Source: Paludibacter sp.
GTDB lineage: Bacteria > Bacteroidota > Bacteroidia > Bacteroidales > Paludibacteraceae
NCBI GenBank assembly: GCA_028710895.1
Contig: JAQTTH010000004.1
Location: forward strand, 124,001 to 188,000
DNA: 64,000 nucleotides
Direction: 5' to 3'
The position numbers and the translations under genes are program-made. This document shows positions 1 through 64,000 of this stretch, one piece after another (position 1 is the first letter of the stretch; each line of letters starts with the position of its first letter). The notes under the pieces were generated by a model. That model was given only the letters and a program-made list of their open reading frames with translations. It was not told the DNA's origin and made no database searches.

Positions 1-996
1 CAGGAAGCCGTTATTCACCTCTTCAAAGTTGCATCGAGCCTCGACTCTATGGTGTTGGGTGAATATCAGATACAAGGTCAGGTTCGGGATGCTTATTTTG
101 CAGCTCAGGAGAATAAATCGACCAATGGGCTGCTGAACAAAGTATTTCAAACAGCTATTCAAATTGGTAAAAAGGTACGTTCCGAAACTAAAATCGGCGA
201 CGGCTCGGTATCGGTTGCTACACTGGCTGTGGACGTAATCAAACAGATTCTGGAAGATCAGAAAGATGTGAACATACTGCTGTTGGGTGCCGGAAAAATT
301 TCGAATCTAACAGCTAACTACCTCAAACAACAATTTGAGAATAGCAATATCACCTTTGCCAATCGCTCAGGAGCAACTCAGCTTGCCGAACGACTCAGTG
401 CTAAAACCATTGAATACTCGCAACGCTTTGCTGCTATTTTGGAAAATGATGTGATAATTGCCTCAACCAGCGCACCCAACTACATTATTTGCCGACACGA
501 AATAAGCCTGATGGAAGAGCAGTTACAGGGCAAAACACGCATTTTTATCGATCTTTCTATCCCCCGAAACATCGACCCCGAAATCAATAAAATTGAGAAT
601 TGCTTTGTTTATTCCATCGACGACATCAACAAAATGATTGATTCGAACCTTGATAAACGAACCCTCGAAGTGTCGAAAGCAGAACAAATCATTCAGGATA
701 TTTCGGAAGACTATTTCGAATGGTACTCCAAACAATTCATTATGCCGGTGATGGCCGAAATTAAAAAAGGACTTGTAGTACTAAAACAAAGTACCCTGGA
801 ATTATACGAACCATTTACCAATAAGCTTGATGAAGATCAACAAGAGGAACTGAATAAATTGATGGATTCGTACTCCAACCGAATTATCCGCGTAATCATG
901 TCGAACCTTCGAAAGGCAAGTACCCGCGAAGAAATGATTTCTATCACTAAAACATTAAAAGATTCATTTTCGATAGACATTCCAGAACATGAGTAA
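1..996 (+). CDS. hemA: Glutamyl-tRNA reductase, 5'-truncated by window edge
   Basis: Reduces glutamyl-tRNA(Glu) to glutamate-1-semialdehyde with NADPH, the first committed step of C5 heme synthesis. The reading frame is open from base 1; 331 residues are visible and roughly 85-110 N-terminal residues, including the catalytic Cys region, lie outside. The visible part opens with the family motif HLFKVASSLDSMVLGE. A Rossmann nucleotide-binding stretch LLLGAGKISNL follows, and then the helical dimerisation tail. An internal ATG at 49 is not the start because conserved sequence precedes it. The stop overlaps hemC by 8 bases, which implies translational coupling. Identification is firm; only the N-terminus is unseen. 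Confidence 0.96.
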   Translation, partial: QEAVIHLFKVASSLDSMVLGEYQIQGQVRDAYFAAQENKSTNGLLNKVFQTAIQIGKKVRSETKIGDGSVSVATLAVDVIKQILEDQKDVNILLLGAGKISNLTANYLKQQFENSNITFANRSGATQLAERLSAKTIEYSQRFAAILENDVIIASTSAPNYIICRHEISLMEEQLQGKTRIFIDLSIPRNIDPEINKIENCFVYSIDDINKMIDSNLDKRTLEVSKAEQIIQDISEDYFEWYSKQFIMPVMAEIKKGLVVLKQSTLELYEPFTNKLDEDQQEELNKLMDSYSNRIIRVIMSNLRKASTREEMISITKTLKDSFSIDIPEHE

Positions 997-1909
997 GAAA
1001 TACATTGTTGCTACCCGTCCGAGTTTACTGGCTTACACGCAAACCGAGCAAACTGTAAACCTGCTCAGAGCGCAAAACCCCGACTGCGAATATGAAATTC
1101 TAAAATTCAGTACGCATGGCGACAAGGTTACCGATAAGCCACTAACAGCTTTTGGTGGAACGGGTGTGTTTGTAAAGGAGCTTGAGAATGCCATTTTGGA
1201 AGGTAAAGCCGATTTTGCTATTCACAGTCTGAAAGATGTGCCGAGCATTCAGCCCGACGAATTGGTTTTGGCTGCTTTTCCACAACGCGAAAACCCCTGC
1301 GACGTGGTTCTTACCCGCGACGGAAAGTTGCTGAGCGATCTTGACGAAAACTGTGTTATTGGCACCGGGAGTCCACGCCGCATTGTGCAAATTGCTACGG
1401 TGCAACCAACTGCTCAGTTTAAAGAAATCCGTGGAAATATAGATACCCGCCTTCAGAAACTGGAAGATGGACAGTACGATGCCATTGTGCTGGCTGCTGC
1501 CGGACTAAACCGTTTGGGTAAATCCATTCAATCAAGTTCAATACTTCCGACCGAAGTTTGCTTGCCTGCAATTGGTCAGGGAGCCATTGCGATCGAATGC
1601 CGCAAAGACGATGCGGAAACCATTCAGATGCTTCGTTCGATAAATCATACCGAAACTGAAATTGCTATCACTGCCGAGCGGAGCTTTATGCTCACAGTTG
1701 GGGGTGGTTGTAAGTTTCCGTTGGCCGCTTACGGAACTATTTCAGGCAATACGCTTCATCTTGAGGCTATGACCGGCGATCATAAAACCTATAAAATGGT
1801 TCGCTTGTCCGAAGACTCCACTATTGATAAAGCAGAGGAACTTGGCAGGTCGCTTGCCGCGAAAATCATTGCGGCTGCGGCCGAAAACGGAATTATGCTG
1901 CAACCATGA
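989..1909 (+). CDS. hemC: Hydroxymethylbilane synthase (porphobilinogen deaminase)
   Basis: Polymerises four porphobilinogen units into hydroxymethylbilane. The 306-residue length is normal for the family. The Cys that carries the dipyrromethane cofactor is C241 in the motif GGGCKFPLAAYG. The substrate-binding motifs HSLKDVP, GTGSPRR and RGNIDTRL are intact. The start overlaps the end of hemA by 8 bases and the stop overlaps hemD through ATGA, so the gene sits inside the coupled heme operon. One difference from many family members is the N-terminal VATRPSLLA in place of the more common IGTRxSxLA; the arginine and serine are kept. Confidence 0.97.
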   Translation: MSKKYIVATRPSLLAYTQTEQTVNLLRAQNPDCEYEILKFSTHGDKVTDKPLTAFGGTGVFVKELENAILEGKADFAIHSLKDVPSIQPDELVLAAFPQRENPCDVVLTRDGKLLSDLDENCVIGTGSPRRIVQIATVQPTAQFKEIRGNIDTRLQKLEDGQYDAIVLAAAGLNRLGKSIQSSSILPTEVCLPAIGQGAIAIECRKDDAETIQMLRSINHTETEIAITAERSFMLTVGGGCKFPLAAYGTISGNTLHLEAMTGDHKTYKMVRLSEDSTIDKAEELGRSLAAKIIAAAAENGIMLQP

Positions 1910-2679
1910 AACAGCCGTTGGAAAACAAACTCATTATCTCCACCCGACCACTTTCGGACGATGACTCAATCAAGTCTGCATTAATTGGGAAAGGAGCTGT
2001 TGTGTTGGATTTTCCAATGATAAAAATAGTTACAAATGAATTAAATACCGAAATCCGGACTGCTCTGGCGAACATAAGCTCCTACAATTGGTTATTATTT
2101 ACAAGCAAAAATGGCGTGGATAGTTTCTTTCGGTTACTGCAAAATAATCAATCAGAAAAGCCTGTTGAACTACCTAAAATTGCTGTAATTGGCAAAACTA
2201 CGGCCAGCGAAGTAGTAAAGAACGGGTTTCAACCGGCATTCGTTTCAGCCGGAAATACGTCGGAAGACTTTATTGCCGAATTGCAACAGAAACTTACGCT
2301 CAACGATAAACTCCTGCTGGCTTTGGGCGAACTGGCCGATGCAAAGTTTGAAAATGCATTGGCTGCAACAGCCACACTGACGCGAATAAACGTATATAAA
2401 ACGATAGAGACACAGATAAATTCTGCTGAAATCATTCAATGTATCAAGCGCGATGCGTACGATTTACTTGTTTTCACCAGCCCTTCGGGTTTCAGAAACT
2501 TTGTAAAGGTGATGAACGAAAACGACTGCAGAAATAACTTCAGAATAGCCTGCATTGGCAAGACAACTGAAAGAGAGGTCTTAAAGCAGGGCTACACTCC
2601 ACTGATTGTTTCAGCAAAATCAAGTGGAGATTTTTTTTCGAATGAAATAGAAAACTATTTTATAAAATACACACATTAA
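1906..2679 (+). CDS. hemD: Uroporphyrinogen-III synthase
   Basis: Cyclises and inverts ring D of hydroxymethylbilane to give uroporphyrinogen III. The family is poorly conserved. Visible features are the N-terminal ISTRPL and two similar alpha/beta halves. The first half contains LLFTSKNGVDSFF and AVIGKTTASEV; the second contains LLVFTSPSGFRNF and ACIGKTTEREV. These paired motifs are the HemD signature. Length is 257 residues, as expected. The ATG overlaps the hemC stop by 4 bases, and hemB starts 11 bases after the stop. Confidence 0.94.
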   Translation: MKQPLENKLIISTRPLSDDDSIKSALIGKGAVVLDFPMIKIVTNELNTEIRTALANISSYNWLLFTSKNGVDSFFRLLQNNQSEKPVELPKIAVIGKTTASEVVKNGFQPAFVSAGNTSEDFIAELQQKLTLNDKLLLALGELADAKFENALAATATLTRINVYKTIETQINSAEIIQCIKRDAYDLLVFTSPSGFRNFVKVMNENDCRNNFRIACIGKTTEREVLKQGYTPLIVSAKSSGDFFSNEIENYFIKYTH

Positions 2680-2690
2680 ATTTCAAGATT

Positions 2691-3671
2691 ATGGCATTTC
2701 CAGTAACAAGACTTCGCAGATTAAGGATGAACCCTATTTTACTTGACATGGTTTCCGAAACCACCGTTTCGGTAAATGACTTAGTAATGCCTTTGTTCGT
2801 TTGTCCGGGTGAAAATGTAAATAATCCTATCAGTTCCATGCCGGGTAACTCGCAGTTATCTATCGATTTATTGGTAGAAGAATGCGGCGAGATATTGGCC
2901 TTGGGCGTAAAATCAGTTTTGCTGTTCGGAATTCCCGAAAGCAAGGACGAAACAGGTGCTGTGGCTTGTACACACAATAGCATTGTGCAAAAAGCCATCA
3001 GAGCATTGAAAGAAAAATATGGCAAGGAATTATTGATTATTGCCGATGTTTGCAACTGCGAATATACCACGCACGGACATTGCGGAACCATAGTAAACGG
3101 CGAAGTGGACAATGACCTGACACTGGAAACACTGGCGGCTCAGTCCTTGTCGTTGGCCGAAGCCGGTGCGGATATTATTGCACCAAGCGATATGATGGAT
3201 GGTCGGGTGCAAAAAATCAGAAAAACGCTGGACGATAATGGATTTCAGAATACGCCTATCATGGCTTATTCGGCAAAATATGCGTCGGCCTTTTACGGTC
3301 CGTTCCGCGAAGCAGCCGAATCGGCTCCAAAGTTTGGTAACCGCCGAAGTTATCAAATGAATCCGGCTAACTCCGACGAAGCCATGCGCGAAATTGAGCA
3401 GGACATTGAAGAAGGAGCAGACATTGTGATGGTGAAACCTGCCATGAGCTACCTGGATATTATCCGCCGGACGAAAGATACATTCAATATCCCGATTGCA
3501 GCGTATAATGTGAGCGGTGAGTTTTCGATGGTAAAAGCTGCCGGAGCTAACGGTTGGGTGGACGAAGAGCGCATTATGATGGAAATTATTACGTCTATAA
3601 AAAGAGCCGGTGCCGATATTATTATCACCTATTTTGCGAAAGACGTAGCAAAGTTTTTAAGTAACCACTGA
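2691..3671 (+). CDS. hemB: Porphobilinogen synthase (delta-aminolevulinate dehydratase)
   Basis: Condenses two 5-aminolevulinate molecules into porphobilinogen. The 326-residue length is typical. The two active-site lysines are K196 (YSAKYASAFYGPFR) and K249 (MVKPAMSYLD). The metal loop holds C121, C123 and C131 in CNCEYTTHGHC, the zinc-dependent type. It lies 11 bases after hemD. Its TGA stop (3669-3671) falls inside the left arm of an intergenic inverted repeat (3664-3789), so the last codons come from that repeat. Confidence 0.97.
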   Translation: MAFPVTRLRRLRMNPILLDMVSETTVSVNDLVMPLFVCPGENVNNPISSMPGNSQLSIDLLVEECGEILALGVKSVLLFGIPESKDETGAVACTHNSIVQKAIRALKEKYGKELLIIADVCNCEYTTHGHCGTIVNGEVDNDLTLETLAAQSLSLAEAGADIIAPSDMMDGRVQKIRKTLDDNGFQNTPIMAYSAKYASAFYGPFREAAESAPKFGNRRSYQMNPANSDEAMREIEQDIEEGADIVMVKPAMSYLDIIRRTKDTFNIPIAAYNVSGEFSMVKAAGANGWVDEERIMMEIITSIKRAGADIIITYFAKDVAKFLSNH

Positions 3672-3789
3672 GGCACTAAATGCACTCAGACACACAAAGA
3701 AATTTCTTGTGTATTTAGATTTTAAGCGGTAAAACAAATAAAAATGAATTAAACTTAGTGCAATTCAATGTTCTAAGTGCCTTAGTGGT
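3664..3789. repeat. 126-bp inverted-repeat unit between hemB and hemL
   Basis: The arms 3664-3677 (accactgaggcact) and 3776-3789 (agtgccttagtggt) are reverse complements with one mismatch over 14 bases. Between them is an imperfect hairpin around cacaaagaaatttcttgtg and further degenerate cactgag/ttagtgc words. The left arm overlaps the hemB stop codon and the right arm ends 7 bases before the likely hemL ATG. No ORF is inside. It resembles a gene-less relative of the unit at 38285-38869, sharing a TAACCAC end. A MITE-like element or a transcript-end structure are both possible. Confidence 0.6.
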
Positions 3790-3796
3790 AAAAAAA

Positions 3797-5083
3797 ATGA
3801 ATACAGAAAAAAGTAAATCAGCATATAAAAAAGCCTGCGAGATAATTCCCGGAGGTGTAAATTCACCGGTAAGAGCATTCAAAAGTGTAGGGGGCGATCC
3901 AATTCTTATCAGTAGCGGTAAGGGTTCCAGAATTACCGATATCGACGGAAACGTGTATATCGATTATGTTTGCTCGTGGGGTCCGCTCATTTTGGGACAT
4001 GCTTACGAACCAATTATTGAAACCATTAAGCAAACAGCTGAGCGAGGTACCAGTTACGGTGCTCCTACTTTGTTGGAAACCGAAATGGCTGAATTGATTG
4101 TGAGCATGGTGCCTTCTATCGAAATGGTTCGCATGGTGAATTCGGGAACGGAAGCTACCATGAGTGCTATCCGCTTAGCTCGTGGTTATACCGGACGAAG
4201 CAAAATTGTAAAGTTTGCCGGTTGCTATCATGGTCACGGCGACAGCTTTTTGATTAAAGCCGGTTCGGGAGCCATTACCCTGGGTTTACCCGATAGTCCC
4301 GGTGTGACTGAAAGTACAGCTAAAGATACCTTGATTGCTGAGTATAATGACCTGGCTTCAGTAGAAGAATTGTTTGCTAAATGTGGAAACGAAATTGCGG
4401 CTATCATTGTTGAACCGGTTGCGGCTAATATGGGTGTTGTGCTTCCCGCTAAGGGATTTTTGGAAGGCTTGCGACGCATTGCTACCGAGAATAACGCTGT
4501 GCTGATTTTCGACGAAGTAATTACCGGTTTCCGTTTGGCAAAAGGTGGCGCGCAGGAATATTTTGGTGTTATGCCCGATTTGACTACTATGGGAAAAATT
4601 ATTGGTGGCGGTTTGCCCGTTGGAGCTTACGGTGGTAAAAAAGAAATTATGAGTATGCTGGCCCCGCTCGGACCGGTTTATCAGGCAGGAACATTGTCAG
4701 GTAATCCGTTGGCTATGGCTGCCGGAATTGCTATGCTTAAGGAATTGAACAAACCGGGCTTTTACGCCGAACTGGAACGTAAAGCAGCCAAAATGGAAGA
4801 AGGATTGAAAGAGAATCTGGCCAAAACCGGTCACAAAGCGGTGATAAACCGGGTTGGTTCTTTAATGACTTTGTTCTTCAATGATTCGGAAAAAATAGAA
4901 TCGTTCGACGATGTAATGAAATCGGACGGTGAGAAATATGCACGCTATTTCAGAATGGCGCTCAACGCAGGAATTTATTTGGCTCCGTCGCAGTTCGAAG
5001 CTGCATTTGTTTCCAATGCCCACAGCGATGAGGACATTGAAATAACCCTAAAAGCCAGCTTATTGGCTCTACAACAACTTTAA
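3797..5083 (+). CDS. hemL: Glutamate-1-semialdehyde 2,1-aminomutase
   Basis: A PLP enzyme that converts glutamate-1-semialdehyde to 5-aminolevulinate. The PLP lysine is K267 in [18 protein letters not shown]. The N-terminus carries [11 protein letters not shown] and a conserved GCYHGHGD follows, both diagnostic of GSA aminomutase as against other class III aminotransferases. I chose ATG 3797, which gives 428 residues, the usual family length. An in-frame GTG at 3758 would add 13 residues encoded by the flanking repeat, with no family counterpart. No clear Shine-Dalgarno is seen, only an A run directly after the repeat arm. Confidence 0.96.
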
Positions 5084-5092
5084 AAACAGAAA

Positions 5093-6130
5093 ATGTCTAA
5101 TTCAATATTCCGGGACACCATTCTCGGCAAAAAAACAGAAAGACCACCGGTTTGGTTTATGCGTCAGGCCGGACGTGTTTTGCCTTCGTACCTTAAACTT
5201 CGCGAGAAGCATAGTTTCCGCGAATTGATGCTCGACCCGGAACTTACCGCTGAAGTAACTTTGCTTCCGGTAAACGATTTGGGTGTGGATGCAGCTATCC
5301 TTTTCTCCGATATTCTGGTTATCCCTGAGGCAATGGGTATGGATCTGAGTTTTACCGACAAAGGACCTGTGTTTGAAAATCCGTTACACAAGATCAATGA
5401 TAAACTTGCTGCGCTAAAACCCGATTCGTCGAAATTAGAGCATATTTATAAAGCCATTGATGTAATCAAAGGCCGGAAACCTGCTGATGTAGCATTGATT
5501 GGTTTTTGTGGTGCTCCGTTTACCACTTTTTGCTATATGGTGGAAGGTAACAGCACGAAACACGATTTTGCACAGGCAATCAACTTGTTTTATAACGATC
5601 CGAAAACAACGGCTCAAATCTTTGAAAAGATTACCGAACTTTCGATTGAATATGCTACCACACAGGCTGCACATGGTATTGACACGTTCCAGTTGTTCGA
5701 AACGCATGCCGGATTAATTCCGTCGGAATTGTACATTGAGCGCGTTTTGCCTTATGTGAAACGCATTACCAATGCCGTAAGGGAAAAGAACGTGCCGGTT
5801 ATCTTTTTCCCAAAAGGATTGGGAAATGGTATGGCGAAAGTGAACTTTGACATTGCCGATTTTGTTAGCATTGATTGGCAATTCTCTATGACCGAAGCAC
5901 GCCGCATTATCGATAGCAAAGTAGGACTTCAGGGCAACCTGGATCCACGTTTGTTCACAATAAAAGATCAATCGATTATCGAAGCCGAGTTGAATAAATT
6001 CCTTCCGTTTGGCAAGGAAAATCAAAACTGGATTTTCAACACCGGTCATGGTTTATCGCCCGATAACTCAAAAGATAATGTTCAGTTTGTAATAGACTGG
6101 ATAAAGAAAACTAACTGGAACAGAGACTGA
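5093..6130 (+). CDS. hemE: Uroporphyrinogen decarboxylase
   Basis: Removes four carboxyl groups from uroporphyrinogen III to give coproporphyrinogen III. Length is 345 residues. The N-terminal signature PPVWFMRQAGRVLPSY contains the substrate-binding arginines. Further family motifs are the ILFSDILVIPEAMG segment, with its catalytic aspartate, GFCGAPFTTFCYMVEG, and NTGHGLSPDN near the C-terminus. It begins 9 bases after hemL, within the same operon. The stop is followed at once by an AT-rich word repeat (6131-6166). Confidence 0.97.
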   Translation: MSNSIFRDTILGKKTERPPVWFMRQAGRVLPSYLKLREKHSFRELMLDPELTAEVTLLPVNDLGVDAAILFSDILVIPEAMGMDLSFTDKGPVFENPLHKINDKLAALKPDSSKLEHIYKAIDVIKGRKPADVALIGFCGAPFTTFCYMVEGNSTKHDFAQAINLFYNDPKTTAQIFEKITELSIEYATTQAAHGIDTFQLFETHAGLIPSELYIERVLPYVKRITNAVREKNVPVIFFPKGLGNGMAKVNFDIADFVSIDWQFSMTEARRIIDSKVGLQGNLDPRLFTIKDQSIIEAELNKFLPFGKENQNWIFNTGHGLSPDNSKDNVQFVIDWIKKTNWNRD

Positions 6131-6166
6131 TTAATTCATAATTGATAATTCACAATTCATAATTAA
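6131..6166. repeat. AT-rich word repeat (aattcataattgataattcac type)
   Basis: The hemE-hemN spacer is built from repeats of aattcataatt, gataattcac and aattcataatt. It begins immediately after the hemE stop. The same words occur at 17021-17052 and, inverted, at 17136-17169. The sequence is roughly self-complementary. It may be a dispersed intergenic repeat or an RNA structure within the operon. Confidence 0.5.
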
Positions 6167-6191
6167 AAGGTCTAAAACGCTTAACAAAAAC

Positions 6192-7565
6192 ATGCAAATA
6201 TCATCGTCATTTTTAGACAAATACAATAAGCCGGGACCTCGCTACACAAGCTATCCGCCCGCAACGAGCTTTCACACCGGATTCGATAACCAACAGTATG
6301 TGGATGCCCTCGAGAAATCGAACAACGACAAGCCCGAGAGCATTTCGGTGTATATTCATATTCCGTTTTGTCCGCAACTTTGTTTCTTTTGCGGTTGCAA
6401 CACCACGCTTTCAAAAAGCAATCAGACTATTCGTCGGTACATCGATGCTGTGTTGAAAGAAATGGATACTGTTTTTCAGCATCTCGACAAGTCGCGCAAG
6501 GTTTCACAGATACATTTTGGTGGTGGAACGCCTAATTCCATTCAGCTTTTTTACCTCGAAGAAATTGTAGATAAAATCAAGGCTACGTTTGCTTTTACCG
6601 ATAATCCCGAAATTGCCATCGAGTGTAGTCCGGCCTATTTGCAATTGGAGCATATCGACCATTTGGCAAAAATAGGCTTTAATCGCATCAGTCTTGGAAT
6701 TCAGGACTTCAATAAAGATGTGCTTGATGCCATTAATCGCAGACCTTCGAAGTTGCCGATTGAAGATGTAATAGCACGCATCAAGCAAAACAATATCAAA
6801 GAAAATATCGACCTTGTTTACGGTCTTCCGCTTCAAACTGTTGAAAGTTTCAAGGGCAATATTGAGCGCATTCTGGCTTTGCAGCCCGACCGCGTTGTGA
6901 CATTCTCGTATGCTCACGTTCCGTGGGTAAAAGAGGCCCAAAAGAACCTGGAAAAATACCATTTGCCTGATGCTGATGAGAAGATTCATATGTTGGAAGC
7001 CGGTTATAACTTATTGACAGAAAACGGCTACAATGCCATTGGCATGGATCATTATGCCAAACCGGACGATGAATTATTCCTGGCCAGTAAAGCCAAAACA
7101 TTGCACCGTAATTTTCAGGGATATTGTACCCGCCAGACTACCGGACAGGTTTATGCGTTCGGAACGTCGGGTATTTCGCAGTTGTGGAGTGCTTACAGCC
7201 AAAACGAGAAGAACCTGAACGCCTACATGGATATGGTTGAGAAAGACGGATTGGCAGTTGTTCGAGGATACTCGATGTCGGCTCAGGAAACGATTATCCG
7301 TGAAGCTATCAACGAAATTATGTGTAACGGTCGGTTAGATTTGAATGAAATTGCACTGCGGTTGGATACCCAAATTGATGTCATTAAGCAAGAACTCGAA
7401 TATAATCCTGCCAAATTGCAGGAGTTTATTGATGACAAATTGCTGACTCTCGACAACGATGTGATTCAGGTAAGTGGAGATGGAATGATGGTTGTCCGCA
7501 ATATTGCCATGGTTTTCGATCCACTGCTGAAAGTGGAAGAAAACAAATTCTCCAAAACAGTATGA
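6192..7565 (+). CDS. hemN: Oxygen-independent coproporphyrinogen III dehydrogenase
   Basis: A radical-SAM enzyme that oxidatively decarboxylates coproporphyrinogen III to protoporphyrinogen IX without oxygen. The iron-sulfur cluster cysteines are C60, C64 and C67 in CPQLCFFCGC, with the HemN-specific C69 after them. The N-terminal NKPGPRYTSYPP motif separates true HemN from the chaperone HemW. Also visible are HFGGGTPN, the SAM-binding glycine motif, and a C-terminal HemN domain with EAINEIMCNGRLDL. Length is 457 residues. It overlaps hemH by 4 bases. Confidence 0.97.
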   Translation: MQISSSFLDKYNKPGPRYTSYPPATSFHTGFDNQQYVDALEKSNNDKPESISVYIHIPFCPQLCFFCGCNTTLSKSNQTIRRYIDAVLKEMDTVFQHLDKSRKVSQIHFGGGTPNSIQLFYLEEIVDKIKATFAFTDNPEIAIECSPAYLQLEHIDHLAKIGFNRISLGIQDFNKDVLDAINRRPSKLPIEDVIARIKQNNIKENIDLVYGLPLQTVESFKGNIERILALQPDRVVTFSYAHVPWVKEAQKNLEKYHLPDADEKIHMLEAGYNLLTENGYNAIGMDHYAKPDDELFLASKAKTLHRNFQGYCTRQTTGQVYAFGTSGISQLWSAYSQNEKNLNAYMDMVEKDGLAVVRGYSMSAQETIIREAINEIMCNGRLDLNEIALRLDTQIDVIKQELEYNPAKLQEFIDDKLLTLDNDVIQVSGDGMMVVRNIAMVFDPLLKVEENKFSKTV

Positions 7566-8494
7566 CGGGAATTTTGCTTATAAACATGGGGTCGCCCGTG
7601 TGCCGGTGCGATATGAAAACGTTTTTGAACAATATGTTTAACGACAAAGCCATACTGCCGATGCCGTCAATTCCGCGTAAACTGGTAGCTAAAATTATCA
7701 GTACAACGCGTTACAAAGGCTCGTGGGATAAATATAAGCTCATTGGTGGCTCGCCGCTGATGAAGTCCATGGACGAGATTAAAGAAGCATTGGCAGCCGA
7801 GCTTGGTAGCGATTACTATGTGAGCAATGCTTATTCATACAGTACGCCAAGTGTGGCGCAGGGTGTACAATTGCAATACAATCAGGGAATTCGTGAAATG
7901 ATTGCCATTCCGGTGTATCCGCAATACAGCATTTCCACCAGCGAAAGCGTGATTACCGACTTGCGGAATGCCAACAAATCGTTCAAAGATATGAATATCC
8001 GCATTGCCGGAAGTTTCTACAACGATCCGAATTACATCGAATACTGGACTGGGCAGATTCAAAAGTCGATAGAAGAGAAGAAACTCACGAAACCGCATTT
8101 GCTTTTCAGCGGTCATGCCATTCCGGAATACCTGATACAAAAGGGCGACACCTATGTGCAGGAAATCTCCGAATCGGCTCGTTTGATTTCCAAAAAACTT
8201 GGGTTGACGCATGATATTTCGTTCCAATCGAAAATTGGCCGTGTAAAATGGGTTGGGCCTGATACCAAAGATAAATTGAAAGAGCTGGCACAACAAGGAA
8301 TATCTGAAATCCTGATAATTCCCATTAGTTTTATCAATGAGAACCTGGAAACGTTGTACGATTTGGATGTGGAGATTGTGCCTTACGGACGAAACGAGTT
8401 GGGTCTCAAAAACCTGCACCGATCAAATATCCCCAAAAATATAAAACCGCTGGTTGAAACATTTAAAGCCGCGATTCAAAAAATAGAATTATGA
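7562..8494 (+). CDS. hemH: Ferrochelatase
   Basis: Inserts Fe(II) into the porphyrin ring. At 310 residues it is of normal bacterial length. Visible family features are GILLINMGSP at the N-terminus, RYKGSWDKYKLIGGSPL, YPQYSISTSES, the catalytic histidine in LLFSGHAIPEYL, and the glutamate region IIPISFINENLETLYDLD. It is translationally coupled to hemN (4-base overlap) and hemG (4-base overlap). Given hemG next door, the substrate is most likely protoporphyrin IX and not coproporphyrin III. The N-terminal CRCD insertion (residues about 14-17) looks unusual. Confidence 0.95.
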   Translation: MTGILLINMGSPVCRCDMKTFLNNMFNDKAILPMPSIPRKLVAKIISTTRYKGSWDKYKLIGGSPLMKSMDEIKEALAAELGSDYYVSNAYSYSTPSVAQGVQLQYNQGIREMIAIPVYPQYSISTSESVITDLRNANKSFKDMNIRIAGSFYNDPNYIEYWTGQIQKSIEEKKLTKPHLLFSGHAIPEYLIQKGDTYVQEISESARLISKKLGLTHDISFQSKIGRVKWVGPDTKDKLKELAQQGISEILIIPISFINENLETLYDLDVEIVPYGRNELGLKNLHRSNIPKNIKPLVETFKAAIQKIEL

Positions 8495-9864
8495 GTTCAA
8501 TTCACGAAGTAGACGTAGTCGTTGTGGGAGCCGGATTAACCGGACTTACAACGGCTTTTTACCTGAATAAAGCCAATGTGAAATTTCTGGTGTTGGAAAA
8601 AGCTCCGGTTGTTGGTGGTGTAATTCAATCCGTTACGGAAAATGGCTTTACATATGAACAGGGTCCTAACACTGGCGTTGTTGGGAACACAACTGTGGTA
8701 GAAGTATTCGAAGAACTGGCCGATACATGTACGTTAGAATTGGCATCCGACACCGCTAAGAAACGCTTTATTCTGAAAAACGGCAAATGGGAATGTCTTC
8801 CGCAAGGCCCGGCTGATGCTATCAAAACTCCGCTGTTTACGCTGAAAGATAAATTCAGAATACTGGGCGAGCCTTTCCGTCCGGCAGGGAAAGATCCACA
8901 TGAGAACCTGGCTTCGTTCGTAAAAAGAAGAATGGGGCAAAGCTTCTTTGATTATGCTATCGATCCGTTTATCATCGGCGTTTATGCCGGCGATCCGAAT
9001 TATTTGATTCCGAAATATGCCTTGCCTAAGCTATATAATTTAGAACAAAAATATGGCAGTTTAATTGGTGGTTCATTCCGCAAAGGTTTTATAAAAAAGA
9101 CCGAAGCAGAGAAGAAAGTAAACCGCAAAGTGTTTTCGTGCAAAGGTGGTTTGGCATCGTTACCTGCAGCTTTGTACAAATCTATTGGAACAGAAAATGT
9201 TGTTCTGAATGCTCAGGATATCACGGTTCAACCTACTTCGGAAGGCTATACAATAACTGCCGAAAAGGGTGATGATCAGATTATGATTCACGCAAAGAAG
9301 GTAATTTCTACTGTTGGAGCATACGCGTTGGAGTCGATGTTGCCGTTTGTAGATACAGCCGCTATGGAGAAACTTAACTCGTTGCATTATACCAAAGTAA
9401 TTGAGGTTGTTTTGGGTTTCAACAAATGGGAAGGCATTGAACTGGACGGTTTTGGTGGCTTAATTCCGTCTATCGAAAAGCGCGATCTTTTGGGAGTGCT
9501 ATATATGTCAACCCTTTTTGAAGACCGTGCTCCCAAAGGTGGTGCTACACTTTCTATTTTTATGGGTGGTGTGCGTCGGCAGGATTTGATTGTCCTTTCG
9601 GATGCAGAGATCAGGGAAATTGTTGCCCGCGAATGCACCGATTTAATGGGATTGAAGGAGTTCAAACCGGATTTATTTAAAATCATGCGCCACAATAAGG
9701 CAATTCCGCAATACGGTGTCGAAAGTGGTGAGCGTTTTGAAACTATCAGGCAACTGGAGCAACAATACGCCGGATTGATTATTGGCGGAAACTTGCGCGA
9801 TGGCATTGGTATGGCCGACCGAATGAATCAGGCAAAAGCATTGGCTGAAGCTGCTTGTATGTAA
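8491..9864 (+). CDS. hemG: Protoporphyrinogen oxidase, FAD-dependent (HemY type)
   Basis: Oxidises protoporphyrinogen IX to protoporphyrin IX, the penultimate heme step. Length is 457 residues. The N-terminal dinucleotide-binding motif VVVGAGLTGLTTAFYL (GxGxxG at 13-18) binds FAD, followed by the E-K-A segment. The middle region FVKRRMGQSFFDYAIDPFIIGVYAGDP is the conserved PPO substrate-domain motif. The C-terminal GLIIGGNLRDGIGMADRM closes the FAD site. It ends the heme cluster; the convergent patatin gene stops one base further on. HemY-type enzymes usually use oxygen as acceptor, which contrasts with hemN in the same operon. Confidence 0.95.
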   Translation: MSSIHEVDVVVVGAGLTGLTTAFYLNKANVKFLVLEKAPVVGGVIQSVTENGFTYEQGPNTGVVGNTTVVEVFEELADTCTLELASDTAKKRFILKNGKWECLPQGPADAIKTPLFTLKDKFRILGEPFRPAGKDPHENLASFVKRRMGQSFFDYAIDPFIIGVYAGDPNYLIPKYALPKLYNLEQKYGSLIGGSFRKGFIKKTEAEKKVNRKVFSCKGGLASLPAALYKSIGTENVVLNAQDITVQPTSEGYTITAEKGDDQIMIHAKKVISTVGAYALESMLPFVDTAAMEKLNSLHYTKVIEVVLGFNKWEGIELDGFGGLIPSIEKRDLLGVLYMSTLFEDRAPKGGATLSIFMGGVRRQDLIVLSDAEIREIVARECTDLMGLKEFKPDLFKIMRHNKAIPQYGVESGERFETIRQLEQQYAGLIIGGNLRDGIGMADRMNQAKALAEAACM

Positions 9865-9865
9865 G

Positions 9866-12160
9866 TTATTCGGTAAACTTCGGATTGAAAAGCAGGAATC
9901 CGATGTTCAACCCAAAATTCCACTGACTGACAGCAGAACTGTAGTAATTCACATATAAACCGGCTGAAGCAATTTTGAAATTGAACACCAATGAGCTTTC
10001 GGCCATAAATTGCGATGATGAAAATGGGGCTGAGAAATGGGCTGAGTTATCAATTCCTGGCAAAATGGTTTTATAGGGAACAAACCAATAGGCTTCAGTT
10101 CGCACATGAAGCTGGTCGTTGATTTGGTAAATTGGTTTTACCCCAATAACCCCAAACTGATTGGCATGGAAGGCACCGTTATAAACCGATTTGCTGTGTG
10201 GTGTTGGCTGAAATGCAGGTGCCTGAATGAGCGATACTGTATAATTCTGGAGTAGTTTCCGACTTGAAAACATGATTTCACCATAGGTACCAAGTGTGAA
10301 CTTTTTCGACAAAGGGATATACCGATCGTACTTACCCCGAAACTGCCCCCACAAATCACCACGTTCCGATTCATTTTCATTGGCACTTATTGCCGATTTG
10401 AATATTTCTTCTCCTCCAATAAGTTGCACCAATGCTGAATAATTAGATCCTTTGGTTGGATACATAACATCATTTAGCGTGTAGTTTTCAATCCTGGCAA
10501 ATGCGCTGCCCAACGAAAAGATGCTGCGGTCACTTCTGTCGGTATAAGCCGTCGAGATGCTTTGAGTATAATTATCGGTCAGATTTCCATACCCCACACC
10601 AAATTCCAGTCTCCCTTTCATTTTAAGTGGAAAACCCACACTTAGTTTCGAATAACCTTCATACTGATTAAAGTACGACGTGCGGTTATCTTCGTAAAAC
10701 AAACGACTCCCTTCGAAATAATCGAATTTGTGCAGAACCACAGCCAGCTTCATATACAGGTTCTCCTGACTTGGAACTTCAATGCGGGTACCAATGCCCA
10801 ATCCATTGTACATTCGTCCAAATTGAGCGTCTATATAGGCCGTTTGAGCATATTCACTCAGGTTCTGGTACGACAATCCGAAATAAGCCTGATTGGAGGT
10901 AGATGATGATATATTTCCGCCAATCAATACTTTGAGTTGGTCCTGTGTTCTAACCCGCAATTTCAAGTCAAAGTTCCCTCTGGGAGTGTTGAAAACAGCA
11001 TGAGGTATTACTTCGAGTATTTTATCGTCCGAGATTAGTTTAAAATAGGCTTCTTTGAAATCTTTCAGGGTAAAAACATCATTTCGGTAATGAAAAACCT
11101 GTTCAACATATCGTTTCTGCAGGCTGTCAACTCCTTCCACCTCCACGCTTTGAAACTTCATCTCGGGAAAACGACCAGTAAAATGTCTGCGTTTTTCTGA
11201 AATTGAATCGGTACTGATTCTGCGTGAAATACGCGCCTTCAATTCGTCCATATGCTTCATTGTTGAATCATATCCAAGCTGCACCAATTCGTCGACTCTC
11301 GAAAAGTTGAACGTATTTACGTTATTCATATGAAAGTGTAGCAACAAGCCTTCTTTGGGGTTTATCGAATAGTCTACCCGGTTCATAATCATATTCTGAA
11401 CCTGCATAATGATATCGCCTTCATCAGGCTTACGCGGGTTGTTTGAAACGGCACTCCCAATCATAAAATCGGGTTTGAAATCTGCCCGCATCACATCCAC
11501 AGGGAAATTATTGAAGATACCACCATCAAACAATAATCTGTTGTCAATAACGATAGGTTTAAACACAAAAGGGAAAGTCATGGAAGCACGAATCGCATCA
11601 CCCAGTTCACCGTAATGAAAAACGACTGCTTTTTTGTTATAAACATCTGAAGCAACACAGCGGAAGGGTATAAATAGTTTATCAAAGTCGCCACCTGCAA
11701 CTGCATTTGCCTGTGCGCAGAGCGGCACAAATGCATAATTCATTTGACGGGGCGAAATGAGGTTTGTTGGTAAGAAATTTGACTTTAAGTCAATGGAGTC
11801 AAGTTTGTTCAACTTGAAACTCATTTCCATAAGCTTGGGTTTAGGGTCGGCGTTGCGGTAGTAATACACATAGTCTTTTTCCACTTCGCCGGTCGACCAG
11901 TTTTTGAAATCTTTTGATTTAAGCATGTCAATCATCTCATCCGTTGTCATCCCCATGGCATACATACCACCCACAATGGCCCCCATCGAAGTTCCTGCCA
12001 CATAGTCAATCGGAATATTGTTTTCTTCCAGCGCTTTAATTACACCTATGTGCGTAATTCCTTTTGCACCGCCTCCGCTCAACACAAGTCCCACTTTTTG
12101 TGCCGGTAATGAGCTGGTAATAAACTGTAAACAGATAATAAAAAATAATAACTTTTTCAT
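9866..12160 (-). CDS. Patatin-like phospholipase with outer-membrane barrel
   Basis: A 764-residue protein with three visible parts. A signal peptide covers residues 1-20. A patatin domain covers about 22-320, with the oxyanion motif GGGAKG (29-34), nucleophile S58 in GTSMG and catalytic D212 in DGG. A POTRA-like segment (about 335-400) is followed by a beta-barrel tail (about 405-764) rich in alternating hydrophobic and aromatic strands, as in BamA/Omp85 proteins. The layout matches type Vd (PlpD-like) lipases common in Bacteroidetes. A lipid acyl hydrolase exposed at or released from the outer membrane is inferred. It is a single-gene unit convergent with hemG and has no terminator between them. 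Confidence 0.9.
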   Translation of the reverse strand: MKKLLFFIICLQFITSSLPAQKVGLVLSGGGAKGITHIGVIKALEENNIPIDYVAGTSMGAIVGGMYAMGMTTDEMIDMLKSKDFKNWSTGEVEKDYVYYYRNADPKPKLMEMSFKLNKLDSIDLKSNFLPTNLISPRQMNYAFVPLCAQANAVAGGDFDKLFIPFRCVASDVYNKKAVVFHYGELGDAIRASMTFPFVFKPIVIDNRLLFDGGIFNNFPVDVMRADFKPDFMIGSAVSNNPRKPDEGDIIMQVQNMIMNRVDYSINPKEGLLLHFHMNNVNTFNFSRVDELVQLGYDSTMKHMDELKARISRRISTDSISEKRRHFTGRFPEMKFQSVEVEGVDSLQKRYVEQVFHYRNDVFTLKDFKEAYFKLISDDKILEVIPHAVFNTPRGNFDLKLRVRTQDQLKVLIGGNISSSTSNQAYFGLSYQNLSEYAQTAYIDAQFGRMYNGLGIGTRIEVPSQENLYMKLAVVLHKFDYFEGSRLFYEDNRTSYFNQYEGYSKLSVGFPLKMKGRLEFGVGYGNLTDNYTQSISTAYTDRSDRSIFSLGSAFARIENYTLNDVMYPTKGSNYSALVQLIGGEEIFKSAISANENESERGDLWGQFRGKYDRYIPLSKKFTLGTYGEIMFSSRKLLQNYTVSLIQAPAFQPTPHSKSVYNGAFHANQFGVIGVKPIYQINDQLHVRTEAYWFVPYKTILPGIDNSAHFSAPFSSSQFMAESSLVFNFKIASAGLYVNYYSSAVSQWNFGLNIGFLLFNPKFTE

Positions 12161-12301
12161 TTTATGGCCGGGTATAATCAGGGAGTGGAAATATATAGTG
12201 TATTTTTACAGTTCGTTTGAAATAACAGGTAGAATCAGACTGCAAATATCTTAATAAATAGCGAGAAACAGCAAATTTTCGGGTTGAAATATCGTTAAAT
12301 G

Positions 12302-12309
12302 TATTTTTG
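12302..12309 (+). promoter_or_regulatory. Bacteroidetes -7 element for the phosphoesterase gene
   Basis: TATTTTTG matches TAnnTTTG about 100 bases before the ATG at 12409. A tgccttt/aaaggca pair (12311-12317 and 12338-12344) just downstream could form a leader hairpin. Consensus match only. Confidence 0.4.
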
Positions 12310-12408
12310 TTGCCTTTTTAATCAAAACATTAGCAATAAAGGCAGGTAATTTAAAACAATATAGTCTGACAAACGTTTACATTCACAATTATAAAAACAG
12401 ATTAGTTT

Positions 12409-13524
12409 ATGAGATACGGTTTTATTTTTGTTGCGTTAGCAATATTCATTTCATTCAATGCATATGTAATAACCCGCGGATGGCAAGCATTGCCTTCCGC
12501 TTCTGCGTTACGCCCCATATACATGGTTTCACTCATAGCCCTTTTTCTAATGATGCTGGGCACCATGATTTTCGGAAATGCTTTACCTCAGCCTGTTGCA
12601 AAGGTGGTTAGTTTTGTTGGGTTTACTTATTTCATTCTTGTTGTGTACTTATTAATATCCTTTCTGTTGGTAGATGGGGTACGTATTGCCAATTATTTTA
12701 TTCATTTCGCACCTGCAGGAATGCAAATTTTCCGCTTGTGGGCCATGGTTGGTACATTGGGAATAATAAGCATAGCACTGGTTTGGGGCAATTACCGATT
12801 TAATCATCCACAAATAGTAACACTCAATTTGAGCACCGATAAGCCGAAGCAAAACAAGACGTTGAAGATTGTTGCTGCAAGTGATATTCACCTCGGCATT
12901 TCTATCGATAAAAAAAAACTGCAGCGATACGTGCAGATGATAAATGATCAACATCCCGATATTGTGCTGCTTGCAGGTGATGTAAGCGATCGGTCTATTG
13001 TGCCTGTTATTCGTCAGAATATGGCTGAGGAGTTGCGGGCTATTAAAGCGCCTCTGGGTGTGTATGCTATCAATGGCAACCACGAGCTGTACGCCGAAAC
13101 ACCCAATGCCACTGCCGAATACCTGAAAACTGCCGGAATAAAAGTGTTGAGAGACGAAGTGAGTTTGGTGGATAGCAGCTTTTATGTGGTAGGTAGGGAC
13201 GACAGAACCAATACGCAACGTAAGAACTTGTCGGAATTAGTAACAGGAGTCGACAAAAACAAGATGATGATTTTGTTGGATCATCAGCCATACCATTTGC
13301 AAGATGCCGAGCAAAATAGTTTCGATTTGCAGATTTCAGGTCATACTCACAATGGGCAATTCTTCCCGGGCAATATAGCCGTGAAAAGAATGTATGAACT
13401 GGGATATGGCTATCTGAAAAAGGGCAAAACACATTATTACGTTTCCTCAGGCCTTGGCATTTGGGGACCACAATACCGCATTGGTACACAATCGGAACTG
13501 GTGGTGATAAATTTGAAATACTAA
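12409..13524 (+). CDS. Membrane-anchored metallophosphoesterase
   Basis: A 371-residue protein. About four hydrophobic segments occupy residues 1-125 (near 4-22, 36-57, 64-90 and 108-127). A calcineurin-type phosphoesterase domain follows from about 150. Metal-ligand motifs are DIHLG (D159, H161), GDVSD (D191), GNHE (N224, H225) and GHTHNGQ near 310. The arrangement resembles the YkuE/YaeI-like group that faces one side of the inner membrane; the substrate cannot be read from sequence. It is a single gene between its own promoter and a strong hairpin (13524-13664). Confidence 0.9.
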   Translation: MRYGFIFVALAIFISFNAYVITRGWQALPSASALRPIYMVSLIALFLMMLGTMIFGNALPQPVAKVVSFVGFTYFILVVYLLISFLLVDGVRIANYFIHFAPAGMQIFRLWAMVGTLGIISIALVWGNYRFNHPQIVTLNLSTDKPKQNKTLKIVAASDIHLGISIDKKKLQRYVQMINDQHPDIVLLAGDVSDRSIVPVIRQNMAEELRAIKAPLGVYAINGNHELYAETPNATAEYLKTAGIKVLRDEVSLVDSSFYVVGRDDRTNTQRKNLSELVTGVDKNKMMILLDHQPYHLQDAEQNSFDLQISGHTHNGQFFPGNIAVKRMYELGYGYLKKGKTHYYVSSGLGIWGPQYRIGTQSELVVINLKY

Positions 13525-13664
13525 TGTGATGATGTGTTGATGTGATAATAAGAGTCAGTAAACTCATCGTTATTTAAAAGATAATGTGCCAACAAAAGAA
13601 TTTTCTTTTCTTTTATTGGCACATTATCAAATCAACACATTATCACATCAGCAAATCATCACAT
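13524..13664. repeat. Nested double palindrome between convergent genes
   Basis: The outer arms 13524-13549 and 13639-13664 are reverse complements over 26 bases with 2 mismatches, built from gatgtg/cacatc words. An inner hairpin pairs 13581-13600 with 13608-13627 (20-bp stem, one mismatch, 7-base loop). The left arm starts on the last base of the phosphoesterase stop and the right arm ends 2 bases before the tadA stop. The inner hairpin probably acts as a bidirectional terminator. The outer words look like a dispersed intergenic repeat. Confidence 0.75.
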
Positions 13665-13666
13665 CA

Positions 13667-14140
13667 TTATCTCTTTCTTTTAAAAAACTCCTTCACCAAT
13701 TTGCTGCACTCGTCTTCCAACACGCCCGAAACAACTTCTGTTTTGGGATGAAGAGCCAGCGGGGCAAAACGGGCAAAGCCACGTTTCTCGTCAGCTGCTC
13801 CGTACACGATCCTGCTTATTTGCGACCATCCCAAAGCACCTGCACACATTACGCAGGGTTCCACCGTTACATAAAGCGTGCAATCGGTCAGGTATTTTCC
13901 ACCAAGGAACTGTGCTGCGGCTGTTATGGCCTGCATTTCGGCATGAGCTGTAACATCAGTTAGCGTTTCCGTGAGGTTATGACCACGGGCAATTATTCGC
14001 CCCTGACATGTAATTACTGCCCCGATAGGCACTTCATCCCGTTCACCGGCTCGTTGGGCTTCCTGCAAGGCTTGTTTCATGAAATATACGTCGGGATTAA
14101 GCTCTTTGGAGTCGTTTTCGGAGTAATAGGATATGGACAT
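13667..14140 (-). CDS. tadA: tRNA adenosine(34) deaminase (TadA-type)
   Basis: Deaminates wobble adenosine to inosine in tRNA-Arg. The 157-residue protein has the zinc-deaminase motifs HAE (H66, E68) and PCVMC (C96, C99). TadA features are DEVPIGAV near residue 35 and GHNLTETLTDVTAHAE. The downstream GWSQISRIVYGAADEKRG also fits TadA better than guanine deaminase. The ATG at 14140 is preferred, although M21 could also serve. The six-copy hairpin repeat at 14193-14420 forms its upstream region. Confidence 0.9.
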   Translation of the reverse strand: MSISYYSENDSKELNPDVYFMKQALQEAQRAGERDEVPIGAVITCQGRIIARGHNLTETLTDVTAHAEMQAITAAAQFLGGKYLTDCTLYVTVEPCVMCAGALGWSQISRIVYGAADEKRGFARFAPLALHPKTEVVSGVLEDECSKLVKEFFKRKR

Positions 14141-14192
14141 AGGATTTTGTTGTTTGCAGATTAGAAGAATACGAGTTAGAAATCGTTAAACG

Positions 14193-14420
14193 CGCTGCAG
14201 ATTTCGTCTCGACAACTGTTTTGGTGTTAACCGCAGCGCAGATTTTGTCTCGACAGTTGTTTTATTGAAATCCGCAGTGCGGATTTAACCATTACGAGTG
14301 TTTTGGTGAAACCAGCGCTGCGGATTTTAGTTCGATCGTTGTTTTATTGAAATCTGCAGAGCAGATTTTGTCTCGATAACTGTTTTGGTGATATCTACTC
14401 GGTAGATTACTCAAATGGGT
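14193..14420. repeat. Tandem 40-41-bp hairpin repeat, six units
   Basis: The core word GCNGATTT (GGTAGATT in the last unit) recurs at 14198, 14238, 14279, 14320, 14361 and 14401, giving a period of 40-41 bases. Between cores the units share tctcgac/gttcgat and tgttttggtg or tgttttattg. Unit 3 forms AAATCCGC-AGT-GCGGATTT, unit 5 AAATCTGC-AGA-GCAGATTT and unit 6 ATCTAC-TCG-GTAGAT. The arms differ but stay paired. Units 1, 2 and 4 pair imperfectly. No ORF covers the block, which lies 5' of tadA and 3' of the gene at 14443. Confidence 0.8.
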
Positions 14421-14442
14421 AATAAGGTATCTGTATCAGATA

Positions 14443-15042
14443 TCATTTTAGATTTTTGAATTGTTCATTAAACTTAAATAATGGGTAGTCAATAGTGTAT
14501 ATCTTATTGGCATTGTCAAAAAATTCAATAAACAAATGATCATTTTTCATGAATAGATCACTTAAATTAATGTCTTTATATTTCATATCGTCAAATGAAA
14601 TTTTTAGAAAGTCTGATTTAATATCGGTGTATTTGAGATTTTGTAACGATATTTTATCAATGGTGATTTTTTGAGATTTTCCAGACAATCGCTTTCCGAA
14701 ATACAATGAGATTCCTTTCTTGTAATTTATTTTTGATGAGACAGAAATTGAGAAAACTTTAGGTTGGGTCTGTGTTTTAAACTTGACTATAGTAAAACTT
14801 AAATAATCAACTGGATTTGCCACAGGATATGGATAATCTAGTGTCATAAGATAAGCTTTACTGTTTTCTTGAATTTTCCATGTCAAATAAGTGTCAATAT
14901 ACTTATTGATTACCGTTTGATCTTTGGTTGAAAAGTATGTTTTATCGAGGCCATTGACAATACTATTCAATTTTGACTCAATACCATCTTGCTGGAAGTT
15001 CAAGAAAATAGCAAAAAATATAGCAAGTAATCTCATTGACAA
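14443..15042 (-). CDS. Hypothetical exported protein, 199 aa
   Basis: I do not recognise this protein. Residues 3-16 are hydrophobic (MRLLAIFFAIFLNF), which suggests a signal peptide or anchor. The rest is polar and rich in K, D, I, Y and F, with alternating patterns that could form a beta-sandwich, and has no catalytic signature. Coding sequence is clearly more AT-rich than tadA and parE on either side, consistent with recent acquisition or weak expression. The start could be M1 or M3. It lies 3' of parE on the same strand, separated by two short hairpins. Confidence 0.55.
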   Translation of the reverse strand: MSMRLLAIFFAIFLNFQQDGIESKLNSIVNGLDKTYFSTKDQTVINKYIDTYLTWKIQENSKAYLMTLDYPYPVANPVDYLSFTIVKFKTQTQPKVFSISVSSKINYKKGISLYFGKRLSGKSQKITIDKISLQNLKYTDIKSDFLKISFDDMKYKDINLSDLFMKNDHLFIEFFDNANKIYTIDYPLFKFNEQFKNLK

Positions 15043-15059
15043 TTTTTTGATTATTCAAC

Positions 15060-15118
15060 CCCTCCGGAGTTGGTTATACTTACTCTTATCATCCCCCAGT
15101 TTCATTGGGGTTATTTAC
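15060..15118 (-). terminator. Two short hairpins after parE
   Basis: Read on the - strand, aaccccaatgaaactgggg pairs cccca with tgggg, and caactccggaggggttg pairs its ends around gga. Neither has a strong T tract. They may end parE transcripts or be copies of a dispersed hairpin repeat. Confidence 0.4.
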
Positions 15119-15134
15119 AAACTATCAACTGATT

Positions 15135-17015
15135 TTACACGTCTTCTTCCACCACCAGGTTGTCAATGATAAAGTTTTGACGCTCGGAAGTGTTTTTACC
15201 CATGTAGAATGACAATAAATCCTGAACAGCATCTTCCTTTTTCAGTGTTACCTGATCCAGTCGAATATCTTTGCCAATAAAGTGTTTGAACTCATCGGGC
15301 GAAATTTCACCAAGACCTTTGAATCGGGTAATTTCGGGGTTTGCACCAACCTTTGACATGGCCGCCAGACGTTCATCTTCGGAGTAGCAATAGAATGTCT
15401 CTTTTTTGTTACGAACACGGAAAAGAGGCGTTTGCAAAATGTAAACATGTCCCTTTTTAATCAGATCGGGGAAAAATTGCAGAAAGAATGTAATCAACAA
15501 TAAGCGAATGTGCATTCCGTCGACGTCGGCATCGGTAGCCACAATTACTTTGTTGTAGCGGAGGTTTTCAACACCATCTTCGATATTCAACGCTGCTTGC
15601 AACAGGTTGAACTCTTCGTTTTCGTATACTATTTTCTTTGTCAGTCCGTAGCTGTTGAGTGGTTTACCACGCAAACTAAATACTGCTTGTGTGTTCACAT
15701 CACGGCTTTTGGTGATAGATCCACTCGCCGAATCACCCTCGGTAATGAATAGGCTGGAGTTTTCGATGGCTGCATTTTTATTTTCATCCTTCGAAAGAGA
15801 ATCGTTGAAATGCACCCGGCAGTCGCGCAGTTTTTTGTTGTGCAGGTTTACCTTTTTGGCACGTTCGCGGGCCAGTTTGGTAACGCCGGCAATGGCTTTA
15901 CGTTCTTTTTCCGAATCCTGAATTTTCTGCAATAAAATAGCCGATGTGTCGCTGTTGCGGTGCAGGAAGTTATCCAGTTCTTTTTTCAGAAAATCGGAAA
16001 TAAACTTATTCACCGAGATACCTCCCGAAGGAGACATGTCGCGCGAACCAAGTTTTGTTTTGGTCTGACTCTCAAAAACCGGCTCTTCAACACTTATAGC
16101 CACAGCGGCAATTATTCCGTTGCGAATATCGGTTACCTCCATATTTTTGGCATAGAATTCCTTGATAGTACGCGCCACTGCTTCACGAAATGCACTTTGG
16201 TGTGTTCCACCCTGGGTTGTATGTTGTCCGTTTACGAACGAATAATACTCTTCGCCGTACTGGTCGCTGTGCGTAAATGCTATTTCAATATCTTCTCCTT
16301 TCAGATGAATAATGGGGTAGAGCGGTTGAGCGGTAATGTTCTCGTTCAGCAAGTCGGTCAATCCATTTTTCGAAAGGATTTTCTTGCCGTTGAAATTAAT
16401 TGTAAGCCCGGTATTGAGGTACGCATAATTGCGCAACATGGTTTCGATAAACTCTTCTTTGTACACATAGTCGTTGAAGAGTGTATTGTCGGGCACAAAG
16501 TACACGTAGGTTCCGCGTTCGGAGCCTGACTCGTCAAAAACATCGCTGTCAGTAACCAGTTTACCCTGAACGAATTCGGCACGTCGGGTTTGTCCATCGC
16601 GGTAACTCTGAACAATGAATGTAGAAGAAAGAGCGTTGACAGCTTTTGTACCAACACCATTCAAACCTACCGATTTTTTAAATGCCTTTGAATCGTATTT
16701 ACCACCGGTATTCATAATCGATACAGCATCAATCATTTTGCCTAACGGAATTCCACGCCCGTAATCACGTACTTCTACATGGCCATCTTTTACACGCACT
16801 TCAACGTTTTTTCCGGCACCCATGCGGTATTCGTCGATACAGTTATCGAGTACCTCTTTGAGTAATACGTAAATTCCATCATCGGCATGTGTTCCATCAC
16901 CCAGCTTACCAATGTACATCCCCGGACGACGACGGACATGTTCGAGGCCTTCGAGGGTGATAATGTTGCTATCGCCGTAATCGACTTGTTGCATTTCGTT
17001 TACAAATTCTTCCAT
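15135..17015 (-). CDS. parE: DNA topoisomerase IV subunit B
   Basis: The ATPase subunit that, with ParC, decatenates daughter chromosomes. The 626-residue protein has a GHKL ATPase domain: [18 protein letters not shown], the Mg-binding N in [16 protein letters not shown], and [14 protein letters not shown]. The transducer domain follows and then a Toprim domain with [23 protein letters not shown] and [12 protein letters not shown]. The short C-terminus and the RRRPGMYIG wording separate it from GyrB. It has its own likely promoter at 17108-17115. parC is not in this window. Confidence 0.95.
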
Positions 17016-17020
17016 GATTT

Positions 17021-17169
17021 AATTAATTCATAATTCATAATGCACAATTCATACCTTATGAATTATAACATTGGAGAAGTATTGATAAAATAATTATTGA
17101 TTACACACAAAAATACAAAGACTCTGATAATTTCCAATTATGCATTGTGAATTATGCATTATCAATTAT
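17021..17169. repeat. Inverted word-repeat pair bounding the parE/EnvC spacer
   Basis: Left copy 17021-17052 (aattcataattcataatgcac words) and right copy 17136-17169 (its reverse-complement words) enclose the spacer that holds the parE promoter. The right copy overlaps the stop codon of the EnvC-like gene. The words match the copy after hemE at 6131-6166. Pairing is imperfect. Confidence 0.5.
17108..17115 (-). promoter_or_regulatory. -7 element for parE
   Basis: On the - strand this reads TATTTTTG (TAnnTTTG), about 93 bases upstream of the parE ATG. No clear -33 element was found. Confidence 0.4.
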
Positions 17170-18656
17170 CTCGCTATCCAACTTTCCGGATTTTGCAGAT
17201 TTCTGCCATTCCAAACCTGGAAATATAACTCGGTTTTATTTTCATTTTCATCATCCGTGTAAATCTTTCCAATAGGCTGTTTAGCATTTACATGTTCTCC
17301 TTCGCGCACATAAATCTGAGTCAGGTTGGCATATACGGTTCGGTAATTTCCGTGTGCAATAATCACAAGGCTGTTTGAGCCGGGGAAGAAACCACACTTC
17401 ATCACAGTTCCTTCGAAAACGGCCCGGGCAGTACTTCCGGAAGGTGTTTGTATGTAAATACCCTTGTTGTTGGTTGTCACATGTTTCAGCACTGGATGTT
17501 GCTGAATGCCATAATGCCCACGGATAAATCCGTTTGACGTTGGCCAGGGCAATCGTCCCTGATTACGCTCAAAATTACCCGACAGTAGCGTTTCCTCTTT
17601 CGTCATGGCAGTAACCGAAGCATTGTTTGAGGCTTTGGCGTCGGCATTAGCTCTGGCAGTTTCAGATGCTGCAGCTTTTACTTCCGCTTTTGCGTCGGCT
17701 TCCGCTTTTTTTGCAGCTAACACTTCCGCTCTCGAGGCTTCTGTTTTGGCTTTCGCATTCTTTTCTTCGGCTATTCGTCTTTTCTCGGCAGCGCGTTGCA
17801 ATGCAAGTTGTTTTTCCTGCTCGGCAGCCTTTTTCGCATCGGCCAATCGCTTTGCTTCAGCTGCCCGTTGAGCATCTTGTTGTTTTTTCTGAGCTGCAAT
17901 ACGTCTGGCTTCGGCCTTCCGGATTTCTTCGGCTATCAATCGTTCAATTCGGTTATTCAGATCATTTGCTTTCTTCTGTTGAATTTTCTGATCGGCCATT
18001 AGCTTCTTTTCTTTCTTTTGCAGGTCGGTAAGCAAAATCTTTTCGTTTTGTTCATCTTTGGCCAGTACCTGTGTTTCAGTTTGCTTTTGCTTCACAACTG
18101 TGACTTTGGTTGTTTTATGCATCACCAGACTATCATTTTTCAACTGAATCTGCACCTTTACCCGTTCAATATCCAGCACTTGTTTTTTGCGATATTCCGA
18201 ATATTCCTGCAAATAACGCAATCGGCGAAACGACTGATCGAATGTTTTCGACGAGAGCACAAACATGATTTTGGCATAGAGGCTGCGGTTGATATGAGCT
18301 TCCTGAACGAGTTTTGCATAATCGTTCTTCAGCTTTTTCAACTGTACTTCCAGGCGGCCTCTTTCATTGTTTAAGTGTACAATCTCTACATCCAACTGAC
18401 CAATTTCGGTATTCATGTTTTTTATCAGCACTTTTCGTTCATTGATATTCTTGCTGATAATAGTCAGTTTGTTCAACGAGGTACGTTTTGTCTTTTTTGT
18501 TTCGTTTAGCAGCTTACTTGTTGCTTCCAGGTTTTTAAGCGTTTGTTTGCGCTGCATTTCCAGTTCCCTCACCGATTGTGCCTGAGCTGTGAAAGCCAGT
18601 ACAAACGTTGTGATAACCAACAAAACTATTTTAGAGAGTGATTGAGATTGCATCAA
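17166..18656 (-). CDS. EnvC-like murein hydrolase activator
   Basis: A 496-residue exported protein. It has a signal peptide (about 1-26) and a long coiled coil (about 28-250) rich in K, E, L and Q. An Ala/Lys/Glu-rich linker (about 250-345) leads to a C-terminal LytM/M23 fold (about 370-496). Key catalytic residues are missing: the first motif reads NNKGIYIQTP where HxGxD is expected and the last reads ELYFQVW where HxHF is expected. That loss is the EnvC/NlpD pattern, proteins that switch on cell-wall amidases at the division site. It is the last gene of the dut-TPR-DUF4292 operon. Confidence 0.88.
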   Translation of the reverse strand: MMQSQSLSKIVLLVITTFVLAFTAQAQSVRELEMQRKQTLKNLEATSKLLNETKKTKRTSLNKLTIISKNINERKVLIKNMNTEIGQLDVEIVHLNNERGRLEVQLKKLKNDYAKLVQEAHINRSLYAKIMFVLSSKTFDQSFRRLRYLQEYSEYRKKQVLDIERVKVQIQLKNDSLVMHKTTKVTVVKQKQTETQVLAKDEQNEKILLTDLQKKEKKLMADQKIQQKKANDLNNRIERLIAEEIRKAEARRIAAQKKQQDAQRAAEAKRLADAKKAAEQEKQLALQRAAEKRRIAEEKNAKAKTEASRAEVLAAKKAEADAKAEVKAAASETARANADAKASNNASVTAMTKEETLLSGNFERNQGRLPWPTSNGFIRGHYGIQQHPVLKHVTTNNKGIYIQTPSGSTARAVFEGTVMKCGFFPGSNSLVIIAHGNYRTVYANLTQIYVREGEHVNAKQPIGKIYTDDENENKTELYFQVWNGRNLQNPESWIAR

Positions 18657-18695
18657 TTTGTTGTTTTTATAAATGATTTCAACTTGTGAGTTGGG

Positions 18696-19496
18696 TTATT
18701 TTTTCAGTAGGTCGTCAATGTTACCTCGCGTAAAACGATCGGAACTTGTGCCCTGCATTTTTATATCGGTATTAAAATCCACTTTCAGAATAGATAAATT
18801 ACAGGACATTTTTGAATTTTCACTGTTAGCCGAAACTAAAATATTCTGCGGAAAGTTTACTCCGTTTGTGTTTGTGTAATCTTTATAGGTTGTGCTGAGG
18901 TGATAATCACTCTTTTTTACATTCAATTGTACAGAAGTAATTACATTTTGTAGCGACAGTTGAGTACTTTGGATTAGATTTCCATTTTCGAAATTCAGTG
19001 TTTTGGCCAGATTATCTACAGCCACCAACTTACAACTGTCTGCCTGTATTTCCCTTTTCCCTACACAGAAAAACTGTGCAGTTAATAGGCTCTGAATGCT
19101 ATAATAATCTACATTAACCCCGAAACGTTTGCTGAAGTTTGAATAATCAACCACATAAAAGCGTCTGTTCATTTTATCGAAAACCCTCATGCTGTCGGGC
19201 AACAACTCGGCTTTTAAAACCTCAACTCCCAGAAATGGTTGAATGGAAATGAATATAGCCGAATCCTTTTTTATTTTGCAGGTAGCCGACACATTGAACG
19301 TGCGATCTTTCATTTGCAGCTCCAGCGAAAGTTTGCTGACATTGGCAGTTTTGAACTGCGGTTGTGTTTTCTGGATTTGCTCTATAAGCTGAAATATGGG
19401 ATTTACTTCCTTCGTTGAAGTTTTAGAGATAGTTCGTGTTGTTTTACACGAAACTAAAACCAGTACAGCCAGTAATATGCTTAATTTGTATTTCAT
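18696..19496 (-). CDS. DUF4292 lipoprotein
   Basis: A 266-residue predicted lipoprotein with lipobox VLVSC near residue 17. The body matches DUF4292 as I know it: FKTANVSKLSLELQ, SIQPFLGVEVLKAELLPDSM and RFYVVDY. The fold is probably LolA/LppX-like, suggesting contact with lipids or lipoproteins, but function is unproven. It sits between a TPR protein and the EnvC-like protein (39-base gap), a gene order that is widespread in Bacteroidetes. This suggests a shared role at the envelope. Confidence 0.85.
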   Translation of the reverse strand: MKYKLSILLAVLVLVSCKTTRTISKTSTKEVNPIFQLIEQIQKTQPQFKTANVSKLSLELQMKDRTFNVSATCKIKKDSAIFISIQPFLGVEVLKAELLPDSMRVFDKMNRRFYVVDYSNFSKRFGVNVDYYSIQSLLTAQFFCVGKREIQADSCKLVAVDNLAKTLNFENGNLIQSTQLSLQNVITSVQLNVKKSDYHLSTTYKDYTNTNGVNFPQNILVSANSENSKMSCNLSILKVDFNTDIKMQGTSSDRFTRGNIDDLLKK

Positions 19497-19534
19497 TTTT
19501 TTATGTATTTGGGGTAATCACCAATTTAGGATTG

Positions 19535-21286
19535 TTATGGTCTTACCCACCCTTTATTTTCAATTTTCTTTTTTAACTCGTCCGTTTTATTTCCGGCTTC
19601 TAATGACTTTTGCCACATTTCAAGCGCTTTGTCATCCATTTTCGACATCCAAAGAATGTCGCCATAATGCTCAAGAATCACGCCATGCTCTTCCTCCTTC
19701 GACAAATTATCCATAGCGCGTTCAATATAAAATTTTGCCAGCGAATAATTCCCTTCCTGATATAAAATCCAGGCATAGGTGTCCAGATAGGTACTGTTCT
19801 TGGGTTCAAGTTCTACCGTTTTGGCACTCATGCGCTCGGCCTTCTTCAATTCGGCTTTTTCCAGCGAAAGATAATAGGCATAATTATTCATGACCATTAT
19901 ATTCTTCGGATTGGCTGCCAGCGATTGTTCGTAGTTGGCAAATGCCGAATCTTTTTTCTCCAGTTTGAAATAAATATCCGCTATTTGTGCATAAAAATTA
20001 CTTTTCAGTATGTCCTGTTCTGTTGGTATCAAAGGCAATCCGGTTTTATATGTCGCCATGGCTCCGGTGTAATCAGCCAATTGATATTGTGCTATGCCTC
20101 TGTAGAAATACCAAAGCGGTTGTTTGGGCAAATTTTCAATGGCATGTTGAGTTACCGACATGATTTGATTGAAATTCTGGTCCGAAGTATAGCCCTGAAT
20201 TAACCGCAACCAGGTTTGCTCATTTTTCGGATTGATATTTATCATTGTTTCCAGCTCCGAAATAGCCTCTGCATTTCGTTTTTTATACTGAAGAAAGACG
20301 GCATAATAGCCGTGAACCTGTTCTTCCATTGGGTAGCGGTCGACCAACAACTTAAACAAACTTTCCGTTTCGTTGAGTTTGGTAGAGTCCTGCACCAGTT
20401 TTTCTACATATTGTCCCAACACCTGCACCTTGGTTTCTGCGTCAAGTTGCTCGCTCTTCAGAGCACTCACAATTGCTTCCAGTGCTTTCTGCGGTTCGTT
20501 CACCGTATTGTAGTATTCCGACAAAGATACATAAACAGTTGCATTTTGCGGATCATCTTTCAAAACCTGTTGATAAACTTCAAATGCATTCTGCAGCATT
20601 TTTTGTTGCATAAAAATATCGCCACGCAACACTTTGTACCTGGAGTCGGTAGGGAATTTATTTACAAGTTTGTCAATCTCAGCCGTACCTTTCTTTTGCT
20701 TGTTTTGCATGTAGTACAACTGGAATTTTTCGATAGAAATGGCCTGATTTATGCCCGAGATGCCTTCCAGCTTATCTAATGCCGCAATTGCTTTGTCGTA
20801 TTCCTTTGTTTCTTTGTAGAATGATGCAAGCATGCTGTACACATCTTCTTTGTTCGGATACCGTTTCTGAAGTTCTGTTGCTACCTGAATGGCCTTTTTC
20901 CAGTTTTTCAGTTCCGAATACATCGAAATGAGCTGCACGTTATACCACCAGTTTGTCGGGTCGTATTTCACCGCTTTTTCCATGCACTTCAGCGCCTCAT
21001 TGTTCAATCCGGCACCTGAATAGAGTATTCCGGCTTCCGACAGCGCACCTGCATCCAGTGAATCGATAGCCAGGCACAAGCGAAAGGTTTCCAGTGCCTG
21101 GTCGTATTTCTGATTGTCCTTCAGCCTGATTCCTTCGTAAAAGTAATAATCAAATTGGCGTTGTTGAGCTTCCGACAAGTGGTTTACCACCGGTTTGGCT
21201 TTCGGAACTACAGTTTTGGCTGTTGAGAAAGAGCAAAAGGCAACAACAAACAAGCAGAAAAGAAAATATTTTTTATGCATATGCAT
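19535..21286 (-). CDS. Exported TPR-repeat protein
   Basis: A 583-residue protein with a signal peptide (about 3-24) followed by tetratricopeptide repeats to near residue 565. Recognisable units include YDQALETFRLCLAIDSLDAG, NEALKCMEKAVKYDPTNWWY and a C-terminal YLDTYAWILYQEGNYSLA. Such arrays bind protein partners; no enzymatic motif is present. The alternative start M3 fits a signal peptide slightly better. It is the second gene of the operon that begins with dut (81-base gap) and is followed by the DUF4292 lipoprotein. Confidence 0.88.
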   Translation of the reverse strand: MHMHKKYFLFCLFVVAFCSFSTAKTVVPKAKPVVNHLSEAQQRQFDYYFYEGIRLKDNQKYDQALETFRLCLAIDSLDAGALSEAGILYSGAGLNNEALKCMEKAVKYDPTNWWYNVQLISMYSELKNWKKAIQVATELQKRYPNKEDVYSMLASFYKETKEYDKAIAALDKLEGISGINQAISIEKFQLYYMQNKQKKGTAEIDKLVNKFPTDSRYKVLRGDIFMQQKMLQNAFEVYQQVLKDDPQNATVYVSLSEYYNTVNEPQKALEAIVSALKSEQLDAETKVQVLGQYVEKLVQDSTKLNETESLFKLLVDRYPMEEQVHGYYAVFLQYKKRNAEAISELETMININPKNEQTWLRLIQGYTSDQNFNQIMSVTQHAIENLPKQPLWYFYRGIAQYQLADYTGAMATYKTGLPLIPTEQDILKSNFYAQIADIYFKLEKKDSAFANYEQSLAANPKNIMVMNNYAYYLSLEKAELKKAERMSAKTVELEPKNSTYLDTYAWILYQEGNYSLAKFYIERAMDNLSKEEEHGVILEHYGDILWMSKMDDKALEMWQKSLEAGNKTDELKKKIENKGWVRP

Positions 21287-21367
21287 CGTTAGTTCAAAAG
21301 TTTAGTTCATAATTGACTCTCACACACGCCTTAGCTAACAACTGTCAACTCTGAACTGTCAACTAAT

Positions 21368-21802
21368 TTAATGTTTTCCGGTATGCCCAAAACCTCCTGC
21401 ACCACGATTGGTCTCGCCCAATTCGTTTACCTGAATCCATTCGGCTTGTTCGTGGCTGGCAATCACCATTTGGCAAATACGTTCACCGTCGTTGATAATA
21501 AAATCTTCAGCCGATAAATTGATAAGTATCACACAAATTTCACCGCGGTAGTCGGCATCAATTGTTCCCGGAGAGTTCAGGATTGTAATTCCTTTTTTGA
21601 TAGCCAAACCGCTACGGGGACGAATCTGTGCTTCATACCCTGCCGGTAATTCTATGAATAATCCGGTGGGAACCAGTTTCCGTTCCAGTGGTTTCAAAAC
21701 AATTGGTTCGTCGATATTGGCGCGAATGTCCATTCCGGCCGACAAAGCGGTGGCATATTCCGGCAGTGCATGTTTTGACTGATTGACTATGTTGATTTGC
21801 AT
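21368..21802 (-). CDS. dut: dUTP diphosphatase
   Basis: Hydrolyses dUTP to dUMP and pyrophosphate, keeping uracil out of DNA. The 144-residue trimeric-type enzyme shows the five motifs: SAGMDIRAN (1), RPRSGLA (2), [11 protein letters not shown] (3), a degenerate GERICQMV (4) and [12 protein letters not shown] (5), the P-loop-like tail. It heads the operon that continues with the TPR, DUF4292 and EnvC-like genes. Its promoter is probably at 21831-21838. Confidence 0.97.
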
Positions 21803-21830
21803 GAATTGTGAATAATTTTGAGTTTAACCA

Positions 21831-21838
21831 CAAAAATA
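21831..21838 (-). promoter_or_regulatory. -7 element for the dut operon
   Basis: On the - strand the sequence reads TATTTTTG, 29-36 bases upstream of the dut ATG. Consensus match only; no firm -33 box is seen. The rest of the 364-base gap up to 22166 is AT-rich, without an ORF or strong hairpin. Confidence 0.4.
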
Positions 21839-22060
21839 CGATTTTTATCCATAATCCTCTTTATGAACGTTCGAAAAATATGTTTTTTTCAACAACCGAT
21901 TTGTTTTAGCTGTAAGATATTAAATCGGTTTCGGCGCATTTTTTTGTTTCGTTGGCTTTATACAAGCTTTTTTTAATCAACTAAATTGAAACAATTACAA
22001 ATTTGACTTATCAAAACCCCATTTCTACTGAAATTGCTTGCACGGCTATTGGTGCGAATA

Positions 22061-22068
22061 TACTTTTG
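22061..22068 (+). promoter_or_regulatory. -7 element for the PepSY-like lipoprotein
   Basis: TACTTTTG matches TAnnTTTG; a possible -33 word cttg lies 20 bases upstream (22037-22040). It predicts a leader of about 90 bases. Confidence 0.4.
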
Positions 22069-22166
22069 TGCATGATTTTAAACCAAACAAATAAATTTTG
22101 ATGTATGATTCAAATTTACTTCTCGCTAAAATAATAAATAAATAATAATTTTAAAAATTTACAATT

Positions 22167-23021
22167 ATGAAAAAGCTCATTTTTTCAGTTCTTGCATTAG
22201 CCGCAGTAATGGTATCGTGCACAAGCAATGAGGAACTTGCCGCAGGAGTTTCAAGTGCTTCAGGTTCAACTTCAGCCACAGTGGCTGCTTATGTAGCCGA
22301 AAATTATCCGGCAACTACTATTGTTTCAACAACTACCAGCGGCTCGGTTGTAACAGCCACGCTGAATACCGGCGAAACACTTTCGTTTACTAAAAACGGT
22401 TCGTTGATTTCTTATTCAAACAATGCGGTTGAAGGTATTGATGCCGATAGCCTTATTGTGACTGACAGCACTTCAACCGATAGCGAAGGCAGACCTCACC
22501 ATCGGGGTGGTCACGGCGGAGGTCGTGGTCATGGTGGACACGGTGAAGGAGAAGGACCTGAAGGTCACGGACCAGACAGCTTGCAGGCAGGTGGTGAAGG
22601 TCATGGACACCCACGTCATTTCGAAAACGAGATTGCTGTAGATTCACTTCCGGTTATTGTTAACGATTATATTCTTGCTAACTATTCCGGTTATAAAGTA
22701 ATTCATGCTCAGGTTGATACTATTTGTCAGGGAATTGTAACCGAAGTATTGGTTTGTACAACTGCCACAGAACCGGTTAAACTGGTATTCGATGCAAGTG
22801 GAGTTTACTTGTTCAAAGCGCAAAGAATTAAATATGCTGATGTTCCTGCTGAAGTTTCGGCGGCAGTTACTGCTAACTATTCAACTTATAGCGTAAAGAA
22901 ACGTTCTGAAAAATTCACGTTGGCTGACGGAAGTATTCAATACAAAGTATTTATGTCGCTGGACTCAACCCGTAAATCAGTTACTTTCAATGCCGATGGT
23001 ACTGTAAGCTGCGAAAAATAA
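22167..23021 (+). CDS. PepSY-like lipoprotein with His/Gly-rich linker
   Basis: A 284-residue predicted lipoprotein (lipobox VMVSC, C18). Residues about 35-90 and 160-284 contain PepSY-like (PF11396 type) units: paired VAAYVAENYPATTI, VIVNDYILANYSGYKVI and VSAAVTANYSTYSVKK motifs, each followed by a strand such as KLVFDASGVYLF. Between them residues 108-151 form a linker made largely of Gly and His (for example GGHGGGRGHGGHGEGEG). Metal binding by this linker is inferred, not shown. It is a single gene with its own promoter and a strong terminator. Confidence 0.75.
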   Translation: MKKLIFSVLALAAVMVSCTSNEELAAGVSSASGSTSATVAAYVAENYPATTIVSTTTSGSVVTATLNTGETLSFTKNGSLISYSNNAVEGIDADSLIVTDSTSTDSEGRPHHRGGHGGGRGHGGHGEGEGPEGHGPDSLQAGGEGHGHPRHFENEIAVDSLPVIVNDYILANYSGYKVIHAQVDTICQGIVTEVLVCTTATEPVKLVFDASGVYLFKAQRIKYADVPAEVSAAVTANYSTYSVKKRSEKFTLADGSIQYKVFMSLDSTRKSVTFNADGTVSCEK

Positions 23022-23043
23022 GAAGCAGATCGTAGATTTTTGT

Positions 23044-23084
23044 AAAACACCCCGATTGGATATTTCAATCGGGGTGTTTTTTTT
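23044..23084 (+). terminator. Intrinsic terminator after the PepSY-like gene
   Basis: A perfect 15-bp stem pairs 23044-23058 with 23066-23080 around a 7-base loop and is followed by a T tract. The core is caccccgattg/caatcggggtg. Confidence 0.92.
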
Positions 23085-23140
23085 CAATTCTGTTGAGAAA
23101 CATTTATCCTGCCTTCATTGTTCCAGTGCATTAATTACTG

Positions 23141-23148
23141 TACTTTTG
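23141..23148 (+). promoter_or_regulatory. -7 element for the Old Yellow Enzyme gene
   Basis: TACTTTTG, with attg 20 bases upstream (23117-23120) as a possible -33 box. It lies 22 bases before the ATG at 23170. Confidence 0.5.
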
Positions 23149-23169
23149 TTTCTCTAAAAAATAGAATTC

Positions 23170-24216
23170 ATGGCTCAACTCAATCAACCCCTCACAATTA
23201 AATCGGTTACTTTCAAAAATAGAATTGGCATGCCCCCAATGTGTCAATATTCTGCCATAGATGGATTTGCGAATGACTGGCATTATGTTCATTACGGAAC
23301 AAGAGCAGTAGGCGGTGCTGCCCTAATTATAGTTGAAGCGACTGCCGTTGTTCCCGAAGGTCGTATTACTCCATTCGATTTGGGAATCTGGAATGATGAT
23401 CAGATTGCAGAATTGCAGAGAATAGCAACATTTATTCATGAGCAAGGTTCTGTAGCAGGCATTCAGCTTGCACACGCCGGACGAAAAGCCTCGCACGATT
23501 CGCCCGCTAAAGGTGGAAAACAACTGACAATAAGCGAAGGTGGATGGGTGACTGTTGCTCCATCAACCATTCCATTTGATGCAGCGGAAATTGCACCTGT
23601 AGAACTTGATAAGGCCGGTATTCAATCTGTTATAAATGAATTTCGAGCAGCAACTTTACGATCTAAAACAGCCGGATTTAAAGTTATTGAAATTCATGGG
23701 GCGCATGGTTATTTAATTCATCAATTTTTGTCGCCACTATCCAATACCCGCACCGACGAATATGGTGGAAGTTTCGAAAATCGCATTCGCTTATTGAAGG
23801 AAATTATTTTAGCTACACAAACTGTTTGGCCTGCCGATTTACCGCTGTTGGTTCGCCTCTCGGCAACCGATTGGGCAGAGGGTGGCTGGAATTTGGAAGA
23901 AACAGTAAAACTTTGTGCTATTTTGAAAGAAATGGGAGTGGACCTGATTGATTGTTCTTCGGGCGGAAATATAGTTACAGCCAAAATGTCTGTTGGTCCC
24001 GGTTATCAGATTCCGTTCTCCGAAGCCATTCGCCAAACAGGAATTAAAACGGCAACTGTTGGACTTATTACAACAGCTGATCAGATTTCTGAAATTCTCG
24101 AAAACGATAAAGCAGATTTAGTGTTACTCGGCAGAGAATTATTGCGAAACCCCTATTTCCCATTAAAAACTATTGACGGTATAAATTGGCCGACTCAATA
24201 TTTACGTGCTAAATAA
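23170..24216 (+). CDS. NADH:flavin oxidoreductase, Old Yellow Enzyme family
   Basis: An FMN-dependent ene-reductase of 348 residues, most like the YqjM/NamA group. Visible features are the N-terminal FKNRIGMPPMCQYSA (the FMN-contacting Cys is typical of YqjM types) and QLAHAGRKAS. GFKVIEIHGAHGYLIHQFLSP and the EYGGSFENRIR phosphate-binding motif follow, then LVLLGRELLRNPYFP at the end. It would reduce activated double bonds of enones or xenobiotics with NAD(P)H; the natural substrate is unknown. Monocistronic, with its own promoter and terminator. Confidence 0.93.
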   Translation: MAQLNQPLTIKSVTFKNRIGMPPMCQYSAIDGFANDWHYVHYGTRAVGGAALIIVEATAVVPEGRITPFDLGIWNDDQIAELQRIATFIHEQGSVAGIQLAHAGRKASHDSPAKGGKQLTISEGGWVTVAPSTIPFDAAEIAPVELDKAGIQSVINEFRAATLRSKTAGFKVIEIHGAHGYLIHQFLSPLSNTRTDEYGGSFENRIRLLKEIILATQTVWPADLPLLVRLSATDWAEGGWNLEETVKLCAILKEMGVDLIDCSSGGNIVTAKMSVGPGYQIPFSEAIRQTGIKTATVGLITTADQISEILENDKADLVLLGRELLRNPYFPLKTIDGINWPTQYLRAK

Positions 24217-24253
24217 CCAAATGAGCCTTCGAAATTTCGAAGGCTCGTTTGGT
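24216..24253. terminator. Hairpin terminator between convergent genes
   Basis: An 18-bp stem with one mismatch, core gagccttcgaa/ttcgaaggctc, beginning on the stop codon of the oxidoreductase gene. It separates that gene from the convergent SGNH hydrolase gene and may serve both strands. Confidence 0.85.
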
Positions 24254-24276
24254 TTATATTACAGATTTATTTGATG

Positions 24277-24942
24277 TTATTTTCTGAGGAGCAATGGTTT
24301 TATAGCTTTGCGCCAAATGGCATATCCTTTCAGGTTCATGTGCAACATATCCCCTTGAAATAGCTCAGGTATTGGTTTTCCTTCGGCATTCAGCATCGGA
24401 TGAAAAATATCAAGAAACCGGATGTTTTTCTCCGTCAGAATATAATTGCTTATAAGCGTATTCGCAGCGATTGCTTTGTCAATATATTTTTCGCGAGAAG
24501 GACTTGGCTTAATGGATATGTAAATAATAGGTACTTCAGGTAATTTTGACCTGATAATTTTGACCAAATGTTTGGTTCTGATAAAGATAGAATCTGCTGT
24601 CGTGGCATCGTTTACGATATCATCTTCACCCACATAAATCACTATTTGGCGTGGTTGATAAGGAAATACAATATCTTTGGCGTAATAGATTATATCATTC
24701 ACAACTGCGCCGCCTATTCCACGGTTCATAACAACAAAATCGGCAAAGGTACTTTCCAAATCATCCCATTTACGAATGCTGGAACTACCTATAAATAAAA
24801 TTGGGTGAGCCGGTGGAGCATACAGATTGTCGTATTGTTTGATAACCTGCACATCATCCCAGAACCTCGGCTTTTCCTGAGCCGACAACTCAACTGCAAA
24901 ACTAATTACAGAAAGTATAATTGCAAGCACTAATTTTTTCAT
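24277..24942 (-). CDS. SGNH/GDSL-type hydrolase, exported
   Basis: A 221-residue protein starting at ATG 24942. A longer in-frame start at 25032 would place 30 residues before an evident signal peptide (1-22), so I rejected it. SGNH blocks are FIGSSSIRKW (nucleophile S54), NRGIGGAVVND (Gly block) and DMLHMNLKGY with the Asp-His pair near the C-terminus. In the third block the sequence is YVGEDDIV where GxND is usual, so the oxyanion Asn appears as Asp107. Probably an acyl esterase acting on glycans or lipids in the periplasm. The 25-base-scale neighbourhood gives no clear operon partner. Confidence 0.85.
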   Translation of the reverse strand: MKKLVLAIILSVISFAVELSAQEKPRFWDDVQVIKQYDNLYAPPAHPILFIGSSSIRKWDDLESTFADFVVMNRGIGGAVVNDIIYYAKDIVFPYQPRQIVIYVGEDDIVNDATTADSIFIRTKHLVKIIRSKLPEVPIIYISIKPSPSREKYIDKAIAANTLISNYILTEKNIRFLDIFHPMLNAEGKPIPELFQGDMLHMNLKGYAIWRKAIKPLLLRK

Positions 24943-25188
24943 GTAATTTGAATTTATTTGAGGTGAATGGGTAGTTGATTGATACAAAAGTAATGAAAAT
25001 TTATAGACGAACTCACTATCAACTCTTTCCAATTATAATGGCGAATCTTTAAAACTCAAATTGTGAAGGTTTACAAATTTATTTTCTTTTACGTGTAATA
25101 CAACAGAATTTTTGACACTCTGGAAGAATGGAGAAAAATCAAAAGCAATAAGAGTTAAAAGAATCAACTTTATAATAAATAGTTTATG

Positions 25189-25196
25189 TAACTTTG
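25189..25196 (+). promoter_or_regulatory. -7 element for the alpha/beta hydrolase gene
   Basis: TAACTTTG, 42 bases before the ATG at 25239. The rest of the 296-base gap from 24943 is AT-rich, with nothing else recognised. Confidence 0.45.
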
Positions 25197-25238
25197 AGGC
25201 CTAAAAACCTTCTTTTTCTATAATTTAATCTCAAGAAA

Positions 25239-26567
25239 ATGCGTACTAATATGTTTCTGACAAATAAATACCATCATTTACTTCTTGTTTTGTTATTTGC
25301 TGCAATGACATCGTGCAACGCCAGTGCAAAATCGAACAAAAGTGTACGGGTAGTTGAAAAAACCGACACCTGTCGGTTGGATGCGGGCAATACGTACGAA
25401 GTGTTTGTGCCTGAAACCAGCCCAAATGAGAGTTTAGCCTTACTTGTGATAGTGGATGCGCACGGTGCTGGAAAATTTGCACTCGAGAAATTTAAAAGTG
25501 CAGCAGAGAAATATCCAATGGTATTGGTGGCTTCTAATACAGTAAAAAACGGCTTTGCAGGTTCAGATCAGGCACTGCAAAGCCTTATCGATGATGTGCG
25601 GCAAAAATATCCGGTTGGAAAAACACTTTTCCTCACGGGTTTTTCGGGTGGCGCGCGCATGGCGTTGAGCTATGCATTGGGGCATCCGGTTGATGGACTT
25701 ATACTTTGCGGTGCTATGGCAGGCAGAGACCAGTTAGCTGCACTTTTGTGTCCGGTTATTTCCATTTCGGGCATGGATGATTTTAATTTCGCCGAGACCG
25801 CTCAGTATCTGTTTCAGGAAGACAAGATACCTGCCAATTTGAAAATTGAACTTACCCATGCTTCCCACAGTTGGCCTGACAGTCGGATGCTGTCAAATGC
25901 GGTTGGCTTTTTGCAACTTTCAGCATCGAAGGACGGCACTTTTTCTGATACAGCATTGCTAAACTATACCCACCAACAGCAAACACGTATCGACTCATTG
26001 AAAAAGCAGGGTGACTTTGTTCAAGCTGCACTTATAGCTCGTAATGTGGCTTCAGCTCCGGCATTTGACCCCAACAAAACATTCGTGTCCACATATAATT
26101 CGTTGAAAGCGGATAATAACTATATCAACCGCATGAACAAACTGAGTAACTGCCTGAATACAGAAATGACTGTCCGTCAGAAATATATAGGTGCATTTAC
26201 TACCAAAGATTTAGCATGGTGGACAAATGAAATAAAAACTGTAAATCAGTGCATTAAAACCGAACGAGATTCTTTCGATGTGGATATGTATCGGAGAATA
26301 AAAGGTTTTTGGGGTATTGCTTGTTACTCGCTTTGCAAGCAAGCTGTTGCACAGCATAATATCGAAGCGCTTCAGAAAACGTTGGGTATTTACAGTGCTA
26401 TTGAACCTAACAATGCGGATATGTTCTATTTTTCGGCCTTTCCGGCATATTGGAAAGGTGACAATAAATCTACTATAGATATTTTGAAAAAGGCCATAAA
26501 AAAAGGTTTCTCAGATAAAGAGCATCTGAAAAGTGATTTTTCTACAGCTATTTGCTCTGCCATTTAA
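25239..26567 (+). CDS. Alpha/beta-hydrolase-fold lipoprotein with helical C-terminus
   Basis: A 442-residue protein with lipobox FAAMTSC near residue 27. Residues about 40-230 look like an alpha/beta hydrolase of the esterase/phospholipase type: LLVIVDAHGAGKFA, the nucleophile motif GFSGGARMALSY, SISGMDDFNFAE holding a candidate acid, and THASHSWPD with the candidate His. The remaining 200 residues are predicted helical. The end, IYSAIEPNNADMFYFSAFPAYWKGD, resembles TPR helices. Substrate is unknown. Its own promoter is likely; no operon partner is apparent. Confidence 0.75.
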   Translation: MRTNMFLTNKYHHLLLVLLFAAMTSCNASAKSNKSVRVVEKTDTCRLDAGNTYEVFVPETSPNESLALLVIVDAHGAGKFALEKFKSAAEKYPMVLVASNTVKNGFAGSDQALQSLIDDVRQKYPVGKTLFLTGFSGGARMALSYALGHPVDGLILCGAMAGRDQLAALLCPVISISGMDDFNFAETAQYLFQEDKIPANLKIELTHASHSWPDSRMLSNAVGFLQLSASKDGTFSDTALLNYTHQQQTRIDSLKKQGDFVQAALIARNVASAPAFDPNKTFVSTYNSLKADNNYINRMNKLSNCLNTEMTVRQKYIGAFTTKDLAWWTNEIKTVNQCIKTERDSFDVDMYRRIKGFWGIACYSLCKQAVAQHNIEALQKTLGIYSAIEPNNADMFYFSAFPAYWKGDNKSTIDILKKAIKKGFSDKEHLKSDFSTAICSAI

Positions 26568-26716
26568 AACAACCGGCTCGGAATTAAAAACAACAACAAT
26601 CAAAGACACAATCATACCATTGAAATATTAGTTCAAGCTTATCCTCCTTTAATTCTTGCCGAGTTTGTTACTCCCATATGACCATTTTGTGTCTGTAATT
26701 TGAAATTAAATAATGC

Positions 26717-26724
26717 TATCTTTG
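26717..26724 (+). promoter_or_regulatory. -7 element for the multidomain glycosidase gene
   Basis: TATCTTTG, 55 bases before the ATG at 26779. No convincing -33 box at ideal spacing. Confidence 0.4.
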
Positions 26725-26778
26725 GCATTTAATTACAATCCCTGTGGGTTAACCTTTTACGAATAAAAAGTCATATAC

Positions 26779-29571
26779 ATGAAAGTAAGCAAAATTTCAG
26801 TTTCAATCCTTTTGTTGTTTGTATTCTTCAATCAACTTGTTGCACAAACTACCAGTTCAAGTAGTAACCTTGTTGCTCAACCTATTCCTGACCGTACAGT
26901 AACATATAATGTTACCGATGCCGGAGTAGCAAAGCCAATAATATGGGGATTGGATCTTGCATGGCTTAGTGAGGCAAATATTCGGAGGGGTATAGCCTTT
27001 ATGGGGGCCGATAGGGTAGACGTAGTGAGAGCATCCTTTCAACCCACACTTCCGTTGGTCAATGGCGACTTGCAAACAGCACAAATAACCGACCTAAATA
27101 CCCGCCTTAATCTGATTGATTTGACGGGGACTAAAACAAAAGTAGCTTTAAACTGCGACCACCCCAGCGTTGATGCATCGTATGTGGGAAATGCTGTGAA
27201 TTGGGCTGCACTGATAGATGCCACAACAAAGCGTGTTCAGGCTCGTGGTCGTACTGTTGTTTCGGTATCGCCATTTAATGAGCCGGATTATACAGCAACA
27301 GGACAAGGTACAAATGCTGATTTTTACAATATTTGCGGTGAATTGAGAAAAAACACGCGTTTTGATAGCATCCGAATTTCAGGTGGCAATACATTAAACT
27401 GTGATCAGGCATTGCCTTGGTACAATTATTTAAAGGCCAGACTTGACGAGGGGAATACCCATCAACTTGCAGGAACCTTTGACAATTTTGCTAACTTTTA
27501 CACAACCGTAAGGGCCAACGGTGATCATGCAACAGGCGATGAATTGCATAATGTAATGGAAGCAATGGTTGGAGTTGAGTATGGTATGCAAACAGGTATT
27601 TGGTGGGGTACTGCAGAGCTTGCGCGTGGCGAATTTGTAAAAGCGAGTGATGGTGTGCGACTTGGCTACGCTGAACACCGCCCTAATTGGACAGCAGCAT
27701 CAGTTTATCGTAATCTGGATGGTAAAATTCAAGCCTTTGGAGGAACGTCAGAACGTCAGGCTGCAACAACAACGTATCGCTTTGTTTCAAAAGACAGGGA
27801 TGTATATTACGATGGCTATGGTCCTCAACGTGAATACACAATGGTTTTGCCGGGTGGCACCGGTTATCAGGTTGGTCAAACCAATGCTGAGCGGGTTGTG
27901 AATGTAACCTGGGGAGAAGATATTCAACCGGTAATTAATGGACGCTATAAGTTGCTTAACCGCATGAGTGGGTTGGTTATGGCAGTTCCTTTGGCTTCAA
28001 CAACTGCTGGTACTTATCTGCGCCAATATGCCAATGTAATTGGAACAACCACAAGTTCAACTTCACAACAATGGAATGTAACTCCGGTAGATTCGCGCGT
28101 AGGTGGAGATTTTAGTTACTTTTCAATTACGAATGTAAATAGTAGTCTGGCTACGGATGTTTTAAATTTTTCATTGGATAATGGTGCCGCAGTAGAGCAA
28201 TGGACAGATTCGAAAAGCACTAATCAACAATGGTATCTAGACTATGCCGGAGATGGTTGGTTTTATATCCGAAGTCGCCAGAGCGCTAAATGCCTTGAAG
28301 TTGCATCACCCTATTCAGCCGGATCAGCTATTCAACAAAGAGATAAAGGTGTTTCAACAAATCAGCAATGGCGTCTTATACCAATCGATGCACCAGTTGA
28401 ATTTGTCGCGCCAAGTGCTCCCGGAAGTTTGACAGCAACACCGAATGCCACATCAATACGTCTCGACTGGACTGCAAGCCCCGAGACAGACGTCGTTGGC
28501 TATACAGTTTTCCGTTCAGATTCTACCGGTGGACAGTACAACACCATTGCCCGAAACGTGGCAACCACATCGTTTGTTGATAATACAACTATTGCAGGTA
28601 AACCCTATTTTTACACGGTAAAAGCAACTGATAAATTGCTCAATCGATCCATATACTCCAACGAAGTATCAGCTACAGCAACCGGAAGCAAAGATCTCGT
28701 AACTCGTCTTCAATTTGAGGGAAACAAAATGGATAGCACAGTGAATCTAAATCACAGCGCATTGTACGGAGCAACATCTTATGTTACAGGTAAAGTTGGT
28801 TCTCAGGCTATTTCATTGAATGGCTCAACAGCTTTTGTGCAACTACCTGCCAATGTTACAAATTATAAAGAAATAACTATTGCAACATGGGTTTACTGGA
28901 GAGGAGCTACAGGTTGGCAACGTATTTTCGATTTTGGCAACGACCAAACTCAATACATGTTCCTGACCCCAAATACAGGTGTAGGACAACTACGTTTTAC
29001 AATTAAAAATGGAGGAGCGGAACAACAATTGAACTCTACGGCTTTGGCTATTGGAAAATGGAATCATGTGGCTATAACATTGAGTGCTACAGGAGCTCGA
29101 ATGTACGTAAACGGTGTGTTGGCAACAGAATCCAGTGCAGTTACTATCAGCCCGCAGGATTTTAAACCGGTGTTGAATTATATCGGACGCAGTCAGTTTT
29201 CTACAGATCCGTTGTTCAACGGTAATATTGACGATTTCAGAGTGTATAACTATGCATTATCGGCAACCGAAGTTGGTCAGATTTCGGGTCTTCTTTCGGA
29301 CGATAAATCGGGTGTAAGCTACGCAAATAACCTGAATTTATATCCGGTGCCAGCAAAGGATATTTTGAATGTGAGCTATTCTTCAAAAAGTACAAATCAA
29401 TTATCAACACTCTCACTTTATGATACATACGGAAAATTGATTCTAAGCAAGCATGTTGATGCAGATAATCAGGCACAACTTGATGTGTCCAGTTTCCCAA
29501 CGGGTATGTACATGCTGAAATTGACCAATAGTGAAGAATCTTTGATGAAAAAGGTATTAATTAAACATTGA
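26779..29571 (+). CDS. Secreted multidomain glycoside hydrolase (GH-A-like, RICIN, Fn3, LamG, T9SS)
   Basis: A 930-residue exported protein with a signal peptide (1-22). A catalytic-looking barrel (about 35-375) carries VSVSPFNEPD, with E168 as candidate acid/base, and NVMEAMVGVEYG, with E261 as candidate nucleophile, suggesting a clan GH-A retaining enzyme. The exact GH family is not recognised. RICIN beta-trefoil repeats follow (about 390-545; SLDNGAAVEQW, QW motifs), then a fibronectin III unit (about 550-635), a LamG/concanavalin domain (about 645-830) and a T9SS sorting domain (about 855-930; NLYPVPAKDILNV and a basic end). It is followed 10 bases later by a GH43 gene, so the two probably share a transcript. 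Confidence 0.85.
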   Translation: MKVSKISVSILLLFVFFNQLVAQTTSSSSNLVAQPIPDRTVTYNVTDAGVAKPIIWGLDLAWLSEANIRRGIAFMGADRVDVVRASFQPTLPLVNGDLQTAQITDLNTRLNLIDLTGTKTKVALNCDHPSVDASYVGNAVNWAALIDATTKRVQARGRTVVSVSPFNEPDYTATGQGTNADFYNICGELRKNTRFDSIRISGGNTLNCDQALPWYNYLKARLDEGNTHQLAGTFDNFANFYTTVRANGDHATGDELHNVMEAMVGVEYGMQTGIWWGTAELARGEFVKASDGVRLGYAEHRPNWTAASVYRNLDGKIQAFGGTSERQAATTTYRFVSKDRDVYYDGYGPQREYTMVLPGGTGYQVGQTNAERVVNVTWGEDIQPVINGRYKLLNRMSGLVMAVPLASTTAGTYLRQYANVIGTTTSSTSQQWNVTPVDSRVGGDFSYFSITNVNSSLATDVLNFSLDNGAAVEQWTDSKSTNQQWYLDYAGDGWFYIRSRQSAKCLEVASPYSAGSAIQQRDKGVSTNQQWRLIPIDAPVEFVAPSAPGSLTATPNATSIRLDWTASPETDVVGYTVFRSDSTGGQYNTIARNVATTSFVDNTTIAGKPYFYTVKATDKLLNRSIYSNEVSATATGSKDLVTRLQFEGNKMDSTVNLNHSALYGATSYVTGKVGSQAISLNGSTAFVQLPANVTNYKEITIATWVYWRGATGWQRIFDFGNDQTQYMFLTPNTGVGQLRFTIKNGGAEQQLNSTALAIGKWNHVAITLSATGARMYVNGVLATESSAVTISPQDFKPVLNYIGRSQFSTDPLFNGNIDDFRVYNYALSATEVGQISGLLSDDKSGVSYANNLNLYPVPAKDILNVSYSSKSTNQLSTLSLYDTYGKLILSKHVDADNQAQLDVSSFPTGMYMLKLTNSEESLMKKVLIKH

Positions 29572-29581
29572 AAAATTAATT

Positions 29582-30607
29582 ATGCCGAATCGTTTAATCA
29601 ATCCCTGGAAATCAACAATCACGTTGCTAATGCTATGTTGTGTTCTCCCGCTAAATTTAAAAGCACAGGAAAGCAGAGTTCGTGAAATTAAGTTCAATAT
29701 TCCGCTGGATTCCATTCGGTTGAGCGATCCTTTTATACTTTCCGATGTCGGTACAAACATGTATTATATGACCGGAACCGGTGGTATGATGTGGAAAAGT
29801 ACTGATTTAAAGGGTTGGAATGGGCCTTACAGTGTTGTAAAGACAAATCCAGATTCGTGGATGGGACCAAAACCCATGATTTGGGCAGCCGAAATTCATG
29901 CTTTTAAAGGCAAATACTATTATTTTGCCACCTTCACCAATCGGGCAGTTCACATTGGCACTTATCGTGGAAATGAAATTGAGCGTCGTGCAAGTCATGT
30001 TTTAGTAAGTGATAAACCCGAGGGACCTTATGTTCCAATGGCCGATTCTATCTATTTACCAGTTAATAAACCTACACTCGACGGCACATTTTGGATAGAC
30101 ACAGATGGTAAACCCTACATGATATATTGCTACGAATGGCTCCAAAACTGGAATGGAACAATAGAAAAGATTGAGTTGAAACCCGATCTGAGTGGTTCGA
30201 TAGGTGAGGGAAAGGTTTTATTCCGGGCAAGTGATTCGCCCTGGAGCCGGGAAAAAGACGAACAGGGAGCAGATAAACCCAATAAAGTTACTGATGGACC
30301 TTATTTATTCAAAACGGGAACCGGACGACTGGGTATGATTTGGACAAGCTGGATTTACGAAGTGTACACACAGGGAGTTGCTTATTCGCAGAGTGGCGCC
30401 TTAGATGGACCTTGGATTCAGGAGAAAGAACCAATAACCCCGCCAAACTTTGGACATGGCATGCTCTTTCGCACTTTGCAAGGTAAATGGTTAATGTCCG
30501 TTCATAGTCATAAAAATAACAACGGAAATTATCACCGTGTACCCCACTTGTTCGAAGTGGATTTGTCGGGCGATAAGCTGGTTATTGGAAAACCATACAA
30601 TCCGTAA
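29582..30607 (+). CDS. Glycoside hydrolase family 43-like exported enzyme
   Basis: A 341-residue protein with a signal peptide (about 1-28). Five-bladed propeller motifs of GH43 are visible: RLSDPFILSDVGTNMYYMTG holds the candidate base Asp, LDGTFWIDTDGKPYMIYCYEW the second acidic residue, and VTDGPYLFKTGTGRLGMIWTSW the glutamate-position blade. GH43 enzymes remove or cut alpha-L-arabinofuranose or beta-xylose linkages. It has no binding module and no T9SS tail, unlike the gene 10 bases upstream with which it is probably co-transcribed. Exact specificity is unclear. Confidence 0.82.
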   Translation: MPNRLINPWKSTITLLMLCCVLPLNLKAQESRVREIKFNIPLDSIRLSDPFILSDVGTNMYYMTGTGGMMWKSTDLKGWNGPYSVVKTNPDSWMGPKPMIWAAEIHAFKGKYYYFATFTNRAVHIGTYRGNEIERRASHVLVSDKPEGPYVPMADSIYLPVNKPTLDGTFWIDTDGKPYMIYCYEWLQNWNGTIEKIELKPDLSGSIGEGKVLFRASDSPWSREKDEQGADKPNKVTDGPYLFKTGTGRLGMIWTSWIYEVYTQGVAYSQSGALDGPWIQEKEPITPPNFGHGMLFRTLQGKWLMSVHSHKNNNGNYHRVPHLFEVDLSGDKLVIGKPYNP

Positions 30608-30648
30608 TTCCTTTCTTTCTGAAACGAAAGGAGTATGCTTGTAACAAA

Positions 30649-30683
30649 AAAGTCGCTTGCTATCTAAGATAACAAGCGACTTT
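30649..30683. terminator. Hairpin terminator between convergent genes
   Basis: An 11-bp perfect outer stem aaagtcgcttg/caagcgacttt (30649-30659 with 30673-30683), with A and T runs on the two sides. It can serve the GH43 gene (+) and the nuclease gene (-). Confidence 0.85.
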
Positions 30684-30703
30684 GGATATTCGGTGAAGGA
30701 TGA

Positions 30704-31480
30704 TTATTTGTAAATGTTATTCAGGATATTAGCCAATTGAATGCCTCCACGATATAACATTTCGTCCAGTTTATCGGAAAAGAAATATGCATAATGATAA
30801 TTACTTGTGTCGGTATAATCATAGTTGTAAATCAAATTTTGAACAGCGTACGATGCTTCGACGGATTGCAATAAACCATGTTTTTTAAATTCAGCCTTGC
30901 GTGGTTCGAATTTATCCTGTAGATATTGACTGTATTCTGTGTAGGACATCCGCTGATTTTCAATCAACAAACCATCCCAGGTAGCATGAAGGTTCGTTTT
31001 CTTTCCAAACCAGTTATACTCCACACCGTTTCCGCCTTTATCTGTTTTGCGGCCTAAATGCATAGGTTGGTGTAAATCTCCAATAAAATGTACAAGAAAT
31101 TTTAGCGCTTCAACATCGGATTTATCTTTCTTGAGGCGTGTGCTTAAGGTGTCGATAGCAAAAAACAGGTGTTCGCCTTCAGCTTTTGGATTGTTTAGCA
31201 GTTTTTGAATATCTGCCGATGTCATATTATCGTCTAAATCCTGATAATGCCATTGGTAGCTGTAACTGTATTTTTTGTCGCTGCGAATTTCGTCGGCCCA
31301 GGTTGCTTCGTATACAATGCCATGTTTGCCAAGCAAATTATCCAATTGGGTACGAGCTTTTTCAGTTAGATTCTGATATGCAATGTCTGCCACAATGCGG
31401 TGTCCTACTGCATCATAGGCATATGTACTAAACGTTATTGCCAATAAACAGAGTGTAAGCAGTTGTTTGTTGAGTTTCAT
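30704..31480 (-). CDS. S1/P1-type zinc nuclease, exported
   Basis: A 258-residue protein from ATG 31480; a longer in-frame start at 31525 would put 15 residues before the signal peptide. Zinc-ligand motifs of the S1/P1 family are GHRIVADIAY, WADEIR, QWHYQD, HFIGDLHQPMHLG and NLHATWDG. These enzymes degrade single-stranded RNA and DNA, often to scavenge nucleotides or phosphate. The mature N-terminus would be near YDAVGH, where the family usually has WGxxGH, so the N-terminal zinc-binding Trp is replaced by Tyr. Monocistronic. Confidence 0.9.
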   Translation of the reverse strand: MKLNKQLLTLCLLAITFSTYAYDAVGHRIVADIAYQNLTEKARTQLDNLLGKHGIVYEATWADEIRSDKKYSYSYQWHYQDLDDNMTSADIQKLLNNPKAEGEHLFFAIDTLSTRLKKDKSDVEALKFLVHFIGDLHQPMHLGRKTDKGGNGVEYNWFGKKTNLHATWDGLLIENQRMSYTEYSQYLQDKFEPRKAEFKKHGLLQSVEASYAVQNLIYNYDYTDTSNYHYAYFFSDKLDEMLYRGGIQLANILNNIYK

Positions 31481-31659
31481 CTTTTTATTTTTTAGTAGAT
31501 CTGATTGAAATTTTGAGAGCGACAAAGATAGAATATTTATTCAAAAATCAGATTAAAGTGAGTTCGTAGAAATCGTTTTTTCATAAACATTAAACTTCTG
31601 ACGTATAGTCGAAACAGTTTAGGTATAAACATGATATAATTTTACATGAATAAAATCGA

Positions 31660-31667
31660 TATATTTG
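31660..31667 (+). promoter_or_regulatory. -7 element for the GH16 gene
   Basis: TATATTTG, 53 bases before the ATG at 31720. Consensus match only. Confidence 0.4.
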
Positions 31668-31719
31668 CATGAATATTGTAGATGGTATTCCAAAATAACC
31701 GAACAACTACTTTAGTTAT

Positions 31720-32589
31720 ATGAGACAAACGATACTTTTAGCATTGGTTCTATTTCCCGGAATCACTTTCGCCGAGAATCCTTTTTCACCGGATTATAGT
31801 AAACCGACACAATATGCAGGTATGCAGTTGGTGTTCAGCGAGGAGTTTAATTATGAGGGGAAACCGGATTCTACAATCTGGAACTACGAAAAGGGTTTTG
31901 CACGGAATCATGAACTTCAATGGTATCAGAGCGAAAATGCAAATTGCAAAGGTGGTCGGTTGCTGATTGAAGGTAAAAGGGCTGATTTTCCCAATCCAAA
32001 TTACGTTGCTGACAGCAAAAACTGGAAAAAAAACCGCGAGAAAGTGAGTTATACATCCTCGAGTATTACAACAAGCAGAAAAAAAAGCTGGCTGTTTGGT
32101 CGTTTCGAGGTTCGGGCACGCATCGATACAGCTATGGGGTCGTGGCCTGCCATTTGGTTGCTTGGCGAAAACTACGAGTGGCCTTCGTCTGGTGAAATTG
32201 ATATGCTTGAGTTTTACCGCCCCGATAATGTGCCGTCTATTCTGGCCAATGTTGCAAGTGGAACCGATAGGCGATGGACAGCAAAGTGGGATGGATCTAA
32301 AAAACCGATTGCTGATTTTCTGAAAAATGATAAAAAATGGAGCCAAAAATATCATGTTTGGCGAATGGACTGGACCAAAGATTCAATAAATCTGTATGTC
32401 GATAATTTTTTGCTAAACACAACCCTCGTGAGTGAAACTACAAATCCCGACGGAACAAAACCATTTCTTCAACCTCAATATCTCCTGCTGAATCTGGCCC
32501 TTGGTGAAAACGGGGGCGACCCGTCTCACAGCAAATTCCCTATTACTTTCGAAGTCGACTATGTTCGGGTGTATCAGCAGCAGGAATAA
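31720..32589 (+). CDS. Glycoside hydrolase family 16 (laminarinase-like)
   Basis: A 289-residue exported beta-jelly-roll endoglycosidase. The signal peptide ends near residue 18. The catalytic motif is GEIDMLEF, with E159 as nucleophile, D161 as helper and E164 as acid/base. This six-residue bulged form is typical of beta-1,3-glucanases and related GH16 subfamilies. WPAIWLLG and the terminal FEVDYVRVYQ strand also fit. It likely cuts beta-1,3 or mixed-linkage glucan or a galactan. No binding module or T9SS tail is present. Confidence 0.93.
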   Translation: MRQTILLALVLFPGITFAENPFSPDYSKPTQYAGMQLVFSEEFNYEGKPDSTIWNYEKGFARNHELQWYQSENANCKGGRLLIEGKRADFPNPNYVADSKNWKKNREKVSYTSSSITTSRKKSWLFGRFEVRARIDTAMGSWPAIWLLGENYEWPSSGEIDMLEFYRPDNVPSILANVASGTDRRWTAKWDGSKKPIADFLKNDKKWSQKYHVWRMDWTKDSINLYVDNFLLNTTLVSETTNPDGTKPFLQPQYLLLNLALGENGGDPSHSKFPITFEVDYVRVYQQQE

Positions 32590-32624
32590 AAGGAGCCGTT
32601 TCACATTATCTCGGCAGAATTTAA

Positions 32625-32632
32625 TACCTTTG
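32625..32632 (+). promoter_or_regulatory. -7 element for xerD
   Basis: TACCTTTG, 59 bases before the xerD ATG. Between it and the gene (about 32648-32684) lie repeated words gaacag, actgttc and actgtcaactgtt, which resemble the words at 21340-21364 3' of dut. Confidence 0.45.
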
Positions 32633-32690
32633 CAACGCAAAAATTATTGAACAGATAACTGTTCATTGTTCACTGTCAACTGTTACTAAA

Positions 32691-33605
32691 ATGCTCCCTG
32701 TTCAGGATGATTATCATTTGTATTTGAAATTCGAAAAAAGCCTGTCAAACAATACGATAGAAGCCTACGAACGCGATTTGCAGAAACTGGCGGGATATTT
32801 GTCGGATGCTCATATCTTGCTCGAAAACGCTACAACTGAGGTATTGCGCGACTTTATTATCGAAATAAGCTCTCTAGGAATTCATCCCCGATCTCAGGCC
32901 CGCATTCTATCAAGTATAAAATCATTCTATCATTTCCTGATTTACAGAAATATCCTAGATAATGACCCAACCGAATTGCTCGAAAGCCCCAAAATAGGTT
33001 TACGGCTCCCGGAAGTGCTTTCAATCAAAGAAATTGACGAAATTGTTGCGGCTATTGACCTCTCGAAACCTGAAGGGCAGCGCAATAAAGCGATCATCGA
33101 AGTTCTTTATGGCTCGGGATTGCGTGTTTCCGAGCTGATAAATTTACAACTGTCGAAACTCTATCTTGACGAAGGATACATGTTGGTGGAAGGAAAAGGA
33201 AGTAAGCAACGACTTGTTCCCCTTTCGCCACAATCGTTGAAGCAAATAGCATTGTGGAAAATAGACCGAAACCTTTTGAATATTCAAAAAGGGAGTGAGG
33301 ATGTTCTGTTTCTTAATCGCCGGGGTTCAAAGCTGACACGGGATATGATTTTTAAAATAGTGAAAGATTTGGCTGAGTTGGCCGGAATTCGTAAAAAAGT
33401 GAGTCCGCATACATTTCGTCATTCATTTGCAACTCATTTGCTCGAAAACGGAGCCAATTTACGCGCTATTCAACAATTACTAGGACACGAATCTATCACT
33501 ACAACAGAACTTTACACACACATAGACGTACATTTTTTACGTCAAACAGTATTAGAATGTCATCCGGTTTATCGTAAGAAAACTGCGGATGAAAAACAAA
33601 AATAA
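32691..33605 (+). CDS. xerD: Site-specific tyrosine recombinase
   Basis: A 304-residue recombinase that resolves chromosome dimers at dif together with a partner. It has an N-terminal SAM-like core-binding domain (about 5-90, NTIEAYERDLQKL) and a C-terminal catalytic domain. The latter has GSGLRVSELINL (first Arg), EGKGSKQR (Lys), HTFRHSFATH (HxxR), LGHESITTTELYTH (His) and the nucleophile Y275. Length and motifs fit the chromosomal XerC/D group; XerD is the likelier name. The DUF5686 gene starts inside its last codons (17-base overlap). Confidence 0.9.
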   Translation: MLPVQDDYHLYLKFEKSLSNNTIEAYERDLQKLAGYLSDAHILLENATTEVLRDFIIEISSLGIHPRSQARILSSIKSFYHFLIYRNILDNDPTELLESPKIGLRLPEVLSIKEIDEIVAAIDLSKPEGQRNKAIIEVLYGSGLRVSELINLQLSKLYLDEGYMLVEGKGSKQRLVPLSPQSLKQIALWKIDRNLLNIQKGSEDVLFLNRRGSKLTRDMIFKIVKDLAELAGIRKKVSPHTFRHSFATHLLENGANLRAIQQLLGHESITTTELYTHIDVHFLRQTVLECHPVYRKKTADEKQK

Positions 33606-36036
33606 AATTGTTTTGAAAAATAAAAATCAAATTATTCAACTTTTTTCGATTGTCAGAGTGCTGACTGTCGCCTTCTTGTTGTTTTCAACAACTGCTTTAT
33701 TTGCTGAAGAGGAAACAGTTGTTGTGGGACAGGTTTTAAACCGGGCAGATAAAACTCCCATTCAGCAGGTTAATATATATTTTAAAAATTCCACTCAGGT
33801 AGTTCAGTCGAATGAAGAGGGTTATTTCGTTATTCGCACAACCGGAAATTACAACACGCTCATATTTTCGTGTGTAGGCTTTAAGCAGGAACAAATAAAA
33901 TTAAAACCTGGCCAAAGTGTTGGGATTGATGTTCAATTGGAAGAAGATAACACCTTATTGCAGGAGGTTTTTGTCATTCCGGGGGCAAATCCGGCCATGG
34001 AATTGATGAAGCGGGTGCAACTGATGAAAAAAGTAAACGATGTAACTCGCCAACAACAATTTAAAGCAAAAAGCACTGAGCAAAATCTGGTTCTGTTGAG
34101 CAAAATAAATCAACGGCAATGGAGCAAAAAATTCTTTGATCAACTGAAAAAAGGGAATATCACTAAATTTGATTCTACTCTCGTTGTTCCGTTATATATG
34201 GACGAATGCTGCTACGAGCAAACGATAAAAGAGAAAAAACAGCTTTCGAAAGAGATTTTTTCGTCGCCCGAGGTTGGGAAAAAAATTGTGGAGGGATTGG
34301 TTGGTGAGCTCTCTGCTGAATTGAATTTCTATGACAATGTTGTCACTGTATTTGGTAAAAGCATGGTGAGTCCGCTATCCAATGTTGGAAATGCTTATTA
34401 CGATTATTATTTGGCAGACAGCCTTCAAACAACTTCAGGGAAACAATATGAAATACATTTCAGAACCAAAAACGCCAAGAATCTGGCTTTCAACGGTACA
34501 ATGCATATTGATTCAGCCTCGCTTGCGTTGACTCGCATAGAAGCTGAATTACCCATTCAGGCCAATATTAATTACATTCATAATCTGAGAATTTCCGAAA
34601 AATTCATTGAACAATCCACTAAACGTTGGACCCGTCAATCGGAAGACATGGCGCTGAATATGAATTTCGAATTATTGGCCGACAGCTTACATTCACGACC
34701 TGAAATATTTGTAAAACGGACGGCAGCTTACCAGTCAGTTGATTCAACCCTTTCTCAATCAGCCGGATTTGCTCAAAGTAATTATAGTAAAGAGACCCTT
34801 GACGATAAACTGAAAGATTTGAACAACACGCCTTTGCTCCGTATGGCCAAATGGATTGCCGATGTGATGTTTACAGGTTATATGCAGGTTGGGAAGATAG
34901 ATATTGGCAAGGTGGAACAGATAATCCGGGTAACCGATTTGGAGGGTTTGCGTCTGACTTTACCGCTCAGAACCAACGAAAATTTGTGGAAAAATGTATC
35001 GTTGGGTGGTTATGTGGGCTACGGATTTAGAAACCAATCGGTAAAATACTCCGGCATGGCACAATTCAAGTTGGCGGGCGAGAAACGTCGGGTTTTGGGA
35101 CTGAATTACACAAACGATTATCGACGTGTTGACTACAATTACAACGACTACTTATTCCGGGAAAACCCATTGATACTGGGCGATGCCGATATCTCAAGTT
35201 CCGTGCTTGCCATGAAGTCGGGCGTCAAAATGAGTGAACGAAAGGAGCTCACTCTTTCGTTCGTCAACGAATGGAATTCGGGTATTGAAAGTACATTCTT
35301 CCTTCGTTCAAATCAAATGCTTGCTAATCTGTCCATGCCAATGACGCTCAATGGTGTTGCTGTTGCCAACTCGCTCCAACAACAATCGGCTATATTCTCC
35401 ACTCGTTTTTCGTTTGGCGAGCGAACGTACGACGACCACATGCAACGGATTTATATCTCAAATAAAAAACCGGTTATTTACAGCACATTGGAAGTAGGAA
35501 AATATCAATTCGGCAATAAATTGGGCAATTACGGAAAAATCATAGGAGCTGTAAGGCAATTCGTAAAACTTGATGTTGGGCAACTGAACTACATAGCCGA
35601 GGCAGGTTTAATTCTCGGAAACGTTCCGTATCCGCTGCTTCAGGTTCCACCGGGAAGTGAGACGGGTGGTTACAGCACTTTTCAGTACAACATGATGAAT
35701 TACATGGAATATGCAGCCGATAAATACCTGAACCTGCACAGCGAGTTGGTGCTGAATGGTTTGATTATGAATCAAATTCCGTTGATTAAGGAGTTGAATT
35801 TGCGCGAAATGTGCTCTTTCAACCTGGCTTATGGAAGTCTGAACACATCTCATAAATCGCAACTTGATTATCCGGGCTATATGAATCCGCTGGATAAACC
35901 GTATATGGAAGTAGGTATCGGATTTACGAATATTCTGCACCTATTTACTTTCCAGTCGGTTTGGCGACTCACAGATTTGAATCATCCCGGAGCAACTCCC
36001 TGGGGAATTCGTGGTTGTCTGAATTTGAATTTATAA
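33589..36036 (+). CDS. DUF5686 outer-membrane protein with carboxypeptidase-regulatory-like domain
   Basis: An 815-residue exported protein. An unusually long, Lys/Asn-rich N-terminus precedes the hydrophobic signal segment at about 22-38. A carboxypeptidase-regulatory-like beta-sandwich follows (about 45-125; VVGQVLNRADKTPIQQVNIYF, LIFSCVGFK), then the DUF5686 region to the C-terminus with many amphipathic strands that suggest a beta barrel. Function is unknown; such proteins are widespread in Bacteroidetes. It overlaps xerD by 17 bases in another frame, and no later Met before the signal peptide gives an alternative start. Confidence 0.85.
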   Translation: MKNKNKIVLKNKNQIIQLFSIVRVLTVAFLLFSTTALFAEEETVVVGQVLNRADKTPIQQVNIYFKNSTQVVQSNEEGYFVIRTTGNYNTLIFSCVGFKQEQIKLKPGQSVGIDVQLEEDNTLLQEVFVIPGANPAMELMKRVQLMKKVNDVTRQQQFKAKSTEQNLVLLSKINQRQWSKKFFDQLKKGNITKFDSTLVVPLYMDECCYEQTIKEKKQLSKEIFSSPEVGKKIVEGLVGELSAELNFYDNVVTVFGKSMVSPLSNVGNAYYDYYLADSLQTTSGKQYEIHFRTKNAKNLAFNGTMHIDSASLALTRIEAELPIQANINYIHNLRISEKFIEQSTKRWTRQSEDMALNMNFELLADSLHSRPEIFVKRTAAYQSVDSTLSQSAGFAQSNYSKETLDDKLKDLNNTPLLRMAKWIADVMFTGYMQVGKIDIGKVEQIIRVTDLEGLRLTLPLRTNENLWKNVSLGGYVGYGFRNQSVKYSGMAQFKLAGEKRRVLGLNYTNDYRRVDYNYNDYLFRENPLILGDADISSSVLAMKSGVKMSERKELTLSFVNEWNSGIESTFFLRSNQMLANLSMPMTLNGVAVANSLQQQSAIFSTRFSFGERTYDDHMQRIYISNKKPVIYSTLEVGKYQFGNKLGNYGKIIGAVRQFVKLDVGQLNYIAEAGLILGNVPYPLLQVPPGSETGGYSTFQYNMMNYMEYAADKYLNLHSELVLNGLIMNQIPLIKELNLREMCSFNLAYGSLNTSHKSQLDYPGYMNPLDKPYMEVGIGFTNILHLFTFQSVWRLTDLNHPGATPWGIRGCLNLNL

Positions 36037-36126
36037 CATATAATTTTTTCGCGGCTTAAATTCGGAATGAAACGAATTGAGCGCTAAATTCTTTAAAATA
36101 TAAATACAACAAATAACAAAAAATTC

Positions 36127-36134
36127 TATCTTTG
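36127..36134 (+). promoter_or_regulatory. -7 element for proC
   Basis: TATCTTTG, 61 bases before the proC ATG at 36195. The rest of the spacer is AT-rich. Confidence 0.45.
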
Positions 36135-36194
36135 TCATTCAATGTCAGCATTTCTGCTGAAAAATAATTTAAACAAAACAAACAACACAATATA

Positions 36195-36995
36195 ATGAAA
36201 ACAGCTAATTTACAAATTGCTATCATTGGAGCAGGAAACATGGGTGGTGCCATTGCCCGTGGATTATCAAAAGGTACACTTATCGAGGCTAAAAATATAC
36301 GGGTGAGTGATGTGTCACAGGTTAACCTGCAGGTAATTAATGCATTTGATTCGGAAATTGTGGTGAGCAACTCCAACATTGATATCATCAAAGAGGCCGA
36401 TATTATTGTACTGGCTGTGAAACCCTGGCTGGTTGAAGTTATTGCAAAAGAAATAGAAAGTAAGATCGACTATAAAAAACAGATTATTGTTTCGATTGCT
36501 GCGGGTGTTGATTTCGCGAAACTGACTGATTATTTCGATACCGATGCAACCATGTTCCGCGTCATTCCCAATACGGCTATCGATGTGTTACAAAGCGTTT
36601 CTACCATATCAGCTTTCAATGCCAATGCCGAACAGGAAGAACTTGTTTTATCGCTATTTGCCGAACTTGGCAAAGCATTTTTGGTTCCGGAAGCGCAACT
36701 CAATGCTTTTATGGCACTTTCTTCGTGCGGTATCGCCTATGCATTCCGGTACATTCGCGCAGCAATGGAAGGTGGCGTGGAAATGGGCATTTACCCAAAT
36801 GTGGCTAAGGAAGTGGTTATTCAGACTTTGCGTGGCGCCATCGATTTACTTGAAGCCAACGGAACTCACCCAGAGGTGGAAATCGATAAAGTAACAACTC
36901 CCGGAGGTATTACCATCAAAGGTTTGAACGAAATGGAAGCCAATGGCTTTACCAATGCAGTGATTAAAGGATTGAAAGCTTCGCATTTGAAATAA
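36195..36995 (+). CDS. proC: Pyrroline-5-carboxylate reductase
   Basis: Reduces pyrroline-5-carboxylate to proline with NAD(P)H. The 266-residue length is standard. The Rossmann motif IAIIGAGNMGGAIARGL is at the N-terminus, AVKPWLVEVIAKEI and VSIAAGVDF follow, and RVIPNTAIDV is conserved. The C-terminal signature TTPGGITIKGLNEME is diagnostic. It has its own promoter. The following gene at 37059 is unrelated and more AT-rich. Confidence 0.96.
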   Translation: MKTANLQIAIIGAGNMGGAIARGLSKGTLIEAKNIRVSDVSQVNLQVINAFDSEIVVSNSNIDIIKEADIIVLAVKPWLVEVIAKEIESKIDYKKQIIVSIAAGVDFAKLTDYFDTDATMFRVIPNTAIDVLQSVSTISAFNANAEQEELVLSLFAELGKAFLVPEAQLNAFMALSSCGIAYAFRYIRAAMEGGVEMGIYPNVAKEVVIQTLRGAIDLLEANGTHPEVEIDKVTTPGGITIKGLNEMEANGFTNAVIKGLKASHLK

Positions 36996-37058
36996 GCCAT
37001 TTTTAGAATAGAATTTTTTGAATCCCATAATTAGATATATAATGGAATTGGGTTGTTT

Positions 37059-37700
37059 ATGAAAAGACTATTTTTACTGTTGACAATTCTTACTATTAGC
37101 CATTTTTCATTTGGTCAATTAAAAAATGTTGAATTAGAAGATTCTTTAAAAAGATATGACAACATAGGCCATGGTATTGCGATATCTTTTCAATCTGGAA
37201 TCTGGGTTCCAATTGGAAAGTTAAGTAAAATATTTAATCTCGAACCGAATATAGGAAGTAAATTGAGTTATCCAATTAATCAATATTTGAGATTAGATTT
37301 GGGTATTATATTCAATTTCCCGACTACATCGAAAGGGTACAATTTTCATGTTAACGATTCTACTTTTCGTGTAAAGACTAATTCAGGTAATGCAATTTTG
37401 GGATTATGGATTAATCATGAGAATGAAATCAAAAGAAGTATTTATTTTGATAAATACTTTGGAATAGGATATGGTTTTATTGGTACTGATTTGCTGAATA
37501 AAAACTCACGAAATGATAAATATTATGATGTTGAAACGGTAAATTTTAATTTAGGATTAGGGATTAGAAAAATGTTTAGGAAGGAGGATTCCTTCGGACT
37601 TTTTATGGAGCTTAATTTTGCACCCTATTCATTATTTGGAAGAGTGGATGATAATTTTGGCAATAGTTACATAATCACAGGTATATATTATAAATTATAG
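37059..37700 (+). CDS. Hypothetical exported protein, possible outer-membrane barrel
   Basis: A 213-residue protein starting at ATG 37059; a TTG at 37053 is in frame but less likely. Residues 1-20 form a signal peptide (KRLFLLLTILTISHFSFGQ). The remainder has alternating aromatic-glycine strands (GHGIAISFQSGIWVPIGK, YLRLDLGIIFNFP, YFGIGYGFIGTDLL) and ends NSYIITGIYYKL, consistent with an eight-stranded porin-like barrel. No family recognised with certainty. Coding is markedly more AT-rich than proC and the XRE gene, suggesting later acquisition. The regulator gene starts 11 bases after it. Confidence 0.65.
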   Translation: MKRLFLLLTILTISHFSFGQLKNVELEDSLKRYDNIGHGIAISFQSGIWVPIGKLSKIFNLEPNIGSKLSYPINQYLRLDLGIIFNFPTTSKGYNFHVNDSTFRVKTNSGNAILGLWINHENEIKRSIYFDKYFGIGYGFIGTDLLNKNSRNDKYYDVETVNFNLGLGIRKMFRKEDSFGLFMELNFAPYSLFGRVDDNFGNSYIITGIYYKL

Positions 37701-37711
37701 CTCATACTACT

Positions 37712-38260
37712 ATGAACACACAAATCAAACAAATTGCTGAAAGGTTGCGCGGATTACGCGACGCGCTTGACCTTACCATTGCTCAGGCTGCTGATAAATG
37801 TGGCGTTTCCGAAGCCGATTATGCCCGCTACGAATCGGGAACAAGCGATATTCCCATGAGTTTTATTTGCGAAGTGGCTCAAACCTTTGGAATAGAAACA
37901 TCTGCTCTTATTTCGGGTACCGATCCACATTCTTTGGCTTACTTTGTAACCCGCAAAGGGACAGGAACAAGCATCGAACGCACAAAATGTTATAAATATC
38001 AATCGTTGGCACATGGCTTCCGCAATGCAAAAGCTGAGCCATTTGAAGTAACGGTAGAGCCATGCCATCAAACCATGCATTTGAATACTCATTCGGGGCA
38101 GGAGTTTAATCTTGTACTCGAAGGAACGATGCAACTTCAAATTGCCGGCAACGAATTAGTCCTGAATGAAGGCGACAGCATCTATTTTGATGCAACAAAA
38201 CCACATGGCATGAAAGCACTGAATGGGAAAAATGTGCGCTTTCTGGCTGTGATTTTGTAG
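37712..38260 (+). CDS. XRE-family regulator with C-terminal cupin
   Basis: A 182-residue transcription factor. The helix-turn-helix covers about 8-62 (LRGLRDALDLTIAQAADKCGVSEADYARYESG). A cupin beta-barrel covers about 105-182 (HSGQEFNLVLEGTMQLQI, LNEGDSIYFDATKPHG), probably the small-molecule sensor. In related Bacteroidetes I associate such regulators with a neighbouring AMP-binding acyl-CoA synthetase gene. Here that gene follows at 39030 but is separated by the inverted-repeat GxxExxY unit. Ligand unknown. Confidence 0.9.
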   Translation: MNTQIKQIAERLRGLRDALDLTIAQAADKCGVSEADYARYESGTSDIPMSFICEVAQTFGIETSALISGTDPHSLAYFVTRKGTGTSIERTKCYKYQSLAHGFRNAKAEPFEVTVEPCHQTMHLNTHSGQEFNLVLEGTMQLQIAGNELVLNEGDSIYFDATKPHGMKALNGKNVRFLAVIL

Positions 38261-38284
38261 TATTCAACCACAATATGTATTTTT

Positions 38285-38869
38285 AACCACATAGTAACTC
38301 ATAGTTACATAGTGTCACTTAGTTGTTATAAGTGAACATAGAACATATAGTTTTTGAAAGTATTATTGAAATGCAATGAATGAAAAAATCACACAACAAT
38401 ACATTGACCATTTAGTACATGAAATCATTGGTTGTGCTATTGAAATTCATAAAGAGCTTGGACCTGGATTGTTGGAAAGTGCATATGAAAAATGTATGAT
38501 ATTTCTGCTTGGAAAAAAAGGATTTAAGGTCGAATCGCAATTGGAAGTTCCAATAATTTTTCATGAATTATTAATTGACAGAGGTTTTCGTTTAGACTTA
38601 TTGGTCGAAAATTTGGTGATTGTTGAACTTAAGGCAGTAAAAGAGCTTACTCAGGTAAACAAACAACAAATCCTTACTCATTTGAAACTTTTGAAAAAAC
38701 CGAAAGGTATATTGATCAATTTTCATTGTTCAAATATTTTTTATGAAGGGCAACAAACATTTGTCACGAATGAATACGCTAAACTTCCTTTCAAATGACA
38801 CTATGTGTTTTTCTATGTATTCGAATTTTTTCTATGTGACACTATGTAACTATGAGTTTCTATGTGGTT
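38285..38869. mobile_element. Inverted-repeat-bounded GxxExxY unit (585 bp)
   Basis: Terminal arms 38285-38318 and 38836-38869 are reverse complements over 34 bases with a single mismatch; the outer ends read aaccacatag. Inside is one ORF (38376-38798). A second copy of the tgacactatgt word overlaps the ORF stop (38796-38806) and repeats in the right arm (38837-38847). The unit interrupts the spacing between a regulator and its probable partner gene. No transposase is present and no obvious target-site duplication was seen. Mobility is an inference from the structure. Confidence 0.6.
38376..38798 (+). CDS. GxxExxY-family protein, PD-(D/E)XK nuclease-like
   Basis: A 140-residue protein of the GxxExxY family (PDDEXK_3 group). 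The name motif is GLLESAY (G31, E34, Y37) within IHKELGPGLLESAYEKC. A nuclease-like core is suggested by D74 in FRLDLLVEN and E84-x-K86 in IVELKAVKE, with Q98 in a following helix. Biochemical function is not established for the family. Coding sequence is AT-rich. It is enclosed by the 34-bp inverted repeats described at 38285-38869, and its stop codon lies inside one of the repeat words. Confidence 0.88.
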   Translation: MNEKITQQYIDHLVHEIIGCAIEIHKELGPGLLESAYEKCMIFLLGKKGFKVESQLEVPIIFHELLIDRGFRLDLLVENLVIVELKAVKELTQVNKQQILTHLKLLKKPKGILINFHCSNIFYEGQQTFVTNEYAKLPFK

Positions 38870-39029
38870 GATATGTTTTTTTGAAAATAATATATTGGAA
38901 ACCTGACTGATTTTATCCCACAATTTGAGTTTTTATCCCAAATAAGCAGATTTTAATCCCTGTTTATTGCCGAACGTAATCTTTTGATATTTCTTTGCAA
39001 CCTCAAATAAATGCTTTAAAGAATTGCTT

Positions 39030-40688
39030 ATGTTAGAAAAGTTCCTGCAACAAACCGAATTCAAAGACTTTGAAGATTTCAAAGCAAACTACAAATTACT
39101 TGTTCCCGAAAATTTCAACTTTGCCTATGATGTTGTCGATGCATGGGCTGCCAAAGAACCCAACAAACGTGCTTTACTTTGGACGAACGACCAGGGCGAA
39201 TGCCGTGAATTTACGTTTGGCGAAATAAAGAAATACAGCGACCAAACCGCATCGTATTTTCAAAGTCTTGGCATCAAAAAAGGCGATATAGTGATGGCAA
39301 TTCTCAAACGCAGTTACGAATTTTGGTTTACAATTATTGCATTGCATAAAATCGGAGCTGTGATTATTCCTGCCACGCATTTATTGACAAAAAAAGACCT
39401 TGTTTATCGCAATAATGCAGCCGATATTAAAGCTATTATTGCTGTAGGTGAAGAAACAATTACCACTCATATCAATGATTCGATGCCTGAGTCACCAAGC
39501 GTTGAAATGCTTATCTCTGTTGGGCCTCTCGTTCCTGAGGGCTGGCTTGATTTTCATAAAGGCATTGAGAGTGCTGCACCCTTTACGCCAATTGCAAACG
39601 TAAATAAAAACGATGATCCGTTGATTATCAGCTTTACTTCCGGTACTACTGGCAATCCGAAAATGGTGTTGCTTGATTGCGTTTATCCCTTGGCTCACAT
39701 TATTACAGCTAAATATTGGCACAATTTGCACGAAGAAAGCGTTCATCTGACAATTGCTGATACGGGGTGGCTTAAAGCCGTTTGGGGAAAACTGTATGGA
39801 CAGTGGATAGTTGGAGCGTGTGTTTTTGTGTACGACCATGAGAAGTTTACACCGGCCGCTATGCTGGAAATGATTCAGACATACCGAATTACGTCACTTT
39901 GTGCGCCTCCGACCATTTTCCGCTTTCTCATTCGCGAAGATTTGACCAAATACGATTTATCATCATTGGAATATTGCACCATTGCAGGTGAAGCATTGAA
40001 CCCTGCCGTTTATGAGCAATTCCTGAAGCTTACAGGCATTAAACTCAAAGAAGGTTACGGACAGAGCGAAACAACACTTTCGCTGTTTACAGCGCCTTGG
40101 GTAGAGCCCAAACCGGGTTCGATGGGATTAATTAATCCGCATTACGATGTTGATTTGCTAACACCCGAAGGGCGTACGGCCGAAGTGGGTGAGCAGGGAC
40201 AAATTGTCATTCGGACTGATAAGAGTTATCCGGTTGGACTTTTCAAAGGTTATTACCGCAATGCCGAACTCACGAATGAAGCATGGCACGATAATGTGTA
40301 TTATACAGGCGATGTTGCCTGGCGCGATGAAGATGGCTATTTCTGGTTCGTGGGACGGGCTGACGATGTGATTAAAAGTTCCGGCTACCGTATCGGACCA
40401 TTCGAAGTGGAAAGTGCTCTGATGACGCATCCGGCTGTTGTGGAATGTGCTATTACCGGTGTTCCTGACGAAATTCGCGGGCAAGTGGTGAAAGCCACCA
40501 TCATTCTTTCGAAAGAATACAAGGATAAAGCCGGCGATGATTTGGTTAAGGAGATTCAGGAACACGTGAAAACTGTTACAGCACCTTATAAATACCCCCG
40601 CATAATTGAATTTGTTGAAACTTTACCCAAAACAATCAGTGGTAAAATTCGTAGAACGGAAATTCGGGAAAACGATAGTAAAAATTAA
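39030..40688 (+). CDS. AMP-binding acyl-CoA synthetase
   Basis: A 552-residue adenylate-forming enzyme from ATG 39030 (a TTG at 39024 is also in frame). The ATP motif is ISFTSGTTGNPKMV, the A4/A5 region is GYGQSETT, the hinge is YYTGDVAWRDEDGYFWFVGRADDVIKSSGYRIGP in fragments, and the catalytic Lys lies in TISGKIRR. The overall likeness is to medium-chain/acetyl-CoA-synthetase-like enzymes that activate short or medium acids to acyl-CoA. Exact substrate is unknown. Probably functionally tied to the XRE-cupin regulator upstream. Confidence 0.9.
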   Translation: MLEKFLQQTEFKDFEDFKANYKLLVPENFNFAYDVVDAWAAKEPNKRALLWTNDQGECREFTFGEIKKYSDQTASYFQSLGIKKGDIVMAILKRSYEFWFTIIALHKIGAVIIPATHLLTKKDLVYRNNAADIKAIIAVGEETITTHINDSMPESPSVEMLISVGPLVPEGWLDFHKGIESAAPFTPIANVNKNDDPLIISFTSGTTGNPKMVLLDCVYPLAHIITAKYWHNLHEESVHLTIADTGWLKAVWGKLYGQWIVGACVFVYDHEKFTPAAMLEMIQTYRITSLCAPPTIFRFLIREDLTKYDLSSLEYCTIAGEALNPAVYEQFLKLTGIKLKEGYGQSETTLSLFTAPWVEPKPGSMGLINPHYDVDLLTPEGRTAEVGEQGQIVIRTDKSYPVGLFKGYYRNAELTNEAWHDNVYYTGDVAWRDEDGYFWFVGRADDVIKSSGYRIGPFEVESALMTHPAVVECAITGVPDEIRGQVVKATIILSKEYKDKAGDDLVKEIQEHVKTVTAPYKYPRIIEFVETLPKTISGKIRRTEIRENDSKN

Positions 40689-40710
40689 TCAAACTGATAG
40701 CTTGATGGAG

Positions 40711-40740
40711 AAAGAGGGAATGGCTGTTCCCTCTTTTTTT
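40711..40740 (+). terminator. Intrinsic terminator after the acyl-CoA synthetase gene
   Basis: A perfect 10-bp stem aaagagggaa/ttccctcttt with 6-base loop tggctg and a T tract. Confidence 0.92.
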
Positions 40741-40783
40741 GAATTAATATTCAGTCTATTGTATGTATTCTTTGAAAAAACAC

Positions 40784-40791
40784 TAATTTTG
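40784..40791 (+). promoter_or_regulatory. -7 element for upp
   Basis: TAATTTTG, 85 bases before the upp ATG; attg 22 bases upstream may be the -33 box. Confidence 0.4.
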
Positions 40792-40875
40792 TACGCTAAA
40801 AAATTTAAATGATAGGAAACAAAACCGGTTATATCGGGGTGATTTCTATCAAAACATAAAAACAATACTTTCTGT

Positions 40876-41529
40876 ATGAAAATAATCAACCTTTCGGAAA
40901 ATAACTCCGTACTGAATCATTACATTAAAGAAATTCGCTCGGTGGAAATTCAAAAAGATTCCATGCGCTTTCGCCGGAATATGGAGCGGATTGGCGAGAT
41001 AATGGCTTATGAAATCAGTAAAACAATGGAATACAAGCATGAGGATGTGCAAACGCCTCTCGGAATTTCACCAACCGAAGTTATTGCCGAAGATATTGTA
41101 ATCTCAACTATCCTACGAGCCGGCTTACCATTCCATACCGGTTTTTTGAGCTATTTCGATCGGGCGGAAAATGCTTTCGTATCGGCATATCGCAAATACA
41201 AAGATGCTTTGAAATTTGATATTTATATTGAATATATAGCTTCGCCAAGTTTAGATGGGAAAACCCTGATTATTACCGACCCAATGCTTGCTACAGGTGG
41301 TTCTATGGAGTTGGCCTACGGAGCATTGCTTACAAAAGGCAAGCCGGCTAATATTCATGTGGCAACTGTAATTGCCAGTCAACAGGCAATTGATTATGTG
41401 GCTGGTCATTTTCCCGAAGCAAATACAACTGTTTGGGCAGCAGCAATTGACCCTGAATTGAATTCGCATTCTTACATTATTCCCGGACTGGGAGATGCGG
41501 GCGATTTGGCATTTGGTGAGAAATTATAA
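40876..41529 (+). CDS. upp: Uracil phosphoribosyltransferase
   Basis: Salvages uracil by converting it with PRPP to UMP. The 217-residue protein has the N-terminal FRRNMERIGEIMAYEIS, STILRAGLPFHTGFL, and the PRPP loop LIITDPMLATGGSM. The C-terminal uracil-binding region is GLGDAGDLAFGEKL, where the common form is GDAGDRxxGT, so the tail is slightly divergent as in other Bacteroidetes enzymes. Monocistronic, with a terminator shared with the convergent glycosidase gene. Confidence 0.94.
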   Translation: MKIINLSENNSVLNHYIKEIRSVEIQKDSMRFRRNMERIGEIMAYEISKTMEYKHEDVQTPLGISPTEVIAEDIVISTILRAGLPFHTGFLSYFDRAENAFVSAYRKYKDALKFDIYIEYIASPSLDGKTLIITDPMLATGGSMELAYGALLTKGKPANIHVATVIASQQAIDYVAGHFPEANTTVWAAAIDPELNSHSYIIPGLGDAGDLAFGEKL

Positions 41530-41549
41530 GAGTACTTTTTTTGTGAAGT

Positions 41550-41587
41550 AAAAATGCCTTAGAAAATTAGTTTTCTAAGGCATTTTT
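41550..41587. terminator. Bidirectional hairpin terminator
   Basis: A perfect 17-bp stem (41550-41566 with 41571-41587), core atgccttagaaaa, loop ttag, and A and T runs on the two sides. It separates upp (+) from the locus on the - strand. Confidence 0.93.
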
Positions 41588-41593
41588 ATATAG

Positions 41594-42673
41594 TTAGTTT
41601 TTCCCATTCATTTTCCTGATAACGTCAACTTCGGCTTGATCAAAAGGTGTTTTGTCCTGACGGTAAATATCGTGAAACCACAAAACAGGTTCTTTTTCGT
41701 TTGGCTTGGGTTCGTCCCAGGCAAAAATGGTGTTGGTTTTACCCGATACAAATCCCCAATTGATGGCGCCTACATTGTTATTTTTCAACAGCGGCATAAT
41801 GTTCTGGAACTTGCTGTCGTTGCGGCGGGCCATATATTCGGTACAAATCATCGGACGATTGTGGGTTTTCAGCAAATTAATCTCCATTTCATGTTCTTTG
41901 GGATTTGAATAGTTGTGGTAAGTAATCACATCCGAATTCTGAATCTGGAATATATTCAGTTCCTGACAGCCAAAATACCAGATACCCGACGAAATTGGTT
42001 GCACCGGATTCACTTCGCGTGCCCATTTGAATACATTACGGAGCAATGGAAGAGAAGCAATACCGTGTCCATTATTTCCTGGTTCGTTGTACAAATCCCA
42101 TAATAAGATGCGCTTATCATTTTTAAAAGTACCCATAATATCCTTTACATATTTTTCCAGTATAGGGAAAAGACTGGCTGTGTCAGCGCGCAATGAAACA
42201 CTTGGGTCGCGTACCCAGCCAGAGTTATGAACGCCGGGTTTTGGTGCATCTTGTTTCCCAATGGTCGATTCGGGTTTCCAACAATCGTCGAAAAATACAA
42301 ACATAGGACGAATTTTGTGACTTGCAGAAATGGTCAGGAATTTTTCGATGTTTTTTTTAAAAACGACCGGCTCTGCTTTCCAAACCAAAGAACTCAGGAA
42401 TACGCGCATGGTGGTGAATCCCAAGCCTTCTGCCCAACCTAATTCTTTGTCGATAGTGGCGGCATCAAAGCTCTCGTTTTGCCACATTTCTATTTGATTA
42501 ATAGCTGTGCTTGGTTGAAAATTGCACCCACTTGGCCATGGTTGGGAGGCATACCATGCATTTGCTTTTTGTTCAGACCAACGATCAGTAGTTGATTGTT
42601 TTTTATTACTTGCCCCCGAAACTAAACTTACGCAGGTAATTAAAGTTAGGAGAATGATAAGATTCTTTTTCAT
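41594..42673 (-). CDS. Clan GH-A glycoside hydrolase (cellulase/xylanase-like barrel)
   Basis: A 359-residue exported TIM-barrel enzyme with a signal peptide (1-20). Catalytic candidates are E197 as acid/base in LLWDLYNEPGN and E279 as nucleophile in MICTEYMAR. RVFLSSLVW and VFFDDCW line the early strands. Proteins of this kind are often labelled 1,4-beta-xylanase, but the family assignment (GH5-like or other) is not certain. It is the last gene of the locus, 27 bases after the GH43-CBM6 gene, so it is probably co-transcribed and acts on the oligosaccharides imported by the SusC/D pair. Confidence 0.83.
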   Translation of the reverse strand: MKKNLIILLTLITCVSLVSGASNKKQSTTDRWSEQKANAWYASQPWPSGCNFQPSTAINQIEMWQNESFDAATIDKELGWAEGLGFTTMRVFLSSLVWKAEPVVFKKNIEKFLTISASHKIRPMFVFFDDCWKPESTIGKQDAPKPGVHNSGWVRDPSVSLRADTASLFPILEKYVKDIMGTFKNDKRILLWDLYNEPGNNGHGIASLPLLRNVFKWAREVNPVQPISSGIWYFGCQELNIFQIQNSDVITYHNYSNPKEHEMEINLLKTHNRPMICTEYMARRNDSKFQNIMPLLKNNNVGAINWGFVSGKTNTIFAWDEPKPNEKEPVLWFHDIYRQDKTPFDQAEVDVIRKMNGKN

Positions 42674-42700
42674 TTTTGATATGGATTATTTAATTGTATT

Positions 42701-45430
42701 TTAGTTTTTGATAAATTTCCGTGTAGTGAAATTCCCTGAGTTATTACTTAGTTTTAGCAAATAAAGTCCGTTATTGAAAGTTCCTGCGTCAAAAGTCCAA
42801 TCGGTAGTGGCCAACTGAGTTTTATAAATTGCTTGTCCGTCAATTTTATAAATGGTTAAGTTCGAAAAATCCTGCACATTTCGCACCGTCATTTGCCCGG
42901 ATACAGGATTTGGGAATAACTCTACCTGATTGGATGATGTTGGGTTTTCAGTTTTGGTTTGACTGTTGCTGTAGGAAGTGGTTATGCTAAAGTTATCAAA
43001 CAATACGTTGGAATTGAACACCCTTAAACCTACTTTACCATTAATAAACGGATTGGTATCTGTATAATTTATTTTCGGATTATTCATGTCATCAACATAT
43101 ATTTTGATGTTAGCACCTGTTGCTACGACTTTTATTGTGTACTTGGTATTCAGGGCGTAGGTTCCGCTTGCTGTTGCCAGTTGAGTCCAGTTGTAATTTT
43201 GTTTTCCCAAAACAATACCTGTGGCTGATAAAGTCACAAAATATCCCTGATAAAAATCAGTACCAAGTATTGGGTCGGTTCCGGCACCACCTAGTGCGGG
43301 ATTATTTACCCTGAAAATAATTCCGGCATTAATCACATCTTTATAAATAATATCGGTTTGAACCGTATAATCGCTCCAACTTGTATTACCCAGAGCTCTT
43401 TTTCCATATCCGCTGATTGATGCTTGCCCTCCAGTAACTGCCCACGTTCCATCAGTATAATTCCAATCCGAACTAAATGAGTTTGTGAATTCATCAGTTT
43501 TGGTTACAACAGAATTGTCCGCTTCTTCAATTTGCATTTTGTAAAAATCAAAATCACCGGTAACAGTTTCGACTTTCAGCGTTTGAAAACCGGAAGTCAA
43601 ACTAAGTCCTTTTACCGTAAATGTTTGCCATGTGTTCACACCACCCGTTGTAGGTAGTGTTATTGTGCCTGTCAGGTCGGTATTGCCTTGCCATATACGT
43701 ACCTGACTTGTTGCAGAAGTTGTTGCATAGCGTAGTCCCAGATTATAGATACCGGTCGATTTCACATTTACATTGTATTTGTACCATTCCCCGGTTTGAT
43801 TGGAAGTTATGGCAAATCCACCTTCGGAACAATCCCGAATATCTACATTGTCGTTTCGGATATATTTTCCACCCGTATTACCTGTTGTAAGGTCAGTGTA
43901 TCCGGTGCCTTCGCCGCCGTTGATGTAGTGTACTGCTTCAATGCTTCCCGGAACAGGTTTATAGATATCAAAAATACCCGAACCGTTCACTTTATTGCTG
44001 AATGCGATATATCCAAAATCAGCATGACTCCAGCTTGACATATATCCAACTTTACCTCCAGCCAAATTGCTTGTCAAAGCAGCTTTTTGCATGCCATCTA
44101 CAAAGAATTTATATGCTGCTCCTGATTTTTCGATACGTATATTGTGCCAAACATTGTAGTTGTAACCTGTTGGTAAAGTGTAGAATCTGGCAGTTTCCCA
44201 CACATTGTTCATAAGGAAATTTACTTCCAGCTGATTTGTATTGCTGTGAAGTACGGCTATACCGTAATTTTGTTCGTCGGTATAGCCAAACACTGCGCCA
44301 AAGCGAGCTTCAGTATTGTCGCGATGTTCCTCTTTAAGCGTGAATTCAGCACTGTAATTTTCACCTGTCGGTGTTGTGTAAAGTGCTTTATGCCATGTTT
44401 CGGTGGCTTCTGTGGAAATATCCTGAGTCAGATAATCTGAATTTACAATACTCCAGTTTCCTCCATTGGGCATCTCCCAGTTGGACCCAATAGTAGTGCG
44501 CGAAAAGAAATCGACCATATCGGCTTGTTGTATGCCTTGTTGTGCCCATGTGGTAGGTCCAAGCATGAGTAACTTATCGCCATTCCATGCAATCCGATCA
44601 AAATTTAATCGACGATAAGGGCCAACACCATAGTCTCCTGCCAAATTATGGTAACAGAAAATATAGCTGTCCAAATCCGGCCCAATAAATGCACTGCCAT
44701 GGCCCAGGCCTACGAACGAACCTTCTGATTTTATCAAAATAGGATTCTGTGCAGTTTGAGGGCTGAATGTGTTTACAGGCCCTACAGAGTTTTTGGCATA
44801 ATCAATCCGGTATCCTTTACTGATTACATGATTTCCTGTATACATCAGATAGTAAATGCCATTTCTTTTAAAAACACAAGGGCCTTCTGTCCAGTTGTTT
44901 CCCATGCGGGCATTGAGGTTGATATCGGCGCCTATAGTGGTTGGATTTGTCATTGCACAGCCCAGAATTCCGCTTCCATCTGCGTGGTAAAAATACCATT
45001 TCCCATCATCGTTGATAAAAACTGAACCGTCAATACTTTTACCGATATTGGCTGTTGCAACAGTAAAAGGACCGGTGGGACTTGTGGAGGTGAGAACATA
45101 ATGACCGCCACCCGCAGGAGAAGTGTACATGTAGAACATTCCATTTGAATAAACTACTTCAGGAGCGTAAGCACCCTTCGTAATTGCATCGCTGCTGCAT
45201 GTTATGGCTCCCGACCACGTAACAAAATCTTTTGTCGACCAGCATTTTACTCCGGTATTATTATCCTTTGTGCTGCAATACAGGTAATAAGTTCCACGGT
45301 ATTTCAATATATACGGGTCTCCAATACCATAAAGATACCATTCTCCACTCATAGTTAATGGATTTGTCCAGGTTTGAGAACTTGCCGCAAAGGTTATCGC
45401 CAAAAAGAATAAAATGATGATTTTTTTCAT
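42701..45430 (-). CDS. Secreted GH43 with CBM6 and T9SS sorting domain
   Basis: A 909-residue protein. Signal peptide 1-18. A GH43 propeller covers about 20-315 (GIGDPYILKYRGTYYLYCST holds the base Asp, SIDGSVFINDDGKWYFYHAD the second acid, NWTEGPCVFKRNGIYYLMYTG the Glu). A LamG/DUF1080-like sandwich covers about 320-480, CBM6 about 495-640 (GGKYIRNDNVDIRD, NVKSTGIYNLGLRYAT), and a second sandwich about 645-810. A T9SS C-terminal domain covers about 835-909 (VELFPNPVSGQMTV). Likely an alpha-L-arabinofuranosidase or beta-xylosidase on the cell surface. Confidence 0.9.
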   Translation of the reverse strand: MKKIIILFFLAITFAASSQTWTNPLTMSGEWYLYGIGDPYILKYRGTYYLYCSTKDNNTGVKCWSTKDFVTWSGAITCSSDAITKGAYAPEVVYSNGMFYMYTSPAGGGHYVLTSTSPTGPFTVATANIGKSIDGSVFINDDGKWYFYHADGSGILGCAMTNPTTIGADINLNARMGNNWTEGPCVFKRNGIYYLMYTGNHVISKGYRIDYAKNSVGPVNTFSPQTAQNPILIKSEGSFVGLGHGSAFIGPDLDSYIFCYHNLAGDYGVGPYRRLNFDRIAWNGDKLLMLGPTTWAQQGIQQADMVDFFSRTTIGSNWEMPNGGNWSIVNSDYLTQDISTEATETWHKALYTTPTGENYSAEFTLKEEHRDNTEARFGAVFGYTDEQNYGIAVLHSNTNQLEVNFLMNNVWETARFYTLPTGYNYNVWHNIRIEKSGAAYKFFVDGMQKAALTSNLAGGKVGYMSSWSHADFGYIAFSNKVNGSGIFDIYKPVPGSIEAVHYINGGEGTGYTDLTTGNTGGKYIRNDNVDIRDCSEGGFAITSNQTGEWYKYNVNVKSTGIYNLGLRYATTSATSQVRIWQGNTDLTGTITLPTTGGVNTWQTFTVKGLSLTSGFQTLKVETVTGDFDFYKMQIEEADNSVVTKTDEFTNSFSSDWNYTDGTWAVTGGQASISGYGKRALGNTSWSDYTVQTDIIYKDVINAGIIFRVNNPALGGAGTDPILGTDFYQGYFVTLSATGIVLGKQNYNWTQLATASGTYALNTKYTIKVVATGANIKIYVDDMNNPKINYTDTNPFINGKVGLRVFNSNVLFDNFSITTSYSNSQTKTENPTSSNQVELFPNPVSGQMTVRNVQDFSNLTIYKIDGQAIYKTQLATTDWTFDAGTFNNGLYLLKLSNNSGNFTTRKFIKN

Positions 45431-45554
45431 GTTTTTTATTTATACAACTGAATAATAGTAAGTTGTAAATGTAGGTACTATATTCTCATTTTTACACTAC
45501 AAATAGTCCAAATTACAGTAAAAAATGCTCAGATTTTAGATTTAAAATTAAAAA

Positions 45555-45593
45555 ATAGAATTTCATCAGGAATATTTCCTGATGAAATTCTAT
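45555..45593 (-). terminator. Intrinsic terminator inside the utilisation locus
   Basis: A perfect 18-bp stem (45555-45572 with 45576-45593), core atttcatcagg, 3-base loop, and T-rich sequence after it on the - strand. It lies just after the LamG gene and about 125 bases before the GH43-CBM6 gene, so it should reduce or stop read-through from the susCD transcript. Confidence 0.9.
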
Positions 45594-45608
45594 GCATATT
45601 GAACCAGA

Positions 45609-46556
45609 TTATTTGATAATGACTTTTTGTGTATAATTTGTATGGTTACTTTCAACTTTCACTAAGAACAAGCCTTTCCCAAAGGTAGTATTGCTAAGCT
45701 CACTAATTGATTTGTGACAAACTAAATCTCCAGCTATTCCATATACATTAACCATTGCATTGGCATCGGATTGTTTCAAAACGACGTTGATACGATTATT
45801 AGAAACTGAGATAGCAGGCTGGTTTTCGGCTTTTACTGCTGATACAGCACTCGCACCGTCTTTTGTGGAGTTGTAAAGTGCTATAACTTCAGTTTGTGTC
45901 AATGCTCTTTTGAAAACGCGTAAATCGCTTAATGCACCTTTCCATAATGCGTCTGGCCAAAAACTTTTTCCTAAAGCATTTTGAGTATCATTCAGTGTCT
46001 CAATTTTACGGGTAAATCCATTGTCAGCGAATATCTGTTTATCATTGTGGTAAAAAATGATTGAATCGCTTTTGATAACAACCACAGAATAGTTCCATTG
46101 ATTCAGTTGTATATTCAAATCTGCTGGATCTACATCAAGATCGTACCATGGTCCGGCAGGGTCTGATAAAGTGAAACGATAGAAATTTTGGAACGGAGCT
46201 GCTGCTCCATTTACTGGTATTAACATCATTACGTCTTTAGGTTCAGTTTGATCTCCATTTCCAAACGAATAAATGCGTGCCCATGGCTGAATTGCATCCA
46301 TGCGCCACCATAGAGCTATAGTTATAGCAGTATTGCCGGAAATAAACTGAGGTAGGTTTGCGTATGAGCTACCGTCGAATGTTGCCACACTGCCCCTGAC
46401 TACGTCATTTTGAAATGTTACACCATGATTTGTTCCATTCTTTCCACCTTTAATGTCGTTAAAGTCGGTTTTTAATGGCCATTGATAATCTTGTGCCATC
46501 ATAAATTGAGCACAAAAGATGGTGCACAATAAAAGGAAAATGTTTCTGTTCTTCAT
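45609..46556 (-). CDS. LamG-domain T9SS protein in the SusE/SGBP position
   Basis: A 315-residue exported protein: signal peptide 1-21, one LamG/concanavalin-like jelly roll (about 24-235; GKNGTNHGVTFQNDVVRGS, FDGSSYANLPQF, WKGALSDLRVFKRALTQTEV) and a C-terminal sorting domain (about 245-315, ending KVIIK). No catalytic motif is seen. It follows susD by 36 bases, where surface glycan-binding lipoproteins normally sit, but it has no lipobox. I infer a carbohydrate-binding surface protein delivered by T9SS. Confidence 0.8.
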   Translation of the reverse strand: MKNRNIFLLLCTIFCAQFMMAQDYQWPLKTDFNDIKGGKNGTNHGVTFQNDVVRGSVATFDGSSYANLPQFISGNTAITIALWWRMDAIQPWARIYSFGNGDQTEPKDVMMLIPVNGAAAPFQNFYRFTLSDPAGPWYDLDVDPADLNIQLNQWNYSVVVIKSDSIIFYHNDKQIFADNGFTRKIETLNDTQNALGKSFWPDALWKGALSDLRVFKRALTQTEVIALYNSTKDGASAVSAVKAENQPAISVSNNRINVVLKQSDANAMVNVYGIAGDLVCHKSISELSNTTFGKGLFLVKVESNHTNYTQKVIIK

Positions 46557-46592
46557 AATAAATAAATTTAAATGTTAGTAATAAAAATAGAG

Positions 46593-48206
46593 TTAATAAT
46601 TAGCATTTTGTTCAAGATATTCGTTATTATCAACTTCATATTGAGGCATTGGCAACACTTGATGTTTCCCCAAAATGAAATTCGAAAAATCAGCATCTCT
46701 GGTTTTTAGTTCATCAATGCCTTCCTGAGTTTCCAACAGTCCCCAGCGTTTTATGTCAATCCAGCGAACTGATTCAAGACACAGCTCCAGAGCACGTTCC
46801 ATTTGAAGTCTTTTCAGAAATAAAGTTTTGTCAGAAGCGGCTGCGGCAATTTCGGGTACGGGGCTATCAGCCATTTTTGTATGGTTTGTGCTTGGGCGTG
46901 TACGAACTATATCAACATATTTCACTGCGTTTGGTAAATCATTCAATTGCGCCAGACATTCGGAATAACTAAGTAGCACATCGGAATAGCGTATTACTCT
47001 ATAGTTTATAGGTGAATAGTAATCTGTTACCGTTTTGAAATAATCATCGCCGTATTTGCGGAAGAAACATTCTGTTTTTAACCAGGTAGATTTCCATTTT
47101 GAAATAGTACCTGCAAAGAGTTTCTCTGTCGGAAAATCTTTAAATATGTCTGGATAAATTAAACTTACACGTAACCGGTCGTCAATGGTTTTTCCGTTAA
47201 CCGATACATCTTTGGTTGGTTCTTTTTTGTATTCAGTAATCAACCAGGTACGTGGTTGTCCGTCACACCAACCAATACCTCTTGGAGCAAAAAATTGTGA
47301 CCGGGTATTTCCCAAAGTCATGTATGGGACATCATCGTCAAGCATACTTCCGTTGTTCCTATCCATTTCTTTTTGGCTGACAGCAGAAAACTGAATCTCG
47401 AAAACCGACTCAATATTATTTTCTTTGTAATGTGTGAAGTTATCGAAATAGTTTGCCATAAGTCCGTAATACTGTTTGCCATCACCTTCTACAAGCCAAT
47501 AGAAGGCATCTTTAGCCTTTTGCCACTCGTGCATTTGCATATAGGTTTTTCCCAGCAGAGCATAAGCTGCCCCTTTTGTTATCCTCCCTTTATCAATTTC
47601 GTTCCATTCGACAGGTAAATCAACAATGGCTTCATTCAAATCTTTAATAACCATTGCATTCAAACTGTCTGTATTTGCAACTTTATATAAATCGCCCGGG
47701 TTTGAGGGTTTCAATACTATCTCGGCTTGACCAAAGAGAACATTCAGCGTAAAATAGTTGAAAGCACGAATAAACTTAGCTTGAGCTATGAATTGCTTAA
47801 TTTGTGTGCGTTCATCTTCGGTTTTCACTGCAATATTGGGACTGTAAGTAATTACTTGATTGGCTTCAAAAATTTGTTTATAAGCCGATTTATAGATAAG
47901 CGATCCTCCTTGTATGAAGTTGTAGTTGCTGTATTTGAATTTTGTCCAATCAGACAAATCTGTCCAGGGACTATTGCTATAACCCTCGTCCGAGCTCAAA
48001 TCATATCTGAAATAAATCCAACGTCCCCAGTTTCCCGGGCGTGTAAATTGTGAATAAGTAGCTGTCAATCCTTGTTTTGCTTCATCAACTGTTTTCCAAT
48101 AATTGGCTACAGTTGGTACATTAGGGTCTGTCAAATTCAACCCGTTTTCGCTACATGAAAACAAGGATGCTATAATTATAACCGGAAGTATTATTCTTTT
48201 TAACAT
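46593..48206 (-). CDS. SusD/RagB-family glycan-binding lipoprotein
   Basis: A 537-residue lipoprotein (lipobox SLFSC, C18) that caps the SusC channel and binds oligosaccharide. Family features are YWKTVDEAKQGLTATYSQF at the start, the TPR-like core AQAKFIRAFNYFTLNVLFG, ALLGKTYMQM, YRVIRYSDVLLSYSECLAQL, and LQMERALELCLESVRWIDIKRWG near the end. It begins 13 bases after susC on the same strand. Confidence 0.95.
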   Translation of the reverse strand: MLKRIILPVIIIASLFSCSENGLNLTDPNVPTVANYWKTVDEAKQGLTATYSQFTRPGNWGRWIYFRYDLSSDEGYSNSPWTDLSDWTKFKYSNYNFIQGGSLIYKSAYKQIFEANQVITYSPNIAVKTEDERTQIKQFIAQAKFIRAFNYFTLNVLFGQAEIVLKPSNPGDLYKVANTDSLNAMVIKDLNEAIVDLPVEWNEIDKGRITKGAAYALLGKTYMQMHEWQKAKDAFYWLVEGDGKQYYGLMANYFDNFTHYKENNIESVFEIQFSAVSQKEMDRNNGSMLDDDVPYMTLGNTRSQFFAPRGIGWCDGQPRTWLITEYKKEPTKDVSVNGKTIDDRLRVSLIYPDIFKDFPTEKLFAGTISKWKSTWLKTECFFRKYGDDYFKTVTDYYSPINYRVIRYSDVLLSYSECLAQLNDLPNAVKYVDIVRTRPSTNHTKMADSPVPEIAAAASDKTLFLKRLQMERALELCLESVRWIDIKRWGLLETQEGIDELKTRDADFSNFILGKHQVLPMPQYEVDNNEYLEQNANY

Positions 48207-48219
48207 GATAGAAGTATTA

Positions 48220-51200
48220 TTAGAAGGTTACATTAATTGTGAACAAGTAAGATTTTGGTGTTGGGTATGATACTCCGTCAACTCCAAACTCAAGTTTGTA
48301 ATTGTTTTGAAATTCCGGATCCAATCCTGTGTATTTGGTGAATGTGTGAAAGTTTTGAGCCGAAATTGCAATTCGGGCACTTTCAATATTCTTGTAGATT
48401 TTTTTGATTGGAATATTATACCCTAAGGCTAATTGCTGGATTTTAAAGAATGATCCGTCCTCAAGCCATATATCATAAACCGGCTTCACATTTCTGTCAT
48501 CGGCATACAATAATCTAGGCATTGTTGTATTTGTATTTTCAGCAGTCCATGGATTTATTCCTTTTACATAATTGGAGTTATCTGCGAATCGTTCGGTAAG
48601 AGCCCGGTATCCATTCCATATTTTTTGCCCAAATGCTCCGAACCCCTGTAATGAAAAATCAAGGTTTTTGTATGATGCGCTTAGATTCAATCCAGCCTCT
48701 AATACTGGCCAGGGACTTCCCGCTATTTGACGGTCACCCGCTTCCGAAATAATACCATCATCGTTATAATCAACGAGACGAAGGTCGCCTGGTTTTGCGT
48801 TGGGTTGAATGACAACGCCTGTTGAATTTACATGCTGCTGTACCTCTTCAGCTGTTTGGAAAATCCCATCGCTCTTTATCAAATAGAACATTGCCAGAGG
48901 TTGATTAATAGTTGTTTTACATAAACCGGTAGTAATAGACTGATCGAAATAAGGCAAATCAAGAACTTTATTTTTGAGTTTAGTGAAATTTGCCGATACA
49001 GAGTATTTAAAATCTCCTATTTTATCATTCCAGTTAATTTCTAACTCAACTCCACGATTTTCAAGGGTTCCGGCGTTAACCCAGGGATCTCCACCATCGT
49101 TTCCGGTAGCCAGCAAGATTGGATAATTCAGTAACACATCTTCGGTTCTGGCAATAAAGTAGTCACCCGAAATCTGTAATCTGTTCTTGAAAAAACCTAA
49201 TTCTGCTCCCAGATTTGTAATTTTTTTAGTTTCCCAGGTCAAATTACTATTTGCCAATTGACGTTGAGTAGCTCCTGCTTGCAAATTGTCGGCGCCGAAA
49301 GTATATAACGGATAGGTGGTTAGCTTCCCACTGTAGTCGTATAATCCGGATAATGCACCCCAGTTTGCAATTGCAGAGTTACCTAATGCTCCGTAGTTAG
49401 CTTTTAGTTTCAAGTTGCTCACAAAAGGTACATTAAAGAACTTTTCGTTACTAACTATCCAGCCTAAAGCTACCGAAGGGAAGTATCCAACTCTCAATGC
49501 CTTTGAAAATTGCGAAGAAGCATCCCTGCGAATTGATAAACTAACGAGATATCTGTTGTCATAATCATAATTTAAACGACTGAAATATGATCGTAAGCTA
49601 AGAGCCCCTTTAAGCGGATTAATAACAGTTGTGTCGGCATTTGTTGCGTCAAGAATTTTTAAACCACTATCATCCCAAGACGTGAAACCTTTAATTTCAG
49701 TTGATTTCCAAAAATAATTCTGATCCTGACGACTTGCACCAAGCATTAAATTAAATGTATGATCCTCTATCTTTTTGTCGATTGTTATGAAATTTTCTAA
49801 AAGAATTGACTGATACCGTGCGTGAAAATCGTAATATTTGTTTGGTTCATAGGGTTGATTCAGCGTCCAGTTTCCAACTGTCCTATACTGATTGCTTCCA
49901 TCAATGCTTGTTTCATAACCGAAGCTAGCCCGATACTTTAACCAACTGGTGATTTGTGCTTCACCATATACTGTGCCTCTGATACGGGTGTTTCTGTTTT
50001 CGATTCGAGATAAGTTCTGAACGGCTATTGAATTTGTTCCAAATGTTCGTGCTCGAGCTTCGTCACCATATCCAAATCCACCAACATGTGACGTGTCGTA
50101 TACGGCCATATCAGGAGTCATTCGAATTGCATCGGTCAACGGATTGCCACTTGAAGAAGGCGTTACCTGTGTTTTAGTAATTGCAACTTTTTCGCCAACT
50201 AAAAATTTACCGGATTTATACTCGGTATTCACGCGTAAACTGTATCGATCAAGATTGGTTCCGATGCTTGTGCCTTTTATATTGAAATAATTGCCTGATA
50301 CTAAGTAGTTAAACTTTGAAGTTGCTCCTGAGATATCAAGATTGACATCTTTAGAAAAACCTCGTTTCAATATCTCTTTTTCCCAGTTTGTACTATTTTT
50401 ATAGTGATTTTGAGGTGTTAATCCGGCATTTTTATATGCCATGTCGTTATATTTAAAGAATTCGGTGGTATCCATTAAATTTAACCCGGGCAAAATATCC
50501 ATCCCTATTTTTGAGGAGAAGTTTACACGTGGATGACCTAGTTGCCCTTTTTTAGTTGTGATAATAATAACCCCATTGGCTGCGCGATTACCGTATATGG
50601 CAGCTGTAGAAGCATCTTTCAGAATTTGAACCGATGCTATATCATTCACATTTAAATCTCTTATTCCACCAATGGTTATCTGATCATCGATAATATACAA
50701 TGGTTCACCATTCCCAAAGTTACCGATACCACGGATCTGAACTGTTGGTTCGGCACCAATTGATCCGTTCGATCGTATTTTTACACCCGAAGCCAGACCT
50801 TGAATTGCATCTCCAACCGAAAGAGCACTTGTGTTTTTTATAGCGTCCGGCTTAATTACCGACATAGCTCCTGTGAGATCTTTCTTTTTAATTGAGCCAT
50901 AGCCAATCACAACTAACTCATCAAGAGTTCTATCCGATTGAACCAGTGTTACATTTAATTCCTTACTTTTACCAACTTCTATTGTTTGTGGTTGGTAACC
51001 TACCATAGAAAATGTTAGTGCCTCGTTAGCGGAAGCTGCTATTGTAAATTTACCATTGCTATCGGAGATTGTACCTCTGTTTGTGTTTTTTATAAATATA
51101 CTTACACCTGGAATTGTTTCACCCGAAACGTCTCGAACTGCTCCTGAAACTTGTACTCTGTTCCCAATTCCGATTGCTGCGTTAACTGTATTGTTTTGCC

Positions 51201-51288
51201 CCATTGCAACATTTACTGTAAATGCTAGAAAAAGTGCGAAAAACAATTTCAGTTTAATTCGTGTAATTAAGTAATTCTTGTGATTCAT
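48220..51288 (-). CDS. SusC/RagA-family TonB-dependent transporter
   Basis: A 1022-residue outer-membrane transporter for oligosaccharides. The signal peptide ends near residue 30. A carboxypeptidase-regulatory-like domain (about 38-115; VSGAVRDVSGETIPGVSIFIKN in parts) leads to the TonB box/plug region (about 120-240; ELVVIGYGSIKKKDLTGA, with QIRGIGNFG and YGNRAANGVIIITTKKG). A beta-barrel follows to the C-terminus, ending in the aromatic NVTF. Energy would come through TonB/ExbBD encoded elsewhere. It probably has a promoter at 51305-51312 in addition to read-through from GH43. Confidence 0.96.
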   Translation of the reverse strand: MNHKNYLITRIKLKLFFALFLAFTVNVAMGQNNTVNAAIGIGNRVQVSGAVRDVSGETIPGVSIFIKNTNRGTISDSNGKFTIAASANEALTFSMVGYQPQTIEVGKSKELNVTLVQSDRTLDELVVIGYGSIKKKDLTGAMSVIKPDAIKNTSALSVGDAIQGLASGVKIRSNGSIGAEPTVQIRGIGNFGNGEPLYIIDDQITIGGIRDLNVNDIASVQILKDASTAAIYGNRAANGVIIITTKKGQLGHPRVNFSSKIGMDILPGLNLMDTTEFFKYNDMAYKNAGLTPQNHYKNSTNWEKEILKRGFSKDVNLDISGATSKFNYLVSGNYFNIKGTSIGTNLDRYSLRVNTEYKSGKFLVGEKVAITKTQVTPSSSGNPLTDAIRMTPDMAVYDTSHVGGFGYGDEARARTFGTNSIAVQNLSRIENRNTRIRGTVYGEAQITSWLKYRASFGYETSIDGSNQYRTVGNWTLNQPYEPNKYYDFHARYQSILLENFITIDKKIEDHTFNLMLGASRQDQNYFWKSTEIKGFTSWDDSGLKILDATNADTTVINPLKGALSLRSYFSRLNYDYDNRYLVSLSIRRDASSQFSKALRVGYFPSVALGWIVSNEKFFNVPFVSNLKLKANYGALGNSAIANWGALSGLYDYSGKLTTYPLYTFGADNLQAGATQRQLANSNLTWETKKITNLGAELGFFKNRLQISGDYFIARTEDVLLNYPILLATGNDGGDPWVNAGTLENRGVELEINWNDKIGDFKYSVSANFTKLKNKVLDLPYFDQSITTGLCKTTINQPLAMFYLIKSDGIFQTAEEVQQHVNSTGVVIQPNAKPGDLRLVDYNDDGIISEAGDRQIAGSPWPVLEAGLNLSASYKNLDFSLQGFGAFGQKIWNGYRALTERFADNSNYVKGINPWTAENTNTTMPRLLYADDRNVKPVYDIWLEDGSFFKIQQLALGYNIPIKKIYKNIESARIAISAQNFHTFTKYTGLDPEFQNNYKLEFGVDGVSYPTPKSYLFTINVTF

Positions 51289-51304
51289 AATGTATAAGTT
51301 TTAT

Positions 51305-51312
51305 CAAAATTA
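51305..51312 (-). promoter_or_regulatory. -7 element for susC
   Basis: On the - strand TAATTTTG, 17-24 bases upstream of the susC ATG and inside the 47-base GH43-susC gap. The leader would be very short; consensus match only. Confidence 0.3.
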
Positions 51313-51335
51313 TAGGTGTTTAAACTACGTGAATT

Positions 51336-52343
51336 TTATTTGAACGAATTTATTAGATAGGGTATTTGAAGTGTTTTTTTGTCAACTACTACATCATCAA
51401 TACCCGTCATTGAGTTTTTGACGAATCGTAATCCGATTATAAGTGTTTGTCTCGGAGTTGGGATAGAGTCGTTATGGTGGGCATGAAATACATATTGATA
51501 ATTCCCGGCTTTGTCCTTGAATAAATCTCCGTGTCCGGTACCGTTACGACCGATTAACTCTCTATTTATTATCGGATTGTTACCAGATTTTTTCCAGGGG
51601 CCCATTGGAGATTTGGAGGTTGCATATCCCACCGCATAGTCGATATTTCTAAAATCGTTGGCAGAATAGAACAAGTAATATGTTCCATTATGTTTTATAA
51701 CGGTTGGTCCCTCCGAAATCGGAGGCGCAGGTACTCTTTTTGTATCCTCCCAACCATCTTCGGCGGTGATACATTCTTTAAGGGTTTCGGTTTTAATGCC
51801 CGAGAAATCGTCCTTAAATTCAGCTACAAATATTTTATTTCCACCACCTAGTCTGACGTGATAAAGGTATTTCTTTCCGTCCTCGTCGAAAAAGAGATAA
51901 GGATCAATTTGTTTTGTGTTGCTTGGGAGTGAGGTCACATTTTGTTGTATAAATTGACCATAAGGCGAATTGCTTTCTGCTAGAGCTATATTTTCGTTAG
52001 CTGTATATAGCATAAAGAATTTTTTGTTGTAGGAGAATATTTGCGGAGCCCAAAAGCCTGTTGACCCAAAAGTATGGCTACCTTTTGTCAGGGCATAACC
52101 TTTATATTTGTTTTGTTTGGGTTTCTCCCAACTTTTCAAATCTTTTGATACTAAAACCGGAAACCCCGTTTCTGTTTGTGATCCATCGTCGGTTCCATAC
52201 AAATAGTAAAGATTATTGTAATAAAAGATGGTTGGGTCGGCTATGTAGATTGCTTCCCTTTTTTGTGCTGATTTAGCCCCGGAAAAATTAAATGGGAAAA
52301 CCAATACTGCTAATAGAATAATTATTCTAGTTGACATTTTCAT
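51336..52343 (-). CDS. Glycoside hydrolase family 43-like, first gene of the locus
   Basis: A 335-residue exported enzyme (M1 or M3 start; signal peptide to about residue 23). GH43 propeller motifs are YIADPTIFYYNNLYYLYGTDDG (base Asp), FWAPQIFSYNKKFFMLYTA, QIDPYLFFDEDGKKYLYHVR (second acid) and SEGPTVIKHNGTYYLFYSAN (Glu). The specificity is probably arabinofuranoside or xyloside. It is transcribed toward susC and starts opposite the hybrid regulator gene, so the two diverge from a 248-base region holding both promoters. Confidence 0.88.
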   Translation of the reverse strand: MKMSTRIIILLAVLVFPFNFSGAKSAQKREAIYIADPTIFYYNNLYYLYGTDDGSQTETGFPVLVSKDLKSWEKPKQNKYKGYALTKGSHTFGSTGFWAPQIFSYNKKFFMLYTANENIALAESNSPYGQFIQQNVTSLPSNTKQIDPYLFFDEDGKKYLYHVRLGGGNKIFVAEFKDDFSGIKTETLKECITAEDGWEDTKRVPAPPISEGPTVIKHNGTYYLFYSANDFRNIDYAVGYATSKSPMGPWKKSGNNPIINRELIGRNGTGHGDLFKDKAGNYQYVFHAHHNDSIPTPRQTLIIGLRFVKNSMTGIDDVVVDKKTLQIPYLINSFK

Positions 52344-52388
52344 TTTGCATTAAACAGGTTATCAAACTCACCTTGAGTTTTTGTTCTG

Positions 52389-52396
52389 CAAATCTA
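52389..52396 (-). promoter_or_regulatory. -7 element for the GH43-susCD transcript
   Basis: On the - strand TAGATTTG, about 46 bases upstream of the GH43 ATG. The regulator's AraC-type domain would be expected to bind in 52397-52590; no clear repeat was picked out there. A weaker TATCTTTA at 52537-52544 could serve the regulator on the + strand. Confidence 0.4.
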
Positions 52397-52591
52397 ATGG
52401 CAATAGATTTCTTTCTATGAAACATTAATATCAATTTATGGAACAAACGTACGAAAAACACCAATATTTTTCATGTTTTGTACACCCGTTGCATTTGATG
52501 ATTAATTCGTTGTATAAAATTTCAGCGCAAATCAGTTATCTTTACACTTAATATAAATTGAATACATAAACTCAAAAAAATCACGTTGAAA

Positions 52592-55500
52592 ATGTTGAAG
52601 CGATTTGTAATTTGTTCTATTTTTCTTTGCTCGTTGGTCAAACCGGAAGCTGCTCCGTTTTCCTTCCGTCATTATAAAGTAGAAAATGGACTGTCGGAGA
52701 ATTCTGTTTTTTGTTCTATTCAGGACAACAAAGGTTTTATGTGGTTTGGGACAAAAGATGGGTTAAATCGTTTTGATGGGCAAAATTTTGTCGTTTATCA
52801 CACAATCCCGAAAGACAAAAACTCTATAGGCAATAATTTTATCAGGTCTTTTCATGAGGATAAGAATAAAGCCCTTTGGGTGGGAACCGAGAAAGGTATT
52901 TATCAATATAGTTATCTGCAGAATAACTTCCAGCACTTTGATAAAAAGACGAGCCGAAATGAGTCTCCGCAATCTGTGAATGCTATCACAGAAGATTTAA
53001 AGGGGAATCTTTGGATTGCAACAACTTCGGGTTTGTTCAAATTTGAACAGGGAAGTAATAGGCTCACATCCTACATGCACAATCAGGGAAATAAAGGTTC
53101 TATTCCAGCCAATTTTGTGAGTTGCGTTATTTGCGACAATAAAGGAATTGTTTGGGTAGGAACTTTGTCGGGTGGACTTAGCCGCTACAACCCAAAAACA
53201 AATAATTTTACAAATTTCAAATTTTCGGATGAAAACAGATCATACAGTAATAGTGTTTTGCGAATTCTTGAAGACTCGCAAGGCAACCTGATTTTGGGTA
53301 CTGTAAATGAAGGGCTCATCTTTTTTGATAGAATAACAACTAAAAGTGAGAGCTACTTACTGGAAACATCGCTCGAACGAATTTACTATTTTCGGGACAT
53401 TTTTGAGTATTCACCAGGCGTATATCTTGTTGGATCTGAGCATGGTTTGATTCTCTTTGAGCAATCGACCGGAAAAATCACAGAAATGAAATCGTCAACC
53501 CTGGTGCCCACTTCCTTGAGCGATAATGCTATTTATTCCATATATAAAGATCGTGAGGGAGGAATTTGGGTGGGAAGCTATTTTGGTGGAGTTAATTACA
53601 TATCTCCAAAATCAAATCCATTTGAGTTGTATTCACCTTTGGAATATAAAAACTCCGTTAGCGGTAAAGCTATCAGTCAGTTCTGTGAAGATGCTTCCGG
53701 AAATCTTTGGATAGGCACAGAAGATGGTGGTCTGGATTATTTTGATGTCAAAAACAATAGCTTCAAATGTTATAATCATCAGCCGGGGAGGAATAGCTTA
53801 TCGTATCATAACGTGCATAGTTTGATGCTGGATGGTGATAACTTGTGGATTGGAACATTTGCAGGTGGATTAAATATCTTAAATACTAAAACCGGCAAAT
53901 TTAGCTTTTACACATCAACAAATGATATTCATTCGCTTAATGATAATAATGTCTTTTCGATCTATAAAGATTTGACAGGAACTATTTGGGTGGGAACCAT
54001 AACCGGATTATGCAAATATAATCGGGCTAATAATAATTTTGATCGAATTCCGGTAGTAGCTTTAAATACACACATCTACGACATTGTTCAGGATCATTTA
54101 GGACTAATATGGGTAGCTACTTACGGTAGAGGTTTGTTTTGTTACAACCCACTGTCAAATGTATGGAAACAATATGTGAATGATCCGAATAATCCGAAGT
54201 CAATTTCGCACAATAAAGTAATATCCATTTATATCGACGAGAAAAAGAGACTTTGGTTGGGAACAGAAGGTGGTGGATTGTGCCAGTATTTATACGATAA
54301 GAACTGTTTTGCGAGCTACGACGTTAGTTCTGGCTTGCCAAATAACGTTGTATATAAAGTGGTGTCGGATCATGATTATCTTTGGCTAAGCACCAACAAA
54401 GGTCTGGTTCGTTTCAATGTTGACAGTAAGGTAATTAAGACATTCACCAAAGTAGATGGTTTACAGGGAGATCAGTTTAATTTCAAATCGGGCATAAAAA
54501 CCCGAAGTGGCAAGATCTATTTTGGAGGAATAAATGGGTTTAACGCTTTTTATCCTGAGCGACTTATCGAAAACAAGTATATTCCGCCTGTAGTAATTTC
54601 CAATCTTCAGCTATTTAATAAAAATGTAATCATTGGCGATAACGATTCACCTTTAAAGCAAAGTATTTCGTACACCGATGAAATAACCCTGAATTATAAT
54701 CAATCGTTTATAAATCTGGAGTTTGTAGCATTGAGTTATTGTGCTCCTGATAAAAATCAATATGCCTATAAACTGGAAGGGTTTGATAAAGATTGGAACA
54801 ATAGAGGCAATGATCATAAAATCTCTTATACTAACCTGCCTCCCGGTAAGTATACTTTACACATAAAAGGTTCCAACAACGATGGCGTTTGGAACGCCGA
54901 TGGTGTGAAGTTGAAAATAAATATACTTCCTCCGTTTTGGGCAAGTCCATTGGCATTGTTTCTTTATGTAGTTATTTTGGTGGGCGGTTCCTATTTTACG
55001 GTCAAAAGCTTTAAAGGCAAGCAACAGAGAGAGAAGCAGCTTAACCTTGACAGAGTACATGCCGAAAAGGAAATTGAGCTTTATAATGCCAAAATAGATT
55101 TTTTCACCAATATCGCTCATGAAATAAGGACACCACTCAGCTTGATAAAAGCACCATTGGACTATATTTTAAAAAAGTACACTGACAAAGAACTAAACGA
55201 GTATTTGTCTGTGATGGACAGAAATACAAATAGATTAATGTCACTTGTAAATCAACTGCTTGATTTCCGTAAAGCTGAAAAAAACAGTTATACCGTAAAT
55301 TTTAAGCAGACAAATATAAATGAACTTTTACAAAGTATATACGAAAGTTTTAAGTATTCGACAGATAGTAAAGTGTTGACTTTTGAACTGAATTTACCAG
55401 AAATGCCACTAATTGTGAAAGCAGATGTAGAATGTATCACAAAAATAATGAGTAATCTGCTCTCTAATGCAATTAAGCATGCAAAGGATAAAATAACATT

Positions 55501-56620
55501 ATCGTTAGTTGTTGATGAGGGGAATCCTGACAATTATCAGATACAGGTCTTTGACAATGGTAATGGAATAAATAGCTCAGAAACTGATAAGATATTCCAA
55601 CCATTTTATCAGATAAAAACAGATAAGAAACAAAATCAAGGTACCGGAATTGGCCTCGCTCTGGTAAAGCTGCTTGTAGAGATACACGGAGGTAACATCA
55701 AGGTGGAAAGCGTTGAAAATGAGTTTACCAGCTTTACGCTGAATTTACCTATGATTAAGGATATGGCTATTGAGGCTGAGGCCGACCTGCAGGTTCTGAA
55801 TCAAATTATAATGCCTGACATTGCACCAAAGGAAAATAAGCAACATGTTTCTTATTTCAATACAGAATTGCCATCCATTCTCATTGTTGAAGATAATGAG
55901 GATTTAAATGGATTTTTGGTAAACTACTTCAAAGAAGATTACTCTGTATTGACTACTTTTAATGGTTCCGAAGCCATTAAAGCGCTTGAGAGTTTTTCGG
56001 CAGATATTATTATAAGCGATATTGTAATGCCTGAAATGGATGGGTTGGAGCTGTGCAATTTGCTGAAAACAAATACCTTGTATAGTCATATTCCGGTAAT
56101 TTTGCTAACTGCCAGAACAGACATCAAATATAAAATAGAGGGTTTGGAACATGGAGCAGATGCCTATTTGGAAAAACCATTCTCGGTTGAACATCTCGAA
56201 GCTCAGGTTTTAAATTTACTGGAGAATAGGGAGAAACTAAGAGAAAATTTTATCAAATCTCCTCTTACACCTATAAGAACTATTGGAAAAAATAAAGCCG
56301 ATGAAGCCTTTTTGTTGGAAATAACTTCAATTATTGAGGCTAACATTACAAAAGTAGACTTTCAGGTAGATGAATTTGCAACGCAAATAGGAATGAGCCG
56401 GTCAAATTTTTATCGGAAGGTAAAGGGAATATCAGGGTTAACTCCAAATGATTTTATTCGGTTGGTAAAACTAAAGAAAGCCGTTAAACTAATGCTTGAT
56501 GGTGAAACCAGAATAAACGAAATATGCTTTATGGTTGGTTTTAATACATCGTCCTATTTTGCTAAATGCTTCCGAAAGCAGTTCGGCATCCTGCCTAAAG
56601 ATTTTATCAAAAACAAATAG
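52592..56620 (+). CDS. Hybrid two-component system sensor-regulator (HTCS)
   Basis: A 1342-residue one-protein regulator from ATG 52592 (TTG 52586 also in frame). After a signal peptide, a periplasmic sensor made of two-propeller repeats covers about 20-660 (recurrent GNLWIGT, GTIWVGT, LWLGTEGGGL). A Y_Y_Y domain covers about 690-770 (YKLEGFDKDWNN, LPPGKYTLHIKG) and a membrane helix about 777-803. Next come the histidine kinase (FFTNIAHEIRTPLSL, His near 840; NLLSNAIKHA; GTGIGLALVK), a receiver (about 1095-1210; IVEDNED, DIVMPEMDG with the phospho-Asp) and an AraC-type DNA-binding domain (about 1255-1340). It should activate the adjacent susCD locus on sensing an oligosaccharide. Confidence 0.95.
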   Translation: MLKRFVICSIFLCSLVKPEAAPFSFRHYKVENGLSENSVFCSIQDNKGFMWFGTKDGLNRFDGQNFVVYHTIPKDKNSIGNNFIRSFHEDKNKALWVGTEKGIYQYSYLQNNFQHFDKKTSRNESPQSVNAITEDLKGNLWIATTSGLFKFEQGSNRLTSYMHNQGNKGSIPANFVSCVICDNKGIVWVGTLSGGLSRYNPKTNNFTNFKFSDENRSYSNSVLRILEDSQGNLILGTVNEGLIFFDRITTKSESYLLETSLERIYYFRDIFEYSPGVYLVGSEHGLILFEQSTGKITEMKSSTLVPTSLSDNAIYSIYKDREGGIWVGSYFGGVNYISPKSNPFELYSPLEYKNSVSGKAISQFCEDASGNLWIGTEDGGLDYFDVKNNSFKCYNHQPGRNSLSYHNVHSLMLDGDNLWIGTFAGGLNILNTKTGKFSFYTSTNDIHSLNDNNVFSIYKDLTGTIWVGTITGLCKYNRANNNFDRIPVVALNTHIYDIVQDHLGLIWVATYGRGLFCYNPLSNVWKQYVNDPNNPKSISHNKVISIYIDEKKRLWLGTEGGGLCQYLYDKNCFASYDVSSGLPNNVVYKVVSDHDYLWLSTNKGLVRFNVDSKVIKTFTKVDGLQGDQFNFKSGIKTRSGKIYFGGINGFNAFYPERLIENKYIPPVVISNLQLFNKNVIIGDNDSPLKQSISYTDEITLNYNQSFINLEFVALSYCAPDKNQYAYKLEGFDKDWNNRGNDHKISYTNLPPGKYTLHIKGSNNDGVWNADGVKLKINILPPFWASPLALFLYVVILVGGSYFTVKSFKGKQQREKQLNLDRVHAEKEIELYNAKIDFFTNIAHEIRTPLSLIKAPLDYILKKYTDKELNEYLSVMDRNTNRLMSLVNQLLDFRKAEKNSYTVNFKQTNINELLQSIYESFKYSTDSKVLTFELNLPEMPLIVKADVECITKIMSNLLSNAIKHAKDKITLSLVVDEGNPDNYQIQVFDNGNGINSSETDKIFQPFYQIKTDKKQNQGTGIGLALVKLLVEIHGGNIKVESVENEFTSFTLNLPMIKDMAIEAEADLQVLNQIIMPDIAPKENKQHVSYFNTELPSILIVEDNEDLNGFLVNYFKEDYSVLTTFNGSEAIKALESFSADIIISDIVMPEMDGLELCNLLKTNTLYSHIPVILLTARTDIKYKIEGLEHGADAYLEKPFSVEHLEAQVLNLLENREKLRENFIKSPLTPIRTIGKNKADEAFLLEITSIIEANITKVDFQVDEFATQIGMSRSNFYRKVKGISGLTPNDFIRLVKLKKAVKLMLDGETRINEICFMVGFNTSSYFAKCFRKQFGILPKDFIKNK

Positions 56621-56629
56621 CGTGATCAC

Positions 56630-56680
56630 AATCCAGTTCCAAAAGTAAGTCTATTGATTTCTTTTAGGACTGGATTTTTG
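56630..56680. terminator. Hairpin terminator between convergent genes
   Basis: A 16-bp stem with 2 mismatches (56630-56645 with 56661-56676), core aatccagt/actggatt, followed by T's on the + strand. It separates the regulator gene from the VCBS gene. Confidence 0.8.
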
Positions 56681-56693
56681 AAAACGAACAATC

Positions 56694-58472
56694 TTAAATC
56701 ACAACTTTTCTAATCATCTCTTTTGAACCATCACTTAGTTTGACCAGATAAATTCCCTGGGTTAATACTACAGACGCTTTTTCAATATCCCGGATTTCTT
56801 TGATAATAGTTCCTGAAGCACTGTAAATTGTTGCATTCAACGGACTCGTTGTTTTATTTTCGATTATAAGTTGTTTGTCTGAAGTGCCAATGTTTACTCC
56901 CGACATAATTTCTTTTACTCCCGTAGTGGATACATTGAAGGATTTAGCAATAGCAAATGCACCACCCGTGAAGTTGGCATCTATAGCCTGCACTGTCCAT
57001 TCGTATGTGCCTTCGGGAAGGTCGTTTAGCACCCATTTTCGGTTTGTAAATACATTGCCTAAGGCCGCAATACGCCTCCAGCCATTTGTGGTCCCGCTCA
57101 TTATTGCCATGGGGTTATAGAGAAATTTTCCTGTAGTTTTATTTTTTAACGATAGGTTGTAGGTGAGTGCAGCTTGGACTGTTTTGTCGTCAAAAGCCGG
57201 ATTCCAACTAAGAGTTACTGTTGTATGATTTCCATTTTGGGCAACCACACTTGTCAGGTTTGTAATTGTAGATGGTTTTGCATTGATAGTGGCTGACTGA
57301 TTCAGGTAAAAGCCGCAAATATTGCGGTTATATTTTCCAATTTGTGTAGCCTGGTTTCCATTGAATCCGGTAATCAGCAAATCAATTCTACCATCGTTGT
57401 TGAGATCGGCAGTTTCAATACTACTTTCTGATACTCCCGGGAAATCGGTGTTACTTAGTGCGTTTTCAGCAAATATAAAATTGGTGGCATCAGTACAAGT
57501 AAACAGCATGGTTGCTTGTCTGGCCTTTGTGTTGCTCCAACCGGTGAGGATGATATCGAGCTTTCCATCGTTATCCCAATCCACCATGCGGGCTCCATCT
57601 CCAACGCTCAGTTGGCGGTAATCATTGAACGTTGCCTTTACTTCTAATACGCCTTTGTTGTTTTTATACAAGCGATAAATGTCTGAACTTGCCTCACCAT
57701 TTGCGCCACCATCTCCATTAAGCAATAAATCCAACCAACCATCACCGTCTACATCGCCCCAAACCGATGAGCCATATCCTTTCTGAATCAGATTTGGTTG
57801 TGCGATGATACTAAATTTTCCTGAACCATCATTTATATAAATAGCCGAATATCGTTGTTTTGCAATATCATCCCAGCCACTTATAAATAGATCAATATGC
57901 CCGTCGTTGTTGAAATCAATGGTTGTAATATCAGCATCAACCAGATTCAGTGCCGCAAAAGAGGACTGATCTTTAGTGAAAGTTCCATCGTTGTTTTGAA
58001 AAAAGATAGTACCTCCATTATCTACTCCGTTTCCAAAAACATAATAATCCAGCAGACCATTGTTATCGAAATCGGCAAATCCACAGGAAATGGTTGCGCC
58101 CGTGACATCGAGAGTGGAGCGGGTAAATACCCCTGTTCCATCATTCATGGCTATTCCACGACCCAATTCGCTATTGCTGCTTCCATTGAAAATTACATCC
58201 AGGTTTCCATCACCGTCTAAATCGGCCAGTTTGATATCGGCTGATTGTCCCGGAATTATAACATTAGGTGTTCCTGCCAATGAATAGGTTCCATTGTTAT
58301 TGACCAAAAGTGCTTTCTTCTGAATTTCACCTTGTTCATTTTTTAAAACAATATTGACATCACCCACAGCATTGATTTCGGCTGATACAGTATTGGTATT
58401 GTGTGTTGAAAATTGTGCGTTCGCCATTGTGCAGAGCAAACAAAATGTTGCAAGAAAGCTGTGTTTTTTCAT
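56694..58472 (-). CDS. VCBS/FG-GAP repeat protein with T9SS sorting domain
   Basis: A 592-residue secreted protein. Signal peptide 1-19. FG-GAP/VCBS propeller repeats with calcium-binding DxDxDGxxD motifs cover about 65-390: LADLDGDGNLDVIFNG, FADFDNNGLLDYYVFG, TIDFNNDGHIDLFISG, GDVDGDGWLDLLLNG and DWDNDGKLDIILTG. A fibronectin-like region covers about 395-515, and a T9SS C-terminal domain about 520-592 (ends RKVVI). No catalytic motif. It follows the arabinanase gene by 23 bases, so it is probably a surface adhesion or substrate-binding partner of that enzyme. Confidence 0.87.
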   Translation of the reverse strand: MKKHSFLATFCLLCTMANAQFSTHNTNTVSAEINAVGDVNIVLKNEQGEIQKKALLVNNNGTYSLAGTPNVIIPGQSADIKLADLDGDGNLDVIFNGSSNSELGRGIAMNDGTGVFTRSTLDVTGATISCGFADFDNNGLLDYYVFGNGVDNGGTIFFQNNDGTFTKDQSSFAALNLVDADITTIDFNNDGHIDLFISGWDDIAKQRYSAIYINDGSGKFSIIAQPNLIQKGYGSSVWGDVDGDGWLDLLLNGDGGANGEASSDIYRLYKNNKGVLEVKATFNDYRQLSVGDGARMVDWDNDGKLDIILTGWSNTKARQATMLFTCTDATNFIFAENALSNTDFPGVSESSIETADLNNDGRIDLLITGFNGNQATQIGKYNRNICGFYLNQSATINAKPSTITNLTSVVAQNGNHTTVTLSWNPAFDDKTVQAALTYNLSLKNKTTGKFLYNPMAIMSGTTNGWRRIAALGNVFTNRKWVLNDLPEGTYEWTVQAIDANFTGGAFAIAKSFNVSTTGVKEIMSGVNIGTSDKQLIIENKTTSPLNATIYSASGTIIKEIRDIEKASVVLTQGIYLVKLSDGSKEMIRKVVI

Positions 58473-58495
58473 CGATTTTCAGTTAGAGGAACAAA

Positions 58496-59713
58496 TCAGT
58501 TATTGATAGTTGGACTTGTACGAAGGCCTTTACTTGGTACTCCTCCGGCAATTTCGGGCCAACCGTTTATCCATGTCATTTTATCCATGAGCAAAGGGCG
58601 TCGGGTAGCACCGCCCGGCAAAGTTGGTTTTGCAACATCAATGGCGTGATACAGAAAATAATCAACTCCGGCATCATCGGTAACGATTTTAGAATTATGT
58701 CCCGGCCCCACCCAGCCACTACTTTGATTCCCTGTAAGAAAAGCTGATCCTACTTGTCCATCGTTAATAATCGTATTTCCATTTTTGTCATAGTATGGAC
58801 CTTTAAAGTTGGTTGCTACAGCCACATTTACATGGTATTGGCTATTTGCTCCATCGCAACAGCTGCCTAATGACCCAAAGAAATAGAACTTTCCGTCTTT
58901 TTCGCGAATATAAGAAGCTTCAAATGCATTGCCTGCTATTTTGAATTTACTGCCTACTGTAGTTTTAAAATTGGTAGATAACTCAATGCCATAAATGCCA
59001 CTGAAACTACCCCAGAATAGATATGATTTTATAGAATCGCCTGTTCCCGTTTGAAAAAAACTTGGATCAATGCTGTTTGATACTCCTATTGTTGACGAGT
59101 CGAATACTTTGCCCTGATCGATAAACGGCCCTGCGGGATAGTTAGAGATAGCCAATCCAATACCAGGATTGCTGTCGCCCCAGGTAGAAATACTGTAAAA
59201 CATATAATATCTCCCATTCATATACGTAACATCCGGAGCCCAAATGCCACCGTCGGTTCTCCAACTTGGCCGGGTTGTGAATGCATCTTTTACAAATTGC
59301 CACTGAACAAGATTTTTGGATTTGATAACCGGCACTAGATGATGAACGCCATCGGTCCATGTATTTTCAGTTCCATAGGCATAGAACCACCCATCGCCAG
59401 CACGAATTACAGATGGGTCAGCAACATCCGGTTCAAAAATAGGATTCTGATAGCTTTTTGCTCCGGCTGTAGTTCCCTGAAGTTCGTAAGCCCCACCGTT
59501 ATTCATGTAAATGTAACTTTTGGGTACCTGAACTCCACTTTCGGTATTCACTCCACTGACAATAATATCGAGGTCGCCATCATTATCAATATCAGCAGTA
59601 GTAATATCGCCATGTTGAAGTCCAAGTGAGGCATCGAAATGACTATACTGCGCCGCTATAAAGTTAAAATTGCTAAGTATTAATGCCAATATGGTAGCTC
59701 TGATTGTTTTCAT
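58496..59713 (-). CDS. Endo-arabinanase-like GH43 with N-terminal VCBS unit
   Basis: A 405-residue exported protein with a signal peptide to about residue 21. Residues about 36-80 hold a single VCBS/FG-GAP unit (ITTADIDNDGDLDIIVSG). A GH43 domain follows from about 90: EPDVADPSVIRAGDGWFYAYGTE (base D99), GGIWAPDVTYMNGRYYMFYS, NSIDPSFFQTG (second acid) and FEASYIREKDGKFYFFGS (Glu). SSGWVGPGHNSKIV resembles the calcium-site His region of arabinan endo-1,5-alpha-L-arabinanases. No T9SS tail. The lone VCBS unit looks like a remnant of fusion with a protein such as its neighbour at 56694. Confidence 0.87.
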   Translation of the reverse strand: MKTIRATILALILSNFNFIAAQYSHFDASLGLQHGDITTADIDNDGDLDIIVSGVNTESGVQVPKSYIYMNNGGAYELQGTTAGAKSYQNPIFEPDVADPSVIRAGDGWFYAYGTENTWTDGVHHLVPVIKSKNLVQWQFVKDAFTTRPSWRTDGGIWAPDVTYMNGRYYMFYSISTWGDSNPGIGLAISNYPAGPFIDQGKVFDSSTIGVSNSIDPSFFQTGTGDSIKSYLFWGSFSGIYGIELSTNFKTTVGSKFKIAGNAFEASYIREKDGKFYFFGSLGSCCDGANSQYHVNVAVATNFKGPYYDKNGNTIINDGQVGSAFLTGNQSSGWVGPGHNSKIVTDDAGVDYFLYHAIDVAKPTLPGGATRRPLLMDKMTWINGWPEIAGGVPSKGLRTSPTINN

Positions 59714-59933
59714 TGTTTTAGTTTTTCAGCATAAGTAATTGATTCTTATTCTCGGCAAAGCTTTGTTTTCGACTTCACCTGAACAAAAATAGCCATAATG
59801 CAGGAGATAATTCAAGCTTGAATAAAATGAATTGTTTTTTGGTCATTTTATTCTAAAAGCGATTCATTAATAAGATAATTAGCCTCTTTGTCGAGATTGA
59901 AATAGTTTTTCATCACAATAAAGCTATCAAATG

Positions 59934-59973
59934 ACAGAGGCTGACTCCATATTATTGTGGAGTCAGCCTCTGT
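59934..59973. terminator. Strong hairpin after the M48 peptidase gene
   Basis: A perfect 16-bp GC-rich stem (59934-59949 with 59958-59973), core gaggctgactcca, 8-base loop. There is no T tract on the - strand side, so termination there may be weak. It lies within the 280-base gap 59714-59993, which otherwise shows no gene. Confidence 0.7.
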
Positions 59974-59993
59974 TATGTATTTTTCAAAACCGC

Positions 59994-60785
59994 TTACTTT
60001 TTGTAATACTTCAACGCTTCCGGCAGCAATTCTTTCAGTTTGGCAATACGATTTGCATCCGAAGGGTGTGTACTCATAAATTCCATAGGTGCACCTTTTG
60101 AGTTTGCCGCCATACGTTCCCAAAATGTAATGGCTTCGTTCGGATCATAACCAGCCATAGCCAGGAATATCAAGCCTAGTTGATCAGCCTCATATTCATG
60201 CTTGCGTGAATAAGGCAACATAACACCATATTGAGCTCCAATTCCGTAGATTGTGTTAATTGTGGCACGAGTAGTGGCAGGTTTATCTGTTAGGAGCGCA
60301 TCGGTGATTGAAGCGCCGTATTGAAGTACCATTTGTTGGCTCATACGCTCGTTGCTGTGTTTGGCTACTGCGTGAGCAATTTCGTGACCTAAAACCACCG
60401 CTAGTCCAACTTCATTTTTAGTGATAGGCAGAATGCCTTCAAAAACAACTACTTTTCCGCCCGGCATACAAAATGCATTTACCGAGGTGTCTTTTACCAG
60501 ATTAAATTCCCACGCAAAATTAGCTACTTCTGCTGACATGCCGTTTGCGTTCAGATACGCTTCAACAACTGTGGAAATATTCTTTCCAACTTTTTTCACC
60601 AATGCAGTTTGAGTTTTATTGGTCGAAGCAGGGACAGAGTCAATGAACTGCTTGTAACTTTGAAAACTGGATGTTAATACTTCAGAGTCGGAGACTAATA
60701 ACAATTGTTTACGACCGGTAAGTAAAACGGTTGAACATGAGACTAATAGAATGCCTAATAACGCAAAAAGGATTATTTTTTTCAT
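59994..60785 (-). CDS. M48-family metalloprotease lipoprotein
   Basis: A 263-residue predicted lipoprotein (LVSC, C17) of the LoiP/YggG-like M48 group. The zinc motif is VLGHEIAHAVAKH (H134, E135, H138) and the third ligand lies in HEYEADQLGL near residue 196. Also visible are GRKQLLLVSDSE after the lipobox and HPSDANRIAKLKELLP at the end. It would degrade damaged envelope proteins on the periplasmic side. It diverges from the VanZ-like gene through a palindromic promoter (60834-60849). Confidence 0.93.
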   Translation of the reverse strand: MKKIILFALLGILLVSCSTVLLTGRKQLLLVSDSEVLTSSFQSYKQFIDSVPASTNKTQTALVKKVGKNISTVVEAYLNANGMSAEVANFAWEFNLVKDTSVNAFCMPGGKVVVFEGILPITKNEVGLAVVLGHEIAHAVAKHSNERMSQQMVLQYGASITDALLTDKPATTRATINTIYGIGAQYGVMLPYSRKHEYEADQLGLIFLAMAGYDPNEAITFWERMAANSKGAPMEFMSTHPSDANRIAKLKELLPEALKYYKK

Positions 60786-60832
60786 AAGTTGATAATTTTA
60801 TGGGTGAACTTCTGATTTCTAAATGTAAACTT

Positions 60833-60850
60833 TTATCTTTGCAAAGATAA
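60833..60850. promoter_or_regulatory. Palindromic divergent promoter
   Basis: ttatctttgcaaagataa is a perfect 18-base palindrome that places TATCTTTG on both strands (60834-60841 for +, 60842-60849 for -). Both match TAnnTTTG, and the flanking genes diverge: M48 at 60785 (-) and VanZ-like at 60935 (+). The two polymerases would compete for nearly the same site. Confidence 0.6.
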
Positions 60851-60934
60851 TTATTCCGCTTTAGTTTTCTTTAAATTGACGTGATTTTTGTTTTTGCCGG
60901 CATAATTACTTATTTTATTCAATATCAACCTGAC

Positions 60935-61345
60935 ATGAAATTTATAAAAATTCTTCTTCGATACTGGGAGTCTATAACAATTGCACTCGTAATTTTATAT
61001 TTGTCGTTTGCCCCGCCAACTACTTTTGATAAAGTTCCTTCTTTCAATTACGAAGACAAACTCGTCCATTTGCTTCTGTATGCCGGATTAACTTGTGTTT
61101 TGATGTATGATTTCAGAAAATACGCTAAAATAAGCAATACTAGTAAATGGGCATTTGTTTTAGTATGCTTAATTCTTCCCATTTTTCTGGGTGGTGCAGT
61201 TGAAATTTTGCAACCTATCTATTTTGCGCCACGAACTGCCGAATGGACTGATTGGTTGAGCGATATTTTGGGTGCATTACTTGGCTGGGGAGCAATGGCC
61301 TTGCTGAAATTAACTCCAAAGTCGTTTTCAAGTCAGTTAAAATAA
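60935..61345 (+). CDS. VanZ-like small membrane protein
   Basis: A 136-residue protein from ATG 60935; a GTG at 60881 adds 18 residues and is less likely. About four hydrophobic segments occur, near 10-27, 45-60, 72-92 and 112-128. VanZ-like motifs are DKLVHLLLYAGLTCVL and the later EILQPIYFAPRTAEWTDWLSDILGALLG. Members affect teicoplanin susceptibility in some bacteria, but most have unknown roles. The dprA gene starts 33 bases after it, so they may be co-transcribed. Confidence 0.85.
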   Translation: MKFIKILLRYWESITIALVILYLSFAPPTTFDKVPSFNYEDKLVHLLLYAGLTCVLMYDFRKYAKISNTSKWAFVLVCLILPIFLGGAVEILQPIYFAPRTAEWTDWLSDILGALLGWGAMALLKLTPKSFSSQLK

Positions 61346-61378
61346 ACAAGGTATAATCTTTAACTTTGGAAGTGCGCT

Positions 61379-62497
61379 ATGAGCGACGAAACCCTGAAAT
61401 ATAAAATTGGCATTACCCTGATTAAAGGAATTGGTAACAATTTGGCTAAGAACCTGATTGCGTATATTGGGAGTGCCGAAGGAGTTTTCAGAGAAAAGCA
61501 AAAGAACCTGGCTAAAATTCCGGGTATCGGCGATGTGCTTTCAGCGGAAATTGTTGCCCAAGATGTTCTTAAACGAGCAGAACAGGAAATAGAATTTATT
61601 GTAAAAAATAAAATTCAGACAAGCTATTTTACCGATCGCGACTATCCCTATCGTCTGAAGGAATGTCCGGATTCTCCTATAATGCTCTATTCAAAAGGAA
61701 ATTGCGATGTGAATAGTGGTAAATTTATTGGAATTGTCGGAACGCGTAATGCTACAGAAACAGGGAAGGAAAATTGCAGAAAACTAATTGCTGATTTAGC
61801 CGTGGCGCAACCAAATGCGGTTATTGTGAGTGGATTGGCCTATGGCGTTGATATTTGTGCCCACAAAGCAGCACTTGATGCCGGATTGGCTACAATTGGT
61901 GTTGTGGGACATGGGCTGGACCGGATTTACCCTGCTGCACACAGACCCACGGCCGTAAAAATGATTGAGAATGGAGCGTTGCTCACCGAATATCTTAGTC
62001 TGACGAATCCCGATAGACCAAACTTTGTGCAACGAAACAGGATAATTGCCGGACTTTGCGATGCCACGGTTGTGGTTGAATCGGCTGTGCGTGGCGGGGC
62101 ACTTATTACGGCCGAAGTAGCAAATGATTATAACAGGGATGTTTTTGCGTTCCCGGGACGCGTAACGGATGAATGGTCGGCTGGGTGTAATGCATTGATT
62201 AAGAATAATAAAGCATCGCTGATAGAATCGGCTGTTGATATTCTGAAGTTTATGAATTGGGAAAATCAAAATTCAACTTCAAACCAGTCTGTTCAAATGG
62301 CATTGTTCCCGGACCTTTCTGATGAAGAACAAGCAATTGTAACGGCCTTAAGGCAAAATTTAGATGGCTACCAACTAAATGAACTTGCTATTCTTTTGGA
62401 GAAACCAATCAGTAAAATTTCGTCCTTATTACTCGAAATGGAATTTAGAGGTGTTGTGAAGTGTTTGCCGGGGAATTTATATAGAATTGTGAAATAA
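61379..62497 (+). CDS. dprA: DNA-processing protein DprA
   Basis: A 372-residue protein that protects incoming single-stranded DNA and loads RecA in natural transformation. An N-terminal helix-hairpin-helix region covers about 8-70 (KGIGNNLAKNLI, KIPGIGDVLSAEI). The Rossmann-like core has GIVGTRNATETGKENCRKL, IVSGLAYGVDICAHKAAL, VVGHGLDRIYPAAH and FVQRNRIIAGLCDATVVVES, all DprA signatures. A C-terminal winged-helix segment covers about 310-370. Located between the VanZ-like and DUF4268 genes. Confidence 0.95.
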   Translation: MSDETLKYKIGITLIKGIGNNLAKNLIAYIGSAEGVFREKQKNLAKIPGIGDVLSAEIVAQDVLKRAEQEIEFIVKNKIQTSYFTDRDYPYRLKECPDSPIMLYSKGNCDVNSGKFIGIVGTRNATETGKENCRKLIADLAVAQPNAVIVSGLAYGVDICAHKAALDAGLATIGVVGHGLDRIYPAAHRPTAVKMIENGALLTEYLSLTNPDRPNFVQRNRIIAGLCDATVVVESAVRGGALITAEVANDYNRDVFAFPGRVTDEWSAGCNALIKNNKASLIESAVDILKFMNWENQNSTSNQSVQMALFPDLSDEEQAIVTALRQNLDGYQLNELAILLEKPISKISSLLLEMEFRGVVKCLPGNLYRIVK

Positions 62498-62507
62498 AAG
62501 AATATTT

Positions 62508-62536
62508 CTTTCCCAAAGTTTGAAACGTTGGGAAAG
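62508..62536 (+). terminator. Hairpin between dprA and the DUF4268 gene
   Basis: A 9-bp perfect stem ctttcccaa/ttgggaaag with an 11-base loop. There is no strong T tract and the DUF4268 ATG is only 15 bases away, so it may be a leader structure and not a true terminator. Confidence 0.4.
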
Positions 62537-62550
62537 TAGAATAAGAAAAT

Positions 62551-63003
62551 ATGTACAGCAAAGAAGAATTAAAGCAATTAAAGAAGGAGTTTTGGGAAGG
62601 ATTTGGAACCTATTGCAGCCATATTCCTGCATTGAAAAGGCGAAAGAGCAAGTTTATGTTGTACAATACCAAGATGAAAGGGGTGGAGATGAAATTCGAT
62701 GCAACCCGGGATGGTGCATTTGTAATTTTGGAAATAAATCTGCACGATGCCAAAGCACGACTGGAAAAATACGAGCAATTTGAGCAATACAAAACCATTA
62801 TGGAAAAACAATTTCCAGAAGGATTGATTTGGGATTTTGCCTATATTCGCGAGTGTGGCACAGAAGTTTGCCGAATTTATACTCAAAAAACAGGAATTGA
62901 CCTGCATCGGCGTATTCAGTGGATGGAATTCTATCAGTTTATGTCCGCCGAAATGCTGAAATTGGAAAAAGCATTTAAGCTTGTAAAGGAAGCAATTGAA
63001 TAG
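62551..63003 (+). CDS. DUF4268 domain protein
   Basis: A 150-residue soluble protein that I match to DUF4268: KEFWEGFGTYC near the start, YNTKMKGVEMKFDATRDGAFVILEI, RLEKYEQFEQYKTIMEK, and the C-terminal WMEFYQFMSAEMLKLEKAF. Function unknown; some DUF4268 domains occur next to restriction-type nucleases, but no such partner is here. Start is the ATG at 62551; the hairpin just upstream may affect translation. Confidence 0.82.
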   Translation: MYSKEELKQLKKEFWEGFGTYCSHIPALKRRKSKFMLYNTKMKGVEMKFDATRDGAFVILEINLHDAKARLEKYEQFEQYKTIMEKQFPEGLIWDFAYIRECGTEVCRIYTQKTGIDLHRRIQWMEFYQFMSAEMLKLEKAFKLVKEAIE

Positions 63004-63139
63004 ATTTGATTTGTATTTGAATTTTTATTCTAAAACGGCTTGCTGTAACTATTTTTGTCTATTTCTGTATCAACTTATTAAATTTAATATCGCCTGAAAA
63101 TCAATGTGTTTTTTGTGTCGATAAAACAAGTTTTTTTTG

Positions 63140-63147
63140 TAATTTTG
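63140..63147 (+). promoter_or_regulatory. -7 element for purH
   Basis: TAATTTTG, 29 bases before the purH ATG. A possible -33 word tttg lies at 63112-63115, slightly far. Confidence 0.45.
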
Positions 63148-63175
63148 CATCCCATAAATAAACGAAAAACGTAAA

Positions 63176-64000
63176 ATGGAAAAAAAGCAAATCAAAAGAG
63201 CCTTAGTATCTGTTTATCATAAAGATAAACTTGACATCATTATCAAAAAATTACATGCCGAAGGAGTTGAATTTATCTCTACCGGCGGAACACAATCCTT
63301 TATTGAATCACTTGATATTCCTTGTCGTGCTGTTGAAGATTTGACCGGTTATCCTTCCATTTTGGGCGGTAGAGTAAAAACGCTTCATCCAAAAGTTTTT
63401 GGTGGTATTTTAAATCGTCGCGATTTAGAACTTGACAAAGCTCAGATTGCTGAATACGAAATCCCTGAAATAGACTTAGTTATTGTTGATTTATATCCTT
63501 TCGAAGCCACCGTGGCTGCCGGAGCCGACGAACCAACAACTATCGAAAAAATTGATATCGGCGGTATTTCGCTGATTCGCGCAGCAGCCAAAAACTACAA
63601 TGATGTTGTTATTGTTGCTTCGCAAGACCAATACGAACCTTTGTTCGATATTATTTCGGCTAATGGCGCTGTTACATCGTTGGAAGAACGTCGTTGGTTC
63701 GCCAAAGAAGCTTTTGCAGTTTCTTCGCATTACGATTCAGCTATTTTCAACTACTTTGACGGTCAGGAAGAATCAGCTTTCCGTTACAGCGAAAACAGTT
63801 CAAAAGTGCTTCGCTACGGCGAAAACCCTCACCAACGCGGTGTTTTCTTTGGCAAATTCGACGATATGTTCGAACAATTGCAGGGAAAAGAAATTTCGTA
63901 TAACAACTTGCTTGACATAGACGCAGCCGTTAATTTGATTAACGACTTTGAAGATATTACATTTGCTATTTTGAAGCATAACAACGCTTGTGGTATTGCT
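63176..64000 (+). CDS. purH: Bifunctional AICAR formyltransferase/IMP cyclohydrolase, 3'-truncated by window edge
   Basis: Performs the last two steps of IMP synthesis. The frame is open from ATG 63176 to the window end (275 codons of about 505-510). The N-terminal cyclohydrolase domain is complete: IKRALVSVYHKD, FISTGGTQSFIE, LTGYPSILGGRVKTLHPKVFGGIL, DLVIVDLYPFEATV, and IDIGGISLIRAAAKN. The formyltransferase domain begins with LRYGENPHQRGVFF and the last visible residues AILKHNNACGIA contain the catalytic Lys-His-x-Asn motif. It has its own likely promoter. Confidence 0.97.
   Translation, partial: MEKKQIKRALVSVYHKDKLDIIIKKLHAEGVEFISTGGTQSFIESLDIPCRAVEDLTGYPSILGGRVKTLHPKVFGGILNRRDLELDKAQIAEYEIPEIDLVIVDLYPFEATVAAGADEPTTIEKIDIGGISLIRAAAKNYNDVVIVASQDQYEPLFDIISANGAVTSLEERRWFAKEAFAVSSHYDSAIFNYFDGQEESAFRYSENSSKVLRYGENPHQRGVFFGKFDDMFEQLQGKEISYNNLLDIDAAVNLINDFEDITFAILKHNNACGIA

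Follow-up and report, generated by a model that had tools for sequence, protein, structure and literature searches.

The GxxExxY gene between a cupin gene and an AMP-ligase gene in Paludibacter sp. is enclosed by a pair of long inverted repeats. This arrangement raises the question of whether arms and gene form a single mobile unit and, if so, what moves it. The locus was analyzed within a 64,000-nucleotide stretch of contig JAQTTH010000004.1 (the window), and was compared with other genomes of the genus and with GxxExxY loci from several phyla.

The arms and gene of the window element

The original prediction placed 34-bp arms at 38285-38318 and 38836-38869 with a single gene between them. 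Both arms were confirmed, and each reaches a length of 38 nt, with 95% complementarity between them (left arm, 38285-38322 on the + strand; right arm, the left arm inverted, 38832-38869 on the − strand), forming the strongest inverted repeat in the window at spacings of ≤1.5 kb. They enclose one gene alone, at 38376-38798 (+ strand), which encodes 140 amino acids. In a comparison of flanks, this gene scored 32, against a maximum of 13 for the 56 other window ORFs of at least 150 amino acids. The left arm consists of four degenerate 8- to 10-bp units, AACCACATAG-TAACTCATAG-TTACATAG-TGTCACTTAG, and matches the left half of the hairpin that genome G010 carries, without a gene, at this locus. Two weaker units, GAACATAG and AACATATAG, could be read inward of it at 38331-38350 (+ strand), and repeat units carry on inward of both arms. 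As had been predicted, the stop codon sits within a third copy of the arm word tgacactatgt (38796-38806, − strand), located by sequence and repeat analysis. The four-unit make-up of the arms, the extra inward units and the gene-less hairpins with related arms found elsewhere in the same genome had gone unseen. The stretch missing from the orthologous empty site of G007 and G017 spans 38261-38909, that is, the arms plus edges of 24 and 40 bp, which sets the outer bounds of the insertion.

The same genome carries a second GxxExxY gene (G000:C5:191880-192224; L009), which has ACGAATT-type repeats and adjoins ABC-transporter-like genes. Two gene-less palindromes also lie in the window. The first, at 13515-13673, has degenerate CACATCA-type units (arms 13515-13549 and 13639-13673) and encloses a second hairpin at 13580-13628. 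The second, at 17024-17161, has TTCATAAT-type units, and the same class occurs at galK-galM in this genome.

The GxxExxY protein

The window protein matched PF13366 (E value, 7e−36; 123.5 bits against a cutoff of 22) and TIGR04256 (E value, 1.5e−37; 128.5 bits against a curated cutoff of 35). Residues D74, E84, and K86 had been correctly named as those of a PD-(D/E)XK site (codons within 38595-38633, + strand), to which E34, the E of GxxExxY (38475-38477, + strand), should be added; all four are intact. Across 161 aligned GxxExxY sequences, E34, D74, and E84 were present in 161 and K86 in 160, and dN/dS among related copies was 0.01 to 0.24. From these alignments, the catalytic site of this widespread family is under strong purifying selection.

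An AlphaFold2 model of the protein (pLDDT, 94.8) showed a PD-(D/E)XK fold, and the predicted fold class is clear. The nearest solved structures were the Cas4-like nuclease 4ic1 (Z score, 8.9) and the Holliday-junction resolvase Hjc 1gef (Z score, 6.7), with restriction enzymes (EcoRV) and lambda-type exonucleases as further neighbors. Foldseek returned no match to the model at an E value of ≤0.001, so the likeness to Cas4 or Hjc assigns no function, and none of the solved structures searched was near enough to fix a substrate. Among the open-access papers found, none gave a function for GxxExxY.

It had also been claimed that the element lacks a transposase. Profile searches of its sole gene, a nuclease family member, gave PF13366 alone, apart from a subthreshold Cas4 match, and no Y1/HUH transposase (PF01797) was detected. 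A phage or plasmid origin was considered and rejected, as relatives were found in 0 of 50,697 phage records and in just 8 of 72,556 plasmids.

Association of inverted arms with GxxExxY genes

At a single locus, an inverted repeat could be an accident or a fixed local feature, and only when this locus is viewed alone does that explanation have anything in its favor. To place it in context, 350 bp upstream of each gene was compared with the reverse complement of the downstream flank, using cutoffs of ≥14 and ≥20. At least one GxxExxY gene was identified in 39 of 48 genomes of the genus, with up to 17 matches per genome. Of the 89 genus genes, 65% scored ≥14 and 34% scored ≥20, compared with 3.6% and 1.7%, respectively, when flanks from different loci were mispaired. 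None of the 56 other window ORFs reached 14, and matching arms were found at 0 of 30 ParE toxin genes of the genus, which are likewise small accessory genes. The same proportion (65% at ≥14) was obtained for 74 loci gathered across phyla by scanning named genomes, a set biased to the LGPGLLES clade by the narrow alignment with which it was collected, the wide alignment being too diverse; controls gave 4.1% for mispaired flanks and 1.2% for 161 other ORFs of the same loci. These loci included ones from Bacteroidota, Planctomycetota, Verrucomicrobiota, Chloroflexota, Acidobacteriota, Balneolota, a zetaproteobacterium, and a Methanosarcinales archaeon. GxxExxY genes elsewhere were thus usually armed, each with its own unit sequence, and detectable arms were missing at about one third.

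The mispaired-flank, other-ORF, and ParE controls led us to reject chance. Together with the association in the genus and across phyla, and with the TGTCWGAAYYNNRATT counts and the galK-galM swap described below, they make an accident of the locus extremely improbable. No open-access paper found links GxxExxY to repeats, and subscription work on this may exist.

GxxExxY genes mostly lay between two genes of their own direction (73 of 80 in the genus and 50 of 66 across phyla), compared with 25 of 44 ordinary ORF triplets of the window. This bias fits promoterless genes inside operons or a transcript-linked process.

Arm units diverge with the nuclease

Self-similarity of 62 strong arms from many loci peaked at a shift of 9, followed by 8 and 10. 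The units themselves varied widely by locus and included CACATAG, CACTAAG, CACAAAAG, CGCAGAG, CACGAATT, ACAGAATT, TATGATT, and CGCGGATTTACGCTGAT. Despite this divergence between clades, the two arms of any one element matched. Arm similarity tracked protein identity across 103 elements (Spearman coefficient, 0.30), a value reached in none of 500 label permutations (standard deviation, 0.034), and the correlation persisted among pairs less than 60% identical. When placed on the protein tree, arm types clustered visibly by eye. Arm sequence therefore diverges with the nuclease clade while paired arms stay matched.

Gene-less copies and derivatives

The original prediction proposed searching for the arms with and without the gene, and they recurred in both states. 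Short perfect hairpins of 54 to 60 bp (for example, AACCACATAGACACATAGAACACATAG-loop-CTATGTGTCTATGTGGTT) were intergenic in several species, and two ACATAG hairpins that were checked had folding z scores of −8.5 and −9.3 relative to shuffled DNA. The terminal pattern TGTCWGAAYYNNRATT was found at 200 sites in the genus and its reversed control at 28. For the one clade tested, its median count per genome was 8 where the matching nuclease clade was present and 1 elsewhere (P = 8e−5). The window's own genome carries 18 TGTCTGAA-type sites without a matching gene, and some other genomes are likewise rich in them. Many single TGTCTGAA ends had no clear partner, so decay or half-copies are common.

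In G013:C237, two copies of ∼170 bp lie beside a full copy and contain the 5′ leader fused to the last codons of GxxExxY; a third copy of this type was identified in G013:C69. As read from these junctions, the short copies represent internal-deletion derivatives that kept the same ends.

In G035, TGTCTGAA-type arms were found in frame inside a DNA methylase gene and between the halves of HsdS (L300 445-772 in G035:C60; L101 716-821 in G035:C90). The idea that a whole hairpin had inserted cleanly and in frame into the methylase gene was not borne out, as the arms sit either side of native sequence.

Arms and gene move as a unit

For several copies at different loci or in different genomes, similarity was confined to arm-gene-arm. 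Examples were L066, L115, L128, L145, and L146, with ends TGTCTGAATCAGAATT...AATTCTGATTCAGACA, and L122, L123, and L124. Neighboring genes also varied between copies. The clearest exchange was seen between galK and galM in the near-identical genomes G023 and G026, where the flanks on both sides are mostly 92 to 100% identical and the elements differ: a CACAAAAG element in one genome is replaced in the other by one of CATATAAG type, with nucleases just 62% identical, and identity stops exactly at the outer arm ends (TTTTTAACCA and TGGTTTAAAAA). At this same gap, G011 carries a perfect gene-less hairpin and G005 a gene-bearing one of the same type.

Comparison of orthologous cupin/AMP-ligase loci, as had been suggested, revealed a clean empty site in G007 and G017, in which the cupin TAG is followed directly by A(T)TTTATCCC. 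The hairpin of the window is present in this gap in G010 without a gene, its left half being identical at 39 of 46 positions. Other states were a CACTAAG hairpin in G040 and G044, a GCAAAG-type hairpin in G012, and, in G043, the start of a GxxExxY gene with CACATAG repeats at a contig end. The empty sites led us to reject a fixed local feature, and the arms are neither single in occurrence nor conserved at this locus in all relatives. The region upstream of gnd and the galK-galM gap showed the same mix of empty, gene-less, and gene-bearing states. Each of these three operon gaps has been reused by different palindrome families, as if they were insertion hot spots.

No obvious target-site duplication was seen at the inspected sites, where the genomes compared are different species and junctions are thus imprecise. 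A TTGAATA pair in L300 was considered as a possible duplication and set aside, as it was seen nowhere else. Some GxxExxY loci have been inherited in place, with whole flanks alike across species and arms partly decayed. Matching arms therefore indicate that a copy is recent, and the gene can persist longer than its arms.

The arms and the GxxExxY gene constitute one unit, given their occurrence at unrelated loci, the empty orthologous sites, the swap, and the gene-less and deletion derivatives. Recurrence and empty sites give good support to the compact mobile or structure-bound element that was originally proposed.

The gene-less states allow a variant of the reading that we favor (a mobile palindromic element built on a nuclease that recognizes its own arms), in which the gene-less palindromes came first as the units that spread, and the nuclease gene homes into the loops of palindromes that match it. 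The gene-less G010 hairpin at the site of the window, the pair of same-type hairpins in G011 and G005, and the galK-galM swap all speak for this order of events. Against it, the gene-less copies of G013 clearly arose by deletion of the gene, and a pure invader leaves the specificity of arms for each gene clade unexplained. We regard it as unlikely as a general account; invasion of palindromes by the gene and loss of the gene from full copies may both happen.

The same comparisons bear on a different proposal, that in the mRNA the arms pair into a hairpin between operon genes, which the protein binds or cuts to tune expression, with recurrence reflecting horizontal transfer of a useful module. 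Such a regulatory or RNA-processing role would suit the position of most copies within, and aligned with, codirectional gene pairs, the strong hairpin folding, the purifying selection on the protein, and the conservation of some loci across species. It accords poorly with neighbors that change from copy to copy, with the empty sites in relatives, with vertically inherited copies that keep the gene while the arms decay, and with deletion derivatives that multiply beside a full copy, and we consider it quite unlikely.

Other protein families in the same architecture

Two further families in genus genomes were found within inverted arms. DUF559 (PF04480) genes (L381 to L410), which we take to be PD-(D/E)XK-like, have C-rich arms of the CCCCTAACCCCTAAAGGGG class, and 81% of 21 scored ≥14 (mispaired control, 13%). 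The four-helix-bundle genes (TIGR02436; 23S intervening-sequence protein; L411 to L440), which have 8 matches in the window's own genome, carry arms such as ACAAGTTACGAGTTACAAG or CAAAGAACAAAGAGCAAAGA, and 77% of 30 scored ≥14 (mispaired control, 11%). The CCCCTAACCCCTAAAGGGG arm class also occurs without a gene between galK and galM in several species.

The four-helix bundle is not known to be a nuclease. That it shares the architecture means that catalysis may not be the common factor and that the moving enzyme could be elsewhere: either each protein has its own way of recognizing its arms, or another factor moves all three families. An unlinked enzyme could then move the palindromes, or errors of host replication could do so, through hairpin template switching or along an RNA-level route like that of 23S rRNA intervening sequences. 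Small genes such as those for GxxExxY, DUF559, and four-helix-bundle proteins would be cargo that aids persistence. An architecture common to three unrelated protein families speaks for such passengers, as do gene-less copies that last without a cognate gene, and the excess of same-direction neighbors (73/80 versus 25/44 window triplets) would fit a transcript-linked process. A common mover, however, would be expected to keep ends alike, and arm sequences are peculiar to each family and to each clade of GxxExxY; the strong purifying selection on the catalytic site also counts against mere cargo. We judge this account improbable. The four-helix bundle nevertheless weakens the case for a nuclease acting on the ends of its own element, and because of it we are just moderately confident that the nuclease is the mover.

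Comparison with known systems

The analogy with REP-associated transposases made in the original prediction proved an unusually good fit. In REP/RAYT systems (REP-associated tyrosine transposases; Nunvar et al. 2010, PMC2817692), the gene is flanked by inverted palindromic repeats that codiverge with the protein, gene-less copies are intergenic and in arrays, the 3′ ends of RAYT genes are caught between repeats, and repeats are more numerous with the cognate gene. GxxExxY is likewise flanked by inverted palindromic repeats codiverging with the protein, with dispersed gene-less repeats that are more numerous where the cognate gene is present (one clade tested) and with gene 3′ ends between repeats. 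In contrast to REP/RAYT, GxxExxY is a PD-(D/E)XK nuclease family and no Y1/HUH transposase is involved. Its arms are longer, composed of degenerate ∼9-bp units, and no GTAG-type head was found at the foot of the palindromes, where arms begin AACCAC..., TGTCTGAA..., or similar. RAYT genes are reported neither to occur in multiple copies nor to change location (PMC2817692), whereas GxxExxY copies move with the gene, as paralogous, tandem, and swapped copies. The GxxExxY element therefore resembles REP/RAYT in nearly every described respect but is not a member.

Rickettsia palindromic elements (Ogata et al. 2000, cited in PMC10969869) are not known to have a gene for their own mover. The GxxExxY-type palindromes are similarly intergenic. 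In G035, their arms can be read in frame within a DNA methylase and an HsdS gene, but those of the methylase flank native sequence; a further difference is that the GxxExxY element has a gene. Intervening sequences of 23S rRNA genes are cut from the RNA by RNase III and may carry an S23p/four-helix-bundle ORF (PMC4990558). They share with the GxxExxY element a stem-forming structure with one small ORF, and the four-helix-bundle genes of the genus lie in the same kind of arms. The GxxExxY element belongs to another protein family and lies outside rRNA, the window copy being between the cupin and AMP-ligase genes and not in a 23S rRNA gene.

With MITEs and insertion sequences, the element shares terminal inverted repeats, internal-deletion derivatives, and insertion polymorphism between relatives, but it has no transposase and no detected target-site duplication. 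Unlike MITEs, the shortest GxxExxY-type copies are almost wholly two arms.

The homing endonuclease I-Ssp6803I is an example of a PD-(D/E)XK nuclease whose host element is an intron. Both systems place a small nuclease in a selfish element and show a site that is occupied in some alleles and unoccupied in others, the G010 hairpin being an unoccupied yet recognizable allele at the site of the window. The host element of GxxExxY differs in being a palindrome rather than an intron, and it has many target sites.

A candidate mechanism and its meaning

On balance, we lean towards a large REP/RAYT-like family of mobile palindromic elements built on a PD-(D/E)XK nuclease that recognizes its own arms as the best reading. 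The element would consist of two inverted arms of degenerate ∼9-bp repeats, to which a full copy adds one GxxExxY gene. By analogy with REP/RAYT, the nuclease may act on its own arms, probably recognizing them as a hairpin or cruciform, a suggestion in keeping with its nearest folds (Cas4-like nucleases, Holliday-junction resolvases, and restriction enzymes). It could then cut or nick at the arms, after which host repair or replication might copy the element or shift gene and hairpin into another palindrome or an AT-rich intergenic site. In functional terms, this would be a REP/RAYT pair in which a PD-(D/E)XK nuclease replaces the HUH transposase.

More broadly, and with slightly more doubt than belief, we propose a class of mobile elements present across bacteria and in archaea, each a self-matching palindrome of degenerate ∼9-bp units with one small nontransposase protein that recognizes it. 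Such a class would have arisen at least three times, on GxxExxY nucleases, on DUF559 nucleases, and on four-helix-bundle proteins, would spread by a mechanism known for no transposon, and may account for many of the hairpin repeats between genes in these genomes. We know of no mover for the intergenic hairpin repeats of Bacteroidota and other phyla. The tie between GxxExxY and repeats offers a testable role for the family and a candidate origin for the repeats, and the matched nuclease-arm pairs over many clades provide a natural set from which a recognition code could be sought. If a PD-(D/E)XK nuclease does spread these palindromes, it would represent a new mode of DNA mobility.
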